DNA from: Candidatus Bathyarchaeia archaeon
Lineage (GTDB): Archaea; Thermoproteota; Bathyarchaeia; Bathyarchaeales; Bathycorpusculaceae
DNA length: 64,000 nucleotides
Assembly (NCBI GenBank): GCA_041447175.1
Contig: CP166960.1
Span: forward strand, 891,507-955,506
Direction: 5' to 3'
In this document: positions 1 through 64,000 of the stretch, piece after piece
Layout of the letters: every line of letters starts with the position of its first letter
How positions within the stretch are numbered: the stretch's first letter is position 1
Notes under the pieces: model-generated
What the model was told of the DNA's origin: nothing
Seen by the model: only the letters and a program-made list of their open reading frames with translations
Databases searched by the model: none
Translations under genes and position numbers: made by a program

Positions 1-2
1 AC

Positions 3-413
3 ACGGATGGACACGTAGATGACTTGGCACGCTTCGTGAATCCTTCCACGGTGGTGTGCGCCTATGAGGAAGACGAAACCGACGAGAACTACGCTGTTTT
101 GAAAGAAAACTATGAACTTCTCTTAAACTCCGTTGACCAATGCGGTAAAAAACTGAAGGTAGTTAAGTTGCCGATGCCGATTGTCTTGGGTGATGAAGGC
201 GAACGGCTGCCCGCCAGCTACGTTAACTTTTACATAGGCAACATGGTGGTTTTGGTTCCTGTTTTTGGGCACAAAAACGATCATCAAGCCTTGTCCACGC
301 TTCAAGAGTTGTTTCCTGACCGGAAAGTTGTGGGCATAAACTGTGTGGATTTGGTTTACGGGTTAGGCAGTATCCATTGCGTTACGCAGCAGCAGCCCAG
401 TGTAGCCCCTTAG
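3..413 (+). CDS. Agmatine deiminase family protein (3' part)
   Basis: This is the C-terminal ~136 residues of a guanidino-group hydrolase of the peptidyl-arginine/agmatine deiminase superfamily, which converts agmatine to N-carbamoylputrescine in polyamine metabolism. The reading frame is open to the window edge, so the start lies outside. Visible landmarks are the GHVDDLARF motif at the first codons (catalytic His and Asp of the family) and IHCVTQQQP near the end, where the Cys is the family nucleophile and TQQQP its usual flank. Both catalytic elements are intact. Substrate assignment within the superfamily is inferred from these flanks. Confidence 0.88.
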   Translation, partial: TDGHVDDLARFVNPSTVVCAYEEDETDENYAVLKENYELLLNSVDQCGKKLKVVKLPMPIVLGDEGERLPASYVNFYIGNMVVLVPVFGHKNDHQALSTLQELFPDRKVVGINCVDLVYGLGSIHCVTQQQPSVAP

Positions 414-510
414 CCTCCTTTTCCGCAACCATTAAATTTAAAGAATAACTTATTATTTAACTGAGCAAGCTGGATGGCGGCTTGCTTGGGCAGCGCAGGA
501 GTCACAGGAC

Positions 511-1215
511 ATGACAAGGCTCAAGGACGTTGCATTATACGTAATTGTTACTGCACTTGTTGCCGTTTTCATGTACTACTTCACTTTCACCTCCTTTGGC
601 TACGGCAACTGGCTCTTTGTAGTTCTCAACATAATCTTTTTCAGCCTCTTCTTTTTGCTCACCCAATACCGCAAAAAAATGACCCGCCTACCCAACAGCG
701 TCTACGTCGCCTTCATTGTTGCACTATTCGCTGAAATGTACGGGTTACCCTTAACCATGTACTTTTTCATGGGTGTCTTTGGGCTAGGCGATATTTACTC
801 TTTAGAGTTTCTTCTCACAGGCATCATGGGGCAAGAAATGTTCTACACCGTTTTCCACTACTACATTTTTCCCCTCTCAAAAATCGTCATGGGCATCGGC
901 ATACTGCTAGTCATTTTCGGGTGGAAACAAATCTACGAAGCCAAAGGCAACCACTTGGTAACAACAGGGCTTTACGCTTACACCCGCAACCCCCAATACA
1001 TAGGGTTTCTGCTCATCACGCTCGGCTTAAACATTCAATGGCTTACCATAATCACGTTCTTGCTCTGGCCCGCGCTGGTTCTGTTGTATTATCGACTGGC
1101 AAAGACTGAGGAAAAAGAAATTGAAGCAAAATTCGGCGACGAATTCCGAAAATACAAACAAGAAGTCCCCCGCTTCCTACCCCGCATACCCAAAAAGAAA
1201 ACTCCTACGCAGTAA
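511..1215 (+). CDS. ICMT/phospholipid-methyltransferase-like integral membrane protein
   Basis: A 234-residue membrane protein with about six hydrophobic segments (first near residues 7-27, next near 33-52, 62-85). The C-terminal third carries the signature of the isoprenylcysteine carboxyl methyltransferase/PEMT family: GLYAYTRNPQYIG (about 151-163), then a Glu-rich cytosolic stretch EEKEIEAKFGDEFRKYKQE. Family members use S-adenosylmethionine to methylate membrane-embedded substrates; the archaeal substrate is unknown. The start is supported by an AGGAG about 10 bases upstream of the ATG. It stands alone, downstream of the agmatine deiminase and on the same strand. Confidence 0.85.
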   Translation: MTRLKDVALYVIVTALVAVFMYYFTFTSFGYGNWLFVVLNIIFFSLFFLLTQYRKKMTRLPNSVYVAFIVALFAEMYGLPLTMYFFMGVFGLGDIYSLEFLLTGIMGQEMFYTVFHYYIFPLSKIVMGIGILLVIFGWKQIYEAKGNHLVTTGLYAYTRNPQYIGFLLITLGLNIQWLTIITFLLWPALVLLYYRLAKTEEKEIEAKFGDEFRKYKQEVPRFLPRIPKKKTPTQ

Positions 1216-1704
1216 GTATGGGGAGTACGCTTGGCGGATCACAGCACGTTTCCTGAAAGACACCCAAAAGGGCTTCTTGTTTTGGGCTAAGTAGCCTTGT
1301 GTCCTGCAGAAGGTGACCCTGCCAAAGCGCGGGCTGCGTTGCATGGGATTGTTCCCTGTTTTCATGTTTTGATTGAGGAGATAAATGGTTTTTCAACTGC
1401 GATTTTGTACTTCGAAGTCAAGAAAAATCTACGGAATCAACCAAAAATGACTCCGCGAGCCGAAAAAACCATGGATACCCAAAGCGTTTCTGTTTTAATC
1501 ACTGGCGTTTCTTCAGGTTATGCTTTTTTTGGTTGTTTTGGTTGAGCTTTACTCTGCTTGAGCAGTTTCTTTTTGTTTTATGCAGGCGTTGTTTCTTCTT
1601 GGAAGGGCAGAGCTCGAAAGAAAAAAACGTTGACCACTATTTCACAAAAAAAGAAAAGTCTGATTTGAAGCGGAAAGGAAGAGTGGGAAGCCAGAGAAAG
1701 CGGG
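1216..1704. other. Gene-poor spacer (~490 bp)
   Basis: No convincing gene. A short + strand ORF at 1471-1545 begins MDTQSVSVLITGVSSGYA, which resembles the N-terminal nucleotide-binding TGxxxGxG start of short-chain dehydrogenases. It stops after 24 codons and may be a remnant. The rest is T-rich with no clear repeat or RNA. Confidence 0.5.
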
Positions 1705-2046
1705 TTATGTGTATTCGCGGAAGGTATGGTTACATTTAGTGCATCGGAAAAACTGTGTAGACGCTTCATCTCCACCGCGAGTCTGCACCTGCCAGACGTA
1801 CACTTGCATGTTTCCGCATTTGGGGCACTCCATACGCATGGTTGGCAGGGTATTAACTTGGTCTTCTTTTCCGATTATGGTTAATTGCTGTTGCAGGTCA
1901 TGCTTAATGACTTTGCTTCCTACTTTAGCTTCTGTTGGCGTCTCTTTTGCGGGTTTAACATAGCTGCATTTTGGGCAGACGATTGAAACGCCATTTTCGG
2001 TTTTTTTGGGTACAAGCCGTGAACCGCATTCAGGGCAAAACTCCAT
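1705..2046 (-). CDS. tfs: Transcription factor S (TFS/TFIIS-like)
   Basis: A 113-residue archaeal transcript-cleavage factor that acts in the RNA polymerase secondary channel to rescue backtracked complexes. It has an N-terminal zinc ribbon (CPECGSRL...CPKC, residues ~4-28) and a C-terminal TFIIS-type ribbon (CPKCGNMQVYVW ... CTKC) with the acidic dipeptide in GGDEAST, the catalytic hairpin that completes the polymerase active site. The ATG at 2046 is preferred over the longer frame because GGTG sits a few bases upstream and the family starts MEFCPECG. Length is normal for TFS. It is monocistronic in this window. Confidence 0.95.
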   Translation of the reverse strand: MEFCPECGSRLVPKKTENGVSIVCPKCSYVKPAKETPTEAKVGSKVIKHDLQQQLTIIGKEDQVNTLPTMRMECPKCGNMQVYVWQVQTRGGDEASTQFFRCTKCNHTFREYT

Positions 2047-2206
2047 GTTAACACCTTTTCTCTTCAACAAAGGCGCTCAAAACGATATAAAATTTGTCCC
2101 TTAACGCCTAAACAAAGGTGTTATGATGTAGCTTTTGGAAAGCTGGACTTGCTAACTTAAAATAATACCCTGAGAGTTTCGTGGTACCAAACGGACTTCG
2201 AGACAT

Positions 2207-2848
2207 ATGACAACTCATAAACCCAGCGAGTGGCAAAAAATCGACCACGCCTTTGCGTATTTGGCAAAAGCAGACAAACTTCCTCACCGCACCGAAGCAG
2301 AACAAGTGATGCTTCAACAGCTTCCTCTTCGCGTCCACAGAATTCTTGACTTGGGGTCAGGCAACGGTCGAACGCTTGCTCTGGTGAAACTCAAGCACCC
2401 CCAAGCGGAAGGAGTTGCCTTGGATTTTTCGGAGCCAATGCTTGAGCAAGCGCGCAAACGCTTCAAGGATGACCCTTCCGTTACGGTTATTCAGCATGAT
2501 TTCAGCTTGCCCTTACCTGACTCTCTTGGCTGCTTTGATGCTGTCGTTTCAAGTTTAGCCATTCACCATCTTACGCATGAACGCAAAAAGACGCTTTATC
2601 GAGAAGTGTTTGGGTTGCTTAACTCGGGCGGCATATTCTGTAACTTAGAACATGTTTCATCCCCGACCGACGCACTGCATTTGCGTTTTATTGAGCAAGT
2701 CGGACAAACACCTGAAACAGAAGACCCATCTAACAAGTTGCTGGACGTTGAAACTCAGCTGAAATGGCTGGGAGAAATCGGCTTTGTTGATGTAGATTGT
2801 TATTGGAAATGGCTTGAACTCGCGCTTTTAGTGGGGTTCAAACCATAA
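2207..2848 (+). CDS. Class I SAM-dependent methyltransferase
   Basis: A 213-residue Rossmann-fold methyltransferase. Motif I is ILDLGSGNGRT (residues ~46-56). A strand-2 acidic region follows in ALDFSEPMLEQA, motif IV-like FDAVVSSLAIHHL, then the LLNSGGIFCNLEHV strand. This pattern is the UbiE/methyltransferase-11/25 class acting on small molecules or tRNA; the substrate cannot be told from sequence. An AT-rich stretch at 2157-2166 (TTAAAATAAT) fits a TATA box about 45 bases upstream of the ATG. There is no obvious operon partner. Confidence 0.85.
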   Translation: MTTHKPSEWQKIDHAFAYLAKADKLPHRTEAEQVMLQQLPLRVHRILDLGSGNGRTLALVKLKHPQAEGVALDFSEPMLEQARKRFKDDPSVTVIQHDFSLPLPDSLGCFDAVVSSLAIHHLTHERKKTLYREVFGLLNSGGIFCNLEHVSSPTDALHLRFIEQVGQTPETEDPSNKLLDVETQLKWLGEIGFVDVDCYWKWLELALLVGFKP

Positions 2849-2913
2849 AACTGTTAACATGCTTTTCCACAGTCTGACACCGTGGTTTAGTTGGTACCTA
2901 AAAGTGTTTGTTT

Positions 2914-3090
2914 CTAATGGGTGCATTCAACGAACTGCTCAAACAAATCAACGCATTGAACCACTGCGCCTTCATCAACTAAGTGGGCGGTGCCATCTGA
3001 GCAGTAGACTTTTTCACCCTTGTTGACTGAGCGGAACCGTTTGCTACATATTTTGAGTTGAGAGCAGCCGTCACAATCTCGCGACAACAT
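2914..3090 (-). CDS. Small Cys-rich protein (58 aa)
   Basis: A longer frame is open here, but the ATG at 3090 is preceded at 3101-3110 by a near-perfect Shine-Dalgarno AAGGAGGTGA at ideal spacing (10 bases), which fixes a 58-residue protein. It contains CDGC and two further Cys (ICSKRF, VYCSDG) that could bind zinc or a cluster, and a conserved-looking middle CSDGTAHLVDE. No family is recognised. The unusually strong ribosome-binding site argues that it is translated. Confidence 0.65.
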   Translation of the reverse strand: MLSRDCDGCSQLKICSKRFRSVNKGEKVYCSDGTAHLVDEGAVVQCVDLFEQFVECTH

Positions 3091-3294
3091 TCTTTTCAGT
3101 TCACCTCCTTGCCTAACATCTATAGATATTTTTCCTTCTTTTAGGTGTGTCCTCCATAATCTATATACTATATGTAGTAAGATTGACGATGAACGACTCC
3201 AGCCATATGCCCAAAACAAGCCCAAAATGCTGTTTCGGCGAAAAATCATAAAGTAAAATAAAAGTAGGAAAAAAGAGTAGGACGCAAACTTTTG

Positions 3295-3460
3295 TTAAAT
3301 TTTCTTCTTTTCAAGAACTTGCCGGAAAGTTTTTCCGCAACATTCAAACAAGCCGATCGTTAATTGCGTCCTTTTACCTGGCTTTGTCTGGCTTACCAGC
3401 CATCTTCCAGGTTTTTTTGGGCGATTTTACATCTTTCCCGCAATCGGGGCATTTAGCCAT
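3295..3460 (-). pseudogene. Zinc-ribbon small protein, apparently frameshifted
   Basis: The start ATG at 3460 follows GGGAGGT (3467-3473) at 6 bases and encodes MAKCPDCGKDVKSPKKTWKM..., but that frame stops at 3374-3376 after 28 codons. The +1 frame continues directly as GKRTQLTIGLFECCGKTFRQ to a stop at 3295-3297. The two halves together look like the short two-knuckle zinc-ribbon proteins common in archaea, with W-K-M-AG-PDK joined to GKR-LTIGLFEC. One extra base near 3378 would explain the break. The second knuckle has adjacent Cys (ECCG) instead of CxxC, so the gene may really be decaying; a sequencing error or a programmed shift cannot be excluded. Confidence 0.6.
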
Positions 3461-3580
3461 CTTCATACCTCCCAGTTCACCGATATGTAACCTTTTACAA
3501 TAAAACATTTTCCGTACATCTACCAAATGAAACAGTGAAGCCCCATCGGAGACATTACCACGATTAAAACGTTAGTTATG

Positions 3581-3841
3581 TTACGCGGGCAGCTTTTCTT
3601 CGTGAGCTTCCATAATGGAGGCAACGGGCACATTTATTCGATTAAATGCCGCCAACACACTTTCACGGTTTACCCCGTCAACAACAAAAACCACACTGCC
3701 ATACTCCGAACAACAATAACAAGACCGCAACGTAACGTTGCTAATGCCTGCATCCATCAGTTTTCTGGGCGCACCTACCGCACATGCATGCGGCTCCTGA
3801 ACGGGACTTAAAATCGCCGTGTTCACAATAAAGGTAGGCAC
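3581..3841 (-). CDS. Conserved hypothetical protein (86 aa)
   Basis: Starts with GTG at 3841, with AGGAAG about 9 bases upstream. The protein has alternating beta/alpha character (TFIVNTAIL ... GSVVFVVDGVNRESVLAAFNRINVPVASI), like a small ferredoxin-like fold, and four Cys, three of them in LRSCYCCSEYG. No family is named with confidence. It is the last gene of a same-strand run LysE - macro domain - this gene, with a 93-base gap before it. Confidence 0.6.
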   Translation of the reverse strand: MPTFIVNTAILSPVQEPHACAVGAPRKLMDAGISNVTLRSCYCCSEYGSVVFVVDGVNRESVLAAFNRINVPVASIMEAHEEKLPA

Positions 3842-3934
3842 AAAATCGCTTCCTGCAATAAACGCAGGTTTAGGCGCTTATAAAAATCTGTGACAACACC
3901 AAAGCAATTACAAGGGTCACATAAAACTGCCGCT

Positions 3935-4492
3935 TTAAGGGAAAAGTTCAGAAGCCACTTTCTTGTAAACGTTGAAGTCAAAATCTGAAAACAACACAAA
4001 AAATACTTCTTCCACACTGTTCTCCCTGGACTCCAAAAAACGTTTCACTGCCCTCAGAGCAACTGGGCAGGCTCGCTCAATCGGATAGCCATACACGCCT
4101 GTACTTATCGAAGGAAAAGCAACTGAACGCAACCGGTTAGCAACAGCTACTTTCAGCGAATTAACATACGACCAAGCCAACAAATCGGGTTCCCCGCGGG
4201 TTCCGCCTCGCCAAACAGGACCAACCGTGTGAATAACCTTTTGGGCTTTCAAATTTCCGCCTGTTGTGATGACGGCTTGACCAGTTGGAAGCCCGTTTGG
4301 GTAGGCGTTTTGACGAATTTTTCGGCATTCTTCCAGAATTTTTGGTCCGCCTTTTCGGTGAATTGCGCCATCGACGCCTCCGCCGCCCATCAGAGACGAG
4401 TTTGCGGCGTTAACAATTGCGTCCGTAGTCATTTCTGTTATGTCCCCTTTAACCAGCAACACCTTTGCGTGACCAATATGAAATGTGTCCAT
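3935..4492 (-). CDS. Macro domain protein (O-acetyl-ADP-ribose deacetylase type)
   Basis: A 185-residue single macro domain. Diagnostic motifs are VKGDITEMTTDAIVNAANS (ADP-ribose binding Asp and Asn), the glycine-rich GGGGVDGAIHRKGG loop, and ISTGVYGYPI (phosphate loop). This is the YmdB/MacroD arrangement, which hydrolyses O-acetyl-ADP-ribose or removes mono-ADP-ribose from proteins. It starts 12 bases after the LysE stop, with AAGGA upstream, so the two are probably co-transcribed. All substrate-contact motifs are present, so activity is likely. Confidence 0.92.
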   Translation of the reverse strand: MDTFHIGHAKVLLVKGDITEMTTDAIVNAANSSLMGGGGVDGAIHRKGGPKILEECRKIRQNAYPNGLPTGQAVITTGGNLKAQKVIHTVGPVWRGGTRGEPDLLAWSYVNSLKVAVANRLRSVAFPSISTGVYGYPIERACPVALRAVKRFLESRENSVEEVFFVLFSDFDFNVYKKVASELFP

Positions 4493-4504
4493 TTCTGTTT
4501 CCTT

Positions 4505-5146
4505 CTACATAAGGGTGGTTAGGGTTTGCCAAAGGGCTGAGCTGAAGAACCACGCACCAAACCCAACTAGTATGGCGACGCAGAAAAAGGTGATGCCTTT
4601 GTGCACTTTTGGGGTCCAGAATTTGTGGGACTTAAAAATCACCACAGCCACCACCGTATACCATACCAAGTCACATGACCAGTGAAGCCCCGCGAAAATG
4701 GTGAAACCTGCTAGCCCAAACAGTTTCGCATTCAAAATCAGCGCGGTTCCTACGGTTAGCCACCACAAAATGAAAGCGGGGTTGGCAGCTGTGGTTTTGA
4801 CTCCTGCAATAAGGGAATCCTGAGCTGAGCCAGCGTATTTCTCTTCAGGCTGGTTGCGTTTCCTAAACGTCTGCACCCCCAGATACATCATGAGTAAACC
4901 GCCCACGACGCCGATGCCCGCCTGTGCGTACCAGGGGATTTCAAATTCACTTAGCAAAAAGAAAATCAGAAACATTAAAGGAAATTCAACCAGCCCGTGT
5001 CCCAAAGCGATGAGTACCCCAGCGTTTTTGCGTTTTAGGGATTTCTCAATTGTAACCGCAAACAATGGACCTGGCAGAAGCACCCCTGACATTGATATGA
5101 ACGCAACTGATGTAAGAAACAGCGGAAAGTCAGTGATAAGAGCCAC
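4505..5146 (-). CDS. LysE family translocator
   Basis: An integral membrane exporter of the LysE/RhtB superfamily, about six transmembrane segments, exporting amino acids or related small molecules. The N-terminal SMSGVLLPGPLFAVTIEKSL matches the family's GxxxPGP signature. Segments follow at GVLIALGHGLVEFPLMFLIFFLL, AGIGVVGGLLMMYLGVQTF, the ANPAFILWWLTVGTAL region, and two C-terminal helices. The GTG at 5146 is chosen because GGAG lies at 5157-5160, ten bases upstream; a TTG three codons earlier would be too close. The substrate is not predictable. It leads the macro-domain operon. Confidence 0.88.
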   Translation of the reverse strand: MALITDFPLFLTSVAFISMSGVLLPGPLFAVTIEKSLKRKNAGVLIALGHGLVEFPLMFLIFFLLSEFEIPWYAQAGIGVVGGLLMMYLGVQTFRKRNQPEEKYAGSAQDSLIAGVKTTAANPAFILWWLTVGTALILNAKLFGLAGFTIFAGLHWSCDLVWYTVVAVVIFKSHKFWTPKVHKGITFFCVAILVGFGAWFFSSALWQTLTTLM

Positions 5147-5208
5147 GTAAATCAAGCTCCACGATGCAAGGGTATGGTTTGTATTGGCTCAAAAATGTTC
5201 CTCGAAGG

Positions 5209-5739
5209 TTACGTTTTTCCGCCCAACTTGTTTTGCATTACCGCGACCACTTCGGCGCTGTCTTTGGTTGCCGCATAAGCGTCTAGCAGGGACGCGTTGA
5301 GTTCAAAGAATGTGTGGCCCCACGTGAAAACTGAAAGCAGCTGCTTGGCTTCCTCCTGAAAACCCGCGATGTAAAGGGCGCCAGCCAACGCCTCAACCGT
5401 ACTCAGCTTGGTGGCTTTGGCAAAGTTGGTTGGGTTGCCTGCGATCAAAACAGGCAGACAACGGGAGGTTCCGCGTACATGGTGTGACAGAACCTTTTCT
5501 GCGTGCTCCCAACTGCAATCTAATGCCACAAGACCAGCTTCAGCAACGCGTTCTCGGTCGGCGGGCGAAAATGCAGTTTTGGCAAATGGGTTGAGCACTA
5601 TTGCTCGTTTAGGGAGCCACCGCGTCTGCTTTACTATTCGGGCTAGACCGTGTCTTTTGAGTTTTAGGGCGGTGCAGCGTTTGGGGTCGCATTGGTTCGC
5701 GTGGTAGATAGTTATGTTGATGCTAAGTGTTCTTTCCAC
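5209..5739 (-). CDS. tsr3: Tsr3-like rRNA aminocarboxypropyltransferase (DUF367)
   Basis: A 176-residue SPOUT-like enzyme that transfers the aminocarboxypropyl group of SAM to a hypermodified uridine of small-subunit rRNA. Features are the N-terminal DPKRCTALKLKRHGLA (RLI-like domain; DPKxCTxxKL is diagnostic), the central IVLNPFAKTAFSPAD and GLVALDCSWEHA, and the TKLSTVEALAGALYIAGF helix. Length is normal. The GTG start overlaps the end of the upstream NAD(P)HX repair gene by 17 bases, indicating co-transcription. Confidence 0.93.
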   Translation of the reverse strand: MERTLSINITIYHANQCDPKRCTALKLKRHGLARIVKQTRWLPKRAIVLNPFAKTAFSPADRERVAEAGLVALDCSWEHAEKVLSHHVRGTSRCLPVLIAGNPTNFAKATKLSTVEALAGALYIAGFQEEAKQLLSVFTWGHTFFELNASLLDAYAATKDSAEVVAVMQNKLGGKT

Positions 5740-7261
5740 TGTTTTTTTGCACCTTCACGTGACTTGCGGGGTCATTAAGTACTTGCGCAAGATAATCCAA
5801 AAGATCAGTTGCCACAAGGTGGTAGCCCAGCTTTTCAGCCGCAAAATCTCCTGCAGCGCCATTAACAAATGCCCCTGCCACTGCAGCCTCAAACGGATCA
5901 GCTTTTTGCGCCAGAAAAGCTCCAACAACACCCGAAAGCACATCGCCTGTACCGCCCACTGTCATTCCTGGGTTGCCTGTGAAGTTGAGTTTAACTCGGT
6001 TTCCATCCGAGATTATGTCAACTTTACCTTTCACCAAAAGCACAGCACCTAACTCGCCTGCGCCGCGTTTAACCTCTTTGACCCGCTCATCCAAGTCTTC
6101 AGGCAACGGTCTACCTGTCAATATGGCGTATTCTCCGCCGTGAGGCGTTAGCACAAGTGGCACCTTTAAAGGACGCTTAAACTCTGCAAACGCCTTCAAC
6201 CCGTCTGCATCAAGAAGCAACGGTTTTCCAGCTTGCTCGACCATTTCAACGCAGGTTTTCATGAATTTCTTGGTCTCAGGTTCCAACCCTGCCCCGGGAC
6301 CGATAGCCACCGCATCGACGGAAGCAAAGTAGGGCTTTAATGTTGCGATGTTTTCGGGGTTTAGGTTGCTGCCTTCAAGCTTGATGGTTATGAAGTTGGG
6401 AGACATTGAAGAAATTGTCTTGGCTGTTTTTTGGGGAGCCGCTGTGTACGCTATGTCCACTCCCGTGCGCAGGGCAGCCATAGACATCAAAGCAGGTGCA
6501 CCTGAAAAAACTTCACTGCCTCCAATGAACAGTGCCTTACCAAAATCACCTTTATGTGCACAAGCGCCCCGTTTTCTTGTAACTAAAAATACATCGCCGG
6601 GACCTGCAAAGTTTTCCAAATCTTTTGGCAAACCAATGTCAGCAACGTAAACCGCACCGGCGTAGGTTTGGGCTGCAGCTAACCCTGCTTTAGGTTTGTA
6701 AAACGTCACTGTAACATCGGCTTTGACGGCGTTGCCTAAGACTTCACCAGTGTCTGAGTCAATCCCGGTTGGTACATCAACCGCCACTTTAGATGCTTTA
6801 AGAGAGTTAATGTATTGGACAAACTGTGCTATGCGCCCTTTAAGTGTTCCTTTGGTGCCTGTTCCCAGCAAGGCGTCTACTGCCACGTCGACTGGAACTT
6901 TGGGCACCTCGTCAACGGAGTTCGCTTCAATTGTAGGTATGGTCTCCTGAAGTTTTCTTAGGGCAACCCAGTTTGCTAAAGAAGCTGGATGTGCGATGTC
7001 TTTGCCTTTGCCCACCAGAACCACGGCGACCCTGCAAAACCCCATCGAAAGCAAATGCCTTGCTGCAACAAAGCCGTCGCCGCCGTTTCCGCCCAACCCG
7101 CAGAAAATGATGACCCGTTTGTCCTTGGTGAAGTCGGCGTTGATTTTTGCAGCGATGTTTCTGCCTGCGTTTTCCATTAGTTGCAGAAGGGATATGCCGA
7201 AGTACTCGGCGTTTGTTTCTATGGCTCGCATGCCGCGGCTGGTGATGTATTCTTGATGCAT
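5723..7261 (-). CDS. nnr: Bifunctional NAD(P)H-hydrate epimerase / ADP-dependent dehydratase
   Basis: A 512-residue fusion that repairs hydrated NAD(P)H. The N-terminal YjeF epimerase domain (residues ~1-215) has GLGGNGGDGFVAARHL and VDALLGTGTKG, then DVPTGIDSDTGEV. The C-terminal ribokinase-like dehydratase (~225-500) has AIGPGAGLEP, LDADGLKAF, LTPHGGEYA and the catalytic region NFTGNPGMTVGGTGDVLSG. Both active sites look complete. It runs divergently from a nicotinamidase 127 bases away, which puts NAD repair next to NAD salvage. Confidence 0.96.
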   Translation of the reverse strand: MHQEYITSRGMRAIETNAEYFGISLLQLMENAGRNIAAKINADFTKDKRVIIFCGLGGNGGDGFVAARHLLSMGFCRVAVVLVGKGKDIAHPASLANWVALRKLQETIPTIEANSVDEVPKVPVDVAVDALLGTGTKGTLKGRIAQFVQYINSLKASKVAVDVPTGIDSDTGEVLGNAVKADVTVTFYKPKAGLAAAQTYAGAVYVADIGLPKDLENFAGPGDVFLVTRKRGACAHKGDFGKALFIGGSEVFSGAPALMSMAALRTGVDIAYTAAPQKTAKTISSMSPNFITIKLEGSNLNPENIATLKPYFASVDAVAIGPGAGLEPETKKFMKTCVEMVEQAGKPLLLDADGLKAFAEFKRPLKVPLVLTPHGGEYAILTGRPLPEDLDERVKEVKRGAGELGAVLLVKGKVDIISDGNRVKLNFTGNPGMTVGGTGDVLSGVVGAFLAQKADPFEAAVAGAFVNGAAGDFAAEKLGYHLVATDLLDYLAQVLNDPASHVKVQKNSGKNT

Positions 7262-7388
7262 AGCGATCTTGATAGGTTATGCTGGTTATGGAAGATAAGC
7301 CTATCTTTGGACTTTTCTTGGAATTATGTGTTTGGTTCTTGAAAGGTGAAACGCGGAAAAAGTTTATTCACAACAAGGCTACATAGTA

Positions 7389-8180
7389 TTGTTGAACCTT
7401 TTCAGCCCCAGAGATGCGGCTGAGGTTCTTAATTGTGAAGGTGAACCTTGTTTGAACAAAACTCCTGAGTTAAATTTAGGCAGCAAGGACGCATTGATCA
7501 TCACCGACATACAGAAAGATTTCCTTCGGGGAGGCGCGTTACACGTTCCTGACGGCGACCAAATCATCCTCGTCCTAAACGACTACGCCAAGCTCTTCAA
7601 AGCCGCAAACGCAACCGTTATTGCTTCCCGCGACTGGCACCCCCAAAAACACATGTCTTTTCGCGAGCAGGGTGGTCCGTGGCCTCCGCACTGCGTTCAA
7701 GAGACCGAAGGCGCCAGCTTTAGCCCTGACCTCAAACTGCCAGAAGGAACCACAATTATTTCCAAAGCAACAAACCCCGCCAAAGAAGCGTACTCCGTGT
7801 TTGATGATACGGGTCTTGAGGAGCAGTTAAAGGCGGCAGGTGTGTCACGGGTTTTCATCGGCGGCTTAGCAACCGATTACTGCATTGTGAATTCCGTGCT
7901 TGACGCAACATCAATGGGGTTTGATGTGGTGGTGCTTTCGGATGCGGTCCGTGGCATCGACGTAAACCCTGGGGATGTTAACCGCGCTTTTGAAACCATG
8001 CGCCGCAACGGGGCGGTTCTGCTTACATTAACGGCTTTCCCAGAACCTGAACCACTTTCAGGCGCCGTTAACCCTGTTGATGTTGATGCGGATAAGCCTT
8101 TGACGGCTCATTACATCAAGAAGAAAGCGCGTATGCGACCGCGGGGTTCTTATAAGCAAGTTCGTCGTGAAAGAGGTTAG
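7389..8180 (+). CDS. pncA: Nicotinamidase (isochorismatase family)
   Basis: Hydrolyses nicotinamide to nicotinate for NAD salvage. The triad is recognisable: Asp in IITDIQKDF, Lys in IISKATNPAKEA and Cys in GLATDYCIVNS, plus the metal-binding region ASRDWHPQKHMSF. The core runs from about residue 33 to 225. A ~32-residue N-terminal and a ~40-residue basic C-terminal extension are unusual. The TTG start (7389, or 7392) is uncertain: a TATA-like TTTATTC at 7359-7365 would place transcription start at this TTG (leaderless), but an internal start nearer the core cannot be excluded. Confidence 0.92.
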   Translation: MLNLFSPRDAAEVLNCEGEPCLNKTPELNLGSKDALIITDIQKDFLRGGALHVPDGDQIILVLNDYAKLFKAANATVIASRDWHPQKHMSFREQGGPWPPHCVQETEGASFSPDLKLPEGTTIISKATNPAKEAYSVFDDTGLEEQLKAAGVSRVFIGGLATDYCIVNSVLDATSMGFDVVVLSDAVRGIDVNPGDVNRAFETMRRNGAVLLTLTAFPEPEPLSGAVNPVDVDADKPLTAHYIKKKARMRPRGSYKQVRRERG

Positions 8181-8198
8181 TAAAGTGAGGGGAATTGT

Positions 8199-9662
8199 GT
8201 GGTTTCAAAGTTTAAATTATTCCTTCATGGAGAGTGGGTTGATTCTCAGTCTGGCGAGACTTACCAGCGGGTAAACCCCGCCGACCCCGACGATGTTTTG
8301 GGAGAGTTTCAGAGAGGCAACCCTGAAGATGTCAAAACAGCTATTGAAGCTGCTGTAGGCGCCTTCGAATCTTGGTCAGAGACGCCTGCACCTAAACGGG
8401 CGCACTATTTGCTTAAGGCAGCCCAGTTTCTAACAGAGCAGAAAGATGTTCTTGCCCGATGCATGACCCGTGAAATGGGCAAAACCCTTCAAGATTCAAA
8501 CGCTGACATCCAAGAAGCCATTGACGTAGCGTATTATGCTGCTGCTCAAGGACGACTTCTCAATGGGTACACTGTGCCCTCTGAGAAGCCCGACAAGTTT
8601 GCCATGACCTTAAGGCTTCCAATTGGCATCGCAGGTGTAATTTCTCCATGGAATTTTCCCATTGCAATCCCCGCCCGAAAACTGTTTTATGCGTTGGTTT
8701 GTGGCAACACCGTTGTTTTAAAGCCCTCCTCAGAGACGCCTATCTGCGCCGTTAAGCTGGTGGAGTTGCTTGAGAAGACGGGACTTCCCAAAGGCGTAGT
8801 AAATCTGGTAACAGGTCCAGGTGAAACTGTGGGCATGTCTCTGGTACGGGACAAGCGAGTGGGCGTTGTGAGCTTTACGGGGCATAAAAACACTGGAGAA
8901 ACCATTGTGCGCGAGGCAGGGCTTAAGCGGGTAAATCTTGAGCTTGGCGGAAAGAACCCTCTTATCGTTATGGATGATGCAGACCTAAAACAGGCGGTTG
9001 AAGGCGCCCTTTGGGGTGGTTATGAAACAACTGGTCAACGCTGTACCGCTGCGTCCAGAGTGATTGTTCACGCAAAAGTCAAGGAGCAATTTGAGCGGAT
9101 GCTTCTCGAACAAATTCGAAAACTTCGGTTGGGCAACGGATTAGACCACAAGACCGATGTTGGCCCCTTAGTTAGCAAAGCGGCACAAGACAAAGTCCGC
9201 AGCTACGTTGAAGTTGGCAAAGCCGAAGGCGCAAAACTGCTCACCGGCGGCAAAATCCCAAGCAACATGGAAGGGTGGTTCTTCGAACCAACGTTATTCA
9301 CGGACTGCACAGGTAGCATGCGGATTTCCCGAGAAGAAATTTTTGGTCCAGTTGTTTCACTGCTTACTGCAAAGAACTTGGAGGAAGCCATCATTTTAGC
9401 TAACTTTGTTGAATACGGGTTGAGCTCCTCAATATACACAAACAACATCAAAAACGCATTTATCGCCATCAATAAGCTGCAAACGGGCTTGACATACGTT
9501 AACAGCTCCACCATAGGAAACGAAGTGTCATTGCCTTTTGGCGGGGTTAAACAGTCTGGAAATACTCGTGAAGATGGTCCAGAAGGGATACGCGAATTCA
9601 CCGAGCTCAAAACCGCCTACATTGACTACTCAGGGAAACTTCAAAAGACTTTTCTCAATTAG
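8199..9662 (+). CDS. NAD(P)-dependent aldehyde dehydrogenase
   Basis: A full-length 487-residue ALDH that oxidises an aldehyde to the acid (or acyl thioester). Landmarks are SPWNFPIAIPARK (oxyanion Asn), NTVVLKPSSETP (cofactor Lys), SFTGHKNTGETI, the general base in LELGGKNPLIV, nucleophile in TTGQRCTAASRV, and EEIFGPVVSLL and LPFGGVKQSGN near the end. The GTG start has GAGGGG about 8 bases upstream. It follows the nicotinamidase by 18 bases on the same strand, probably as one transcript. Sequence style resembles the lactaldehyde/succinate-semialdehyde group; the substrate is unproven. Confidence 0.93.
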   Translation: MVSKFKLFLHGEWVDSQSGETYQRVNPADPDDVLGEFQRGNPEDVKTAIEAAVGAFESWSETPAPKRAHYLLKAAQFLTEQKDVLARCMTREMGKTLQDSNADIQEAIDVAYYAAAQGRLLNGYTVPSEKPDKFAMTLRLPIGIAGVISPWNFPIAIPARKLFYALVCGNTVVLKPSSETPICAVKLVELLEKTGLPKGVVNLVTGPGETVGMSLVRDKRVGVVSFTGHKNTGETIVREAGLKRVNLELGGKNPLIVMDDADLKQAVEGALWGGYETTGQRCTAASRVIVHAKVKEQFERMLLEQIRKLRLGNGLDHKTDVGPLVSKAAQDKVRSYVEVGKAEGAKLLTGGKIPSNMEGWFFEPTLFTDCTGSMRISREEIFGPVVSLLTAKNLEEAIILANFVEYGLSSSIYTNNIKNAFIAINKLQTGLTYVNSSTIGNEVSLPFGGVKQSGNTREDGPEGIREFTELKTAYIDYSGKLQKTFLN

Positions 9663-9721
9663 CCACCTTTTCCCGTTTTCTTTTTCTTTGCGTTACTTGT
9701 TTTTTATCCTTAATATTGTCT

Positions 9722-9739
9722 GTATACAAAAGCATCAAC
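9722..9739 (-). repeat. Dispersed repeat A, copy 1
   Basis: Exact match on the minus strand to GTTGATGCTTTTGTATAC. It lies 62 bases past the aldehyde dehydrogenase stop and 62 bases downstream (same orientation) of the end of the TTCGAA repeat at 9801-9836. Confidence 0.85.
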
Positions 9740-9800
9740 AAACCTCTTTTTTAGCCTCCAACCCCCCATTTTTGGTTGCGTTTTCAGGTGCATCCGGTCG

Positions 9801-9836
9801 AAATTTTTCGAAGCGAGCCCAACCTTATATAATCAT
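9801..9836 (-). repeat. Promoter-like TTCGAA repeat, copy 1
   Basis: Reads ATGATTATATAAGG then TTGGG...CTTCGAAAAA on the minus strand. It shares its layout with copies at 17821 and 18543: an archaeal TATA-like box followed about 20 bases later by TTCGAA. Repeat A follows downstream in the same orientation. Confidence 0.75.
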
Positions 9837-10113
9837 GCCCAAGATTCTTAAAAAAATCGTGCAGGGGGACAAAACAGCCCGCGCAAAACAGCAAAAAAGC
9901 GATACTGAAAACACAACAACGACCGAAAAGCAGTTTTCAAAGTTTTTTCCGCATACTTACTCACCCAGTAACCTCCTATTAGAGGCAACCCGCCCCCTTT
10001 TGATGGGTTACGCGACGCCAAGGACATGCAAACGGGGCAAAACTTGCCTTAGTAATCGATTTTTGGGGTTCTGGACGGGCGTTTCATCTTTTTCGTTTCT
10101 TCGAAAAGACACT

Positions 10114-10136
10114 GAATGTTGATTTTTTACAATAAA
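10114..10136 (+). repeat. Dispersed repeat B, copy 1
   Basis: A 23-bp sequence containing GTTGATTTTTTACAATAAA, identical to the minus strand at 18182-18204. Weaker similarity continues downstream for roughly 90 bases, so the true repeat unit is longer and partly diverged. Confidence 0.75.
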
Positions 10137-10375
10137 ACGTTAAAAACCACCTTTAACATAGGCTGTTTTATGTTGAATACACGCAATTTGCCGCTTTTCC
10201 TGCAAGTCAGAGCGTTAAGGATGGCGAAGATAAGAGAAAAACGAGAGCGAAGGGCGAGAGTTTTGAGGAACACATTTCAGAAGGTTCGGCAGATAAGGAC
10301 GGGTGAAATGGGCTGTGCATGTTGGTGGCGAGGATTTGTGGAGATTTGGGTGTTGTAGGGCATACAGGGTGTTTG

Positions 10376-10393
10376 GTTGATGCTTTTGTATAC
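10376..10393 (+). repeat. Dispersed repeat A, copy 2
   Basis: Exact GTTGATGCTTTTGTATAC. With flanking bases (10372-10396) it matches 14328-14352 at 24 of 25 positions. These two copies are direct repeats bracketing the nuclease/ABC-transporter block. Confidence 0.85.
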
Positions 10394-10494
10394 GGCGCTT
10401 AGGCAACCTGGTTTTTCAAGGCCATTTAAGGGTTGCTCGTTGTCGCGAAACACGGATTTTTGCAGATCTATCGCCATTTTTTGGGGGGTAGCCT

Positions 10495-11190
10495 GTGTCT
10501 ATTGAGCGGAATCTGTTAATTTCGCTCCTAAAAATGACTGAAAAAGGAGCTGTTAAACAAGAAGAAATCAACATTGACTCGAAGCTGCCCAAATCGGCAA
10601 CATCATTTTTGCTGCAAAACCTGCAAAGTCAAAACTTAGTTTATCTGGAAGGCGACAAAATAACCGTTAACCCTCAATCTCGAATCAAACTCGCAGTCAA
10701 AGCAGTACAAATAGGCGCCGACGTTGAAAACGTAAGTAACTACCTAAGCTGGCAAGAATTTGAATCCATTGCAGCCCTCGCATTAGAATACAACGGATAC
10801 ACCACAAAAAAGAACATGCGTTTTAAGCATAATGGACGTCGCTGGGAAATCGACGTAGTCGGATGCAGAAAACCCTTAGTCCTCTGCGTAGATTGTAAAC
10901 ACTGGACCCATGGCATGCACTTCTCAACCTTACGAAAAATGGTTGAAGCGCAGTCAAACCGGGTCGAGGCATTTGCAGAGTTTCTGCCCAACAAGGCAGC
11001 CGATTTGCCCTGTTTGCAGTGGGAAAAAGCAAAATTTATCCCCATCATTTTGTCACTGGTTCCGTTTGGAGAAAAATTCTATGGACAGGTGCCTGTTGTG
11101 CCCGTTTTGATGCTGCAAGATTTCATCAGTCAAGTCCCGCTACATGTGGATTCGTTACGACATGTTAACCGCGTCTTTAGCCACCTATGA
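10495..11190 (+). CDS. Winged-helix plus PD-(D/E)XK nuclease-like protein
   Basis: A 231-residue protein. Residues ~1-75 look like a winged helix (LLISLLKMTEKGAVKQEEI ... NLQSQNLVYLEGDKITV). Residues ~86-180 form a restriction-endonuclease-like core: EFESIAALALEYNGY, then WEID (D120) and CVDCKHW, giving the D...DxK pattern with D133 and K135. This is the Mrr/archaeal-resolvase type of DNA-cleaving fold. The natural target is unknown. The GTG start follows a G-rich GGGGGGT. It is convergent with the ABC permease, overlapping by 6 bases at the 3' ends. Confidence 0.75.
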   Translation: MSIERNLLISLLKMTEKGAVKQEEINIDSKLPKSATSFLLQNLQSQNLVYLEGDKITVNPQSRIKLAVKAVQIGADVENVSNYLSWQEFESIAALALEYNGYTTKKNMRFKHNGRRWEIDVVGCRKPLVLCVDCKHWTHGMHFSTLRKMVEAQSNRVEAFAEFLPNKAADLPCLQWEKAKFIPIILSLVPFGEKFYGQVPVVPVLMLQDFISQVPLHVDSLRHVNRVFSHL

Positions 11191-13080
11191 CATGATTTTC
11201 AGCAACGGTTTTTTAGCGAACTTTACTGCAGGATACAAACTAACCAAGAACATGCCTAAGAGAGCAGCAAAAAGCCACCCCACGATTTCAAGCACCGCAA
11301 AACCAGTAACAACAGGGTTAGCCATCAAGATTATAATGCATGTTATAGTCCCAAGCGACGCCCCTACGCCCAAGCTGGCAAGTAACACCGTCAGGCTCTG
11401 CATTGCCAAGATGTTGATAATGGTTCGGGGTTTGGCTCCGGTTGCGCGGAGTATGGCGAATTCTTGGTGTTGTTCGTCAATTCCAAGCATTAGATAACTA
11501 ATTAGGCAAATTGCCGCGGCTGCAAGGGCAAGGGCGGGCAAAAACATAATCACATTCCAAAGCGAACCAAGAAAGCCAATGTTCTCGTTAAGCACTTGAT
11601 TGAGGTCTAATGCAACAAACTCTGGATAGTTCTGGCTTAGCAACGTTTGAATTTGGGACAGGGTCGCCGAAAAATCCGCCGAGGAAGCTACAGTTAGTAG
11701 CAGAAGGTTAGGACTTAACCCAGTTATTGCTTCGAGCTGGTTTAAAGGAATGTAGGTTACGTTTCCGTTGTTCAGTGGGTCTACGCAGACGCCGCTGATT
11801 TTGAAGCTAACATTCTGCACGGTTACGCCTTGCATCAGTGGGTCTGAAGGTATTGTTTTGGTGCCAAGCGAAGAGCGAGTTGTGAGTGGAATGTAAATTG
11901 TTTGCGCAATAGAGTCCCCTATAACCGCCTGCAAATCGGAGGTGCCATTGAGGAAAAAGCCTTTAGTAAAGGGCACATTCCCCAGAGTATCGGCGTCAAC
12001 GCCAACTATAAGTGAGCCACTTTGCCTATGGTCCCCCAACGTAACCGTCGCTAATGTTTCCGGATCCACGGTAAATCCGCTTTGCTCAAGAATTGTTGCA
12101 TACCAAACCAGCCGTGCATCAACATTGTCGATGTTTGGTGTTTTGTTCAAGTCTTCAATTAAGGCTTGGGGAGCTGCAAGTTGGGAGTTTGAATAGTCAA
12201 AGTCACCATTTGCGGTCTCTCCTGAAAAAGAGAGAAGCAGCTGCGTGTACTGGGCAGCCAGGTTTTTGTCGGCAACCAGGATGGTGTTTTCGCCTGTTGC
12301 CTGCGTTAACCAAGAGGAAGTTGTGTCGCGGGCAATTATGCCGCCTGCAATGGATACGGTTAAGAGAAGAAAAACCACGGAGAGAAAAAGTACGATGCGG
12401 ATGGTTGCCGATTTTCGGCGAAAAAGACTCCGAGAAGCAATACGCAAAGTTAAGGCTCTTTTGGACAGGGGTTTGAGTTTGGTTTCTTTGCTTATTCCAA
12501 AGTATTGTACGGGGGAGAGGGCTTTTATTGGAGAAGCACGTGCAGCTTCAAACATGGGTTTTGCCCCAAAAATTAATGCAAACACAAAAAAGACCACAAA
12601 CACCAAGGGGGCAAACCAGAAATTTGGTGTTTGATTATAAACGTGGAAAATGCCCAGATTTAATACGAGGTAATCTGCGGCAAATCCAACTGCGACACCC
12701 AACACGCAGCCCAGCAAGGTGACAAACAGCAGCTCGGTGAAGAAGTATCCAAAAACCAGGCCGTTGGGGCAGCCTGTTGCCTTCATCAAACCATAGTCTC
12801 GGGTGCGTTGAGCCATCAACAAAAACACGATAAACGAGATAATGACGGCGCCCACAACAAAAAACAAGAAGCTCACAAACACCAAAAATTGTGAGAGCAC
12901 ATTGGACACACCGACAGTGAGGGTTTCTTGAGAAACAGAAGCAATGCCTAAGCCTATTTGTCCGCTGAAGAGCAAAAGAAACAGCGTCGACGCAACGCAC
13001 GTGGTCAAGCTGAGCACGGTTAAACCCGTCTGGAGCCTTCGGCGAAGCAAGTCGTTAATGGGAAAGGCAGTTTCACTCAT
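11185..13080 (-). CDS. ABC transporter permease, FtsX/MacB type
   Basis: A 631-residue permease with two FtsX-like transmembrane modules. An N-terminal helix (~16-40) is followed by a three-helix FtsX unit (SFLFFVVGAVIISFIVFLL, ELLFVTLLGCVLGVAVGFA, FAPLVFVVFFVFALIFGAK), then LTLRIASRSLFRRKSATIR and a helix. Next come a ~230-residue extracytoplasmic domain and a C-terminal FtsX unit with ILRATGAKPRTI. Such permeases work with a LolD-like ATPase to export lipoproteins, peptides or drugs, or drive envelope processes. It overlaps the ATPase gene by 8 bases. Confidence 0.9.
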   Translation of the reverse strand: MSETAFPINDLLRRRLQTGLTVLSLTTCVASTLFLLLFSGQIGLGIASVSQETLTVGVSNVLSQFLVFVSFLFFVVGAVIISFIVFLLMAQRTRDYGLMKATGCPNGLVFGYFFTELLFVTLLGCVLGVAVGFAADYLVLNLGIFHVYNQTPNFWFAPLVFVVFFVFALIFGAKPMFEAARASPIKALSPVQYFGISKETKLKPLSKRALTLRIASRSLFRRKSATIRIVLFLSVVFLLLTVSIAGGIIARDTTSSWLTQATGENTILVADKNLAAQYTQLLLSFSGETANGDFDYSNSQLAAPQALIEDLNKTPNIDNVDARLVWYATILEQSGFTVDPETLATVTLGDHRQSGSLIVGVDADTLGNVPFTKGFFLNGTSDLQAVIGDSIAQTIYIPLTTRSSLGTKTIPSDPLMQGVTVQNVSFKISGVCVDPLNNGNVTYIPLNQLEAITGLSPNLLLLTVASSADFSATLSQIQTLLSQNYPEFVALDLNQVLNENIGFLGSLWNVIMFLPALALAAAAICLISYLMLGIDEQHQEFAILRATGAKPRTIINILAMQSLTVLLASLGVGASLGTITCIIILMANPVVTGFAVLEIVGWLFAALLGMFLVSLYPAVKFAKKPLLKIMS

Positions 13081-13765
13081 GTGGATTCGCCAGTTTTCCC
13101 TCTTCCAAATAAAACGTTACATCCGCAAGGGGCATTATGTCTGGATCGTGAGTTGAAACGATAACGGTTTTCCCCTCCGCCTTAAGCGCTTGTAGGATTT
13201 GGATGATTTTCTGCCCGTTTTTAGTATCCAAGTTGCCAGTGGGTTCATCTGCCAACAGCAGTGGGGGGTCGTTTGCGAGCGCCCTAGCGAAGGCGACGCG
13301 TTGTTGTTCGCCGCCGCTGAGTTGCGCGGGAAAATGGTTGGCGCGGTGTTGCATGCCAAAAGTTTGCAGGAGGTCGGAGACTTTTTTTTGGATTTCCGTG
13401 GGGGCGGTTCTTTTCCACTCCATTGGGAACGCGATGTTCTCAGCTACGGTTAGGGTTGAAACCAGGTTGTATGCTTGAAAGACAAAGCCGACTTGGTTGC
13501 ATCGGTACTGCGCCAAGATATCCTCGTTTTGTTCTGCCAATTCCAGGTCAAAAACTGTTAATTTGCCGCTGGTGGGTTTGTCAATTCCGCTGATGAGGTT
13601 AAGCAGGGTAGTTTTTCCTGCACCCGAGGGTCCGTAAATGGTTACGAATTGACCTTGCATAACGTTGAGTTTTATGTCTTTGAGGACTGCAACTTGGGTG
13701 TCTTCCATCGGGTAAGCTTTGCAAAGTGATTCAGCGCAAACTACGGGTTTGGGTTGGGGCAGCAT
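13073..13765 (-). CDS. ABC transporter ATP-binding protein (LolD/MacB type)
   Basis: A 230-residue ATPase with every motif: Walker A GPSGAGKTTL (~45-54), Q-loop VGFVFQAYNLV, signature LSGGEQQRVAFARAL, Walker B LLLADEPTGNLD and the H-loop VSTHDPD. The GNLD ending of Walker B and the LNLISGIDKPTSG stretch are typical of the MacB/LolD family that pairs with FtsX-like permeases. It is the first gene of a two-gene operon with the permease. Confidence 0.95.
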   Translation of the reverse strand: MLPQPKPVVCAESLCKAYPMEDTQVAVLKDIKLNVMQGQFVTIYGPSGAGKTTLLNLISGIDKPTSGKLTVFDLELAEQNEDILAQYRCNQVGFVFQAYNLVSTLTVAENIAFPMEWKRTAPTEIQKKVSDLLQTFGMQHRANHFPAQLSGGEQQRVAFARALANDPPLLLADEPTGNLDTKNGQKIIQILQALKAEGKTVIVSTHDPDIMPLADVTFYLEEGKLANPHE

Positions 13766-13820
13766 AACATGAAAATGCTGCTAGAACATAATATATTTTG
13801 AGGTACAATCCTTTACTGGA

Positions 13821-14249
13821 CTAAAACGACTTTTCCAAATGTATGTTTCCGCGGTCGCGTTTGAGGATGCGAACTTTTTCGGGAAGTTTATCTTTTTCCC
13901 AGTCAGCCCACGGAATTTCCTTGAAAGTCCATTTTTTGCCCAGATGCGCTGCGATTACTGCATGCTTGAACTGCTGATCGGTTGGGATGAGTTCATTAAG
14001 GAAGCGGAAGAGTTTGTCGATTTGGGTTTTGGGAAAGTAGGCGTAGTAGGTGGCGTTTTTGACTTCAAATGCGAAGGAGTGTTCGTTTTTTCTGGCCATG
14101 ATGTCTGGGAGAGGACTAAGGCTGGGATTGCTGACGGGTATGCGCACGGCGTGGTAGCCGTTTTTTTGGAGCAGTTTGACTAGAACGCTTTCGCTGTAGA
14201 AGCCACGTTTGCGCCATCGGCGAAGAGCGATTTTGTCGATTTCTTTCAT
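13821..14249 (-). CDS. Hjc-like archaeal Holliday junction resolvase
   Basis: A 142-residue PD-(D/E)XK nuclease matching archaeal Holliday junction resolvases. Catalytic residues are E20 in SESVLVKLL, D49 in SPLPDIMARK and E62/K64 in FAFEVKNATYY; VRIPVSNPS holds the usual basic/Ser loop. The ATG at 14249 gives the family's normal length; the longer open frame upstream would run through a repeat. A TATA-like TTTTTTAT on the minus strand at 14297-14304 lies about 50 bases upstream, and repeat A lies just beyond. The role would be to cut four-way junctions in recombination or fork repair. Confidence 0.82.
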   Translation of the reverse strand: MKEIDKIALRRWRKRGFYSESVLVKLLQKNGYHAVRIPVSNPSLSPLPDIMARKNEHSFAFEVKNATYYAYFPKTQIDKLFRFLNELIPTDQQFKHAVIAAHLGKKWTFKEIPWADWEKDKLPEKVRILKRDRGNIHLEKSF

Positions 14250-14331
14250 TGCTTGGTTTCCCCCAGTTTTTGGAGGTTTGTTTGTTGGGTTGGCGATAAA
14301 AAAGTATTGCACATGGATATGACGAAGTTTG

Positions 14332-14349
14332 GGTGATGCTTTTGTATAC
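14332..14349 (+). repeat. Dispersed repeat A, copy 3
   Basis: GGTGATGCTTTTGTATAC, one mismatch to the core, in the same orientation as copy 2. It lies about 80 bases upstream of the Hjc-like gene start. Confidence 0.85.
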
Positions 14350-14859
14350 GGCAGGCTTGTTTCAGTTACATGCTGGTGAATTATGGTTACATAAAAAACA
14401 AAATCGAACACCAATGCAACCAATGTAACCACATGAGGAAACTCCACCATGTAGCCACTGAAAATCTATCAAACATAGCCTACATCTGCAGCGACAAAAC
14501 AATGGCGTCATACGACCTCTCAGGGAAAACGCAGGACAGTAACAACACAAGTAAACGCCAAACAAACACCTCAAAGCAAAAACAACAAAACCAAGAAAAA
14601 AAGAAACCCACCAAAAAGACGCCAACCACACAGCCAAGTCACAGCCTCAAAAGAACATACCTAAAAATCACGTTTTCCTGACCGCCCCCTAAAACAAAGA
14701 AACCCCCAAAAACCAAAACATAAAAGCACGCCCCTCAAAAGAAGGCGCTCTCGCTCAAATTGTGGTCAAGGAAAAAGTTTTTTGTCAAAGTTTTCTGAGG
14801 CGGGTGAAAAAACCTCTTGTCACTCGAAGGAACCTCGAAGGAGGGCGGTTTTTGCTTCG

Positions 14860-14954
14860 CATGGGGATTTTCGGGGGTACTTATATGAGGCTACGGTAAT
14901 CCCCATGGGTTAGCCCTTAGAGACTAGCAAATACGCCCAAAATAGGGCGTTTTT
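14860..14954 (+). ncRNA. Candidate structured RNA/attenuator-like element
   Basis: Arms CATGGGGATT (14860-14869) and AATCCCCATG (14898-14907) are a perfect 10-bp inverted repeat around a loop containing TTATATGAGG. An alternative stem GGCTA (14889-14893)/TAGCC (14911-14915) would compete with it. A terminator-like hairpin ACGCCC/GGGCGT (14933-14950) followed by TTTT comes next. Mutually exclusive stems before a terminator recall an attenuator, but no downstream gene is evident. It could instead be a short RNA gene whose TATA box is the TTATATG. Confidence 0.35.
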
Positions 14955-15812
14955 ACGATTTTACGCAATTTTTGCAGTTTTAGTTTTGTGTTCTAGCTGA
15001 AAAAATACCGCTGTTTTTTGAGGCTTTTCGATTCGTCTCCATACCAACGAATCAAGACCGTTTTTTACACAATAGACCCTAAAATAAGTCGTTTTTGCGC
15101 AACTAAGGCGTTCGGTCAAGCGAATTTTTTACTGTCTCCGAGGCAAACTGTTTTGTCCCCGAAAAACTCAAACAACCCAAAAAGCCTCACAATTGAATTT
15201 ACGTGTTAACTAAAAAGTCAACCAGACGTGCCCAGCCAAACAACTCGAGGAAGCAATCTTTGACGGCCCACATGTACCCTCAACCAATCAAAAGTGCACC
15301 CTCATTGCCCCCGACGGGAACGAACCGTCAAAAACTAAAAAATACAAACATGCAAAAACCCGGCGGAAGGCTCTGCCCACAAAGCAAACCTGTATGTCTT
15401 AATCAGACACATCTAAGCTTTAATTTGACCTTCTACAACTCATTAAAAAAAGCAGTTTAGCTGGTGAGGCACACCGCCATTTTTTGGTAGTTAACTTTGT
15501 AAGGGAGTCCAATCGCCCAGTTGGACACGCTCCGAAAGTACGAGAAGTCAAACCAATTTTTTCTAGATGGTTTAGTGTTTTGACTGACTCAACTTTTTTA
15601 GTCAACGGACCAAAAAAAATTTTTGATTTCACTTTGCTTATCGGGGAAACCGTTCTATGAGGAAGGTTTGGCTTCACAAAAGCCTGCTAAACCTGTGGGT
15701 TTTATATGGTTGGTAACATGACGTTTTGAGGCATTGGTGACATTAGTGATTATGGTTTACACCACCAATATCGGGCTCACCAAAATAAACAATCAAAGCA
15801 AGCACAAAAACC

Positions 15813-15830
15813 GTATACAAAAGCATCAAC
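15813..15830 (-). repeat. Dispersed repeat A, copy 4
   Basis: Exact GTTGATGCTTTTGTATAC on the minus strand, isolated in the gene-poor region. Confidence 0.85.
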
Positions 15831-16956
15831 AAACAACCCTTAGCGCACTTCCTCAAAAACCAAAAAAGAGCCCAGCAGCGGCAACCGGAAGGTCAAATCA
15901 CAAAACCCGAAGAAAGCACTCCAACAATAGCGACCGCCTGTTGATAACAAGAGAAGCAATCGCCCAACAGAAACTGCTCTCAGAACCAAACCGCATAACC
16001 AGACAGGCAACCACCCGTTTTTCAAAACCGCAGTTACGTAGCCAAGTGGATCAAAAACAATCAGCGACTCAAAACGCATCTACAAATTAAATACGCATTG
16101 AAGAGTCTGTCTACAACTCAAAAGGCAAAGAGCTACAGATAGACTTTGTTAAGAGACAAACGCGTAAGAGGATGAGCATAAAGGGGGGTTGGTAAACAAG
16201 CTTCCGTGCTGTTCAGTTCAAACGATGACAAGAAATTCAGCCAACTCTTGAGGGGCAAGTAAGGTTTCCCTGTTCTGACACCTCAGTAACGAATGCTCAT
16301 GCAGGTCAAAACCCCACACTTTGCCTCACATGCAATTCCAGGAACCCTTTTCCCGTCAAGCAGTTCATCAGCAAAGTGTGTCTGAACGACGGCAGAGTCG
16401 TCAGCAACGTAAGGCCAATACTTGCCTAAAAAATAATCGTTGGACTCTTTTTGCCAAGGTAGCAGTTAAAGCCACAACACCGCTTAGAACAAGCTCATTC
16501 TTAAGAACACTTGAGTGCACGGTTACTGGTTAATGGTTGCCCGCCAATAGAATGCTATGAATGGAGCAAGTGTCGTCAGGTTAACAAAAATTTGCGAAAC
16601 CGGGTACGGCATGAGAAGCTAGGACACTATTGTTGATTACCCACAGTAACATTGAAGCGTTTTTGTGTAAGCACAAGCTTGTTTCTAAACCACAGGCGTC
16701 TGAATCAGAGTCACGGCACATTTACAAACGGGTTGTCAATCTGGCGGTGCTCTTTTCTTCAAAAGGAGAGACTGTCGTAGGGTCTATAGGTTGTTCTTAT
16801 TCACACAAATATTTTCAGTGTAAAGCAACGTAGAAGAAGCGCGTATGCCCGATCATGGACTGCTGTATCATCGGTGATCACTCGGTCACACCTTGTCTGA
16901 GGTTAGCAGAAGAAAACCTTTTCAGCAATACAACCGTTACTTGGTTTGGTGAACCT

Positions 16957-17373
16957 ATGTCCAGTTTTAAAGTAACCAACACCCACGTAAAGTTCTCCAC
17001 CCAAGGCGAAATCGACTTCATTGACCTTTCCGAGAAAATTCAAGAAACGGTTTCGAAATCAGGCATCCAAAATGGCATAGTCCACGTTTTTGCACCTCAC
17101 GCAACGGGAATTCTGATTTTAACAGAAAATGACCCTGCTCTGTTAAGGGACATCAAAGAGTTTTTGGAAGAACTGGCACCCAAGAACCAAACGTACAGCC
17201 ACCCGTCAAATGCTCATTCTCATTTGAGGTCCATGATGTTTCCGCCTGACAAAACATTGCCTATAATTGGGGGCAGAGTGAAGTATGGAACTTGGCAATC
17301 CTTGATGTTTGTGGAAACAGATGTTTACCCACGGAACAGAACCGTCATTATTCAGGTCCTGGGTGAAAACTGA
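16957..17373 (+). CDS. YjbQ family protein (UPF0047)
   Basis: A 138-residue single-domain protein of the YjbQ family. Motifs: NGIVHVFAPHATGILILTEND, the LAPKNQTYSHPSNAHSHLRSM stretch with clustered His, and GRVKYGTWQSLMFVETD near the end. Family members have been linked to a weak thiamin-phosphate-synthase activity; the physiological role is not settled. The ATG at 16957 has GGTGA five bases upstream, so the longer frame upstream is not used. It stands alone between two long gene-poor stretches. Confidence 0.88.
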   Translation: MSSFKVTNTHVKFSTQGEIDFIDLSEKIQETVSKSGIQNGIVHVFAPHATGILILTENDPALLRDIKEFLEELAPKNQTYSHPSNAHSHLRSMMFPPDKTLPIIGGRVKYGTWQSLMFVETDVYPRNRTVIIQVLGEN

Positions 17374-17820
17374 AATCTTTTTCAAAATTTTTGTTTCTTC
17401 GTCACCCGTAAAGGGAAAAAACGCGGTAAAAATGGGAAATTCCACTCATAACGCCAAAAACACAGCTATGAACACAGACATTTTTGCCATGAAAATGTGA
17501 ATCGTGACCATTCTATAAAATTTCGAAAACAAAAATTCATCAAAACGGTGCCTGCCTCCAATAAAGTCACTGACAAAACAAAAACTGGAAGCATTTTTCT
17601 CCACAATACATGTAGAATCTGCAGCCATTGCATGCTCGACCGGCTGTTCACCAAAAGCACTTGCGGCTGCAGCCAAAAAAATAACTAAAAACGGCGCGAA
17701 ACCAATCAAATTTACCTGACTTAGGCTCAAGGGTCTCGCTTAGCAGGGTATTAAGCGGTTAAGAAGAGCTCTTACCTTTCAGTTACGGGCTTAAAGTTCT
17801 CATCTGGGGCTGCCAAGTTT

Positions 17821-17855
17821 ATGATTATATATAATTCGGGACTCTTCGAACAAAC
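17821..17855 (+). repeat. Promoter-like TTCGAA repeat, copy 2
   Basis: ATGATTATATATAATTCGGG then CTCTTCGAACAAA. Repeat A follows downstream on the same strand at 17934. Confidence 0.75.
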
Positions 17856-17933
17856 ACGAACGAGCCAGACAAAAAATCAGGCAGCTCTCAAGGGAACAAA
17901 GGAAAAACAAGGTTTTCAAAAAAGGTGTGTTCG

Positions 17934-17951
17934 GTTGATGCTTTTGTATAC
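17934..17951 (+). repeat. Dispersed repeat A, copy 5
   Basis: Exact GTTGATGCTTTTGTATAC, 113 bases downstream of the start of the TTCGAA repeat at 17821; the equivalent distance at the 9.8-kb copy is 97 bases. Confidence 0.85.
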
Positions 17952-18181
17952 AGAAAAGAATATGCAAGAACCACGTACATAACGTTAAAGATGCCCCCAA
18001 AAAGCAGGGTACAAGCGGTCAAACAGAAGTTGGTTTCATCAAGTCTTTGACAGTGGTGCCGACCGAAAGCTCGCAGGCTAAAACTACTTTTCGCAGTTTC
18101 CCTGGCTGGGACAAATGGAAAAGAGCATGAATTTAGCTTAAGACACACAATTTCTACGCTTAGAAGAGGAATTTTTAGCTG

Positions 18182-18204
18182 TTTATTGTAAAAAATCAAC
18201 ATTC
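18182..18204 (-). repeat. Dispersed repeat B, copy 2
   Basis: Minus-strand identical copy of the 23-bp sequence at 10114-10136. An overlapping minus-strand frame is not considered a gene. Confidence 0.75.
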
Positions 18205-18542
18205 GAAATATTTTCGACACTAATAAAATTGACAGATAAAAAATCAAACCGCAAAAACACCAAAAACAACTAACCAAACTACCCCGAAAAAACAAGTCGA
18301 CCAAAAATTAAATCATAAAACCATCTTAAAAGTCACTTCAAAATTAAACAATCGTTTTTTGTAACAAGAGACAAAAAAGGCACACCCAAGACACACCGAA
18401 AAAACCCCAAACCAAGCCCCAAAAAGGCTGTAAGACAAAATTGGCGCGCCCAATCAGAGCCTTGCCCGCCAGTTGGGCCAAATTTGCCAACAAATACGCA
18501 CAGAAAAGCAGAGCTAACAGTCCCTATGGAAAAGGGGATTTC

Positions 18543-18577
18543 ATGATTATATAAGGTTCGGAGCTGTTCGAAAAAAA
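18543..18577 (+). repeat. Promoter-like TTCGAA repeat, copy 3
   Basis: ATGATTATATAAGGTTCGG then CTGTTCGAAAAAAA. The TATA-like core TTATATAAGG is shared with copy 1. No repeat A follows within 200 bases. Confidence 0.75.
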
Positions 18578-18833
18578 GCGTTTATGACAGGAGGCAGGTG
18601 CAGAACGGGGAAAGGAGGGAGACAAGGTTCAAACTTGGGAAATACAGAAGGGCTATCTTCGAAAACACGGTATTGCAAGACCGCTATTGGCCCTTTCAGA
18701 AGGGCTAAAGGAACTGAAGATATACAGGTGCACCTGCTTAAGTAAACATCAGCAGGGGAAACGCAGAGAAGCCATGCGTAACGGTTGAAAGGCGTAGATG
18801 CTTCCTGAAGCAAAGCTAGAGAAACAAAAGAAG

Positions 18834-19505
18834 TTAGTTGTGTTTTTTTCGAGGTTTTTGACCCAGCAAACCTTCAGCGAGCTTTAAGTCTACGGGCGTG
18901 TTCACATTGAAAAAAGTCTTCAGCTGCGGATCCATTTGTTCAATGACCAACGTTGAAACATACCGCACCCCACCCAAATTCTCAACCATATCCGAAACCT
19001 CCAAGAACTCGTCTTCAAGCGCCATAAGAGCAGCTTTCAACGCGCTCTGTGTGTGATAAACGGCATGCAACGGTTCAATCCGTTGGTCAGTCCACCGGGG
19101 AATCGCCGCGGTCCTGTTGTGGCAGAGCTCGAAAAGCAAATCCAGAACCTCAACCGAAACCAGCGGCATATCCGAACCAACAAGCAAACTGTATTCGCCG
19201 TGGGCAGCCTCAAGCCCAACCACTACACCAACCAAGGGCCCCTGAGCGTCATCATGGTCCACGATAAACTTCACTTCAGGCTTCAAGAATTGGGTGTACT
19301 CTTTAACCAAGTCCTCAGTTTTTGTTACGACAATAACTTCGTCAACAACCCCACTGACGGCATCGACAACACGCTGAAGCAAGGGCTTGCCCTTTAACTC
19401 CACGACCGCTTTGTCTTGTCCGAAGCGTTCAGAGAATCCACCAGCGAGCACAATTGCAGAGCGATTCAAAGGTTTTCCTCGGTATACAACCCCTACGCGT
19501 GGCAT
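18834..19505 (-). CDS. mobA: Molybdenum cofactor guanylyltransferase (MobA-like)
   Basis: A 223-residue nucleotidyltransferase that attaches GMP to molybdopterin. It has the NTP-binding start SAIVLAGGFSERFGQDKAVVELKGKPLLQ, the VDHDDAQGPLVGVVVGLEAA loop, the metal site YSLLVGSDMPLVS, and the late FFNVNTPVDLKLAEG motif (Asn-Thr-Pro). An ATG start is annotated. A TTG at 19469, preceded by GAGG, would begin just ahead of the conserved region and is a reasonable alternative. No molybdoenzyme is in the window. It lies 49 bases downstream of a ParA-like gene on the same strand. Confidence 0.92.
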   Translation of the reverse strand: MPRVGVVYRGKPLNRSAIVLAGGFSERFGQDKAVVELKGKPLLQRVVDAVSGVVDEVIVVTKTEDLVKEYTQFLKPEVKFIVDHDDAQGPLVGVVVGLEAAHGEYSLLVGSDMPLVSVEVLDLLFELCHNRTAAIPRWTDQRIEPLHAVYHTQSALKAALMALEDEFLEVSDMVENLGGVRYVSTLVIEQMDPQLKTFFNVNTPVDLKLAEGLLGQKPRKKHN

Positions 19506-19554
19506 AAAGCCTTTACTAGAAAAGAAGCGCGTTGAAGAAAGAGGGAAGAAAAGC

Positions 19555-20334
19555 TTAATTGACTTCGTTGGCGTCGATTTTCTTTGCCATTTCAGTCAAA
19601 AGCACTGAGAATGGGTGGTCGGGCTTATCCTGGGCGAAGATAAAGTTTCCTTCGGCACGCAAAATATCGCAGAAGCAAGGAACAATGCCTAACAAGGGAA
19701 CTTTGTAGATGTTCTTGACACGGTCGTAAAGTTCGTCACGCCGATTTTTAGAGTTATAGTCTAAGACCTTGTTGAGCACGATACCTGTTTTCTTCTCAAA
19801 CAGGTTGTAGAGCTCTTTGAGCATGCGGCTGGTTCCATCCACATCCGAGCGGTCACCGGTGGTTGTCACGGCAACAAGGTCTGAGGCAACGATGGCATTG
19901 ATGGAGCTGTACTGCATGCCGGGGCTTGTGTCAAAGACGATGTAGTCAAATTGTTTTTCGTTAAAGAGGGCGCTTCGCAGATGCAACAGGCGACCCAAGG
20001 CTCTCATTTCCCATTTGCGATCTTTGGCGGACATGTCACGAATGGCTTCGGTGGCGGGGTTTGCTAACCCAACGTTGAGGGTGCCTTTTCCTGGAACACG
20101 GGTGCTGATATCAACAAGGACTTTGTTTATGTCGCAAGTGTTGTTTAGGTAATCGTTAAACCAGTTTTCAGTGCTTGAAATTTTGAGTATGGCGAAAAGA
20201 CTTGGTGCTCGAAAGTCCAAGTCAAAGAGGCAAACGTTCTTGCCTAGTTTAGCAAATGTAGCGGCAAGATTCACAGAAAGTAAGGTTTTGCCTGTTCCAC
20301 CTTTGTATGAGTGTACCGCGATAATTTTTCCCAT
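19555..20334 (-). CDS. ParA/MinD-like P-loop ATPase
   Basis: A 259-residue deviant-Walker ATPase: SYKGGTGKTLLSVNLAA (signature Lys11 and Lys16), switch I-like LFDLDFRAPSL, and YIVFDTSPGMQY (Walker B region). ParA proteins position DNA or protein cargo, usually with a DNA-binding partner. Its start lies 2 bases after the stop of the winged-helix gene upstream, so the pair is almost certainly one operon. This makes chromosome/plasmid partition or cell-positioning the leading guess. A PD-loop protein of the MRP/NBP35 type is unlikely because no CxxC is seen. Confidence 0.9.
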   Translation of the reverse strand: MGKIIAVHSYKGGTGKTLLSVNLAATFAKLGKNVCLFDLDFRAPSLFAILKISSTENWFNDYLNNTCDINKVLVDISTRVPGKGTLNVGLANPATEAIRDMSAKDRKWEMRALGRLLHLRSALFNEKQFDYIVFDTSPGMQYSSINAIVASDLVAVTTTGDRSDVDGTSRMLKELYNLFEKKTGIVLNKVLDYNSKNRRDELYDRVKNIYKVPLLGIVPCFCDILRAEGNFIFAQDKPDHPFSVLLTEMAKKIDANEVN

Positions 20335-20336
20335 TC

Positions 20337-20723
20337 TTATTCCCCGCCAGTTTCCCGTTCCGCATAGAAATAAGCTTTTCTGCCAGTGCGTTCCTTTTTC
20401 AGGTAACCCATCAAAACAAGCTGGTTAAGATAAGCACTTTCCACGGCTCGGGCTCGGGAGGTTTGCTGGGCAATTTCGTCAGCTGTTGCTCGACCTGACC
20501 GGCAAACGGTCATGGCAGTTTTCCGAAGATGGTCAGGCATAGAAAGCAAAGTCATAACATCTAATGGCGTATCTTCAATGGGTTGAGAAACACCAGTACG
20601 GTCATGCTTCTGTAGCTCAATCATGACTTCCATTTTTTCATTCAACCGCTCTAAATTCTCGCGTATCTTCTCCAAAATCGCCACAGGCTTTTTTCCTAAA
20701 CCCATATCTTTACTCAATGACAT
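20337..20723 (-). CDS. Coiled-coil winged-helix partner of ParA
   Basis: A 128-residue protein. An N-terminal helix (ILEKIRENLERLNEKMEVMIELQKH in pieces, about 14-40) is likely to be a coiled coil for dimerisation. Residues ~56-120 form a winged helix: MPDHLRKTAMTVCRSGRATADEIAQQ, recognition helix TSRARAVESAYLNQL, wing GRKAYFYAE. The ATG at 20723 is preferred over a longer frame. It is directly followed (2-base gap) by the ParA-like ATPase. A paralogue lies at 39254-39553. It may bind a centromere-like site or act as a repressor of the operon. Confidence 0.75.
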   Translation of the reverse strand: MSLSKDMGLGKKPVAILEKIRENLERLNEKMEVMIELQKHDRTGVSQPIEDTPLDVMTLLSMPDHLRKTAMTVCRSGRATADEIAQQTSRARAVESAYLNQLVLMGYLKKERTGRKAYFYAERETGGE

Positions 20724-20906
20724 CCCACTTTGATTGCGTGCCCTTGTACTACAGTAGAACATAATTGTTTATTAAGTGTTACGATACAGAAATATGAATT
20801 TGTGACTTGTTTGTTTTTGCTCAAAAGAAGCGGGTACAGTCAATACTGCCACAAACGGGCATACAGACAGTTGAATGTTAAAATCAGGTAGTAAGGAGAG
20901 GGTGGT

Positions 20907-21200
20907 TTAGTAGGGGATGGGTGTTTGGCTTCGGGCTTCTTCAACGATGGGCAACACTTGTTTGAGTTCGCGGAAGTACTTCAGCACGGTTATGCCTCGT
21001 TGTGTGACTGCGAAGACGACTCTGCGTTTGCCGATGGTTCGTTCTTCAACCAGACCTTGTTTGATGAGGAAGTCGAGGTATTCTTTAAGGACGCTACAGT
21101 TGACGTTAGCTTTATACATGATGTGCGTCAGCTTCAGTGGTCCTCTGTGCGCTAGCACCTTAAGAATGTCGATGTACATTTCCAGTTTACTGCGTCTCAT
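20907..21200 (-). CDS. Winged-helix transcriptional regulator
   Basis: A 97-residue archaeal wHTH protein: LEMYIDILKVLAHRGPLKLTHIMYKANV, recognition helix NCSVLKEYLDFLIKQGLVEE, wing RTIGKRRVVFAVTQRGITVL and a C-terminal helix. This layout is the common archaeal small regulator built on the PadR/MarR-like fold. The ATG at 21200 is chosen because the upstream in-frame ATG lies inside the TATA box, and a GGAG precedes this one. The target is unknown. Confidence 0.8.
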   Translation of the reverse strand: MRRSKLEMYIDILKVLAHRGPLKLTHIMYKANVNCSVLKEYLDFLIKQGLVEERTIGKRRVVFAVTQRGITVLKYFRELKQVLPIVEEARSQTPIPY

Positions 21201-21220
21201 GATTAACTCCAACTCCGATT

Positions 21221-21235
21221 TCATATATAGCGTTT
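21221..21235 (-). promoter_or_regulatory. BRE/TATA promoter of the wHTH gene
   Basis: On the minus strand the bases AAACGCTATATATGA form a B-recognition element plus TATA box. The TATA centre is about 27 bases from the ATG at 21200, the spacing expected for a leaderless or very short-leader transcript. Confidence 0.6.
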
Positions 21236-21631
21236 ATGTATTGAAAATTCATAGTTTTCATCATGTTTTGCATCAGCATCCACTTCCGAGGCTCACACGG
21301 TTTAACACTTTTAGTCTATTTTCGAATGCAGTAACCATGTCATCTATCAATATTTGTTGACATTCTGTCGAGAGTTGCTTGATTTCATCACCAAATACAT
21401 TAACCATTTTTGTTTCCAATTCATCTCGACTTTTGACACCAGTATTTTGGTTCAAGGCTTTTACACCAGTCCATTGACCACACATAGGTGTTTGGTATTT
21501 AACTGCCTTATGAAAACAAAATATGAATCCCCAATTCAGAACGCTCAACAACCGCCATCAGCACGTTTCCACTTCAAACTCAAAAGCCCAACCGCCAAAC
21601 ATACAATTACAAAACGCAAGTTCAGGTTTAA

Positions 21632-21646
21632 AAAAAAGATATATGC
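21632..21646 (+). promoter_or_regulatory. Probable TATA box of trpS
   Basis: AAAAAAGATATATGC about 50 bases upstream of the ATG at 21691. It predicts transcription start near 21665 and a leader of roughly 25 bases. Confidence 0.45.
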
Positions 21647-21690
21647 CAAGCATACTCTACATCAGACAATTAGGCAAACAGGCGAACACG

Positions 21691-22830
21691 ATGACTTCAA
21701 ACAACAACGAAACCAACAATGAAATGGTCGTCACCCCATGGGAAGTGAAAGGCAAAGTCGACTACGAACGGCTAATACGCGAATTCGGAACCCAACCCCT
21801 CACACCCGAACTTTTAGCCAAACTAGAATCCCACACCGACAAACTCCACCTGCAGATCGAACGCCGCATATTCTTCAGCCACCGCGACTTAGACACCGTT
21901 TTGAAGCTGTATGAGCAGGGCACCAAATTTGTACTTTACACCGGCAGAGGTCCTAGCGGTCCAGTCCACATTGGACATCTAGTTCCTTGGATTTTTACAC
22001 GGCACTTGGCAGAAAAATTTCACACACGACTTTACTTCCAGATGACAGACGATGAGAAATTCATTGTAGGCAACGACACAAAACTTGCTGACACACGCAA
22101 GTGGAGCTACGAAAACACTTTAGACTTAATTGCAGTTGGATTCAAACCTGAAGACACCTTCATAATTTACGACACCCAAGACATGGACCTTCTCTACGAC
22201 ATCGCCCTTGAAGTTGCCAAACGCATCACATTCAGCACCGCACGTAGCACGTTTGGTTTCCAAGACAGCACCAACATTGGCTTGGTGTTCTGGCCTGCCA
22301 TACAAGCGGCGCCATGTTTTATCCACAAAAAACTCACGGGAGAAAATGTACCTGCCTTAATCCCCGCCGCCATAGACCAAGACCCATACTGGCGTGTAAC
22401 TCGAGACATAGCCCAAAAGCTTGGCTACTACAAACCTGCCCAGATACACTGCCGTTTCCTACCCGGCTTGGGTGCAGGAGGAAAGATGAGCGCCTCTTTA
22501 CCGGAAACCAGCATTTTCACCGTGGACCCGCCGGAGGTTGTGAAAAAGAAAATCTGGAATGCTTTCACAGGCGGTAAAGGCACGGCAGCCGAGCAGCGGA
22601 AACTGGGCGCCGACCCGTCAATCTGCAGCATATTCCAATACTACGTTTACCTCTTTGAGGAGGACAATGCGAAACTGGAGGAACGGGAACGTCGATGCCG
22701 CTGTGGTGAAATGCTTTGTGGCGAATGCAAAAAAGACATAGCAGAAAAACTTAACAAGTTCCTTGCAGAACACCAGAAGCGCCGCGAGAAAGCCAAAGAC
22801 GTTATCGAAAAATACCACATCAAGCGATGA
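21691..22830 (+). CDS. trpS: Tryptophanyl-tRNA synthetase
   Basis: A 379-residue class I aminoacyl-tRNA synthetase of the archaeal/eukaryotic type. The HIGH box is in TGRGPSGPVHIGHLVPW, the KMSKS box is GGKMSASLPE, and FQMTDDEKF and DQDPYWRVTRDIA are typical of archaeal TrpRS. A Cys-rich insertion near the C-terminus (RRCRCGEMLCGECKKDIAE) suggests a bound zinc. Start choice: the ATG at 21691 lies downstream of a TATA-like element; the open frame upstream is not protein-like. An internal ATG at 21724 is an alternative. Confidence 0.95.
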   Translation: MTSNNNETNNEMVVTPWEVKGKVDYERLIREFGTQPLTPELLAKLESHTDKLHLQIERRIFFSHRDLDTVLKLYEQGTKFVLYTGRGPSGPVHIGHLVPWIFTRHLAEKFHTRLYFQMTDDEKFIVGNDTKLADTRKWSYENTLDLIAVGFKPEDTFIIYDTQDMDLLYDIALEVAKRITFSTARSTFGFQDSTNIGLVFWPAIQAAPCFIHKKLTGENVPALIPAAIDQDPYWRVTRDIAQKLGYYKPAQIHCRFLPGLGAGGKMSASLPETSIFTVDPPEVVKKKIWNAFTGGKGTAAEQRKLGADPSICSIFQYYVYLFEEDNAKLEERERRCRCGEMLCGECKKDIAEKLNKFLAEHQKRREKAKDVIEKYHIKR

Positions 22831-23125
22831 AGAAACATCAAGCTCAACTCGCGATAAACTTTTTCAGTGAATCACGTTAGCGGCGGTAGATATGCTTCTG
22901 CACGTGCAGGGCGCTTAAGGATAGCAAAGTGCAGTACGATTCACATGTACTAAGCGTAATCTTTTTTGTTCAAACTAGAAAGGGGTAACAGTGAACAGTT
23001 TGTTGTTAAGCAAAGTCAGTTAAAGAAAGTGAAATCCATGTATGTCCAGTTTTTATTCCGCCTGAAAGCATACAACAAAATCGGACAGAAAATTCAACGC
23101 AGCCCTTGAGTACACAATAAAGAAA

Positions 23126-23138
23126 TGTATATAATTAA
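23126..23138 (+). promoter_or_regulatory. TATA box upstream of aIF2-alpha
   Basis: TGTATATAATTAA, a near-consensus archaeal TATA box. Transcription should begin near 23157, leaving a leader of about 125 bases before the ATG at 23285, long for an archaeal gene. Confidence 0.55.
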
Positions 23139-23178
23139 AGTAGACATGAAGCAATAGTATACCACAAGCAATCTCTTT

Positions 23179-23199
23179 AGAAATACAAATTGTATTTCT
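23179..23199 (+). promoter_or_regulatory. 21-base perfect palindrome in the aIF2-alpha leader
   Basis: AGAAATACAA, one central A, then TTGTATTTCT: two perfect 10-base arms. It lies about 20 bases downstream of the predicted transcription start, a common place for a repressor operator. In RNA it would be a hairpin with an unusably small loop unless inner pairs open, so DNA binding is favoured. Confidence 0.5.
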
Positions 23200-23284
23200 C
23201 CAAAAACACAACCCTGTATTCAAGACCGGAACTTTTGCAGGCGTTTTTGCGCAAAGGGTTGCCAAATCGAAAAATGAAAGTTGG

Positions 23285-24088
23285 ATGTACATAGTGTCTG
23301 AACATTTACCTGAATGGCCTGAACCAGGCGACTTAGTAATCGCCACTATCGAAAGTTTAAGGGATTATGGAGCCTACGCAAACCTTGACGAGCACAACAG
23401 ACGCGGCTTTCTACACATCTCCGAAATCTCCAGCGCCAGAATAAGAAATATCCGTGACTTTGTACGGGAAAAACAAAAGATGGTGCTCAAAGTTATTCGA
23501 GTAAACGCAGAAAAAGGGCACATTGACTTATCTCTAAGACGCGTGACAAAACGGGAAAGAATCGAAAAAATCAAATCTTGGAAAAAGGAACGCAAAGGTG
23601 AAGCTATTCTTCATGCGGTAGCCGAAAGATTAGGGTTGCCCACACACGAAGTCTACCAGCAAGCGGGCGTTATTCTTGAAGAAAACTACGGCTTATACGA
23701 AGGGTTCGAAAAAGTCGTGAAAGAGGGCATCGAAGTTCTAACAAAGCTTGAAATACCTGAAGAAATGGCTAAAGCTATCGTACAAGTTGCAGAAGAACGC
23801 ATACGAATTAAGATGATAAAGGTCAAGGGCACTCTTGAAGTTCGCTGCATGAAACCCAATGGCATTAAATGTATTCAAGCGGTCTTCAACACCGCCAAGA
23901 AAGCACAAAAAGCAAAAGATGCTAAAATCGAATTTGCAGTAATCGCCGCTCCTAGATATTGTGTGGAAGTTTCAGCAGATAACTGGAAACGTGCTGGAGA
24001 ACTCTTGGAAAAGGTTGGTCAAAGTGTGGTGGCGAACATAACCAAAGCAGGAGGACAAGGCGGCTTTAAGAAGGATGTTAGGCGGTAA
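23285..24088 (+). CDS. Translation initiation factor aIF2, alpha subunit
   Basis: A 267-residue subunit of the factor that brings initiator tRNA to the ribosome. An S1/OB domain (residues ~12-88) contains GDLVIATIESLRDYGAYANL and FLHISEISSARIRNIRDFV, ending with GHIDLSLRRV. A helical domain follows (ERKGEAILHAVAERLG...), then the C-terminal alpha/beta domain (KGTLEVRCMKPNGIKCIQA) that contacts the gamma subunit. Length and domain order are standard. The downstream partner nop10 usual in archaea is not adjacent. Confidence 0.96.
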   Translation: MYIVSEHLPEWPEPGDLVIATIESLRDYGAYANLDEHNRRGFLHISEISSARIRNIRDFVREKQKMVLKVIRVNAEKGHIDLSLRRVTKRERIEKIKSWKKERKGEAILHAVAERLGLPTHEVYQQAGVILEENYGLYEGFEKVVKEGIEVLTKLEIPEEMAKAIVQVAEERIRIKMIKVKGTLEVRCMKPNGIKCIQAVFNTAKKAQKAKDAKIEFAVIAAPRYCVEVSADNWKRAGELLEKVGQSVVANITKAGGQGGFKKDVRR

Positions 24089-24491
24089 AACATGCGTTAA
24101 GAAAACAAGAAAATGATGGTGTCAGGTGGAAAAAATTGGTAAAGGCACCAAACCAACTATGACCAGGCAAAACGATGATTACGTTTTGCTTCAATAGAAG
24201 CCCACAAACGTCGGGAAGCTTTTGAGGGCTTCCCATGAACGTCTCATGAAAGGGCTAAAAGATATGGGATGTGGGCTATGATAGTCGCATGAAGTATAAT
24301 GGAGAAATAGTTGTAAGTAACGTTGCTGACGAAGATGTCATTTTCGTTTTCGTCAAGAAAAACACAAACTCATCATTTACTTAAACAAAAAGCAATCGGG
24401 GGAGAAAACTCTGCTACCTAATGTACCATGGTCGCAGGAAGCACCCGTAGATGGTTCATCTGCATTTTTTCAACGCAAACCCAACTGGAGA
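24089..24491. other. Spacer (400 bp) with a possible 31-aa ORF
   Basis: No confident gene. An ATG at 24289 opens a 31-codon frame (MKYNGEIVVSNVADEDVIF...) ending at 24384. Its composition is protein-like, but there is no clear ribosome-binding site and no recognised family. An inverted pair GGAAGC/GCTTCC (about 24215 and 24230) is also present. Confidence 0.35.
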
Positions 24492-24974
24492 TTAGAAAAC
24501 CAGTTTGTGCTCGTGAAGAATTGCTTCGTATTCAATAAGGCCTATTTTTTTGATGCCGCCTTGAAAATGTGACCGCGCTTTTCCACCTCTATGCGCAAAT
24601 GCCTCTTTTCCTTTTAAGCACTCAAGCGGCAGGGGTTTGCGCCATTTGTCTACCGCAGTGACAAAAACGCCTTGGTCTGAATCTATGAAGTCACGGTGAA
24701 TAAGGAGTTTTTTCTGAGTTTCATCTAGCTGAGTGTATGCAGAGTCTAAAATGCAGTTTCCGATAAAACGACCGCCATCTTTATGCACCAAATAAAACAA
24801 AGCGTGGTCGCCTTGCTTTAACAGAGGGAGGTTAACTTCAGGTTTTCCGTTTTCTGAGCGTTCTTTAATTGCCCAAAAGCCTTCCTGAGTGCGGTGTTCA
24901 AAAATGGTGTATCCTCTTCTACCATATAACCCGCCTATTTCGTCTTTGACTTTAAAAATCCAGTAGTTCGTCAC
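24492..24974 (-). CDS. EVE (PUA-like) domain protein
   Basis: A 160-residue protein that is a single EVE domain of the PUA-like superfamily. It starts NYWIFKVKDE, with FWAIKERSE, the strand LKQGDHALFYLVHKDGGRFIGNCIL and the late PLPLECLKG region. EVE domains bind modified bases in DNA or RNA and are often seen with restriction or RNA-modification systems. Here it is divergent from a heliorhodopsin gene 320 bases away and has no restriction gene next to it, so its ligand is open. Confidence 0.82.
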   Translation of the reverse strand: MTNYWIFKVKDEIGGLYGRRGYTIFEHRTQEGFWAIKERSENGKPEVNLPLLKQGDHALFYLVHKDGGRFIGNCILDSAYTQLDETQKKLLIHRDFIDSDQGVFVTAVDKWRKPLPLECLKGKEAFAHRGGKARSHFQGGIKKIGLIEYEAILHEHKLVF

Positions 24975-25296
24975 GGTGTTTTCTCCATTTGTGTTAGTTT
25001 TAAGGGGTCAGGTAAATGCTTTGCTGAGCCGTTGTCAACTGTTCTTGATACTAAACAAACATCTTGAGTATGTGTGCAGTATCTTAAAGGTTCAGGTGGC
25101 TTGTGAATGAGAAGGGACAGATTTTCATATCTGTCGGCAGCTTGCCAAACAGTTTGCTTAGTAGCTGTAGCAGGTGTACCCACTGTAGGTTAACTAATCG
25201 TGTCATAAACGAAAAAATGTGTTGGCTAAAAGTGGCGCATATTGTAATCGTTAAATTAATTAATATAATTAACCAATCAAAAATTGAGAGAGAACA

Positions 25297-26127
25297 ATGA
25301 ATTATAAAGAACGGCAAGAAATAATTAAAAAATCGCCAATATCTTTTCAATACCTTAAGCGGTTCAACATTGGAGCAGGCACACTACAGCTAGTAAACGG
25401 GTTAGCAATACTATCGCTAACTTTTCTTTTGACATGGCCTAAAGGCACCGACATCTACACATTCTATCTTCAATTCCAACATGTCACCCCAACATCGCCC
25501 GCCATCTTTGGATTCCCCAGCCCACAAGTTATCTTTACCGTGGATTATCTTGGTGTGGTGCTGGCGGCTTTTCCTTTGATTTCGGCGTTTGCTCACTTCA
25601 TGATTGCGTTTCCCAAAAATCAACAGTACAACGAGAACCTCAAAAAAGGCATAAACCCCTACCGCTGGTATGAATACGCTTTCTCCAGCTCCATAATGAT
25701 TTGGGTCATCGCCACGTTTGTGGGCATCTGGGATTTCTGGTCGCTTGCAATGATTTTTCTGCTTAACGCAATGATGATTATGTTCGGGTACCTCATGGAA
25801 GTCATTAACCAAAAAACCGAGAAAACAAACTGGTCCGCCTTCATCTTAGGCTGCATCTCAGGCGGGTTCCCCTGGGTAGTGCTGTTCGCATACTTCACGG
25901 GCGCAGTTGTAGCAAGCGAGGGCAACGTGCCAGCGTTTGTTTACACCATTTTTGCGGTTTATTTGGTGCTGTTCATGAGTTTCGCGGTGAACATGGTTTT
26001 GCAGTACAAGGGTGTAGGACGCTGGAGAGACTACCTGTATGGGGAACGCGCCTACATCGTGTTAAGTTTTGTGGCAAAAACGCTGCTGGTTTGGCTAGTG
26101 TTTGCAGGGCTGTTTCGACCATTCTAA
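25297..26127 (+). CDS. Heliorhodopsin
   Basis: A 276-residue seven-helix protein. The diagnostic region is NPYRWYEYAFSSSIMIWVIA (helix 3), where E126 is the family's Schiff-base counterion. The last helix has VLSFVAKTLLVWLVFAG, with retinal-binding Lys K261. Other family-like parts are FLLNAMMIMFGYLMEVIN (helix 4) and VYTIFAVYLVLFMSFAVNM (helix 6). Heliorhodopsins are inverted relative to type-1 rhodopsins (N-terminus inside) and have slow photocycles, so a sensory or signalling role is favoured over pumping. No retinal-synthesis gene is in the window. TTAATATAATT at about 25258-25268 fits a TATA box. Confidence 0.9.
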   Translation: MNYKERQEIIKKSPISFQYLKRFNIGAGTLQLVNGLAILSLTFLLTWPKGTDIYTFYLQFQHVTPTSPAIFGFPSPQVIFTVDYLGVVLAAFPLISAFAHFMIAFPKNQQYNENLKKGINPYRWYEYAFSSSIMIWVIATFVGIWDFWSLAMIFLLNAMMIMFGYLMEVINQKTEKTNWSAFILGCISGGFPWVVLFAYFTGAVVASEGNVPAFVYTIFAVYLVLFMSFAVNMVLQYKGVGRWRDYLYGERAYIVLSFVAKTLLVWLVFAGLFRPF

Positions 26128-26463
26128 ATCAACCCCCTCTTTTTTTGTCTATTTGGATGCTATTAGCAATTGAATGCAGAACCTATAGAGGGGTAGAGGT
26201 CTGTCAAAACGTAGCCTACCTACCACACCAGAAGAAGCCCAAGAAAAACCATAAAAATTGGAACTCAATGAATACGAGGCGTATTGTTTGGTGGACGAGG
26301 CTAGCTTAAAGCCGTCGTTTAAACCGTCGTTACACAATTGATAGGTTTGTGTTAATCTCGCGATATAATGCGTATTTGATGCTAAACAAAGAGCAGTTAA
26401 AAGCGAGAAAAAGCATCACATCTCACTAACATCTCAAATTTTATTTTTAGTACCCTTTAAAAA
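26128..26463. other. Spacer at the island's left boundary
   Basis: No gene. It contains the 14-bp copy of the tRNA-Ala 3' end (26288-26301), followed by the inverted pair GGCTAGCTTAAAGCC. The DNA becomes more A/T-rich to the right. Confidence 0.5.
26288..26301. repeat. Putative attachment-site copy (14 bp)
   Basis: TTGGTGGACGAGGC, identical to the tRNA-Ala 3' end at 35722-35735. Flanking bases differ on both sides, so the match is exactly 14 bases. It is not part of a complete tRNA. Confidence 0.6.
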
Positions 26464-29400
26464 TCAGGGTACCGTCAGATAGGAGAATTTAATATTTTGC
26501 TCGGGGTATTCTGTTAGCCATATCACGCCTATTCTGCCCCCGCCAGTCCTGTAGAAACTGGACACAACAAAATCATATCGCAACGTATCGGTTATCCAGT
26601 CTGTAACAAGAGCGTCCCAAGTCCCACTCACACACTTCTTGTAAAATATGTGATTTTCCGTAGGAACTGAAGACCAGAAACAGTACAAATCACCTGAAGA
26701 AGTATCCACAGTTAAAGTTGGCTCTAATGAGCAGTAATAATAAATTTTTATCCAACTATAAACATCTTGAGGGAAACTCCAAATAGCAGTTCGATTAACA
26801 TATTTTATCGTTATTCTATAGAGAGGTTCGCTCAATTCATTGTCTCCTAAGTAAGTAGCTGATCTATAAACTATATGAATAACATCTCCTTTAGTTACAA
26901 CTGAAAACTGGGCTGAACTAATGCTGTTTGTAATTGTCTCTGGATTTCCCCAAGAGGAGCCGTTCCAAAGCTGCCCAAAAAGACTTGTACCAGAAACGTA
27001 GAGAACGTAGATTTTGCCAGATGATAAGGGAACTAAAGTCACGCCAGTGCTTGAGGTTATACTGTATGGAAAACCAGTCGCAGTTGACCAAGTTCCATTA
27101 TTTAAGGCTGACTTTATGACACTATAACTCGCACCAGTATAGTAGCTTATAAAAGGGTACCCATCTGAATCCACAGCTATAGTCGGAGTGCCGCCGACAA
27201 ATTGAACTACTCGCGGATTATAGGAAGACCACGTTATTGTCCCGTTTGCGTTTGGCAGTCCCCGCCTGTAAAACAAGCCATTCCAAGCATATGCGTAATG
27301 CACATATGTCCCGTCAAAATGAATCGCTAAATGGTCTCCAGTTCCGCATTGAGCTATTTGTGTTTCAGCGCTCCAATTGGTTCCATCAGTGGATGTTTTA
27401 TAGGTCAAACAGGCGCTTTTACTATAGAAAACCCAAAAACGACCATTAGCAAAAAAGGTTTTACGTTGTGAAGGGTAAACTGTAGCGTAACCATCACTTG
27501 TTGTGTCTACAACAGAAGGTGCGTTTATTCGGAGATAATTAGCAGTGAGGGTCATGTTTGAAAATATGGATAACGTTATGGGATTATCGTAGAAAGTTTC
27601 ATTAGTGTAGGTATAACTTCGGAATGAATAACCGCTTGGAATACTAACTTGAATCGTGTGAACGCCTAAAGACATATTGAATGTACCACCTGTGGTTCCA
27701 CAAGGCTGCCCATCTATAGTGACATTAGCTGTAACAGCGCTTCCAAAATCGTCAGCTGCTGGAATTTGCACAATATAATGGGAATAGGCATAGTTAGCGG
27801 TAACGGTCATGTTTGAATAAACAGGTATCCACGCGGGATTATTGCTGTTCGTACAGCCATTATATGTGTAGTTCTGGAAAACTAGGCCGTTTGGGATAGT
27901 TACTTGTATTGTGTGGTCACCTGGTAAAATGTTGAAGCTGTTTCCTGTAGTTCCGACCAATTGGCTGTCTATGTACACATTCGCGGGTACGGAGCCTCCA
28001 ACGTTGTCGTATGCAAGTACCTGTAGTGAGTGAAAAGTCGGTGTATCGGAGGTATTCATGTATGCAAATCTTAGTTCAGGATTTGGGTACGGCGTCGTCC
28101 ATATGACGCCAGTTTTGTTTTCGTAACTTCTGGCGAAACTAGCTATAACAGAATTTTGAAGGGAGTCACGTATCCAATCCATAGTTGAGGACCACGTTCC
28201 ATTGATACATGTCTTGCAATAAATATGGTTGGCTCCTGAGCCAGACCGTGGAGCCCAAAAAAAGCACAGGTTGTTTGTTGACGATTCAATGCATAAACTT
28301 GTTATGGCACGAACGTCTGAGCGCTGCACTATTTGGGGTGAGCCCCAGCTCGAAGTGCGTTTCGCGTGATACAACGCACAGATGGGGTTGCCCCATTCGT
28401 CATAGTCTATTATGGCATCATAGGTTATGTGGACAACATCGTTTTGGCTGACAATCGAATCGCAATATGCGACTGGCAGGTTTTCTTCGTTTCCCCATGA
28501 AGAGCCATTCCATAATCGCCCTAGACCAATACCGACCCCATTGTAAAGGAGATATACTTTATTCGTGGCCAAGGGAACTATTGAAACGCTCCAAGGTGCA
28601 CTACTGCCCCATGATGTTGGGGTATATGGAAAACCTGATGCTGTAGACCATGTACCATCATTGGTAGAAGACTTTATGACCATAGGGACATAGCTTGGAT
28701 TATACCCGTTATATCCTATGAATGGGTAACCATTTGAGTCGACACAAATAGTGGCGGGCGCACTGTAACCTTGACTTAATACTCTGTATTCGTTTGACCA
28801 AGTTATAGTTCCGTTCGCATTGGGCGTTCCTCGTCGGTAATTCATCCAGTCATTCCATGTGTTCACGTAGTGAACATAAAATCCGTCGAAGTAGATAGAA
28901 AAATATGTGTTGGACCCACACGTGGTTACGTGAGTTGATAGACTCCATGTGATTCCGTCCGTGGACGTTTTGTAAGCCATGTAATAGTATTCATAATATT
29001 CGCCTGGTTCAACAAAGAAAGACCAGAAGCGTCCGTTCGCATAGAAACTTTTACGTTCTGTCGGAAAAGGTGCACCCGTAACAGAAGTTGAAGTTATTGT
29101 GCTTGCTTTAGGGTCGGACCATGCGTAGTGTACTGTTACTGTTGTATCCTGACTAAATATTGTAGTGCAGGGGTTAGTGTAAAGAGTGTAGCTCCGATAA
29201 GTGGAATAGTGAAAGGCATAGCCGTTTGGGACGCTTACCTCAAGTGAGTGGTATTCGGAGGATACGTTAAAGCTTTGTCCTGTTGTTCCTCGTAGCTGTC
29301 CATCGATATAGACATTCGCGGTTACTGGACTGCCTACGCTGTCTTCTGCCTCCAACGTTAGCAGGTAGTAGTAAATTTGGGGTGGTGGAGGCTCATAAAT

Positions 29401-31815
29401 CGCCACCGAATGAGGCATAGACCATTCGCTTGATGCCCCTCCCGTATCTTGGGCGCGAACTTTGACGTTAAATTGCCCTGTGGATTCCCAGAAATGTGAC
29501 GCTGTGACCTGCGTCCCACTTGCATTTGGGCCTATTGTAGTATGTTCTGTGCCGTCTCCCCAATCAAAAATGTAGTAAATGTTATCACCGTCAGGGTCTA
29601 TTGCCTGCGCAGTGAAATCATAATAGTAGCCCATGATTAATGAGGACGTTGGACCGTCAAGAGAAAGTGCAGTTGGCGGGTTAGGCGGAGGAGGAGGAGG
29701 AGCTGTATAATACGCTACTATCGTTTGATCTGAGTTTATCTCTATGTTTACCGGGTTGGTGTAGTAATCTGTTCCATTGTAGCGGAAATGACTAAAAGTG
29801 CAATTATACAAAGTTGCATTGACACCAACACTGTAGCTCCCAGAAATCAACCTAGGATCCTTACCTATTTCCTTAAAGTCGGTACTGTTTATACTAAAAA
29901 CTGGTGACATAAGGTTCCCATAGTTATCCCGAGCATCCAACATCAACATAGGCTGATACAACTTAATGTCACCATTACCATAAACCCTCAGCCAGCCTTC
30001 CCCTATTTCATAGCCGAAACGGGTCATCCATTCATACTCACCACTGTCTGAATTAAAACGGTACATCGGCCAGATTGCTGTAAACCCTCCATAAAGCGGC
30101 GTTTCATCAAAACTAGTACAGCCCGCAAAGTAGTCCTGCGACGCACGGTCTAACGCCTCATTTACCGTATAGTCAGCCGTCAAGGCATAAAAAAAGAACT
30201 TCTCAAGCCACAAATGATAAGGCGGCCAAACTGCGGTAGTCTCATTCCATATCCCTATTGTTTGGTTTAGAGCCGCTGATCCCCAGTCAAAGCCTATGTA
30301 GCAAAAAGCACCATTATCTGAACAATTGTACCCGTCGCCACTCATATAACCCGTGAGAGGGGTTGTAGTATTTGCGCCCACCATTTTGTGAGTCCACGCA
30401 TATGGCATTCCCTGAACATTACCAGAAGTAGAATTTGGGCCGTTACCGTGATCTGTGTTAGCTGACATACATGCATTGATAAAAGCAAAGAAGGTGTTGG
30501 TTAAGGTAGTCTGGCTGGCTATATCCATATCATAAAGCATATGAGTACCATAATAGTCACTTAGTTCCATTGCATGTGTCCAGTTGTTTTCGTCTAAGTA
30601 ATAATCTAAGCCTACATTGTCCTCAAAAAAATAGTGAAATTCGTTTGGAGCAAGCTGATAATTACTTGCACCAACGCCATGGTCAAAATCAACTACTGCA
30701 ACACGAGGATAGTTTTGTTCATTATAGGAAATCTGGTACAAAATATCGTCTTTATATGAGCCCTTGTTACCCTGAAAGTCACTGGCGCTGTATCCGTTAC
30801 TGGCGAATAAATTATTAATGTATTGAGCAGTGGCTTGCTGCTGTGAAACTTCTGGATTTGTTTTGCGCATACTTGACTTAATGGTATAATTGTATGCGCC
30901 CATACTTTCGGATCCCCAAACGGTGGAGCGCCCCTGCAAGGGAGTGGCGTCAACTGTTGAGATCGGAATTAAGAGCATTGACAACATAAGAACACAAAAC
31001 AACACCCCGCTAACTTTGAACCAGCGAGGTTTTAGTAGAGTATTAGACCGAAAATGTTTCTTTTTCCATCTTAACCAGAGCAGACCAGCACAAAGCGTAA
31101 CAGCGGCAAAAACTGGAACCGCGATCCAAGTATCCGATACCGAGTTTACCTTCGCGTCAACCGTAAAAGCTTGACCATTGGAGAGGACAACTGTGCAATC
31201 TTCAATAGCGGCAACTAAATCAGCTGGCGGATCCGAAGTGGAAACCCGTTCGTGAATATAGCAGACATCTTTTGTATCAGCCCAAAGGTAAACGTTCATG
31301 CCGTACACGTTGCCAGGGTAAAACTTATCTAAACTAACCCAAACATGCCGCAACGGAAAAAGTTCAAAAAGGTCTTGGCTATGCGCTTTATCAACATAAA
31401 GCGAAGGAGCAAAAATTGTTTCAATCATCATCGCGTTTGTTACATTAAACTTCGTAACTACAAACGTGCTATTGCCCGATGCTTTCGAAGTGTTATTGCT
31501 TGATGGTGCTATCCACGAATAAGTTTTCGCGCTTGCCATCGCTGTGTCTATTGCTTCTTCCTCTGAAAGGTTTACGCTTGTGCTACCGATTCTGTAGAGG
31601 TTCCAGTTGTCAATGAAGCATTTTAGGAAACCATTCTCGTAACGCAAGACTACGCACTTATCTGGCGCTTCTATTCCATTATATGAGTAGGTCCAACTGA
31701 AAGTTGTCGAATTCTCTTTAGAGGTTACTTCAAGCTTCATGTTTCCAGATGCTGCCGTTGAATTCTTGTTAGGATCAACCGTAGTGAGTGCTGATTCCAG
31801 TTTTCCGTAAAGCAC
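26464..31815 (-). CDS. Giant modular surface protein, main part (His/Cys peptidase-like, PKD, beta-propellers)
   Basis: A 1783-codon frame, open further upstream to about 31883, where the signal-peptide-bearing fragment joins it. Order: an N-terminal region of unknown fold (~1-225); helix ~229-247, basic KKKH, helix ~268-287; a domain with VVDFDHG (H379) and FFAFINACM (C449), spaced like the catalytic pair of clan CD (caspase/gingipain-like) cysteine peptidases; a PKD domain (YIFDWGDGTEHTT ... STGQFNVKVRAQD). Then come three copies of a small module (ANVYIDGQLRGTTG, ANVYIDSQLVGTTG, ANVTIDGQPCGTTG) and two related ~300-residue repeats (YANGRFWSF / FANGRFWVF, RRGTPNANGTITW / RRGLPNANGTITW, RLWNGSSWGN / QLWNGSSWGN) likely to be beta-propellers. 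Many NxS/T sites suggest glycosylation. Confidence 0.8.
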   Translation of the reverse strand: MLYGKLESALTTVDPNKNSTAASGNMKLEVTSKENSTTFSWTYSYNGIEAPDKCVVLRYENGFLKCFIDNWNLYRIGSTSVNLSEEEAIDTAMASAKTYSWIAPSSNNTSKASGNSTFVVTKFNVTNAMMIETIFAPSLYVDKAHSQDLFELFPLRHVWVSLDKFYPGNVYGMNVYLWADTKDVCYIHERVSTSDPPADLVAAIEDCTVVLSNGQAFTVDAKVNSVSDTWIAVPVFAAVTLCAGLLWLRWKKKHFRSNTLLKPRWFKVSGVLFCVLMLSMLLIPISTVDATPLQGRSTVWGSESMGAYNYTIKSSMRKTNPEVSQQQATAQYINNLFASNGYSASDFQGNKGSYKDDILYQISYNEQNYPRVAVVDFDHGVGASNYQLAPNEFHYFFEDNVGLDYYLDENNWTHAMELSDYYGTHMLYDMDIASQTTLTNTFFAFINACMSANTDHGNGPNSTSGNVQGMPYAWTHKMVGANTTTPLTGYMSGDGYNCSDNGAFCYIGFDWGSAALNQTIGIWNETTAVWPPYHLWLEKFFFYALTADYTVNEALDRASQDYFAGCTSFDETPLYGGFTAIWPMYRFNSDSGEYEWMTRFGYEIGEGWLRVYGNGDIKLYQPMLMLDARDNYGNLMSPVFSINSTDFKEIGKDPRLISGSYSVGVNATLYNCTFSHFRYNGTDYYTNPVNIEINSDQTIVAYYTAPPPPPPNPPTALSLDGPTSSLIMGYYYDFTAQAIDPDGDNIYYIFDWGDGTEHTTIGPNASGTQVTASHFWESTGQFNVKVRAQDTGGASSEWSMPHSVAIYEPPPPQIYYYLLTLEAEDSVGSPVTANVYIDGQLRGTTGQSFNVSSEYHSLEVSVPNGYAFHYSTYRSYTLYTNPCTTIFSQDTTVTVHYAWSDPKASTITSTSVTGAPFPTERKSFYANGRFWSFFVEPGEYYEYYYMAYKTSTDGITWSLSTHVTTCGSNTYFSIYFDGFYVHYVNTWNDWMNYRRGTPNANGTITWSNEYRVLSQGYSAPATICVDSNGYPFIGYNGYNPSYVPMVIKSSTNDGTWSTASGFPYTPTSWGSSAPWSVSIVPLATNKVYLLYNGVGIGLGRLWNGSSWGNEENLPVAYCDSIVSQNDVVHITYDAIIDYDEWGNPICALYHAKRTSSWGSPQIVQRSDVRAITSLCIESSTNNLCFFWAPRSGSGANHIYCKTCINGTWSSTMDWIRDSLQNSVIASFARSYENKTGVIWTTPYPNPELRFAYMNTSDTPTFHSLQVLAYDNVGGSVPANVYIDSQLVGTTGNSFNILPGDHTIQVTIPNGLVFQNYTYNGCTNSNNPAWIPVYSNMTVTANYAYSHYIVQIPAADDFGSAVTANVTIDGQPCGTTGGTFNMSLGVHTIQVSIPSGYSFRSYTYTNETFYDNPITLSIFSNMTLTANYLRINAPSVVDTTSDGYATVYPSQRKTFFANGRFWVFYSKSACLTYKTSTDGTNWSAETQIAQCGTGDHLAIHFDGTYVHYAYAWNGLFYRRGLPNANGTITWSSYNPRVVQFVGGTPTIAVDSDGYPFISYYTGASYSVIKSALNNGTWSTATGFPYSITSSTGVTLVPLSSGKIYVLYVSGTSLFGQLWNGSSWGNPETITNSISSAQFSVVTKGDVIHIVYRSATYLGDNELSEPLYRITIKYVNRTAIWSFPQDVYSWIKIYYYCSLEPTLTVDTSSGDLYCFWSSVPTENHIFYKKCVSGTWDALVTDWITDTLRYDFVVSSFYRTGGGRIGVIWLTEYPEQNIKFSYLTVP

Positions 31816-31886
31816 ATTTCTAGAATAGGTTTGGTAATTGCTAAGGAAGTCTTGAGCAGTTTCAAGGACGGTAGCGGCTGTTTTAG

Positions 31887-32228
31887 TTAGGTGTGGGAGC
31901 CTTCATTCTCAAGCACGTTTATCTTTTGCAGGTTCCCGTTTACGAACGTATGAACTATGTCCAGCTTGCTTCCGTTAGACTCAAGAGCATAGCGCACGTT
32001 CTCCTGAGGAAGAAGTTCTAAGTAAAAATCTTGATACTCGCTCTTTTGGGCTGACTGGTATTTTGTGAGGTCAAGACCCACCACCTCATTTGATATTGCT
32101 AAGCCTTCTTGTTGTTGAGTTGTAATGCTTTTTGCATGTACGTTAGGAGTTAATGTGGCATATGCGCCCAAAATCAAAATTAGCGAGAGAAAAACTATTG
32201 TAAAGTTTCGCTTAGACTGCCTAATCAT
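31887..32228 (-). CDS. Signal-peptide N-terminal fragment of the giant surface protein
   Basis: A 113-residue product that begins with a signal peptide (MIRQSKRNFTIVFLSLILIL, cleavage near VHAKS) and ends abruptly in ...NEGSHT then TAA. The next frame continues at once as LTKTAATVLETAQDFL and runs into the 26464-31815 ORF. The two are therefore one gene broken by an apparent 1-base loss near 31886-31890. Rejoined, the protein is about 1,920 residues with a proper export signal. A real mutation or an assembly error are equally possible. The ATG at 32228 is chosen for the signal peptide. Confidence 0.75.
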   Translation of the reverse strand: MIRQSKRNFTIVFLSLILILGAYATLTPNVHAKSITTQQQEGLAISNEVVGLDLTKYQSAQKSEYQDFYLELLPQENVRYALESNGSKLDIVHTFVNGNLQKINVLENEGSHT

Positions 32229-32340
32229 AACCTTGTTTCCCCTCTTTTCCTCAAAATCCAAAAGCAGCAAGCTTTGGATTTTGCTCCCTGAGTACCCTTT
32301 GTTTTCCGATTTGCTTTTAAATTTTGCCATCAACAACGCT

Positions 32341-32387
32341 GTTCTTTTGGAGGAACAGGCTGTTCTTCAGGGAGAGTTAAAAAGGAG
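32341..32387 (+). promoter_or_regulatory. Duplicated leader block 1, with GTTC-GAAC inverted repeat
   Basis: A 47-base block that aligns without gaps to 34079-34125 at 34 of 47 positions. It opens with GTTC-N8-GAAC and ends GTTAAAAAGGAG, and lies 31 bases before the start of the first NosD-like gene. Conservation of both ends suggests a shared control site. Confidence 0.5.
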
Positions 32388-32418
32388 CCTACCCACACTG
32401 TATATTAAGGGACTAAGC

Positions 32419-34068
32419 TTGAACAAGCGCCTAGCAGTTATCTTTATCCTCACAAGCCTCATCAGCTTACTCACTGTTACAGTTGGACCCACAAAAGCAA
32501 GTTCCCAAACCATCATCGTACCCGACGACTACCCAACCATAACCGACGCCATAGGCAACTGCACCAAGGAAGACACAATTTTCGTTAAAAGCGGAATATA
32601 CGCCGAGCAGACACTGGTTATAAACAAGACACTCACACTAATTGGCGAAAACGCTGAAGACACAATTATAAATAACATAGACTCCCACGCCATGGTTGAG
32701 TGGCTAGGTGGTTATCGTATGCCATTTGGAATAACCACCGCTGTAGATGTTAAAGCAAACGATGTAAAAATCTCAGGTTTCACCATAACCAACGCATCAA
32801 CTGGCATCACCACAGAAGGTAACGAAACAAAAATAGTCGCCAATATCATAGAAGGACTAGACACCGATGGCGGCTATGATATAGGCATCAGTGCAAGCGG
32901 CAAAGGCACTCAAATTATAGATAATATTATAAATGCTGCAAATGTGGGCATCTTTGATAGCGGCTCATATCAAGTTATCATGCAAAACATTTTTAATTCA
33001 ACAAGTTGCACCGTTGGCCCTTATGGACAATACAATATCATCGCAGACAACATCTTATACGGGTCGAGGGCAGGTATTAACTTACAGGGCAATTTGAATG
33101 TAGCTTATAACAATACTGTTGTAGATGGAGACATTGGAATTGAAATCACTGGCGTTAGTAATATAATCTACAAAAACGTCTTAAACCAAAATAATCTGGG
33201 AATCGAAATAGGACCATGGGCTATAAATGATTTTTTGAGTAACAACATTGTATGTGCAAACACAATAACCGATAACCAGCGCTATGGCATCATAATCGCT
33301 TCAGGTAGAAATAACACTGTTTATGCAAATCATATTGCAGACAACAAGGAAATCGGCGGCATGATTGCATGGAATCAATCATCCGGCATACTCTATAATG
33401 AATCTGACAGAGAGAGATGGCAGGGGCGGAATGCTGATAACAACACCTTTTACAACAATAACTTTGTAAACAATAGCGCATCTGAAGCTACTGATTGGAG
33501 TTGGCAAGGCACCAATTCTTGGGATAATGGCAAAGAAGGTAATTACTGGAGCGACTATAACGGCACAGACGCCAACGGTGACGGCATAGGTGATGTATCA
33601 TACCCAGTAAATAAACCGTATAGGATACTAATCAGCAGTTTTCCTGAAGCCCAACTTCAGGATCCAACGGTAGTAAACCCTAACAACGTTTCTGACCGTT
33701 ATCCGCTTATGGAACCCTTTGACACCGAAAGCATAACCATAGAGTTACCTGAATGGGCAACTGTTACCCCCCACCAAATCCCTTCATTTTCGCCTTCACC
33801 AAGCCCACCTCCAACCCAACCCCCAAGCCCCTCTCCAACACCTAAAACAACCCAAACCCCAAACCCCACACCAACATCAACAAGTGCACAAACACCCTCA
33901 CCACCCCTAACAGAACAACCTTCGCCTTCAAACTCAGTTCCACCAACAAGCAACAATTCTAGCAGGTCAACAGACGCGTACTGGACAGCCGCAGCCGCCG
34001 TGGTAGCTGTGACCATAGTAATCATCGCAGCAACACTCATGCTCAGAAAACAGCACAACAGCAAATAA
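32419..34068 (+). CDS. NosD-like parallel beta-helix surface protein 1
   Basis: A 549-residue secreted protein. It has a signal peptide (KRLAVIFILTSLISLLTV), a NosD-type start IIVPDDYPTITDAIGNC, then right-handed beta-helix repeats rich in N-x-I/V (NIIDNIINAAN.., NTITDNQRYG, NNTFYNNNFVNN), and the conserved cap WDNGKEGNYWSDYNGTDANGD. A Pro/Thr/Ser stalk follows (about 455-520), then a transmembrane anchor VVAVTIVIIAATLML and RKQ. The TTG start at 32419 has AAGGGA 6 bases upstream; the longer frame is rejected because it lacks the signal peptide at its N-terminus. Likely carbohydrate-binding or structural, on the cell surface. Confidence 0.88.
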   Translation: MNKRLAVIFILTSLISLLTVTVGPTKASSQTIIVPDDYPTITDAIGNCTKEDTIFVKSGIYAEQTLVINKTLTLIGENAEDTIINNIDSHAMVEWLGGYRMPFGITTAVDVKANDVKISGFTITNASTGITTEGNETKIVANIIEGLDTDGGYDIGISASGKGTQIIDNIINAANVGIFDSGSYQVIMQNIFNSTSCTVGPYGQYNIIADNILYGSRAGINLQGNLNVAYNNTVVDGDIGIEITGVSNIIYKNVLNQNNLGIEIGPWAINDFLSNNIVCANTITDNQRYGIIIASGRNNTVYANHIADNKEIGGMIAWNQSSGILYNESDRERWQGRNADNNTFYNNNFVNNSASEATDWSWQGTNSWDNGKEGNYWSDYNGTDANGDGIGDVSYPVNKPYRILISSFPEAQLQDPTVVNPNNVSDRYPLMEPFDTESITIELPEWATVTPHQIPSFSPSPSPPPTQPPSPSPTPKTTQTPNPTPTSTSAQTPSPPLTEQPSPSNSVPPTSNNSSRSTDAYWTAAAAVVAVTIVIIAATLMLRKQHNSK

Positions 34069-34078
34069 GAGACCAACT

Positions 34079-34125
34079 GTTCCTCTACAAGAACAAAACG
34101 TTCCCCAAGGAGAGCTAAAAAGGAG
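34079..34125 (+). promoter_or_regulatory. Duplicated leader block 2, with GTTC-GAAC inverted repeat
   Basis: The counterpart of 32341-32387, ending GCTAAAAAGGAG 27 bases before the second NosD-like gene. It shows that gene and leader were duplicated together. Confidence 0.5.
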
Positions 34126-34152
34126 ATTGCATTTTACCATCTGTGACAAAGG

Positions 34153-35562
34153 ATGAATAAGCACATTGCGGTTATCTTTGTTATCATCAGCCTGACCGCT
34201 TCAAATACAATAACACTCCAGCCTGCCCAAGCAAAATCTAAAACAAGTGTTGTCCCAGACGATTTCCTCACCATAGCAGATGCAATCGGCAACGCCACAG
34301 ACGGCGCCACAATTTTCGTTAGGAAAGGAACCTATCAAGAACACTCAATTGAGATAAACAAAACGTTATCGCTTATAGGCGAAGCCCCCAATACCACCAT
34401 AATAGAGGACATAGACCCTCAAGTGCTCGTACTTCCCACCCAACTTCTACCAGAAAACAGCGCACCAATCAAAATTGCCGCCGATAACATCAAAATCTCA
34501 GGCTTCACCCTCACCAACGGCGGCAACGGCATCTCAGGAACAGGCAGCCAGACACAAATAACCGACAACCTCATAACAGCACCATATGGCTGCATAAACC
34601 TCAAAGGCTCAAACATAACCATCACACAAAACATCATAGAAAATAACGCTAACGGTGGCCTCAGTGGTTATGGCATCAAATGCAATGGATACTACAACAC
34701 AATTGCTTCAAACAGAATTACTGGACCAAACAACTATGCAATTACCATAGAACACGAAAGCTCCTTAAACGTAGTATGTAACAACACCATAGTAGATGCG
34801 GGCAGTATACACGTATACGGCAACAGAAACGTAGTTGCCAAAAATAGCCTAACTCATGGCGGCATCTCAATAGACGGAACATCTAACACTGTCTATTCAA
34901 ACAGAATCGAAGGGTCTGGTTTTGGTCTTGTTGGCTATAACAATACTTTCTATGCGAACTACTTGACATACGCTGTAAACGTTGGAAGCAACGTAGAAGA
35001 TGCAGCAAATAATATTTTTTACGATAATAACTTTGTCGGCAGTACACAAGTTGGGGGCTGGATCGGCGTACGTGGACCTAACTTTTGGGATAATGGTGTT
35101 GAGGGTAACTTTTGGAGCGATTATAACGGTACAGACAGCAACAACGACGGGATAGGCGATTTTCCATACACAATTGACGCTAACAATCAAGACAACTACC
35201 CACTTATGGCACCATATAACATAGACAGTGTAATCGCAGAACTGCCAGAATGGGCAAACACCTCGCCGCCAACACCGCCTTTTCCGACACCCACACCGAC
35301 TTTGCCTCCAAACACCTCAACACCAACAACAAACCCAACCACAACAATCACCCCCACTCTAGCCCCAACCACAACACAAACACTCCAACCTTCACCATCA
35401 ACCCCCACACAGCAACCAACACAACTCGACTCAGAACCTTCAACAGGCAAAAATACAGGATTGCAAGCCAACATGCTCTTGATAGCCACAGTTACGGTCA
35501 TAATAATTGCATTAGGGACAGCCTTAGCAGTGGTCTTCAGGAGAAGAAAAACCGACGCCTAA
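34153..35562 (+). CDS. NosD-like parallel beta-helix surface protein 2
   Basis: A 469-residue paralogue of the preceding gene with the same order: signal peptide (HIAVIFVIISLTASNTITL), VVPDDFLTIADAIGN, a shorter beta-helix with N-rich turns, the cap FWDNGVEGNFWSDYNGTD, a Pro/Thr stalk (about 365-430) and a C-terminal anchor LIATVTVIIIALGTALAVV plus RRRK. About 80 residues of the beta-helix are missing relative to copy 1. It lies 84 bases downstream on the same strand, a tandem duplication. Confidence 0.88.
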   Translation: MNKHIAVIFVIISLTASNTITLQPAQAKSKTSVVPDDFLTIADAIGNATDGATIFVRKGTYQEHSIEINKTLSLIGEAPNTTIIEDIDPQVLVLPTQLLPENSAPIKIAADNIKISGFTLTNGGNGISGTGSQTQITDNLITAPYGCINLKGSNITITQNIIENNANGGLSGYGIKCNGYYNTIASNRITGPNNYAITIEHESSLNVVCNNTIVDAGSIHVYGNRNVVAKNSLTHGGISIDGTSNTVYSNRIEGSGFGLVGYNNTFYANYLTYAVNVGSNVEDAANNIFYDNNFVGSTQVGGWIGVRGPNFWDNGVEGNFWSDYNGTDSNNDGIGDFPYTIDANNQDNYPLMAPYNIDSVIAELPEWANTSPPTPPFPTPTPTLPPNTSTPTTNPTTTITPTLAPTTTQTLQPSPSTPTQQPTQLDSEPSTGKNTGLQANMLLIATVTVIIIALGTALAVVFRRRKTDA

Positions 35563-35722
35563 AACGGGCAAAAAGGTCCAAAAAGTGCTTGGCTAAACTA
35601 AACTTTAAAAAGCGGACGGTATAAACGCAAAAGCAAAATCCCTAAAACGCAAAAATAAATCTCGAAGAAAAACATTCGAATAGTAAAAAAGAGATTAAAT
35701 TAAGCATATTTTGGAAGTTTGT

Positions 35723-35800
35723 TGGTGGACGAGGCGGGATTTGAACCCGCGGCCTCCACGATGCCAACGTGGCGATCATGCCAGGCTGATCTACTCGCCC
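35723..35800 (-). tRNA. tRNA-Ala (GGC)
   Basis: On the minus strand: acceptor GGGCGAG/CTCGTCC (with the alanine identity pair G3-U70), D arm GATC...GATC, anticodon stem CCACG/CGTGG with loop TTGGCAT (anticodon GGC), T arm GCGGG TTCAAAT CCCGC, discriminator A at 35726 and an encoded CCA at 35723-35725. All stems pair and no intron is present. Its 3' end is duplicated at 26288-26301, marking it as an integration target. Confidence 0.97.
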
Positions 35801-36000
35801 AATTGAGGATGTTTCTGAACCTTAACCACAGCTTTACCCTATAAGCGTTTCTTTATTTTAGCCCTGTACTGTTGGGCTTTCAAAGCAAAGCAAACACGTT
35901 TTTCCCACAAACCCAGAGTTTTCTATATCTATGAGGGCTTGAGTTGTTGTGAGCAACTGTTCTTCGAGTACGCCTACTTGATTGAGGATACAAAAGGTTT

Positions 36001-36168
36001 ATGTTTGTTGCTTTTAGCAAAGTGGCTGGGCACGTGAGTGATTTGGCTGTAAAAGCGAAGCTGGATTTCAAAAATATGTTGACTGATTGTGGGTATGGCG
36101 AAAAAGTTGTGGATGCACTTTGGCTCTGGTATGATTTTAGCGAGAAAAAGGGCGTTGCCAGTTTTTAG
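36001..36168 (+). CDS. Small conserved-looking protein (55 or 44 aa)
   Basis: A short frame whose translation is clearly protein-like: LAVKAKLDFKNMLTDCGYGE, then KVVDALWLWYDFSEKKGVASF. ATG 36001 (AAAGG three bases upstream) gives 55 residues; GTG 36034 gives 44 and starts just before the helical part. It reads as two or three helices with aromatic residues near the end. No family is named. It sits between the tRNA-Ala and the coiled-coil gene. Confidence 0.55.
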   Translation: MFVAFSKVAGHVSDLAVKAKLDFKNMLTDCGYGEKVVDALWLWYDFSEKKGVASF

Positions 36169-36373
36169 TTTTTGTGTGTGTAGTTTTTTGTACGGACAAC
36201 TGTTTATCTCTCAGAGCGTGATTTGTTTTCTTAGCAAGGAATATATGAGCTTACGTAGTTAGAATTAGGATTAACAATTAATACCCTTACATTTGTACTA
36301 GGATTCATTTTTGGGATTCGTTAGCCTTATTAGCTCTACACTGCAATTATAGCAACGTGAGGATTCAGAGCAA

Positions 36374-36958
36374 ATGTCGGAGAAACCACCATCCAAAGAT
36401 GAAGCATTAGAAGCCTTGGACTTCATCGTTAACGTTCTTAAAGAACACGAAAAAGACTTAGACAAACTGGTATGTGAACTTGGCACTGTGGCGGGTCAAC
36501 TTGGCGAATCGGGGGAAATTAACGACAAAGTCAGAAAAATCGAAGACAAAATAACCAACCTGCAAAACGAAGTTTGTACACTGGTAAAATCCTTATCCAA
36601 CCAACCAACACAGACAACAGCATCAGGGACTCCTCAAACCCTAAGTACACAAATAACCCAAACTCCGCAAGTACCCAAATCTGAAACCTCAACACCCAGA
36701 TGGAACCCAAACATACCCTTACTTTTCCGATGCAAAAAATGGGAAGACTTCCAAGCAATATCACTCAATGCACAAACAATCTCATTCACAATCAAAGAAG
36801 ACACCCAAACATTCGAAGCCAACGCAATAAAAAACAACCAAATCATCAACTACAACGGACAAACCCCAACAATCGCAAACCTCCTAAAAATGTACCTAAG
36901 CAAAGAACTAAACGTCACCGAAAACCAAGTCTTAGAAGGCGAAATACTCACCAAATAA
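36374..36958 (+). CDS. Hypothetical coiled-coil protein with C-terminal domain
   Basis: A 194-residue protein of unknown function. Residues ~8-80 are strongly helical with heptad-like spacing (ALDFIVNVLKEHEKDLDKL, VRKIEDKITNLQNEVCTLV). Residues ~82-112 are a Thr/Gln/Pro linker. The C-terminal ~80 residues form a globular domain (FRCKKWEDFQAISLNAQTISF ... NLLKMYLSKELNV). No signal peptide or membrane segment, so it is cytosolic. The architecture suggests an oligomerising stalk with a binding head. Confidence 0.7.
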   Translation: MSEKPPSKDEALEALDFIVNVLKEHEKDLDKLVCELGTVAGQLGESGEINDKVRKIEDKITNLQNEVCTLVKSLSNQPTQTTASGTPQTLSTQITQTPQVPKSETSTPRWNPNIPLLFRCKKWEDFQAISLNAQTISFTIKEDTQTFEANAIKNNQIINYNGQTPTIANLLKMYLSKELNVTENQVLEGEILTK

Positions 36959-37006
36959 CACACACAATTTCACGAAACTTCCACCCTAATTCTGAATACA
37001 CAATCC

Positions 37007-37016
37007 TTTTATAATT
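37007..37016 (+). promoter_or_regulatory. TATA box of the candidate ncRNA
   Basis: TTTTATAATT, centred about 26 bases before the predicted RNA 5' end near 37037. No protein start follows within a usable distance. Confidence 0.5.
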
Positions 37017-37036
37017 CAGTCTCTTAAGTCTTGAGA

Positions 37037-37170
37037 TGTAGCATGAAGGGTGATTGAGGTTGAAGGCGCACCATAGCCAGAGTACAGTTTTCCGTTCTCG
37101 AAGCCTTCTCCTTTCTCCTCGATAACGGATGGCTCTTGGTAGCCAACACACAATGACCTCACCCTTCTTG
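37037..37170 (+). ncRNA. Candidate structured non-coding RNA (~135 nt)
   Basis: A closing helix GAAGGGTGA (37045-37053) / TCACCCTTC (37159-37167) encloses a long inner hairpin: AGCCA (37075-37079), an 11-base bulge, TCCGTT (37091-37096), a mismatch, TCGA (37098-37101), a 17-base loop, then TCGA (37119-37122), a mismatch, AACGGA (37124-37129) and TGGCT (37130-37134). The TATA box at 37007 sits at the right distance. Frames across it are short and not protein-like. It may be a guide RNA or a novel stable RNA; a known class could not be assigned. Confidence 0.45.
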
Positions 37171-37318
37171 CGTAATTACTTGAGTTGCAGTGAATGTGTT
37201 TTTGGGCGTCGCTAGATGAAAGCGTGTGGAAGTTTTGCAGAAGTGTAAATCTAATCTGGGCTGTTTTAGGTGAAAGTAGAAAACAGAAAGGTTGAGGTTA
37301 AAAATGGAAAAATTGTTG

Positions 37319-38497
37319 TTAGCTTGGGGGGATGGCTTCTTGAAAAGTGTTTAATTCCACGTTCAAAGCGGGTTTCACTGCTTCGGAGACTCGTGAGGCT
37401 ACGATGCGTTTGATGTTTTTTTCGCTGGCAATGTCAACGATGCGTTGGGTTATTATGCCGTCAAAAACTAAGGTGTCAATGCCTGAAACCTGCTGCAGAC
37501 GTTCAGCTAGTTGGCTGACGGGGAGCCGCTCAATTTGTTCAAGTTTGTCGTTCATGAGAACCGCTTCAAGCGAGCCTACCAGTTCCTTGGCAGTCTGAAC
37601 TACCTGTTCAGGGAATGTGACCTTTGGTTTTTCAACACGTTCAGGTGCCTTTTCGGGGCGTTCGACTTTTTTGGGTTTAAACAACTCAGCTACGGAAACC
37701 TTGCCTTCGATGGCGTCGGCGATTTCTTTACAGCTGCATTCTTCAATCTCTTTACCACGAGGAGCACGACCAACATATTTTATGCTAGTTACTTGCAGCA
37801 ATTCTTTAAGAATCAGGTCACCACCGCGGTCACCATCTAAAAGTGCCGTCGCCTCTTTCTCCTTAGTTAACCGCTTGATTGATTCAGGAACCTTGGCACC
37901 TTCCAACGCTACCGTGTTAGTAATGCCGCAGCGCATAAGATTAATTATGTCTGCGCGACCTTCAACGACAAAAATTTCTTTAGATATTTCCAGAGTTGGC
38001 CCTGCAGGAAGGTCTTCAGCTCCAAACTTCTCAACTTTACCTGTCTTCATGGTTTCAGTGATTTCTTTGTAGACTTCGTCAACGCTTGGCATCGATTCGA
38101 TGTTCCACTTGTGGAGGATTTCTTTAGCTCGGTCGATTATGACTTTTCGTCTGGCTTCGCGGATGTCTTCGATTTTGTCAAGAAAAACTTTTGCACTGCA
38201 TGGACCCACGCGGTTAATGCTTTCTACACTTGCCGCTATGAGGGCAGTGCTTACGCGGTCTAAGCTTGTGGGTATTGTGATGTTTCCTGAGGTGCGGTCG
38301 TTTTTGCTGTGTAGTTCGATTTCGATTCTTCCGATGCGCCCGGTTTTTTGCAGTTCACGAAGGTCCAGTTCAGGACCAAATAAGCCTTCGGTTTGTCCAA
38401 AAACTGCGCCGATTACGTCGGGTTTTTCAACTACTCCATCAATTTCAAATCTAGCGTGTATAACATACTTTATAGTGAACGTTTGGGATGTGCCCAT
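37319..38497 (-). CDS. dnaG: DNA primase DnaG, archaeal type
   Basis: A 392-residue archaeal DnaG homologue with a central TOPRIM domain (~165-245): EIFVVEGRADIINLMRCGITN (catalytic Glu), then TALLDGDRGGDLILKELL (DxD-type metal site). The N-terminal ~150 residues (TIKYVIHARFEIDGVVEKPDVIGAVFG) are the archaea-specific domain, and a Lys/Glu/Pro linker leads to a C-terminal helical region. Archaeal DnaG primes DNA in vitro and also associates with the exosome. It is preceded by a ~200-bp spacer and is monocistronic here. Confidence 0.95.
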   Translation of the reverse strand: MGTSQTFTIKYVIHARFEIDGVVEKPDVIGAVFGQTEGLFGPELDLRELQKTGRIGRIEIELHSKNDRTSGNITIPTSLDRVSTALIAASVESINRVGPCSAKVFLDKIEDIREARRKVIIDRAKEILHKWNIESMPSVDEVYKEITETMKTGKVEKFGAEDLPAGPTLEISKEIFVVEGRADIINLMRCGITNTVALEGAKVPESIKRLTKEKEATALLDGDRGGDLILKELLQVTSIKYVGRAPRGKEIEECSCKEIADAIEGKVSVAELFKPKKVERPEKAPERVEKPKVTFPEQVVQTAKELVGSLEAVLMNDKLEQIERLPVSQLAERLQQVSGIDTLVFDGIITQRIVDIASEKNIKRIVASRVSEAVKPALNVELNTFQEAIPPS

Positions 38498-38703
38498 GAT
38501 TGTTAGCCTCCTTTATGTGATGTTTAGGTTAGGTTTGACTGCATGAACAACCAGACGTTTGGTGTTCTATGCTAACTGTTAACTGTTATTTGAGTTACAC
38601 CTTCCAAATATGTGTAAGCGTTTAATAACACTTGTGGTAAAAAACGACGACAATCATCACCAACTAATTCTGAATTAAACGTATCGTTAACTTGCAGAAG
38701 CCT

Positions 38704-38901
38704 CTATCGATTGGTCTTTTTACGTAACGCAAGTTTTTGGAGATTTTCCACCGGCGAATCATCGGCTTCACCTGCATCCATCAGGTGTTTAATATATCTC
38801 TGTGCATCTTCTTTGGCACGAGTTTCTTTACTGCTGAGTTCAACGCTGTTTTCAAGCTTTCTAATTGTTCGACCTAACCGGCGATGACCTTTTGTAACCA
38901 C
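38704..38901 (-). CDS. Small basic helical protein (65 aa)
   Basis: A GTG-started 65-residue frame, rich in Lys/Arg/Glu, almost wholly helical (GRTIRKLENSVELSSKETRA, DAQRYIKHLMDAGEAD). No family recognised. It is cytosolic by composition and could be an RNA- or DNA-associated accessory protein. The gap to dnaG (about 200 bp, same strand) is too large to claim an operon. Confidence 0.5.
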   Translation of the reverse strand: MVTKGHRRLGRTIRKLENSVELSSKETRAKEDAQRYIKHLMDAGEADDSPVENLQKLALRKKTNR

Positions 38902-38956
38902 ACGTGTTCAACTCAAAGCTTAACTGTTACAGCATGTTTTATAAGTTGGCTTTGTA

Positions 38957-39130
38957 ATGGCGGCTTTTAGCGAAGCCTGTTCGGCGCTGAAGGCTCAGTT
39001 ACTCGTCGTTCAGAACACTGCACAGAACCAAACAAAAATTCGCATGCACAAACATCTAAAGAAAAAAGTCGGAAAAAAGGGTGAATACAAGGAAAGAAAA
39101 CACAAAAAACGCACAAGTCTAATCACATGA
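38957..39130 (+). CDS. Possible 57-aa Lys-rich protein (weak)
   Basis: An ATG frame MAAFSEACSALKAQLLVVQN with a very basic tail (KHLKKKVGKKGEYKERKHKK). A TATA-like TTTTATAAG at 38936-38944 is too close for a conventional leader. The 5' part also folds as hairpins (GGCTT...AAGCC), so this could equally be a non-coding RNA. Listed as a low-confidence candidate. Confidence 0.25.
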   Translation: MAAFSEACSALKAQLLVVQNTAQNQTKIRMHKHLKKKVGKKGEYKERKHKKRTSLIT

Positions 39131-39253
39131 CTTGTGTTGTAGTCCCGAGCCAGTCACTTAATTTTATCTACCCAAAAAGACGATATTTTATCAAAAAGTA
39201 ACCGTCACCTCGAGACAGAATTTTTATGTGACTCCAGTCCAGAGTTGAGAGAA

Positions 39254-39553
39254 ATGAGAAACTATGAAATTATAACTGCTTTTGAAAAAGTTTTCAAAAA
39301 GTTGGATGTAATAGACGCCAAAGTAAGCAACATGCCTCAAGTTAAGGTTAACGTTTCAAGCCGATTTCTACCCACATTAAATGCGTTGTCAAACCTTAAT
39401 TCTGCAACGGCAAGCCAAGTCAGCATGGTAACTGGACGCTCAAGAGCTTTTGAAAGCAAAAATCTTAATGAACTTTATTCGCTGGGTGTGCTTAGTAAAC
39501 GGGAGCAAGGTCACATGCGTGTTTTTCAAATCCGCAAAAACTCAGGCACTTAA
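39254..39553 (+). CDS. Winged-helix protein, paralogue of the ParA partner
   Basis: A 99-residue wHTH protein (start at ATG 39254; a TTG three codons earlier is possible). The core LPTLNALSNLNSATASQVSMV, recognition helix TGRSRAFESKNLNEL and wing EQGHMRVFQI parallel the 20337-20723 protein (TSRARAVESAYLNQL), sharing SRA-ES-LN-L spacing. The N-terminal helix AFEKVFKKLDVIDAKVSN may mediate dimerisation. TTTTTATGTG about 30 bases upstream could be its TATA box. The DNA target is unknown. Confidence 0.72.
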   Translation: MRNYEIITAFEKVFKKLDVIDAKVSNMPQVKVNVSSRFLPTLNALSNLNSATASQVSMVTGRSRAFESKNLNELYSLGVLSKREQGHMRVFQIRKNSGT

Positions 39554-39961
39554 CCAACTTTAGCTAATTTTTTTCTCGTACGGACGGTAGAGTGCTTAAA
39601 CGTGATTTTTGCATTCATTTTTTCCTTTTTCACGGGAATTTGGGGACAATTTGGAAAATAAGTTAATAAACCCCATGTGTATTCTTCGATGAACATCACA
39701 AACCGACCATAGAAACAAACGGCATGGTTGGAGGGCTGAAAAGGCCTTGACGGATAAAATCCTACTCTCACAGTAATGGATTTTCATTCGTTCTCTCTCT
39801 CCAAACGTCAGGGTCTCAGCAAGCCTTCAATCGTGCCGTTTGTGCATCCTCCGTTCTTTGGTGTTGAATTTTTGGAAAATATTGCGTTTGTTTGGTTCTA
39901 AACCGTAACAGTTTATTAAGTTGACAGGATTTTATGTAGATTTAAAGTGAGTTAAAAGAGG
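39554..39961. other. Spacer (~400 bp)
   Basis: Nothing convincing. Minus-strand frames here are short and not protein-like, and no repeat or RNA stands out. Confidence 0.5.
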
Positions 39962-40294
39962 ATGAAAAACGTGGACGTGCTCGCAAAGATTTACTGGATA
40001 AGAGTCCTGTTAGGCGGTGTCGCAGGATTAGTAAGCACAGGCGCAATTCTTCTGTTCCAATCGTTTAGTACAAACGTTTCGTTACTGGAAATGATGGGAT
40101 CTGTTAACACGTTACTTAATGGAATTACCATAGCTTTACTGGTTTACTTGTTAAGCTACTATGTCCTTAAAGCGAAATTTACGTCACAAGTGGAGAAGCA
40201 ATCAAAAATCATGAGTATGGGTATATTCATTTACTTCTTTACGTGGCTCATCGTGTGGGTTCTGACCTTAACAGCAATAATTGGCCCATTATAG
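39962..40294 (+). CDS. Small membrane protein with three TM helices
   Basis: A 110-residue protein with hydrophobic segments at about 12-31 (WIRVLLGGVAGLVSTGAILL), 47-69 (TLLNGITIALLVYLLSYYVL) and 85-108. Size and three-helix layout resemble archaeal EMC6/Rab5-interacting-type membrane insertase components, with the RVLLGG-AGL start, but this is a loose likeness only. GAGG lies directly before the ATG; a GTG three codons in gives better spacing. Convergent with the RadA operon. Confidence 0.65.
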   Translation: MKNVDVLAKIYWIRVLLGGVAGLVSTGAILLFQSFSTNVSLLEMMGSVNTLLNGITIALLVYLLSYYVLKAKFTSQVEKQSKIMSMGIFIYFFTWLIVWVLTLTAIIGPL

Positions 40295-40299
40295 GTCAA

Positions 40300-40800
40300 C
40301 TATTCTTTTGTTTCTGGGTTAACCTCAACTTGACCATTTTTCTTTTTAAGAAAATTAGCAATCGTAGCTTGACTCTTATCGCTTTTCAGGGTTTCAATCT
40401 GTGCAGATTCGGCGTTTTCAGTTTCAGCGTCATCTTCCTGGTTTGGAGAGGGGGAATTAGGCGTTTCTATGCGGGCAAGAACACGCATAAAATCTGCCCA
40501 AGCCGAAAAGAAGCCACGGTCAAAATCGCCGTGAAGCCCGTTTCGTGTATGCTCTAAAAATTCGCGACGATAACCATGTAGCGCAGCTTTATCGGTAAAA
40601 TCAAGTTTTGTAAGAAATGAGTAGTTATCATTGTTTCTTCTCGACAAAAGTACACCGTATAAGGCTCTAAAGTAGCCTCTGTTCCATTCAGTTTTTGTCA
40701 TTCGCTGTTTAAGTCGCTCTAATTCACGTTCTGCTTCGGTGAATTGTCTTGAGGCGATAAGTTGGAAATATCGGGAGACTAATGCTTGTGGAACAGGCAT
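40300..40800 (-). CDS. RadA-linked protein with C-terminal PIP-box motif
   Basis: A 166-residue protein starting 2 bases after the radA stop, so translationally linked. Residues ~1-110 are helical (VSRYFQLIASRQFTEAERELE, GYFRALYGVLLSRRNNDN), then an acidic disordered linker (NQEDDAETENAES). The tail ends with QATIANFLKKKNG: Q-x-x-I-x-x-F-L fits the PCNA-interacting peptide consensus, followed by Lys. Linkage to RadA and a sliding-clamp motif point to recombination or fork repair; the helical domain belongs to no family I can name. Confidence 0.75.
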   Translation of the reverse strand: MPVPQALVSRYFQLIASRQFTEAERELERLKQRMTKTEWNRGYFRALYGVLLSRRNNDNYSFLTKLDFTDKAALHGYRREFLEHTRNGLHGDFDRGFFSAWADFMRVLARIETPNSPSPNQEDDAETENAESAQIETLKSDKSQATIANFLKKKNGQVEVNPETKE

Positions 40801-40802
40801 GT

Positions 40803-41831
40803 TTAACGACCACGTGTTTTGGCTGCTTTTTCCTCTTCAGTGACATCTTCTATACCGTTTTCGGTTACTTTAAGGATTTCCTCGCCTTCAGGCAAGTAGG
40901 GGCTGGAAACCAGTCGGGCGATGCGTACTGGACCGTGTGATGCACGTCGCAGGTAGATGCGGGTGTGGCTTGTGTGTCCCACTATGTGTCCGCCAATTGG
41001 GTGGGTTGCGTCACCAAAGAATTGGTCAGGTTTAGCCATAACCTGATTTGTGACAACTGCAACAGCGTTGAATGCTCTTGCCAGTGAGATTAGTTTATGC
41101 ATGTGCTTGTTGAGTTTTTGTTGTCTTGAAGCTAGCATTTCCCGTCCGATGTATTCGCTTCGGAAATGTGCGGTCAGTGAGTCAACAATTAGGAGTTTGA
41201 CGTTGTTGGCTTTTATGATTTCGTCTGCGTTTTCTAGCAGGAACATCTGGTGGTCAGAAGTGAATGCTTCGGCATAAATGATTTTTTTGACGGCTTCTTC
41301 AGGGTCTAAGCCTAAGTGTTTTGCCATTTGCAAAATGCGTTCAAGCCTGAAAGTGTTCTCAGTATCCACGTAGAGTGCTGCTCCGTCAAGACCGCCTTGT
41401 TCTGGAGGTAATTGTACGTTTACACATAGTTGATGGCAGAATTGGCTTTTGCCGCTGCCGTATTCTCCGTAGAATTCGGTTATGGTTTGGGTTTCTAATC
41501 CACCATTTATCATTTTGTCGAGGGCTTTACTGCCTGAAGTTAAGCGTTGGACGTCTTTGCGCATTTTGTAGAGTTCGTCTGCACGTATGAAGTTTATGCC
41601 TATGGCTGAGCGGGCTGCATCGATGATTTGGAAGGCTTTTTTTTCGCTGACCCCTACAGGTTCTAGTTCTTTGGCGGTTGCCATTGCTAGGGATTCCACG
41701 GTGTGGTAGCCTATGTCTCGGAGTTTTTGGGATGTTGCTGGTCCTACTCCTGGAAGGTCTTCAATGAATTCGTATTTTGGTTTCTTTTTTTCTTCAGCTT
41801 CAACGGTTTTGTCTTTTGGGTCTTGTGACAT
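40803..41831 (-). CDS. radA: DNA repair and recombination protein RadA
   Basis: A 342-residue RecA/Rad51-family recombinase that coats single-stranded DNA and catalyses strand exchange. It has an N-terminal helix-hairpin-helix domain (EDLPGVGPATSQKLRDIGY), the polymerisation motif region, Walker A GEYGSGKSQ, Walker B KLLIVDSLTAHF, and loop L2 FFGDATHPIGGHIVGH. There is no intein. The ATG at 41831 (MSQDP) is chosen over a 13-residue longer frame because the conserved region and length then match. It is the first gene of a two-gene operon. Confidence 0.97.
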   Translation of the reverse strand: MSQDPKDKTVEAEEKKKPKYEFIEDLPGVGPATSQKLRDIGYHTVESLAMATAKELEPVGVSEKKAFQIIDAARSAIGINFIRADELYKMRKDVQRLTSGSKALDKMINGGLETQTITEFYGEYGSGKSQFCHQLCVNVQLPPEQGGLDGAALYVDTENTFRLERILQMAKHLGLDPEEAVKKIIYAEAFTSDHQMFLLENADEIIKANNVKLLIVDSLTAHFRSEYIGREMLASRQQKLNKHMHKLISLARAFNAVAVVTNQVMAKPDQFFGDATHPIGGHIVGHTSHTRIYLRRASHGPVRIARLVSSPYLPEGEEILKVTENGIEDVTEEEKAAKTRGR

Positions 41832-41957
41832 GCGGTTCTCACGGTTTGTGTTGTAGACTATCTGGAACATGTGTTTGGGGATATTTAAGATAGTTGAATG
41901 AGGGTACTTTTTTGGTCGGGGAGGGAGATTGGTTGAAGTGAATTTCGTTTTTGTTAT

Positions 41958-41998
41958 GCCAAGATATAAGTTGGTTCAGATGTATAGGTGAACCGTTA
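41958..41998 (+). promoter_or_regulatory. Promoter region of the fumarase operon, with inverted repeat
   Basis: A TATA-like AAGATATAAG (41961-41970) is followed by GGTTCA (41974-41979), 10 bases, then TGAACC (41990-41995), a perfect inverted repeat over the predicted transcription start. It could be an operator or a leader hairpin. Confidence 0.4.
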
Positions 41999-42047
41999 AA
42001 CGTTCAGTGGGGCTGCAAACCTGAATAACACTCAAAGGACGGCGGTC

Positions 42048-42923
42048 ATGTTGGAAGAGGTTGCGTTTAACCTCATAAGACAAGCAGTTATCTACTTACC
42101 GGTGGACGTCAAAGAGGCATTAACTAATGCGTACGCAAATGAAAGCAGTGCCATTGCCAGAACTCAGCTAAACGCACTCTTAGACAACATCGCTTTGGCT
42201 GAAGCCCAAGAGAAGCCAATTTGTCAAGATACAGGAACCTTGACATTCTACGTCAAAGCAGGTGCAGATTTTCCAAACATAGACAAACTTGAAAAGACGT
42301 TAAATTCGGCAGCAAAACGTGCAACACAGGAAATTCCGCTTCGCCCAAACGCCATAAACCCTTTCACAGGAAAAAATAGCGACGATAACACGGGGCGCTT
42401 TGTGCCAGTGGTGCATTGGGAAATCGTGCCGGGGGAAGAGTTGGAGTTAACGGTTTTGGTTAAGGGGGGTGGCTCTGAAAACGTTTCAGCTGTTGGGATG
42501 CTTTCTGCCGGTGAAGGGGTACGTGGGCTTAAGCGGTTTGTGGTTGATGCCGTTGTTAAAGCAGGCGCAATGCCTTGTCCACCAACGATTCTGGGTGTTG
42601 GCGTCGGTGGCGGCGCAGATGTCGCAGTTGCTTTAGCCAAGAAAGCTCTGCTTAGACCGCTAAACAAACCAAATGGAGATGTTGAAATTGCGGGTTTGGA
42701 GCGGGAGCTTTTGGAAGCGGCAAACATGACTGGTGTTGGCCCTATGGGTTTAGGTGGTGACACATCGGTTTTGGGTGTACATGTAGATTGGGCATTTAGG
42801 CATCCTGCGTCGTATCCTGTTGCAGTTGTTTTTAGCTGTTGGGCGTGTCGGCGTGCTTCGGCGCGAATCAACGCTGACGGCGAGGTAGTGTACTTGAATC
42901 ACTGCATGGAGGATACGGTTTAG
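42048..42923 (+). CDS. Fumarate hydratase class I, alpha subunit
   Basis: A 291-residue subunit of the [4Fe-4S] fumarase (fumarate to malate, TCA cycle). Cluster Cys are in KPICQDTG, GAMPCPPTI and FSCWACRRA; GVGVGGGADVAV and GPMGLGGDTS are typical of the alpha (FumA N-terminal/TtdA) half. A related L-tartrate dehydratase cannot be wholly excluded by sequence alone. The beta-subunit gene begins on the next base after its stop. Confidence 0.93.
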   Translation: MLEEVAFNLIRQAVIYLPVDVKEALTNAYANESSAIARTQLNALLDNIALAEAQEKPICQDTGTLTFYVKAGADFPNIDKLEKTLNSAAKRATQEIPLRPNAINPFTGKNSDDNTGRFVPVVHWEIVPGEELELTVLVKGGGSENVSAVGMLSAGEGVRGLKRFVVDAVVKAGAMPCPPTILGVGVGGGADVAVALAKKALLRPLNKPNGDVEIAGLERELLEAANMTGVGPMGLGGDTSVLGVHVDWAFRHPASYPVAVVFSCWACRRASARINADGEVVYLNHCMEDTV

Positions 42924-43523
42924 TTGAGTGTTTACCATTTTTCTTTGCCCCTTTCAGAAGCTGACGTACGAAAGCTCAGGGTGAACGATGTTGTTTATGT
43001 TTCAGGGATTATGGTTACGGCACGTGACCAAGCTCACCGAAGAGCATTAGAATGGGCACAGAAGGGGCAGGCGTTGCCCGTTAACCTTGAGGGTTCGGCC
43101 GTGTTTCATTGCGGTCCAGTCATGCGCAAAGAAGACGAAAGTTGGGTTGCGGTTGCGGCGGGTCCAACCACCAGTACGCGTATGGACGTTTATGAAGACC
43201 AGTTTTTGGAGGCGTTTAAGCCGCGGATTATTGTGGGCAAAGGTGGCATGGGCAAACGCACAACCAGGGCTATGGAAAAGGTGGGGGCTGTTTATTGCGC
43301 CTTTACGGGTGGTGCGGCGGTTTTAGCGGCGCAGGCAATTAAGCGTGTTTTGGGTGTGGAGTGGCTGGATTTGGGCATGCCAGAAGCGATGTGGGTCTTG
43401 GAGGCTGTTGAGTTTGGTCCGTTGGTGGTTGCCATTGATTCGCATGGAAACAACCTGTTTGCTGAGAACTCGGCGAAGGTGGAGGCAAACCTGCAGCGGA
43501 TTTATGAACAGTTTGGGCTTTAA
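42924..43523 (+). CDS. Fumarate hydratase class I, beta subunit
   Basis: A 199-residue partner of the alpha subunit, corresponding to the C-terminal half of single-chain class I fumarase. It begins with TTG immediately after the alpha stop (coupled translation). Motifs: HCGPVMRKEDESWVAVAAGP, TSTRMDVYED, IIVGKGGMGKRTTRAM and YCAFTGGAAVLAAQ. It supplies substrate-binding residues; both subunits are needed for activity. Confidence 0.93.
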   Translation: MSVYHFSLPLSEADVRKLRVNDVVYVSGIMVTARDQAHRRALEWAQKGQALPVNLEGSAVFHCGPVMRKEDESWVAVAAGPTTSTRMDVYEDQFLEAFKPRIIVGKGGMGKRTTRAMEKVGAVYCAFTGGAAVLAAQAIKRVLGVEWLDLGMPEAMWVLEAVEFGPLVVAIDSHGNNLFAENSAKVEANLQRIYEQFGL

Positions 43524-43683
43524 ACGGTTAACCTTCGTTTTTGAGCCGCCAAATTTAGAAGCTGAGCATCAAGAGGGGTTAAGCGGCATCTTTGAACAGC
43601 AGAAAAAGGCAGAGAAAGCATGTTTTCTGGTTTTTCGCATGCCTAAGGTTCAGTTTCACCCGAAAGTTTTAGAAACATACTGA
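43506..43683 (+). CDS. Possible small protein overlapping fumarase beta (weak)
   Basis: An ATG inside the last 18 bases of the fumarase beta gene opens a frame (MNSLGFKRLTFVFEPPNLEA..., ending FRMPKVQFHPKVLETY). Codon use is plausible, but there is no clear ribosome-binding site and no family. Listed only as a candidate. Confidence 0.25.
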
Positions 43684-43725
43684 CTACTCCACTGACTATA
43701 AGTTAATCTGGGCGGAGAATTCACT

Positions 43726-44271
43726 GTGAGCCTTTACGAGTTGGAGCTTCGCGGCGTAAAACTTCCCGAAAAAGAAGCAGTCTTAGGCGACTTAAACGCC
43801 GAGCAAATCGTAGAAAAAATGAACCACTTCAACCAAAGACTCAAACGCGAAGCCCACCTCCAAGTAGCTCCTTATGCCGAGTCCTATTTTCTTAACCTCA
43901 TTGCCCTGTATCCCGTGAGCATGTGCAGCAAAACCATGACTGACACGCTTAAGCTTGTGGCGGCGCTTTTCTATTTCGGCAGCAAACCCCCAACCGAAGA
44001 AAACAAAAAACCATCACATGAAGAGGTGCAGGCTAAGGAGCTTTTTCCCCGAAACAAACCCAGCCCCACCCACGAAGGCTACAGCTACGAAGACCTTGCC
44101 TTAATTTTTGACAAGCCCCTTGCAGCCATCATGAGGGCAGTGCATCAGAAGCGGGAACAAGCCAAAGTGATGCTGGAAGATGCCCAACTACGCAGTCAAT
44201 CCCCAAAAGCAGCATTTGAAGAACTGACGGATAAAGAGAAGGGAACGCTCGCGAAGTACACCAAAGACTGA
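43726..44271 (+). CDS. Hypothetical protein (181 aa)
   Basis: GTG-started, soluble, mostly helical: ELELRGVKLPEKEAVLGDL, QIVEKMNHFNQRLKREAHL, PYAESYFLNLIALYPVSMC, then a charged middle with PTEENKKPSHEEVQAKELF, and a C-terminal helix-turn-helix-like stretch GYSYEDLALIFDKPLAAIM. The last part suggests DNA binding, but no family is recognised. Its neighbours are the fumarase operon and a secreted peptidase; neither tells its role. Confidence 0.65.
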   Translation: MSLYELELRGVKLPEKEAVLGDLNAEQIVEKMNHFNQRLKREAHLQVAPYAESYFLNLIALYPVSMCSKTMTDTLKLVAALFYFGSKPPTEENKKPSHEEVQAKELFPRNKPSPTHEGYSYEDLALIFDKPLAAIMRAVHQKREQAKVMLEDAQLRSQSPKAAFEELTDKEKGTLAKYTKD

Positions 44272-44360
44272 GCCGCTAAACTTTATGGTTCAATAAATCT
44301 GTTCTGAACAATATTAATATAGCATATATGCCGATTTTTGCGTGAGGGAAAAAGGGACAC

Positions 44361-47300
44361 GTGAACAGGTTCCGCTTTGTGGTTATTGGTATATTTGTGG
44401 CGTTGTGTTTGCTTCTGGGGAGCAATGCGTCAGCAGTAGCAAACGCAGATTTTTCTGGTGAAGAACAGTGGGTTGCGCGTCCGCTGCATTTTGTTGAGCC
44501 CGCCGCGGATGCATCTTCAGGTTATGCACCCGAGGAGGTCCGAGCTGCGTACCATTTGCCCTCCGACGGCGGGGAAGGAACGACCATAGCCATAATTGTT
44601 GCCTATGACGCGCCAACCATACAATCGGACCTGACTGTGTTTTGTCAAAGATACAACCTGCCCCAACCCACCTCTGAAAATTTTGAAATTCACAAAATGT
44701 CCGCACATACTGGGACTGACAGCGGCTGGGCATCTGAGACCGCCTTGGACGTGGAATGGGCAAGAGCTATAGCGCCACAAGCTAAAATCTTGCTGGTTGA
44801 AGCGCCCTCGCCCAAATTAAGCGACATGCTAGAAGCCATAGACTACGCCAGAAACCGCCCCGACGTAGTTTCCATATCTATGAGTTGGGGCGACGAAGAG
44901 TTCTCAAGACAAGCCCTCTTCAATGAACACTTAACCAGCACGTATGGTGCAGTATTTTTTGCCGCTTCAGGAGACGACGGCGCAGGCGTTCTGTGGCCCT
45001 CCAGCTCTAGCAACGTGGTTGCCGTCGGAGGAACCACCCTCAACCTTAATGCCGAGGGCTTGTTTGTGTCAGAAACTGCGTGGAGCAAAAGCGGCGGAGG
45101 TTTAAGCGCCTACGAAGCAATACCCGGTTACCAAGCAACATTTGGATTAGGCGGTTTCAAACGTCAAGTTCCCGATGTAGCCTATCACGCAGACCCAACC
45201 ACAGGGTATTCTGTTTATAATGGTGGTAACTGGTATCGAATTGGAGGAACAAGCGCGGGAGCTCCCCAGTGGGCGGCCATTTACGCCCTTAACCAGTCTG
45301 CCTCAAACACGAACCTCTATCAACAAGCAAAATCCGTCGACAACGCAACCTACTTTCGCGACGTCACCTCAGGATCAAATGGAGCCTACACTGCATCGGC
45401 TGGATATGATCTTGTCACAGGATTAGGCACCCCCTTAACCACAAATTTCGCCGCCTCCCACGCCACACTCACAACAAACACAGTCACTTTGGTCAACGCT
45501 GACCAATCCACCCCGTTGGAAGAGCAAAACCGGTTTGAAGTCAGCTACCTTCAGAACGGAATGCAAAAAGTAGCCTACGCTTCAAATGGATCCTTAACAG
45601 TCATGGCTGACCCCGAAACCAACTTAACCGTTAACGGGCTCTCCACGGGTTCGTCAACTCAAGAAAAATGGGTACTTAACGCAGACGCCTCAGAAATAAC
45701 AGGCTTCAACCTGACGCTTTACTACTACAACGTGGTTGCACAAACCGTGAACTACGCGGTGGAAGGAGGCGGAAGCTCACCAAACCCCACACTCAACTAC
45801 GAAACAGCACCTTTGACCGCTTCGGAGCAGCAAGCCACCCAGTTTAAGACTTTGAGCTTAAGCGTAAACCCGCAGACGGTGTGGGTGCTGAAGGATTCAG
45901 AAATTTCTGTTTCTAACCTTCTTTACGCAGGCAGTTCTGAGAGGTGGTTAACACAACAAAATACTAGCCGCGTGCTAACGGCAGGCACTCAAAGTTTTGT
46001 TTACCGCCATCAGTATGCGCTCTTAACCAGTGGCGTAACCCAAACGGACACCCAGTGGTATGACAGCGGTGAAACGGCACATGTTAAAGCCTCGGGTGTC
46101 TTTGGTAGGACGGCAGGAACAGGCTACCGAGTCACATCATACAGCCTTGACAATGATGTTTCTGTCGCGGTGGAGCCGACGCTGCAAACCGCAACCATCC
46201 CAATCCTCATGAACACAGCTCACCAACTTGAACTGCACTCAGTCAAACAATACCAAATCAGCATAGATGACGCCATAGCTGCTGCATTGGTTTCTCTAAC
46301 GCCGCCAACCATCAGCGGAGACAACTACTGGTATGATGAAGCCACCCTAATTGAGTTAACCATCCACGGAGTAAGCAACCGTTCAGAAGGCATTGGACAA
46401 AGAGTTTCAGCATACAGCGTCAACGGCTTATCCACAGTGGTGTCGTCTGCAGGTCCTGTTACCGTGATTGATATGCCGCTTTTTTCTGCGCAAACACTTT
46501 CAGCCACCATAGTCAGCCAATACCAACTGTTAACATCGTCAGGTTCGGTTAACTCAGTTAGCTCGCCGCCCATAAATGGCGATGCTGGATGGTACGACGC
46601 CCAAACTACTGTCACGTTAACTTTTGACTATTTATGGAATGAAAAACTGACCTCAAGACTAAACGCAGTTGGCTACACAATCGGGCAAGAAACGCCCATA
46701 ACCATTCAGTCGGCGCAGAGCGGGACATTTACCGTTCAAGTGACTCTATCTAAGCCAGAAACCATTACCATATTGTCTGTAATCCAGTACCCCGTTTCAT
46801 TTCAGTTCACAGACCAGAACAAAGACGCAATTACACCGTTAAAGTTTGAGGTAGAAACAGATACCACAGTCATTGAATCACCACGGAATGGTTTGTGGCT
46901 TAACGAAGGAACACAATTTCAAATCAACAGCGTTATCTGGCAAAACGTAGAAGTTAAACCCGCCCAACAGTTAAGCTACGTAGCTAACGCCGCAATCAGC
47001 GAAGTGGTTCAATGCCAAGTTTACGATGCTACCTTGACCGTGGAAGACTCTTTTGGCTTTCCTGTTTCAGGTGCAGAAGTGTCAATGACGCTGGCAAATC
47101 AGACCGTAATTAAAGCGGTTACTTCCAACGAGGGGGTTGTTACTGTCTTACGGATTCCTGTTGGAACATTCAACGCCAAAGCAACTTATCTAGGCGCATC
47201 AACTACGGTATCAGGTGATGCATCAAAGCAGCCGGTAACAATGATGCAGGTCTTGTTGAGTTTTCCAACAATTTTAGTGCTTTTGGCGGTAGCGTTTTCA

Positions 47301-47390
47301 GTTGTGGCAGTTGGGTTCATCACTGTTAAGCTACTGAAGGCGGCGGGTAAAGAAAAAAGCACGGAAACAGGTGTGCCTTTTGGTCATTAA
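44361..47390 (+). CDS. S53 (sedolisin) family secreted peptidase with C-terminal repeats and anchor
   Basis: A 1009-residue serine-carboxyl peptidase. The signal peptide is residues 1-28. The catalytic core (~55-365) has E126 and D130 in SETALDVEWA, oxyanion D205 in AASGDDGAG and nucleophile S298 in IGGTSAGAPQW. The usual ~180-residue propeptide of the family is missing: only ~25 residues separate the signal from the core. The C-terminal 600 residues contain repeated modules (WYDSGETAHVKASGV, WYDEATLIELTIHG, WYDAQTTVTLTFDY) and end in a transmembrane anchor (ILVLLAVAFSVVAVGFITV). It degrades extracellular protein, probably on the cell surface. AATATTAATATAG upstream is a likely promoter. Confidence 0.9.
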   Translation: MNRFRFVVIGIFVALCLLLGSNASAVANADFSGEEQWVARPLHFVEPAADASSGYAPEEVRAAYHLPSDGGEGTTIAIIVAYDAPTIQSDLTVFCQRYNLPQPTSENFEIHKMSAHTGTDSGWASETALDVEWARAIAPQAKILLVEAPSPKLSDMLEAIDYARNRPDVVSISMSWGDEEFSRQALFNEHLTSTYGAVFFAASGDDGAGVLWPSSSSNVVAVGGTTLNLNAEGLFVSETAWSKSGGGLSAYEAIPGYQATFGLGGFKRQVPDVAYHADPTTGYSVYNGGNWYRIGGTSAGAPQWAAIYALNQSASNTNLYQQAKSVDNATYFRDVTSGSNGAYTASAGYDLVTGLGTPLTTNFAASHATLTTNTVTLVNADQSTPLEEQNRFEVSYLQNGMQKVAYASNGSLTVMADPETNLTVNGLSTGSSTQEKWVLNADASEITGFNLTLYYYNVVAQTVNYAVEGGGSSPNPTLNYETAPLTASEQQATQFKTLSLSVNPQTVWVLKDSEISVSNLLYAGSSERWLTQQNTSRVLTAGTQSFVYRHQYALLTSGVTQTDTQWYDSGETAHVKASGVFGRTAGTGYRVTSYSLDNDVSVAVEPTLQTATIPILMNTAHQLELHSVKQYQISIDDAIAAALVSLTPPTISGDNYWYDEATLIELTIHGVSNRSEGIGQRVSAYSVNGLSTVVSSAGPVTVIDMPLFSAQTLSATIVSQYQLLTSSGSVNSVSSPPINGDAGWYDAQTTVTLTFDYLWNEKLTSRLNAVGYTIGQETPITIQSAQSGTFTVQVTLSKPETITILSVIQYPVSFQFTDQNKDAITPLKFEVETDTTVIESPRNGLWLNEGTQFQINSVIWQNVEVKPAQQLSYVANAAISEVVQCQVYDATLTVEDSFGFPVSGAEVSMTLANQTVIKAVTSNEGVVTVLRIPVGTFNAKATYLGASTTVSGDASKQPVTMMQVLLSFPTILVLLAVAFSVVAVGFITVKLLKAAGKEKSTETGVPFGH

Positions 47391-47457
47391 TGCCGCTGTG
47401 TCTTTTTTGGTTTCCCAATAAGCTTTTTAATTGAACCAAATAACCAGATAGCACTGG

Positions 47458-49194
47458 ATGAGTGTTAAGAGAAAAATGATTTCAGCAAGAAAACCCTCAA
47501 AGAAATCAGCTAGAAGAGTAAAAGTTGCTTTTTGCACCGTTATTATGTTAGCCGCCTTTTTTGCAGCGTTGGCGGTTCAGCCTTTTGCGTTGGCTCAGTC
47601 CGATGAAGAATTGGCGGACAAATATGCGCCGGTTCTTCATTTCACAGCAAACGAAAAATTCCATCCAACAACGGTCGACTATTTCATAAGCAACTCAGTT
47701 CTTAAAGAACGCAACTTTGGAGATTCCTCCATTATTGATGCCTCTCCAAAACCTGGAACATTAGGCACTTACGCACAACCAAACATGTTTCTTGATAATA
47801 CCCTGTCGACATTTGAGAACATAGCCGCGGACTACGCCAGTAAAGCTTCCAGCCTTAGATACACCGCGTACGTGCACGTAGTCAACGAAGGCGGCGCCAC
47901 GGTCATTCAATACTGGCTCTTTTATGCATACAACAATGGTCACCTAAATGACCACCAAGGCGACTGGGAAGTCATTCAAGTCTTTCTGGATTCATCAGCT
48001 AACCCAACGGATGTCTTGCTGTCACAGCATGGCAACGGAGAAAACGCAGTCTGGAACGACGTAGAGAAACTTCAAAATCACCCAGTAATTTACGTTGCCG
48101 AAGGCTCCCACGCCAACTACTTCCGTTCATATCAGGGCAAAATAGGCGTAGAAAATGATGTTGTTGGAAACGACGGAAAAACCATCTCGCCAGAGGACTT
48201 ATCACTTATAATGCTTGGGGAACCCGGAAATCACCCAGAAGAGCAGAGTTGGCTTGATTTTTCAGGACGCTGGGGGTATTGGGGTACAGATGAAGAAGTA
48301 GTTTTAGGTAAAGTTGGCCCCTATGGTCCAGTTTATAATCAAGACGGCATCAGATGGGCTCAGCCCGCCATGTACATGGCATCAACTTTTTCTGTGGATG
48401 GTTCCTACTTCACCTTAGCGTGGTTAGTCGCTAACTTTCTGTTGCTATTTCTGGTTTATTTCGCCGCAAGAACCGCTTGGAAAAGCTGGGGCATCATAAA
48501 AATGCACAAAAACGGAGGCTTACGAACAGGCGCTTTCTTGAAGGGACGAGGCGGCATAGGGTTAATCCTTGGCGTTATTGCAATTCTTGTGACTTTGGTT
48601 GCTCTATTTCTGCCGTGGTACTCCATTACCGCCCAGTCGGAAACGGGGGCATTAGCACAAAACGGCGGCGTCACCTTAATGACAATGGACGGCGTCAATG
48701 GGGTTGTCGTGAACATGTTTGTTACAGGCATGACTTCGGAGGCAGTATCTGGATACACGAACCTCTTCTCACTTCAAATCCCCTTCGCAATAATATTCGG
48801 GGTAGGCGCGCTCCTATTAGCATTAGACGTAATAGGCGTAAAGAGCGGCAGAAGCATGGGCAAAAAATTCCTAAGCGGAACCGTAACCACGTTGCTTCCG
48901 ATAATAATTATTCTCCTGTTCATCTCGCAGCTACCTTCCTTTTTGCCCTTTGCCTATGGACTCTTTCCGGGGCAAAGCATGCCTACGCAGGTCTCCGACA
49001 TGCTTTACACGATTGCAGGCAGCCCAATACAGGGTGTAGACAACGCATTGATGCCCGTTATCGGAAACACAACCGTAACTTGGGGTCTTGGTGCTGGTGC
49101 ATACCTTTTCATCGTCGCAGCGATTCTACGGCTGGTAGGCGGAATAATAATGTACACAGCGCCAGAATTCAAAAAACACCAGCCAATAGCGTGA
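47458..49194 (+). CDS. VPS62-like domain membrane protein
   Basis: A 578-residue membrane protein. A basic N-terminus is followed by a signal anchor (CTVIMLAAFFAALAVQPFALA), then an extracellular domain (~48-310) whose core (IQYWLFYAYNN, DHQGDWEVIQVFLD, SQHGNGE, HPVIYVAEGSHANYF) matches the VPS62/DUF946 family. Four or more transmembrane helices follow (~318-340, 377-400, 445-470, 490-512, 545-565). The VPS62 domain's biochemical role is unknown. It follows the S53 peptidase by 67 bases and may share its transcript. Confidence 0.82.
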   Translation: MSVKRKMISARKPSKKSARRVKVAFCTVIMLAAFFAALAVQPFALAQSDEELADKYAPVLHFTANEKFHPTTVDYFISNSVLKERNFGDSSIIDASPKPGTLGTYAQPNMFLDNTLSTFENIAADYASKASSLRYTAYVHVVNEGGATVIQYWLFYAYNNGHLNDHQGDWEVIQVFLDSSANPTDVLLSQHGNGENAVWNDVEKLQNHPVIYVAEGSHANYFRSYQGKIGVENDVVGNDGKTISPEDLSLIMLGEPGNHPEEQSWLDFSGRWGYWGTDEEVVLGKVGPYGPVYNQDGIRWAQPAMYMASTFSVDGSYFTLAWLVANFLLLFLVYFAARTAWKSWGIIKMHKNGGLRTGAFLKGRGGIGLILGVIAILVTLVALFLPWYSITAQSETGALAQNGGVTLMTMDGVNGVVVNMFVTGMTSEAVSGYTNLFSLQIPFAIIFGVGALLLALDVIGVKSGRSMGKKFLSGTVTTLLPIIIILLFISQLPSFLPFAYGLFPGQSMPTQVSDMLYTIAGSPIQGVDNALMPVIGNTTVTWGLGAGAYLFIVAAILRLVGGIIMYTAPEFKKHQPIA

Positions 49195-49266
49195 ACCAAC
49201 AGGGAAAAACCTAAGAACAAAACTTAGGCAGCTTTCCCAAACGTCCAATTTCTTTTTCTTAATAAG

Positions 49267-50076
49267 CTATTCCAAGATGGCTGCAAAAGACAGCTTGAGC
49301 CCTGCATTTTCCGTTCGGCGAATATTCACTTTCTGACGGAATCTTCCTACGGCCAACAGTTCTTTAAGCTCATCTTCTACAGGGTCAGGTCGGGAACAGA
49401 AAATAACTTCGCCCTTATCATTAGCCCAAACAATTAACCCTTCCGCTTTGCCTTTGTAGATTAAATGCAAAAAAGCGTTCTCTTCATCAACCTGCAATAA
49501 CGCAGCAAAATTTCCTTCCCCTTTAAGCGTCGACATAAGCTCGTAAGCCGCAGCATTGGAGTCGTCGGTTTCGTTAAGTATTTCTCCAAAATAATGCGGA
49601 AGCACTTCAGAATCGATAAAACCGACTTTTTCGCTCTCAAAAACGTGCTTCCCAAGTTTATCTTTGAGCTCTTTGTAGTTTTCCACTTTCCCATTATGAA
49701 CCGAAACAACCGTCAACTCGGACTCAAAATGCCCAATATACGGCTGCGCTGCCTCACGAAACTTGACGGAGCCAAAGTTCTCAGGGGTAGGGAACCGGAC
49801 GTGACCCAACAAAACTGAAGCCTCCGTTAGCTTAGCATTCATTATTACTTTGTTCTTGACAATTTCTTCAAGCTGTGCAGCGGGGGAATCCACGGTTTTG
49901 CCCACTTTCTCGGCTATTATGTCGCCGTCGGGAAGCATAACAGCTATGCCTGCGCCGTAGCCTCCAAGAGGGTCATCTTCGTCGGGTTCTTTGCTGGTTT
50001 CGAGTTTTTTGAGGATTTGAAAAACCTTTTCGATAGGTAAAGGATTTCGCAGTACAAAGCCAAAAATGCCGCACAT
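49267..50076 (-). CDS. Class II glutamine amidotransferase domain protein
   Basis: A 269-residue stand-alone GATase type 2 (Ntn hydrolase). It starts MCGIFGFVL, so the catalytic Cys2 becomes N-terminal after Met removal. Conserved parts are LLGHVRFPTPE, VVSVHNGKVENYKEL (Asn-Gly oxyanion) and FIDSEVLPHYF. It lacks a fused synthetase domain, so the ammonia acceptor must be another protein or the enzyme may act as a glutaminase. It stands alone, flanked by unrelated genes. Confidence 0.87.
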   Translation of the reverse strand: MCGIFGFVLRNPLPIEKVFQILKKLETSKEPDEDDPLGGYGAGIAVMLPDGDIIAEKVGKTVDSPAAQLEEIVKNKVIMNAKLTEASVLLGHVRFPTPENFGSVKFREAAQPYIGHFESELTVVSVHNGKVENYKELKDKLGKHVFESEKVGFIDSEVLPHYFGEILNETDDSNAAAYELMSTLKGEGNFAALLQVDEENAFLHLIYKGKAEGLIVWANDKGEVIFCSRPDPVEDELKELLAVGRFRQKVNIRRTENAGLKLSFAAILE

Positions 50077-50250
50077 CGGTGCTTCCTCGTTAATACTTGT
50101 AGTTATTCTTGTTAATAGGTGTTCGCGGAGCCCCAGCTTTGGGGAGCTGCACGATGACGCTTAGTTTGACTGAAAAGACACGATGTATAACTAAACCTTT
50201 TTTTGTGTCCACGCAAAAGTAAAAACTGAGGTTTCTAGGAGGAAACAGTT
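50077..50250. other. Spacer with a strong hairpin
   Basis: GCCCCA-GCTT-TGGGGAGC at about 50132-50149 forms a GC-rich hairpin between the divergent amidotransferase and PEBP genes. It has no T-run and could be a control element rather than a terminator. Confidence 0.4.
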
Positions 50251-50700
50251 GTGGCTAATTTAGTGGTAAAAAGTCCTGCATTCGAAAACAACACAAACAT
50301 ACCCAGCAAATACAGCAGTTGCGACGGTCAAGAAGTGAATCCACCACTAACCGTGGAGGGCATTCCTGCAGAAGCAAAAACGCTTGTACTCATCATGGAT
50401 GACCCGGATGCTCCAAGTGGCACCTACGACCACTGGGTTGTTTGGAACATCTCCACGAATGGAAACATTGAAGAAAATTGCGTACCAGGCGTTCAGGGGC
50501 TAAACAGCGCGGGTGAACAGGCGTATGCAGGTATGAGTCCGCCTTCAGGTACTCACAGGTACTTCTTTAAAGTCTACGCGCTGGACACCAAACTTGAACT
50601 AAACCCCAAAGCAACCCGAAAAAGAGACATAGAAAGAGCAATGCAAGGGCACATTCTGGCGCAAGGAGAGCTTATCGGGTTATACCGCCGAAAAAGGTAA
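50251..50700 (+). CDS. YbhB/YbcL family (PEBP-like) protein
   Basis: A 149-residue phosphatidylethanolamine-binding-protein fold. Motifs: CDGQEVNPPLTVEGIP, the ligand pocket signature DDPDAPSGTYDHWVVWNI, and PPSGTHRYFFKVYALD. Bacterial and archaeal members bind small anionic ligands; their cellular role is uncertain. GTG start with AGGAGG (50237-50242) 8 bases upstream. Cytosolic. Confidence 0.93.
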   Translation: MANLVVKSPAFENNTNIPSKYSSCDGQEVNPPLTVEGIPAEAKTLVLIMDDPDAPSGTYDHWVVWNISTNGNIEENCVPGVQGLNSAGEQAYAGMSPPSGTHRYFFKVYALDTKLELNPKATRKRDIERAMQGHILAQGELIGLYRRKR

Positions 50701-50804
50701 CTGCATTTCTGAGGGTAGGCTGTTAACGCGGCAGGTTTCAGAAACATTCTTAGCCTAAAAAAAGACACATTAAGAGCACTTGAGGCAGCTGAGTTGAGAA
50801 CCTG

Positions 50805-51992
50805 TTGAATCTGAGAAGAGCAGCACCAGCCATAGTGCTTATCGCAATTTTTGCTCTCTCAACATTCTTGGCGCTTGACCCCGTGAGCACCCAAGAGGGC
50901 GAACCGTTTTATGTGGGAGTGGAATTTGCCTACAGCCACAACCTCAACGACCCCAACATAATCCTCAGCGACCTCAAAGCATTAGTTGACAAAGTCCAGA
51001 ACTACACGAACCTGTTCGTTATAGGCATCCCAGAAGTTGCCCTCAACCAAACTCTTCTGGACGAATCATGCGCATACATAAACCAAGCAAACCTCAGCTT
51101 CATAGTCTTCTACACGGACACAACAAAATACGACTACAACCTCAGAGAATGGACAAACAACGCCCAAGCCACCTACGGCGAAAAATTCTTAGGCGTTTAC
51201 CGAATTGATGAACCCGGCGGCAAAGAATTAGACAACGCCACCTTCAACGGCAAACCCGACCGGTTCCTGGACCCAAACGCCTTTGACCCCACAGTAAAAA
51301 ACTATGATGACGCAGCAGATTTGTTTGTGAACATATTGGGAGTACACTTAGACCTTCTCAGCGAAAGGCTGTACCCAAAAATCTTCACCTCAGACTATGG
51401 GCTTTACTGGTTTGACTACCAAGCAGGGTATGAGGCGGTTTTTGCAGAGTTTGTGTGGAATCACAGTCGGCAAATACCCATCTCGCTTTGCCGGGGAGCA
51501 GCGGCAGCGCAGGACAAAGATTGGGGAGTAATTGTAACCTGGATGTATGACGAGGAACCCTACATTGAATCGGGACAGCAATTATATGAGGATTTAACTT
51601 TAGCTTATGAGGCAGGGGCAAAATACGCCGTGATTTTCAACTACCCCAACGCCAGCCAGTTTGGGATTTTGACGGAGGAGCATTTTGAGGCGGTAGAGAA
51701 CTTTTGGAACTATGTGCAAAGTAACCCGCAAAACCATGGAGTAAACCAAGGCAAGGTCGCCTATGTTCTGCCTGAAAACTATGGGTTTGGCTTCCGCGGT
51801 CCAAGTGACAACATTTGGGGAGTCTGGAACGCCGATGAACTGGCGACTAAAGTTTGGAGCGACACAGAAATTCTGATAAATCATTACGGCTCAAACTTGG
51901 ACATCATCTACGACAGCCAAAGCTATGCAAACGAGTTTGAAAACCGCTACGAAAAACTGTACTTTTGGAACCAAACAATAAGCGAAGGATAA
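50805..51992 (+). CDS. Secreted protein, probable TIM-barrel glycosidase-like
   Basis: A 395-residue secreted protein. Signal peptide ~1-28 (APAIVLIAIFALSTFLAL). The mature part begins YVGVEFAYSHNLND and shows alternating beta/alpha elements expected of a TIM barrel (NLFVIGIPEVAL, LSFIVFYTD, FLGVYRIDEPGGKEL, RLYPKIFTSDYGLYWFDY, WGVIVTWMYDEEPYIESG, AKYAVIFNY). Acidic residues at strand ends (IDEPG, MYDEEP) could be catalytic. No glycoside hydrolase family is assigned. TTG start, placed by the signal peptide. Confidence 0.7.
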   Translation: MNLRRAAPAIVLIAIFALSTFLALDPVSTQEGEPFYVGVEFAYSHNLNDPNIILSDLKALVDKVQNYTNLFVIGIPEVALNQTLLDESCAYINQANLSFIVFYTDTTKYDYNLREWTNNAQATYGEKFLGVYRIDEPGGKELDNATFNGKPDRFLDPNAFDPTVKNYDDAADLFVNILGVHLDLLSERLYPKIFTSDYGLYWFDYQAGYEAVFAEFVWNHSRQIPISLCRGAAAAQDKDWGVIVTWMYDEEPYIESGQQLYEDLTLAYEAGAKYAVIFNYPNASQFGILTEEHFEAVENFWNYVQSNPQNHGVNQGKVAYVLPENYGFGFRGPSDNIWGVWNADELATKVWSDTEILINHYGSNLDIIYDSQSYANEFENRYEKLYFWNQTISEG

Positions 51993-52004
51993 CCAAAAAA
52001 GGGG

Positions 52005-52577
52005 TTAGTAAGGTTCGGTCCAAACCTCAAAGTAGCTTTGCGGGTGACTACAAACAGGGCAAGCGTCGGGTGCTTGGTTGCCTTCGTAAACGTGGCCGCA
52101 ATTTCGGCACTTCCATTTGATTGGTGTATCTTTCGTGAAAACTTTCTGTTGAGTCACGTTTTCGAGTAGTTTGAGGTATCGGCGTTCATGATACGCTTCC
52201 ACTTTGCTAACCTGCCTGAAGGTGTTGGCGATTTCGGCAAAACCTTCTTTTTCGGCAACGTTCCCGAAATTCGGGTACAGAGCGGTCCATTCAAGTTTTT
52301 CGCCGTCTGCTGCAGCCTTTAGGTTTTCCGCAGTTGTTCCAATGACGCCTGCAGGGTAAGCCGCTGTGATTTCTACGGTGCCTCCTTTGAGGTGTTTGAA
52401 AAAGAGTTCAGCGTGTTCTTTTTCGTTGTCAGCGGTTTCTTGGAATATGGCGGCTATTTGTTCAAAGCCTTCTTTTTTGGCAACGCTAGCAAAGAAGGTG
52501 TAACGGTTACGTGCTTGGGATTCCCCAGCAAAAGCGGCTAGGAGATTTTTTTCAGTTTGACTACCTTTTAACTCCAT
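52005..52577 (-). CDS. Rubrerythrin
   Basis: A 190-residue non-haem diiron peroxidase that reduces hydrogen peroxide in anaerobes. The ferritin-like domain carries the iron ligands in GESQARNRY, TADNEKEHAELF, EGFAEIANTF and KVEAYHERRY. The C-terminal rubredoxin-like domain has CRNCG...CPVC for the FeS4 site. The ATG at 52577 is chosen since TAGGAG lies ten bases upstream; an in-frame ATG eight codons earlier has no such site. It indicates an anaerobe with oxygen-defence needs. Confidence 0.95.
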   Translation of the reverse strand: MELKGSQTEKNLLAAFAGESQARNRYTFFASVAKKEGFEQIAAIFQETADNEKEHAELFFKHLKGGTVEITAAYPAGVIGTTAENLKAAADGEKLEWTALYPNFGNVAEKEGFAEIANTFRQVSKVEAYHERRYLKLLENVTQQKVFTKDTPIKWKCRNCGHVYEGNQAPDACPVCSHPQSYFEVWTEPY

Positions 52578-52601
52578 AAACAGTTTACTCCTACAGTGCA
52601 T

Positions 52602-52935
52602 TGTACATTGAAAAATAAAAACAATTCTTGCTAATGCAGTGGAGCTGATGATGTTTTTAGCGTGTTGTCCAACACAAATACTTGAGATGTAGCTGTTTAC
52701 CTAAAAAAACAGCCCCTGCGGAGTGACAGTTATGGACATTATTTACATAAAAAATGCAAAGGTCTGGCTAAGTGTTGGCTTGAAGTGCAAGGTTTAACTA
52801 AACATGCCGTGAAGGTGGAAGTGTTAAGATGCCATAAATACGTTTTTTGGCTATACGAGCATAACATGAATATTTAAAACGTTAATTCTGAAGATATACT
52901 ACTGTTGAGTGTTAGAGTGTTAGATGGAGTAAACA
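52602..52935. other. Spacer (~330 bp)
   Basis: Divergent promoter region for rubrerythrin and the zinc-finger gene. AATATTTAAAA at 52869-52879 is a candidate TATA element for the right-hand gene. No gene, repeat or RNA stands out. Confidence 0.4.
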
Positions 52936-53232
52936 ATGATGAGTCATGTGTTTGATGATGAAACGCTTAGGGACATTTTTAAGCGGGTGATTGAAGACCC
53001 GAATAGCCAGTATAACAGTAAAGGGTATGTTGTGTGTCCAGTATGTGGTGAGAAGATTTTGATGGTTCCAACTTTGAGAGTTATGCATGAGGCTATCGAA
53101 AAGCATGTACTCAAACACAAGGAGGAGCTTAAAGCCAACCCAATAAAAGAACACCAAACCGCAATCACGATACGGTTGTCATTAACAAAACAAGTATTAC
53201 AACACACTTGCCGGACCCAAACTTCACGATAA
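52936..53232 (+). CDS. Small zinc-finger protein 1
   Basis: A 98-residue protein with a C2H2-like finger: CPVCGEKILMVPTLRVMHEA, then IEKHVLKH. GGAG six bases upstream fixes the start. The pattern C-x2-CG-x-KIL-x-VP...M...I..HV..H is shared with the convergent gene at 53251-53511, so the two are paralogues. The C-terminus includes LTKQVLQH, also echoed in the partner. Probably nucleic-acid-binding; target unknown. Confidence 0.72.
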   Translation: MMSHVFDDETLRDIFKRVIEDPNSQYNSKGYVVCPVCGEKILMVPTLRVMHEAIEKHVLKHKEELKANPIKEHQTAITIRLSLTKQVLQHTCRTQTSR

Positions 53233-53250
53233 CCTACCTATAAATTATCC

Positions 53251-53511
53251 TCAACGGTTCCTTTTTGTTTGCTGTTCAGAGGCTTTCTTAAGAACTTGAG
53301 AAACCAGAAAGTCTCGAATTCGGTCTGCCTCCACCTGCGCTTTTTTTTGGTCCGCAATTTTCTGCCGGTGAAAGGCAACATGAGCGTCTATACATTGACC
53401 CATAATTTTGGGGTCTGGAACTAACAGGATTTTTTGTCCGCATTCGCATTTTATTACGGGCAACCCTGTGGGTGCAGTCTGTTTGCTTCCGGAGTATACG
53501 TGTTCAGACAT
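53251..53511 (-). CDS. Small zinc-finger protein 2
   Basis: An 86-residue paralogue of the neighbouring gene: IKCECGQKILLVPDPKIMGQ, then CIDAHVAFH, with C-x-CG rather than C-x2-CG. A helical Lys/Gln-rich tail follows (ADQKKAQVEADRIRDFL, SQVLKKASEQQTKRNR). The two genes are convergent with an 18-base gap between stops, which suggests an inverted duplication. Cytosolic; function unknown. Confidence 0.72.
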   Translation of the reverse strand: MSEHVYSGSKQTAPTGLPVIKCECGQKILLVPDPKIMGQCIDAHVAFHRQKIADQKKAQVEADRIRDFLVSQVLKKASEQQTKRNR

Positions 53512-53830
53512 ATGTTTTGAGCCGCCATTTCTTTAAGGTGGAGTACACCATGTCGGGGGAGTTATAAGCTGGAATGCTGTCACATGAGTTTGTGAAGCTG
53601 TTCCAGCAGGGGATAATTTCAAGTTAAATATAGTTAAAGGTTTTGTTGCGTGAAAAGTAACATTACTGTAATTGAAATAATTCAAAATATTCAGCCGCCT
53701 TCGTTATCTCCTTTTTACCCCGCGTTTTGTTTATGGGCTTAGTTTACCTATAAAGGTTTATTCCAAAATCGACTATAACCGCTTAGCCAGGAAACAGAGA
53801 AAGAAGAGAAAAGCAACTGCCCAAGTAAAA
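53512..53830. other. Spacer (~320 bp)
   Basis: A/T-rich with no gene, repeat or RNA that I can support. Confidence 0.4.
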
Positions 53831-55540
53831 TTAAAGCGAAATTTTTTTGAATTTCAAAATTTGCTCCATACTTAACTCAAAAGCTACAGCCGGATTCTCA
53901 AGTTTCCAAGCTTCAAGCACTATCGGGTGTAACTCCCCAAGCACTCCAATCGACACGTTTTCCACAACTATTTCTCCAACGCGCCCTTCAAGGAAGCTTG
54001 AGTGAATTACAGGGCGTATTTTCCAATTTAAGCCCAAATTCCTGAAAAAGGCGTCTAAACAGGCTTTCATTTCGCTAAACCCCGAATTCACGTGGCTAGT
54101 GACTGCCGCAAGCCTATCCTCGTCTACAGTTTTTGTCTCCTGTGATTGGTCAGGCAATGTAACTTTGCCTAACTCGAAGATTCGTTGAGGGAACTCAACG
54201 GATTGATTCACGCTAAGAAACTCTAGCAAACCGGGCAAAAGCCAATTGCGCAGGCAGGTCATGGTTACAAGTTTAGGGTTAAGAAGACCCACTGTTTGTT
54301 TGGGGTGGCAGTTCATTTTTGTTAAGAGGTTCTCGGGATTGGTCAGCGTATAGCTGAGCACTTCTTGGTAGCCTGAACCGACCATGAGTTCACGAACAAC
54401 ATTAATCATACGCTGTTGTGGCTGAGAAGAACCGGTTGTGGGCAGGTCCCGCCATAGCGGCTCGATATTGTTGTAGCCGTACGCCACTGCCACGTCTTCC
54501 ACGAGGTCAACTTGATGCATCACGTCAACACGGTAGCAGGGAACCAGCACATTCACTGTTTCTGATGTTACTTTGCCAACGCCTAAGCCTGCAGTCAAAA
54601 GCAACTGGGCAATTGTGCCGCTGCTTAAGTGTAAACCAAGCAGCTTGTTGGTATACTCTACGTTAAGGGATACATGTCGGTCCTCAAAATTTGGGGTAAC
54701 AACCGTCTGTTGAGGACACAGGTAATCAGCGGGGTAATGGATAGTTACAGAGTATTCTTTGCCGCCACGGTCAATTAAGGCAGTTGTCACCAGCATCAAA
54801 GTGTTAAGCACGGCTTGCTGCAGGGTTCCAGTGACTTCAATAAGCAGGTTGTGGGTATCTTGAGTTACTTTACCGAGGTCGTTAGAGTTTATGATAGGGG
54901 GAAAAGACAAAACTTTCTGCTCAGAGTCCAGAAAAATTGGGTAGAGCGAATGCTTTTTGATAATGTGGCTGTACTCTTGCCCTTTTGGGTGCTGTTCCAA
55001 GATTTCGCGAAGCGTCATTTTTTCTGAGAACCCTAACGGCACAAAACTGAATGCGTCTGGTTCAGCCACCGTATAGCTCAACGGTGGAGTAATGAGGTCA
55101 AGGCAGTACACGCCGATTGAGGTTTTTTGACGGTTTCTGCCGTACGTTCGATGCAGTTTATCCTGCAAATGCATAAGTCCACGAATACTTGTGTCAGTTA
55201 GGTTGATCCCCTTAATCACTGAACAAGCAATGAACGGACGAATTTGCCGCAATCTGGAATCCACAGTAACATCTAACGCTTGTTCACCAACAACGTAATT
55301 TCTTGGACCGCTCTCCAGTTTTAGGTAGCAACGCATGCCTCTGGCTAAACCTTCAACACTCCACAGGTCCGGGCGGTTGGTGTCCTTGAGCTCGATGCTT
55401 GCGATGTTTTCGGTTTTGTTGTAGGCTTTCACTTCGCTTTTCACGTATGCCAAATCGTCGTCAAGCTGCTCCATATCGCCGTTGTAGGTTTTACCAAGGA
55501 GCCGTTCAAATTCGGTTACGTCAATGTCGATTGTGGGCAT
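53831..55540 (-). CDS. pheT: Phenylalanyl-tRNA synthetase, beta subunit
   Basis: A 569-residue archaeal-type beta subunit. It starts MPTIDIDVTEFERLLGK, has the B3/B4 editing region with NRPDLWSVEGLARGMRCYL, the B5 domain (YRVDVMHQVDLVEDVAVAYGY) and the catalytic-like C-terminal core. The ATG at 55540 lies 2 bases after the pheS stop and 8 bases after AGGTGA; a longer frame overlapping pheS is not needed. With PheS it charges tRNA-Phe and edits mischarged Tyr-tRNA-Phe. Confidence 0.95.
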   Translation of the reverse strand: MPTIDIDVTEFERLLGKTYNGDMEQLDDDLAYVKSEVKAYNKTENIASIELKDTNRPDLWSVEGLARGMRCYLKLESGPRNYVVGEQALDVTVDSRLRQIRPFIACSVIKGINLTDTSIRGLMHLQDKLHRTYGRNRQKTSIGVYCLDLITPPLSYTVAEPDAFSFVPLGFSEKMTLREILEQHPKGQEYSHIIKKHSLYPIFLDSEQKVLSFPPIINSNDLGKVTQDTHNLLIEVTGTLQQAVLNTLMLVTTALIDRGGKEYSVTIHYPADYLCPQQTVVTPNFEDRHVSLNVEYTNKLLGLHLSSGTIAQLLLTAGLGVGKVTSETVNVLVPCYRVDVMHQVDLVEDVAVAYGYNNIEPLWRDLPTTGSSQPQQRMINVVRELMVGSGYQEVLSYTLTNPENLLTKMNCHPKQTVGLLNPKLVTMTCLRNWLLPGLLEFLSVNQSVEFPQRIFELGKVTLPDQSQETKTVDEDRLAAVTSHVNSGFSEMKACLDAFFRNLGLNWKIRPVIHSSFLEGRVGEIVVENVSIGVLGELHPIVLEAWKLENPAVAFELSMEQILKFKKISL

Positions 55541-55542
55541 GT

Positions 55543-57066
55543 CTATGTCACCTGTTTTCTCCTGAGCCAATCAAGGTCTTGGCTAAATATGCTGCGAATA
55601 TCCTCCAAGCCCGCACGCATCATGAACAAACGGTCCACGCCTAAGCCCCACGCAATAACGGGGACTTTCACGCCAAGAGGCTGCGTGACTTCAGGGCGGA
55701 AAATTCCTGAGCCTCCAAATTCTACCCAGCCAAAGCCTTCCTTGTAGGCGCTTAATTCGACGCTGGGCTCGGTGAAGGGGAAATAGTCGGGTTTAAAGCG
55801 GATTTTGTCTGCGCCCGCGATTTCTTGGGCGAACTTGCCCAATACACCCAGCAAGTCTCGGAGGGTTAGGTTTTCGTCCACCACAATGCCTTCCACTTGG
55901 TTAAATTCGGAGAGGTGGGTTTTGTCGACCACTTCGGGGCGGTAAACGCGTGCGATGCTGAAGTGGCGGCTGGGAACCTGTAAGCCTTTCTTGAGAAGGG
56001 TTCTTGCGCTAAGGCAGGTGCCGTGTCCACGCAGAATCAGCCGTTGGGCTTCTTGTTTGCTGTATTGGTAGCCCCAACCTGTGCTGCCTGTTTGGTCGCC
56101 GTTTTCGTGTGTGGCTTTAACGCGCTCAACTGCCTGTGCGTATTTGGTGAGGTCTCCGTTTTGGAGGTTCTTAATGTAGTAAATGCCGTCTTGTTCCCTC
56201 GCAGGGTGGTCTTGGGGGGTGTAGAGGGCGTCAAAGTTGAAGAAGGCGGTTTCAACGGCGGTTCCAGACATTTCTTGAAAGCCCAAAGTAACCAGTTTTG
56301 CGCGGACCTCATCCAGAAAGCTTAGGTAAGGATGTTTTTTTCCGGGCCAAACGTTGGCGACTGGAGCTTGAATGTTGTATTTTTGGAAGCGGACATTGCG
56401 CCAGGTGCCTTTGATTATAAGCTCAGGCGTGACTTGAGTAACTTCTTTGGGGCCTACAGTAAGTTCAGCGGCTCCTGCGTCTATGGCTTGTTTGCCGTCT
56501 TGGGTTAGTTCAAGAAGCCGTTGAGTTTTGTCTTCCACAATTAGAGCTTTGCGTTTTTTCAGCGGCTCAACCGCGGATTGGAGTTCAAGAGGCAACTTGT
56601 CAAGGGAGACCTCTTCCTTGTCACACAGAACGTTGAGGAGTTTCTCGTCAGCGCCTTCTTTGGGCGCCAAAGCCACTTGAAGGGTGCCTGCTTTGGAGTC
56701 AAAGGTTGCCCATTTTTTACGTTGCGTCCACCCAAGCGCGATTTGAGCGAACTGTTTAGGAAGTTCAGCTTCCTGTGCCGCTTGCTGCAGGTCGACCTTT
56801 CCACCTAACGCAAAAACAGCGTTGACTAGGCGTCTTTCGGGTAAACCGTTTTGAGCGTGGATATTCCCTTCTTCGGTGAGTTTTATTTTAGTCTGAGGCT
56901 TAGCGTGAACTTTGGCGAGGGCGTTTTCTTGCAGAATAAGAGCCGCACGCATAACCGCCGCGTCAGGAAGCTCGCATTCCGCCATAAGTTGCTCCACCGA
57001 CGCGTGCCCTTCAAGTTTATCCAGTGCAGCAAGAATTCGAATTTCGTTTTCCCTGAGCTCAACCAT
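55543..57066 (-). CDS. pheS: Phenylalanyl-tRNA synthetase, alpha subunit
   Basis: A 507-residue catalytic subunit. The N-terminal ~200 residues hold winged-helix-like tRNA-binding domains (ENEIRILAALDKLEGHASVEQ). The class II core has GHGTCLSARTLL, motif 2 ARVYRPEVVDKTHLSEFNQ, FKPDYFPFTEPSVEL, and motif 3 VIAWGLGVDRLFMM. Length is normal for archaea. It forms an operon with pheT (2-base gap). Confidence 0.96.
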   Translation of the reverse strand: MVELRENEIRILAALDKLEGHASVEQLMAECELPDAAVMRAALILQENALAKVHAKPQTKIKLTEEGNIHAQNGLPERRLVNAVFALGGKVDLQQAAQEAELPKQFAQIALGWTQRKKWATFDSKAGTLQVALAPKEGADEKLLNVLCDKEEVSLDKLPLELQSAVEPLKKRKALIVEDKTQRLLELTQDGKQAIDAGAAELTVGPKEVTQVTPELIIKGTWRNVRFQKYNIQAPVANVWPGKKHPYLSFLDEVRAKLVTLGFQEMSGTAVETAFFNFDALYTPQDHPAREQDGIYYIKNLQNGDLTKYAQAVERVKATHENGDQTGSTGWGYQYSKQEAQRLILRGHGTCLSARTLLKKGLQVPSRHFSIARVYRPEVVDKTHLSEFNQVEGIVVDENLTLRDLLGVLGKFAQEIAGADKIRFKPDYFPFTEPSVELSAYKEGFGWVEFGGSGIFRPEVTQPLGVKVPVIAWGLGVDRLFMMRAGLEDIRSIFSQDLDWLRRKQVT

Positions 57067-57602
57067 GCAGCATTACCTTGTTAACGTATGCGAGTTGGTA
57101 ATGTAGTTCTGCAGAGAAAAATAAAAGGGTGTTGATGAAATGAAAATCTGCTCAGCCATGAAAAGCCGCTTTGGTCTCCTTTTTTCTGTTTGACGTGTTT
57201 CAGGTTGCTTTTTTGTTTCAGGTTGCAATTTGGGTTTTCTTCGCGTCAAAGAAAGGCAGGTCGAGGTTGGGGTTGACTGGTTAGGGCGAAAAAAGGCTCA
57301 GCAGAGGTAGGTCTTTGATTTGTTGGGTGCTGCTTCTGAATTGAGGCGGCGGTTGATTTATGGGTGGATTTAAACAAAACAAAGACCGAGCTTTGATGGA
57401 GGTTGTAAGTGTTTTTAAGGACTCTTTAACGTGGCGCGTGTTTCATGCATGGTTAGCTTTGGTCAATTGAAAAATCAACGTGGCTTAATTGTGGGAACTG
57501 GAAAAATGTTCAGTTGTGGTCACATTTGAGTGTAACATACCTTTTTAAGTTTTAAAACGTTTGAAAAAATGTTCAAGCTCAGTTTTAGGAGTTTTTTTCC
57601 TG
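57067..57602. other. Spacer (~530 bp)
   Basis: No gene. It has two copies of TTTCAGGTTGC about 18 bases apart (57198-57226) and two of GAAAAA(A)TGTTCA (about 57501 and 57564) just ahead of the HdeD-like gene. The latter pair could be binding sites. Confidence 0.4.
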
Positions 57603-58136
57603 ATGGAATCAAGAAATGTTTCGACAGGCTATCGCGTTTTAGAAATAATTCTAGGCATTTTCGCCATCGGCATATCCGTATACACTCTGATTTACCCTGC
57701 AGCCGCCGCGGTGTCGTTAGTGTTTGTTTTTGGAATAGCCTTGCTTGTTGTTGGCATTTTAAGAATTGGAACTGGAGCGTTTTCAGGAGGAATACCGGAT
57801 TCGGCGCGTTCAGCAAACGTGGTCATTGGAGTGTTAGCCGTCATTGTTGGAGCGTTGGTTCTGGTTTATCCGGGGATTGCCACGGTTACGCTAATTCTTC
57901 TTTTGGCTATAGCGTTGCTGGTTTACGGTTTGGGTCGAGTGGCATTTGGAGGCTTGGCGGGAAACCTTGGTGGCGGATTGCGAGCGCTTCTGGTAATAAT
58001 GGGCATTTTGATGATTATCTTTGCTGCTCTGGTAATTATCTATCCTTCGATAGGCGTGGTCACCTTGGGGTTGTTCATATCGTTAGCCTTCCTGTTCATT
58101 GGCATTGACAGTTTGGCTGCTGGAATAGGCGGATAG
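57603..58136 (+). CDS. HdeD-like (DUF308) membrane protein
   Basis: A 177-residue protein with six short hydrophobic helices in three hairpins: RVLEIILGIFAIGISVYTLI, AVSLVFVFGIALLVVGIL, NVVIGVLAVIVGALVLVYP, TVTLILLLAIALLVYGLG, LLVIMGILMIIFAALVIIYP and VTLGLFISLAFLFIGI. The repeated G-x-YP endings are characteristic of DUF308/HdeD, linked in bacteria to acid stress. The ATG at 57603 is used, with AGGAG about 12 bases upstream. It may share a transcript with the next gene. Confidence 0.85.
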   Translation: MESRNVSTGYRVLEIILGIFAIGISVYTLIYPAAAAVSLVFVFGIALLVVGILRIGTGAFSGGIPDSARSANVVIGVLAVIVGALVLVYPGIATVTLILLLAIALLVYGLGRVAFGGLAGNLGGGLRALLVIMGILMIIFAALVIIYPSIGVVTLGLFISLAFLFIGIDSLAAGIGG

Positions 58137-58187
58137 GCAGCCAACCAAAGACACACAAATCATCAAGAAAACGCTGATAGGCAATTG

Positions 58188-58865
58188 ATGCTTGAGGCAA
58201 AAAATTTGCCTACCAAATACCTTTCTTACACGGACCGAATCGGAGAAACCGCATTTGCCGTTGTAATGGTAATAATAATCAACGGCTACGTGGCGCTCTC
58301 GGACCTCAACACGGGTTTTCTCTACATCGTGACAGTGAACATTGGAGCTTGTGTCAGTTGGGGATTTATCGACGGATTCATTTACGCGATTTCAAGCTCC
58401 ATCGAAAGAAACAATCTCCGCAAAAAACTGATATTCCTAAAATCGGTAACCAGAGAAAAAGAGGGAGAAACCCTCTTAGCGGCAGTTAAGAAAAGCTTCG
58501 ACGGCACCTTTGTTGCCACGTTTGATGAAAAAGGAAAAGACGCACTAGCAAACGACATAATCACCCACGTTAAAAACGCCCAATTGGAAGATAACGAAAT
58601 TTTAACCACTGAGGAGAAACGGGGGTGGTTAGCGATTCTTCTGATTTATGTGGCGGTTGGTTTTCTGCTTGCGTTACCTTTTCTGGTTTTACCTGAGAAA
58701 ATTCTCGCGTGGTTTGTCTCAAACATTGTGGGCACAATTTGGATGTTTTGGTTTGGACTTCAACTGGGAAAAAGCGTAGGAAGGTACCGCCTGATTTTGG
58801 GGTTAGCTATGGCGGGGATAGGCATTGCCTTTCTGGTTCTCTCGTACTTTTTGTGGGCAGTCTAA
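58188..58865 (+). CDS. Five-helix integral membrane protein (VIT-like topology)
   Basis: A 226-residue membrane protein. Two N-terminal helices (GETAFAVVMVIIINGYVALS, FLYIVTVNIGACVSWGFIDG), a charged ~90-residue cytosolic region, then three helices (WLAILLIYVAVGFLLALPFL, AWFVSNIVGTIWMFWFGLQL, LILGLAMAGIGIAFLVLSYF). The two-plus-three layout with an inserted soluble domain recalls VIT/CCC1 iron and manganese transporters, but key metal residues cannot be confirmed. It follows the HdeD-like gene by 51 bases. Confidence 0.65.
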   Translation: MLEAKNLPTKYLSYTDRIGETAFAVVMVIIINGYVALSDLNTGFLYIVTVNIGACVSWGFIDGFIYAISSSIERNNLRKKLIFLKSVTREKEGETLLAAVKKSFDGTFVATFDEKGKDALANDIITHVKNAQLEDNEILTTEEKRGWLAILLIYVAVGFLLALPFLVLPEKILAWFVSNIVGTIWMFWFGLQLGKSVGRYRLILGLAMAGIGIAFLVLSYFLWAV

Positions 58866-58889
58866 CCCATGAGCCTCCGCGAAAGCTAT

Positions 58890-59402
58890 TTAGATGCCTG
58901 TTTTTGCAATAATCCGCGGAAGAACATCTTTTTGCATCTGCACAACACCAAACGTGGTAATCATGAAGCGGTCGTCAGCGGTTTTGGTGACCCAATCCGT
59001 TTTCACGAGCTCCCCTAAACGGGTGCTAGTGATTTTGCTGGATTTACCCAGCTTCGTTTGCAGCTCCTCCTTGGAAAGACTGCCAGCCTGCAGCAGGTTC
59101 AGTTTATGTCCCAAGTAGCTTGCCAAAAGCCAAAGAGCTAACGTTTCGTTGTCAGTTAACTTGTTTTTGGGCACCAAAACGTTGGCGCCTTCAGGAGAAA
59201 AAGCAAGCAACCCCTCGCAGTCCCGTGCCAAAGTCGCCACATCCACATTCAACAGCAAGGTGTTTGCAACTTCCAAGGATGGAAGGAACTGGTTGAAAAA
59301 TTTTCCAAGCAAAAGCCATGTCTCTTGCGCCGTGCCCTCAAAGCTCTCCTCTGAGCCATGAAAGCTTACTTGAACGTGCACTTTGTCAGGTGGGGTTATC
59401 AA
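58890..59402 (-). CDS. Paralogous wHTH-like protein B
   Basis: A 170-residue protein starting with TTG in a TTGA overlap with the upstream gene's stop, with GAGGA nine bases before. An N-terminal alpha/beta part (VHVQVSFHGSEESFEGTAQET) precedes a C-terminal winged-helix-like domain (LALWLLASYLGHKLNLLQAG, LSKEELQTKLGKSSKITSTRL, DRFMITTFGVVQM). Layout and length parallel the upstream gene. No function assigned; regulatory or translation-linked roles are possible. Confidence 0.68.
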   Translation of the reverse strand: MITPPDKVHVQVSFHGSEESFEGTAQETWLLLGKFFNQFLPSLEVANTLLLNVDVATLARDCEGLLAFSPEGANVLVPKNKLTDNETLALWLLASYLGHKLNLLQAGSLSKEELQTKLGKSSKITSTRLGELVKTDWVTKTADDRFMITTFGVVQMQKDVLPRIIAKTGI

Positions 59403-59869
59403 CTCATTTTTCCTCGGAGTTTGGTGAGAATTTCTTCTTCAACCCATTTTTCGCCTTGGATGGTCAGTTTGAATTCGGGTTTGGCGGGGTCAGGTTTGAA
59501 GACTTGTCCGCGTTTGGTCATTTCGTTGAGGCGGGCGGGAACCATGCTTTTTATGCCGCTGCTTTCAAGAAGTTTTTGGATTTGGCTGGCGGTGTTTTTG
59601 CGTTCGTCGGAGGCATAAAGAACAAGACCAACGTTTTCGTAGTGGGTGAGTTTTTCGCGGGTGACGATGACGGGACCTTCGGTTGTGAGTTCTACGATGC
59701 CTTTGAGTTGGGCGCCGCTGGGGGTCAGACGGCTGGAAACGAAGTCTGAGAGGGTTTCCACAAAGTTTTCGGGGACGGATTGGAGCATGTTTAGGATTTC
59801 TTGGGGGGTGTCGCCTTGGATGACGACTTCGCCGAAGGGAGTTTTTATGCGGGCTTCGATGCGGTTCAT
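59399..59869 (-). CDS. Paralogous wHTH-like protein A
   Basis: A 156-residue protein: N-terminal strand pair (IEARIKTPFGEVVIQGDTPQ), a helix (EILNMLQSVPENFVETLSDF), then a C-terminal winged-helix-like domain (KNTASQIQKLLESSGIKSM, VPARLNEMTKRGQVFKPDPA, FKLTIQGEKWVEEEIL). Together with the overlapping downstream gene it forms a tightly coupled pair with the same architecture, suggesting duplication and perhaps a heterodimer. Confidence 0.68.
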   Translation of the reverse strand: MNRIEARIKTPFGEVVIQGDTPQEILNMLQSVPENFVETLSDFVSSRLTPSGAQLKGIVELTTEGPVIVTREKLTHYENVGLVLYASDERKNTASQIQKLLESSGIKSMVPARLNEMTKRGQVFKPDPAKPEFKLTIQGEKWVEEEILTKLRGKMS

Positions 59870-60043
59870 AACGGTTAATCCTTGTCAATGGTAGAATATG
59901 GTTAAAACGCCCGTTTGTTTACTGACGTTGCTGCAACGCATATCCCATGCTACTACTTGCATGCAGAGCATTTTAGGATTTATAACACAAACATGTCAAA
60001 ACCTGACGGTACACCCCACCGCGCAAAAAACAAAAAGAAAAGG

Positions 60044-61939
60044 TTAAGGTAGCTTCTGCTTGACAAGCTTGCTGACAGCTTCGGGGCTGGCTTTACCTCG
60101 GGCTTGCTTCATAACCAAACCCATAACCAACCCAAACGCGCCCTTGCCCTGCTTCTCAACAGCAGCCTTATTGGTGAAGATAACCTCATCAACCAGCTGG
60201 TTCAACTCGGCGGCGGAGAGCATCTTAAAGCCCAAAACCGCCATCGCTTCCTCCACACTTCGGTCGGGGTTCTTGGAAAGCCAGCTGAAAACATCCGCCG
60301 TTGCCTCCTTAGCCAACTCGCCCCTGCCAACGTTGTAGAAGAGGTCTTTTATCTGCTGGTCCGAAACGTTCTCCACGGGTACGCCGTCGCGTTTGAGCGC
60401 TTTAAGGCTCTCCGTTAAGAAGACCGCAACCGTGGTGGCTGCAACGCCGCTTTCCTGCACGATGGCTTCAAACAGCAGAGTGTATTCGGAGTCCAAAATC
60501 TGCTTTGCCAGCTTGTCGTTTAAGCCGTATTGGGTTATGAGGCGTTTTTGCTTGTTTTCGGCGGATTCAGGCAGGTTCGCTCGGATATGCTCTACAAGCT
60601 CTTGGGTAATCTGTGTGGGCGGGATGTCCGTTTCAGGATACATTCGTGCGGCGCCTGGACGGGGGCGCATGTACCTTGTGGTGCCGTCGTCTTTGGCGGT
60701 GCGGGTCTCCGCGGGAACACCCAAAAGCAGCTCCCGCGCCCGTTCAGCAACAGCCTTCAACGCGTCCACGGTGTTCTCAGCAGTGTCAGCCACAAAAACC
60801 ACTGCGTCGCCCTCTTCAGCAGCAACAGCAGCTCGGACGGCAGCCACTTCCTCGGCGGTTATGCCGTAGTTTGGCATTTCGTCAGTGTGAAATATACCGC
60901 CAACTCTGCCCCAGAACTTAGCGCGGTCTGACAACTCGGTGCCGACACGGAAGTTAGGCATTAACTCTCGTCCCAAAACCCCAGCAAAACCCGCCAGCTT
61001 TAGGGCTTTGACAGCTTGTTTTCTGTCGATAGCTTTGCGGATGACCTTTGATTTCGTGCTCTGAAAGATGCCCGCTACGTCCACGATGTCTTCTTTGATG
61101 TCCGCGGGTTTGACTCCTTTAGCGGTAAGTTCGTCTTTGACGGCAATCAAGCCTAACTGCCGCATAACTTCGTATTCGACGACGGTGCTTATGAGTTCTA
61201 GTGCTTGAACGCCCTTAATTTCGATGAGGGCGCCGTTTGGCAAGGAAACGTTGAGGTCCTGTCGGATGGTGCCTAAACCGCGCATGACTTTGCCGGTGTC
61301 GCGCAAAATCCGCCCAATCGTCAACGCCACTTCCTGCGCTTCCTGAGGCGAATAAATCACGGGCGCCGTCGCCACCTCAATCAGGGGAATGCCTAGGCGG
61401 TCGATGCGGTAGCGGATGATTTTGCCGTCGGCTTCGGTGCCTGTTTTGCGGGCGGCATCTTCTTCAAGGCTTGCAGCCTGCATGGGGATGGTTTTGTCGC
61501 CGACTTTTATCCACCCAGCCAACGCGATGATGCTGGTGCGCTGAAAACCCGTCGTGTTGGATCCGTCAATGACCGTCTTGCGCATAACATGCACCTCGTC
61601 GATGGGCTTCATGTTCATCAGCAACGCCGCAGTAAGCACCACTTCCACAGCCTCCAAGTTCATCGGGTGCGGAGGCTCCTCATCCATCTCCACAAGGCAG
61701 GCGGAGTCTCGGTTGGCTTCATAAAGAACCCGCACGCCCTTTTGGAATTCAAAGTACGCTGCGGGGTCAATCTGTCCCAGTTCGCTCTGGGTGGGACGCA
61801 ACCTACGCAGGAACACGATTGAGGGGTCCTCCTTAAACAGCAGAGGCGGACAACTGCAGAACAGTTTCTCTTTGGTTGCCAGTTGCTGGTGGATTTCTAA
61901 CCCCACTTTTAAGCCCACTTTAGCGTAATCAATTGCCAT
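60044..61939 (-). CDS. gatE: Glutamyl-tRNA(Gln) amidotransferase subunit E
   Basis: A 631-residue archaea-specific subunit that, with GatD, converts Glu-tRNA-Gln to Gln-tRNA-Gln. It starts KVGLEIHQQLATKEKLFCSCPP (Cys and His of the metal/active-site region) and has NTTGFQRTSIIALAGW, PLIEVATAPVIYSPQEAQEVAL, an AspRS-like insertion (~300-420), TRYMRPRPGAARMYPETDIP, and the GatB/YqeY-type tail ending MKQARGKASPEAVSKLV. The ATG at 61939 sits 8 bases after GGAGG and 1 base after the gatD stop; the longer frame is not used. Confidence 0.96.
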   Translation of the reverse strand: MAIDYAKVGLKVGLEIHQQLATKEKLFCSCPPLLFKEDPSIVFLRRLRPTQSELGQIDPAAYFEFQKGVRVLYEANRDSACLVEMDEEPPHPMNLEAVEVVLTAALLMNMKPIDEVHVMRKTVIDGSNTTGFQRTSIIALAGWIKVGDKTIPMQAASLEEDAARKTGTEADGKIIRYRIDRLGIPLIEVATAPVIYSPQEAQEVALTIGRILRDTGKVMRGLGTIRQDLNVSLPNGALIEIKGVQALELISTVVEYEVMRQLGLIAVKDELTAKGVKPADIKEDIVDVAGIFQSTKSKVIRKAIDRKQAVKALKLAGFAGVLGRELMPNFRVGTELSDRAKFWGRVGGIFHTDEMPNYGITAEEVAAVRAAVAAEEGDAVVFVADTAENTVDALKAVAERARELLLGVPAETRTAKDDGTTRYMRPRPGAARMYPETDIPPTQITQELVEHIRANLPESAENKQKRLITQYGLNDKLAKQILDSEYTLLFEAIVQESGVAATTVAVFLTESLKALKRDGVPVENVSDQQIKDLFYNVGRGELAKEATADVFSWLSKNPDRSVEEAMAVLGFKMLSAAELNQLVDEVIFTNKAAVEKQGKGAFGLVMGLVMKQARGKASPEAVSKLVKQKLP

Positions 61940-61940
61940 T

Positions 61941-63293
61941 TTATTGCCCTCCTTCCGTGATGGTTGGTTCTTGAGGAAGCGTCCGCGGCGAAAACTCCCC
62001 TGCAACGCTGGTTTTAAAGAGGCGTTTGGCTTCTTGAGGGTCGCTGGTTTGTCCAAGCGTCCACATAAGCTTAACCAACGCAGTTTCGGGGAACATGTCA
62101 TCGGTTGGAATCACGCCCAATCCCTGCAGGTCGCGTCCTGTGTCGTAAACGTTCATGTTAACACGCCCCCAAATACACTGAGAAGCCAACGCAACCACCA
62201 CACCGCGCTTAACTGCGTTTCCTATGGCGCTAAAGCAAGAGCTGCTCACGTGCCCAAGCCCCGTGCCCTCAAGCAAAATCCCCCTAAACCCTTGCTCCAC
62301 GTACCAATCGATGACTGCAGGGTCAAAGCCGGGGAAAAACTTCACCATAGCCACCTTCTCGCAAAAATCAGGTTTTAGGACAAGCTTCGCGTTGGGGTCA
62401 CGTTTTCGATATTGGTCAGTGAGCATGATGACTGTGTCGTTTTCGGTTCGCGCGATGGGGGAGGCGTTCACGGGTTTGAAGGTGTCTCTTCGGCTGGTGT
62501 GGCATTTGCGGACGCGGGTTCCACGGTTAAAGATGATGGAGGTGTCTGCAACCGTCTCGTGCATCGCGATGGCGACCTCAGCAAAGGGTCCGTAAGCGGC
62601 GGCTTTCACTGCTCCGATGAGGTTTGTTGCCGCATCGGAGCTGGGACGGTCGGAACTTCTTTGGGCTCCAACCACAACCACAGGAACAGGCAGGTTTTGC
62701 AGGGCAAAGCTCAACGCAGCTGCAGTATACGCCATCGTGTCGGTTCCGTGGGCTATGATGACGCCTTGCGCGCCATGTTCGATGTGTTCGGCTGCGGTTT
62801 TTGCCATTTGTGCCCAATGTTTGGGGTTAAGGTTCTCGCTGTAGACGCTGAAAACAATCTGGGTATCCACCTGAGCAAGGTCAGCAAGTTCAGGAACAAC
62901 CCCATAAAGGTCGCTGGCAGAAATAGCTGAACGCACTGCGCCTGTTCGGTAGTCAACACGGCTTGCGATTGTTCCGCCAGTGCTTAGAATCGCGACTTTA
63001 GGCAGGTCAGCTCGTTGGGGAGGAAGCGGCGGCGAAGCGAAGGCAGGTTTTGCGCCTTTGCCGATTTTCTCAATCACCACGGTTGGGGTGAGGCGGATGC
63101 CGATGTTGTAGCCGCTTTTCATTTTAACAACAACGTGTGTGTCGTCACCGGATTCAGAGCGGGGAATCAGGATGCCCTCGTAAGATTTGCCTTCGTCGCT
63201 GACGCGGACAAGGTCGCCCACTGCACATTCGGCTTTTGTTATGGCGGCTAATGCTTTGCCTTTGTAACCTAAATTCTCCTCAGTTTGACTCAT
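61941..63293 (-). CDS. gatD: Glutamyl-tRNA(Gln) amidotransferase subunit D
   Basis: A 450-residue asparaginase-like subunit that releases ammonia from glutamine (or asparagine) for GatE. An N-terminal SH3-like domain (AVGDLVRVSDEGKSYEG) is followed by the type I asparaginase core: VAILSTGGTIASRVDYRTG (catalytic Thr), GVIIAHGTDTMAYTAAAL (second Thr and Asp), VGAQRSSDRPSSDAA and GILLEGTGLGHVSS. The ATG at 63293 is preferred, with AAGGAAG upstream. It forms an operon with gatE. Confidence 0.96.
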   Translation of the reverse strand: MSQTEENLGYKGKALAAITKAECAVGDLVRVSDEGKSYEGILIPRSESGDDTHVVVKMKSGYNIGIRLTPTVVIEKIGKGAKPAFASPPLPPQRADLPKVAILSTGGTIASRVDYRTGAVRSAISASDLYGVVPELADLAQVDTQIVFSVYSENLNPKHWAQMAKTAAEHIEHGAQGVIIAHGTDTMAYTAAALSFALQNLPVPVVVVGAQRSSDRPSSDAATNLIGAVKAAAYGPFAEVAIAMHETVADTSIIFNRGTRVRKCHTSRRDTFKPVNASPIARTENDTVIMLTDQYRKRDPNAKLVLKPDFCEKVAMVKFFPGFDPAVIDWYVEQGFRGILLEGTGLGHVSSSCFSAIGNAVKRGVVVALASQCIWGRVNMNVYDTGRDLQGLGVIPTDDMFPETALVKLMWTLGQTSDPQEAKRLFKTSVAGEFSPRTLPQEPTITEGGQ

Positions 63294-63543
63294 GCCTGCT
63301 TCCTTCAAACCTGTTAATGTAGTTTAGCGGCTTTAACTCAACCGCACATAATGTATTTTGTGCTCAGCCCTTAATAACCAATCTAAACCCAAAAACACAA
63401 ACGCACGAAACAGTAATGCCCTGATTGGAAATTTGTTCACGTTTTACCGCCAAAAAATTAAATAACACCAAATGTTGCAGTTCTAGCATAGCAAAATTTT
63501 TAAGAGTAAACCTTCGAAACAGAAGGAACGGAGGAAACAGAGA

Positions 63544-64000
63544 GTGAACTTTGAAACGAGCAAAAATCTAAGCGGAGTCGGCGCAATACTGCTTTTCGTA
63601 AGTCCAATTGTTGGCGCAGCAACAGGATTCGCAACTGGCGTATTAGGACTCATAGGCTTCATACTCTTACTTATCGGCGCATACGGGTTAGCTCAATACT
63701 ACAGGGAAGCAGGCATCTTCAACAACATTCTTTACGGAACCATCGTAGGCATAGTCGGCGGAATCGTCGCAGTCGTCGTTGCAGCATGGGCAGCAATCAG
63801 CATGCTACCAGAACTTTTGGAGAAAATATACCCCACTTGGAATGGCGATTGGACCACTCTTCCAAACATGACCCCAGACACATCAAACTTGGCCATTGGT
63901 GACTTCTCACCCTTTCTTGGAATAATCTTCGCAGTCGTTGTAATTGTATTCATTGTAACAATAATCATGGCAATTTTCTACCGAAAATCCTTAACTATGC
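63544..64000 (+). CDS. DUF996 family membrane protein (5' part)
   Basis: A frame open from GTG 63544 to the end of the window. It begins NFETSKNLSGVGAILLFVSP, then GVLGLIGFILLLIGAYGLAQ, YYREAGIFNNILYGTIVGIV and further hydrophobic segments (VAVVVAAWAAISML, FLGIIFAVVVIVFIVTIIMA). This order is that of DUF996, a multi-helix membrane family frequent in archaea with no known function. GGAGG lies about 12 bases upstream. AATTTTTAAGAG at 63494-63505 may be its promoter. Confidence 0.8.
   Translation, partial: MNFETSKNLSGVGAILLFVSPIVGAATGFATGVLGLIGFILLLIGAYGLAQYYREAGIFNNILYGTIVGIVGGIVAVVVAAWAAISMLPELLEKIYPTWNGDWTTLPNMTPDTSNLAIGDFSPFLGIIFAVVVIVFIVTIIMAIFYRKSLTM

Follow-up and report, generated by a model that had tools for sequence, protein, structure and literature searches.

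A conserved tandem-repeat arm beside tRNA 3′-end duplications marks cassette-like islands in Bathyarchaeia, including a secreted-protein island at tRNA-Ala

Casposons duplicate about 14 bp of tRNA 3′ ends, and tycheposons are elements of 4-200 kb with XerD, those of Prochlorococcus carrying whole tRNAs. Among archaeal elements, short attachment repeats, a preference for tRNA 3′ ends, tandem integration and loss of the integrase after integration have all been documented, with direct repeats of 13 bp in SNJ2 and 8 bp in Thaumarchaeota, and the review that covers them names no arm-type sites for archaea (PMC8371274). In Methylophilaceae, additive flexible islands of 0.3-42 kb with mixed cargo lie at tRNA-Lys, with repeated 20-nt 3′ ends before them (PMC10872708). 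The Bathyarchaeia islands described below resemble the pNOB8, SNJ2 and Met26-2 tyrosine-recombinase elements in targeting the tRNA 3′ end and in their short direct repeats (PMC8371274), and among annotated viral proteins the candidate integrase of the long members comes closest to pleolipovirus integrases. Unlike those families, they have in common a single constant two-repeat arm that accompanies different tRNA cores throughout the class, and the majority of them are short elements with no integrase. The Methylophilaceae islands also combine mixed cargo beside a tRNA with direct repeats of its 3′ end, but they are bacterial, are confined to one tRNA and have no conserved arm described in the part of the report cited (PMC10872708). 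The same part presents tycheposons as tRNA-associated islands with a tyrosine recombinase and variable cargo (PMC10872708), whereas the islands considered here keep only a tRNA end plus the arm, and their short members are without a recombinase. In the open-licence literature searched, neither a constant arm combined with exchangeable tRNA cores nor cassettes of this kind from Bathyarchaeia were found described.

The window, by which we mean the whole stretch of 64,000 nucleotides analysed here, belongs to a genome that is a single contig of 2.73 Mb (G000; G001 is a congener, other G numbers are Bathyarchaeia relatives, and L numbers are loci). Two exact plus-strand copies of TTGGTGGACGAGGC lie in it in direct orientation, at 26288-26301 and 35722-35735, with 0 mismatches, and a one-mismatch variant occurs at 42572 on the minus strand. 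The first-pass annotation had read this 14-mer as the 3′ terminus of tRNA-Ala with its encoded CCA, recurring once in the same orientation, and both points hold: ARAGORN places tRNA-Ala(GGC), the apparent integration target gene, at 35723-35800 on the minus strand (Rfam RF00005, 60.3 bits), and the 14-mer is not dispersed, these being its only copies genome-wide, with 0 for a reversed control and a chance expectation of about 0.02 for any given 14-mer in a 2.73-Mb genome. The attL-like copy at 35722-35735 is the tRNA-side core, formed by the acceptor 3′ strand and the encoded CCA, and the attR-like copy at 26288-26301 is the distal core, which holds the same module position in other species. 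As in tRNA-integrated elements, the island is bounded by direct repeats that match the 3′ end of the tRNA exactly, and the intact tRNA stands at one end; inside the window island, neither a complete tRNA gene nor a tyrosine recombinase was found, only the 14-bp tRNA end on the distal side.

The 9.4 kb between the two cores hold genes for surface or secreted proteins. A minus-strand ORF at 26464-31815 encodes a 1783-aa secreted PKD/PEGA protein (Pfam) and is the main part of a frameshifted giant gene, the N-terminal 149 aa of which, with a signal peptide, lie in another frame at 31887-32336 (minus strand). Both parts match one intact 2096-aa protein of the G001 island, the long ORF from residue 151 onward and the short one at residues 4-120 (38% over 117 aa), in keeping with the earlier view that the giant gene is broken. 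Two NosD/beta-helix secreted proteins follow on the plus strand, one at 32125-34068 (PF05048, 1.3e-12), with its true start probably downstream of 32125, and one at 34153-35562 (PF13229, 1.2e-10), 160 bp from the tRNA end. The ORFs and Pfam assignments also bear out that no integrase gene lies in the window island, which in this respect departs from a tRNA-integrated element. The impression that the island is more A/T-rich than its surroundings did not survive, as its G+C is 0.431 against 0.439 in the left flank and 0.452 in the right one (0.458 in the whole window); low G+C was set aside as a sign of foreign DNA since the island is close to its flanks. The genes suggest the label of surface-protein cassette for the window island, while cargo elsewhere is very mixed.

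The distal core is directly adjoined by a conserved arm of two tandem repeats of about 13 bp, TAGCTTAAAGCCGTC at 26302-26316 and GTTTAAACCGTC at 26317-26328 (plus strand; alignment A5 with copies from 10 species, and a match in G001). A further conserved stretch at the island end, beginning CAATTGAYAGGTTTRTG and common to G006 and G002, follows at 26329-26366 on the plus strand (alignment A4), and a flank search against the loci of relatives matched 26284-26332 (49 bp) at 86% identity to a stretch in G001. The last 5 bases of the arm repeats covary across copies (201 of 255 matches, against a maximum of 181 in 5000 permutations), the pattern to be expected if a single protein binds both. On the tRNA side, a clear arm is found only in three tRNA-Leu elements, where inverted counterparts lie 15-17 bp from the tRNA. 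The window has a weak candidate on the minus strand at 35613-35626, GCGTTTATACCGTC read from the tRNA, with 2 mismatches to the arm repeat and 95 bp from the tRNA, which could be a chance match. In four genomes (G001, G012, G024 and G049), CCA is present in the distal core but is not encoded by the tRNA gene, which fits strand exchange inside the acceptor that swaps the tail.

A first sequence-only model of the module found further copies, and a second model was used for the class-wide search, in which 75 of 257 Bathyarchaeia genomes had a match at E<=0.01, the weakest of these including chance ones, with 27 matches at E<1e-6. The variable part of the module corresponds to the 3′ terminus of the tRNA beside it, and the tRNA families concerned are Ala, Leu, Met, Gln and Phe. 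Among the further copies, the core proved to be the end of an adjacent tRNA-Leu (G012), tRNA-Met (G054), tRNA-Ala-TGC (G038) or tRNA-Ala (G024 and G049); at loci left out of the model, the core matches the tRNA exactly for Phe in G133 (L263), Gln in G029 (L289), Leu in G161 and G239 (L272 and L295) and Ala in G193 (L271). The match is poor at four loci (L266, L217, L277 and L270). Summed over modules, the agreement between core and adjacent tRNA is 147, against a permuted mean of 94.4, and 0 of 5000 permutations reach it. The module lies 0.7-9.4 kb from its tRNA, nearly always with the tRNA on one side and strand: 21 of the 29 tRNAs within 10 kb of 55 modules are on the window's side and on the minus strand (3, 4 and 1 in the other arrangements), a count for which more sequence was available on that side; in equal 1.5-kb windows, with training loci excluded, the expected side and strand are favoured by 6 to 1. 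Two or three modules stand in tandem at several loci. The named records that hold the exact arm pattern together with the module are all Candidatus Bathyarchaeota, and bacterial matches to the short arm pattern are as many as chance predicts. Four model matches (L186, L187, L205 and L190) were set aside as they appear to fall in protein-coding sequence, and three exact pattern matches in viral contigs were likewise dismissed, all being chance coding matches in unrelated phages. The claim that the duplication is of the integrase type, with the insert on the 3′ side of the tRNA, gains from this recurrence of an attachment-like arm at other tRNAs with matching cores.

The insertion reading is also backed by different inserts between the same flanks in sister species. 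In G012 and G161, which belong to one genus, the flanks are 82-88% identical up to the module and again from the tRNA-Leu 3′ end, and the inserts between them, of 0.70 and 6.4 kb, are unrelated. The single base that separates the two tRNAs is mirrored in the distal core of each, and the G161 insert holds a second tRNA-Leu end, with a trailing arm the same as the tRNA-side end of G012, which looks like the internal boundary of an earlier insertion. Between G049 and G197, the indel starts within the arm, not at the core, and is more like a deletion than a clean excision.

As to the tRNA-Ala locus itself, the module of G001 is found 6.7 kb from the same tRNA-Ala, again on its 3′ side, and the interval holds, in the opposite orientation, a homologue of the giant gene; the case that would count against the island boundary, the same genes in the same place lacking the boundary copy, was thus not encountered. 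In G003 and G005, the cluster w44361/w47458/w49267/w52005 adjoins a bare tRNA-Ala on its 3′ side, and in G001 the cluster keeps to this side, but the island with its module and some other genes stand between it and the tRNA, so that an insertion at tRNA-Ala in G001 is supported. In G000 the cluster, at 44-52 kb of the window, is now on the other side of tRNA-Ala, which points to one breakpoint close to the tRNA 3′ end, and heliorhodopsin is the left neighbour of the island; with the cluster moved and the left flank rearranged, the original junction of the window can no longer be reconstructed. Gene order is heavily scrambled among species of this one genus (window 18000-64000 compared with G001-G007), hence no clean empty site can be demonstrated for the window locus: in the relatives examined, none joins the left flank of 26288 to tRNA-Ala, and none has heliorhodopsin beside tRNA-Ala.

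Among the elements, a tyrosine integrase of XerA/SNJ2-like type occurs in three long ones, and the short elements and the window element have none. In G006 and G002 this 395-aa recombinase is accompanied by Orc1/Cdc6 and situated near the expected tRNA end, and in G110 fragments of the same recombinase remain at the tRNA-side end. The contigs of G006 and G002 end before the tRNA, so no autonomous member was observed with both of its ends; if the model presented below is correct, the tRNA 3′ end CCGCAGCACCA (G006:C3) or CGGCACCACCA (G002:C16) should lie within a few kb of the integrase. The recombinase has a PF00589 domain, with PF02899 in one of the proteins, and a zinc ribbon, and its presumed catalytic residues are conserved among four relatives. 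Its closest annotated viral proteins are pleolipovirus integrases, with 37% identity over 94% of the length to that of a Geoglobus pleolipovirus, a pairwise match for a subfamily that is absent from the window genome. Its position suggests that this candidate integrase acts on the arm; two pleolipoviruses and two IMG/VR contigs showed no arm near their integrases, and an episomal form in which the attachment site is joined was looked for and not found. At E<=0.001, neither G000 nor G001 has a member of the subfamily, and since the giant gene of the window is frameshifted as well, the window copy is probably old.

The cassettes hold one or a few genes, among them those for phosphofructokinase, cobalamin synthesis, a methyltransferase and DUF362, as well as toxin-antitoxin genes of the ParE and AbiE types. 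One tandem array at tRNA-Ala (L271 in G193, oriented positions 4173-5301) includes a single-gene cassette with an intact phosphofructokinase. The arm-bounded element of G006, of about 20 kb (L209 9751-20000, and L224), bears a CRISPR array with Cas1/Cas2/Cas4 and other cas genes, RHH/PIN, AbiE-like and HEPN/MNT-like pairs, Orc1/Cdc6 and the integrase.

We consider it highly probable that the module marks a family of integrase-dependent integrative cassettes targeted to tRNA 3′ ends, of which the window island would be a member that has partly decayed, lacks an integrase and carries genes for secreted proteins. The attachment site would comprise a core of 10-14 bp that reproduces the 3′ end of the targeted tRNA exactly and, beside the distal core, the constant arm of two tandem repeats of about 13 bp; in some members, another arm site, inverted, would lie directly behind the tRNA. 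The larger members, those with Orc1/Cdc6, carry a tyrosine recombinase that is a relative of XerA and of pleolipovirus integrases, and this enzyme probably binds the arm and probably exchanges strands within the tRNA core. Such an exchange would restore the tRNA, now followed by a new 3′ trailer, and leave the old tRNA end as the distal copy. For the short members and the window island, the integrase may have been lost or may act in trans from elsewhere, and repeated insertion at one tRNA could give tandem arrays. Directly observed are the module with its tRNA match, side and orientation, the unrelated inserts at one tRNA-Leu site and the tandem copies; we infer which recombinase acts and where the strands are exchanged, and likewise that members could move in trans and may be mobile at present. 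On the whole, this looks like a widespread way for Bathyarchaeia to swap genes in and out, mostly with no integrase gene on board.

Other origins of the same pattern have to be weighed against integration. That the resemblance of the two 14-bp stretches is mere coincidence hardly deserves credence; 14 bp is short for an attachment site, but the genome of 2.73 Mb has two exact copies, and the extended module recurs across the class with matching tRNAs, which refutes this explanation. It also seems improbable that the distal module encodes an RNA, regulatory or antisense, which would base-pair in a T-box-like manner with the 3′ end of the mature tRNA, its closeness to the cognate tRNA being incidental. 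The core is indeed the complement of the tail of the mature tRNA, CCA included, also in cases where the gene lacks CCA, and a hairpin can be drawn beside several copies; yet the folding energies against shuffles are inconsistent (z from -2.6 to +1.2 over 10 copies), the module has no Rfam match, it lies between convergent genes in the window and in G006 rather than in a 5′ leader, and neither the fixed side and strand near a matching tRNA nor the varied inserts between the same flanks would be expected of an RNA regulator.

About equally improbable is a casposon-type origin, by which a Cas1-family transposase would have made the 14-bp tRNA 3′-end duplication as a target-site duplication. The length and place of the duplication are casposon-like, and the three tRNA-Leu elements have an inward arm repeat at both ends at a similar distance from the core, but terminal inverted repeats are absent at the very ends in the window and most copies, and neither Cas1 nor DNA polymerase B occurs in the cassettes examined, the one Cas1 of G006 belonging to its CRISPR locus. 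Moreover, the tandem repeats are one-sided, and the CCA status differs between copies, when the two copies of a target-site duplication would have started identical. Greater weight, though well short of even, goes to the possibility that island and module are an ancient immobile remnant, with inserts varied by homologous recombination between islands at the same tRNA and no active recombinase. G000 and G001 do lack an integrase of the subfamily, the giant gene is frameshifted, and G197 shows an indel internal to the arm. This possibility accounts less readily for the species-specific tRNA bases mirrored in the distal core (G000/G001 and G012/G161), which suggest recent exchange or conversion, for tandem modules at one tRNA, and for the same module at five tRNA families.

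For the integrative cassettes that we favour, an integron-like mode of capture could be proposed tentatively, in which helper plasmids or viruses would provide, in trans, a recombinase that reads the constant arm, the core of 10-14 bp would pick the tRNA, and arrays of cassettes would be built. Like integrons, these are arrays of short one- or few-gene cassettes at an anchored site, with the recombinase possibly in trans; unlike integrons, the anchor is a tRNA gene, the fold test gave no folded attC-type site, and the candidate integrase falls short of the integron type (it scores 55 bits, where the cut-off is 265). Should this proposal be right, one machinery would serve many tRNA genes and cargo as different as surface proteins, enzymes, toxin-antitoxin and CRISPR genes. 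The module also provides a sequence tag for mobile cassettes in an abundant and almost uncultured archaeal class, where most of the islands have no integrase and would otherwise be missed, and the combination of a constant arm with a varying core makes target choice by archaeal integrases directly testable.

Left of the island, a stretch of about 45 bp at 26147-26196 is a dispersed element, with matches of 76-87% identity at several unrelated positions in the genomes of congeners, for which reason it was rejected as an old junction. The adjoining heliorhodopsin gene (25297-26127; PF18761, E 4e-86) stands beside genes for TrpRS and eIF2-alpha, and heliorhodopsin is present in 15 of 61 genomes searched around G000, including other genera and members of the order. 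The eIF2-alpha gene (23285-24088) is one of two paralogues in G000, which are 70% identical, and close relatives of this copy occur in some congeners only.
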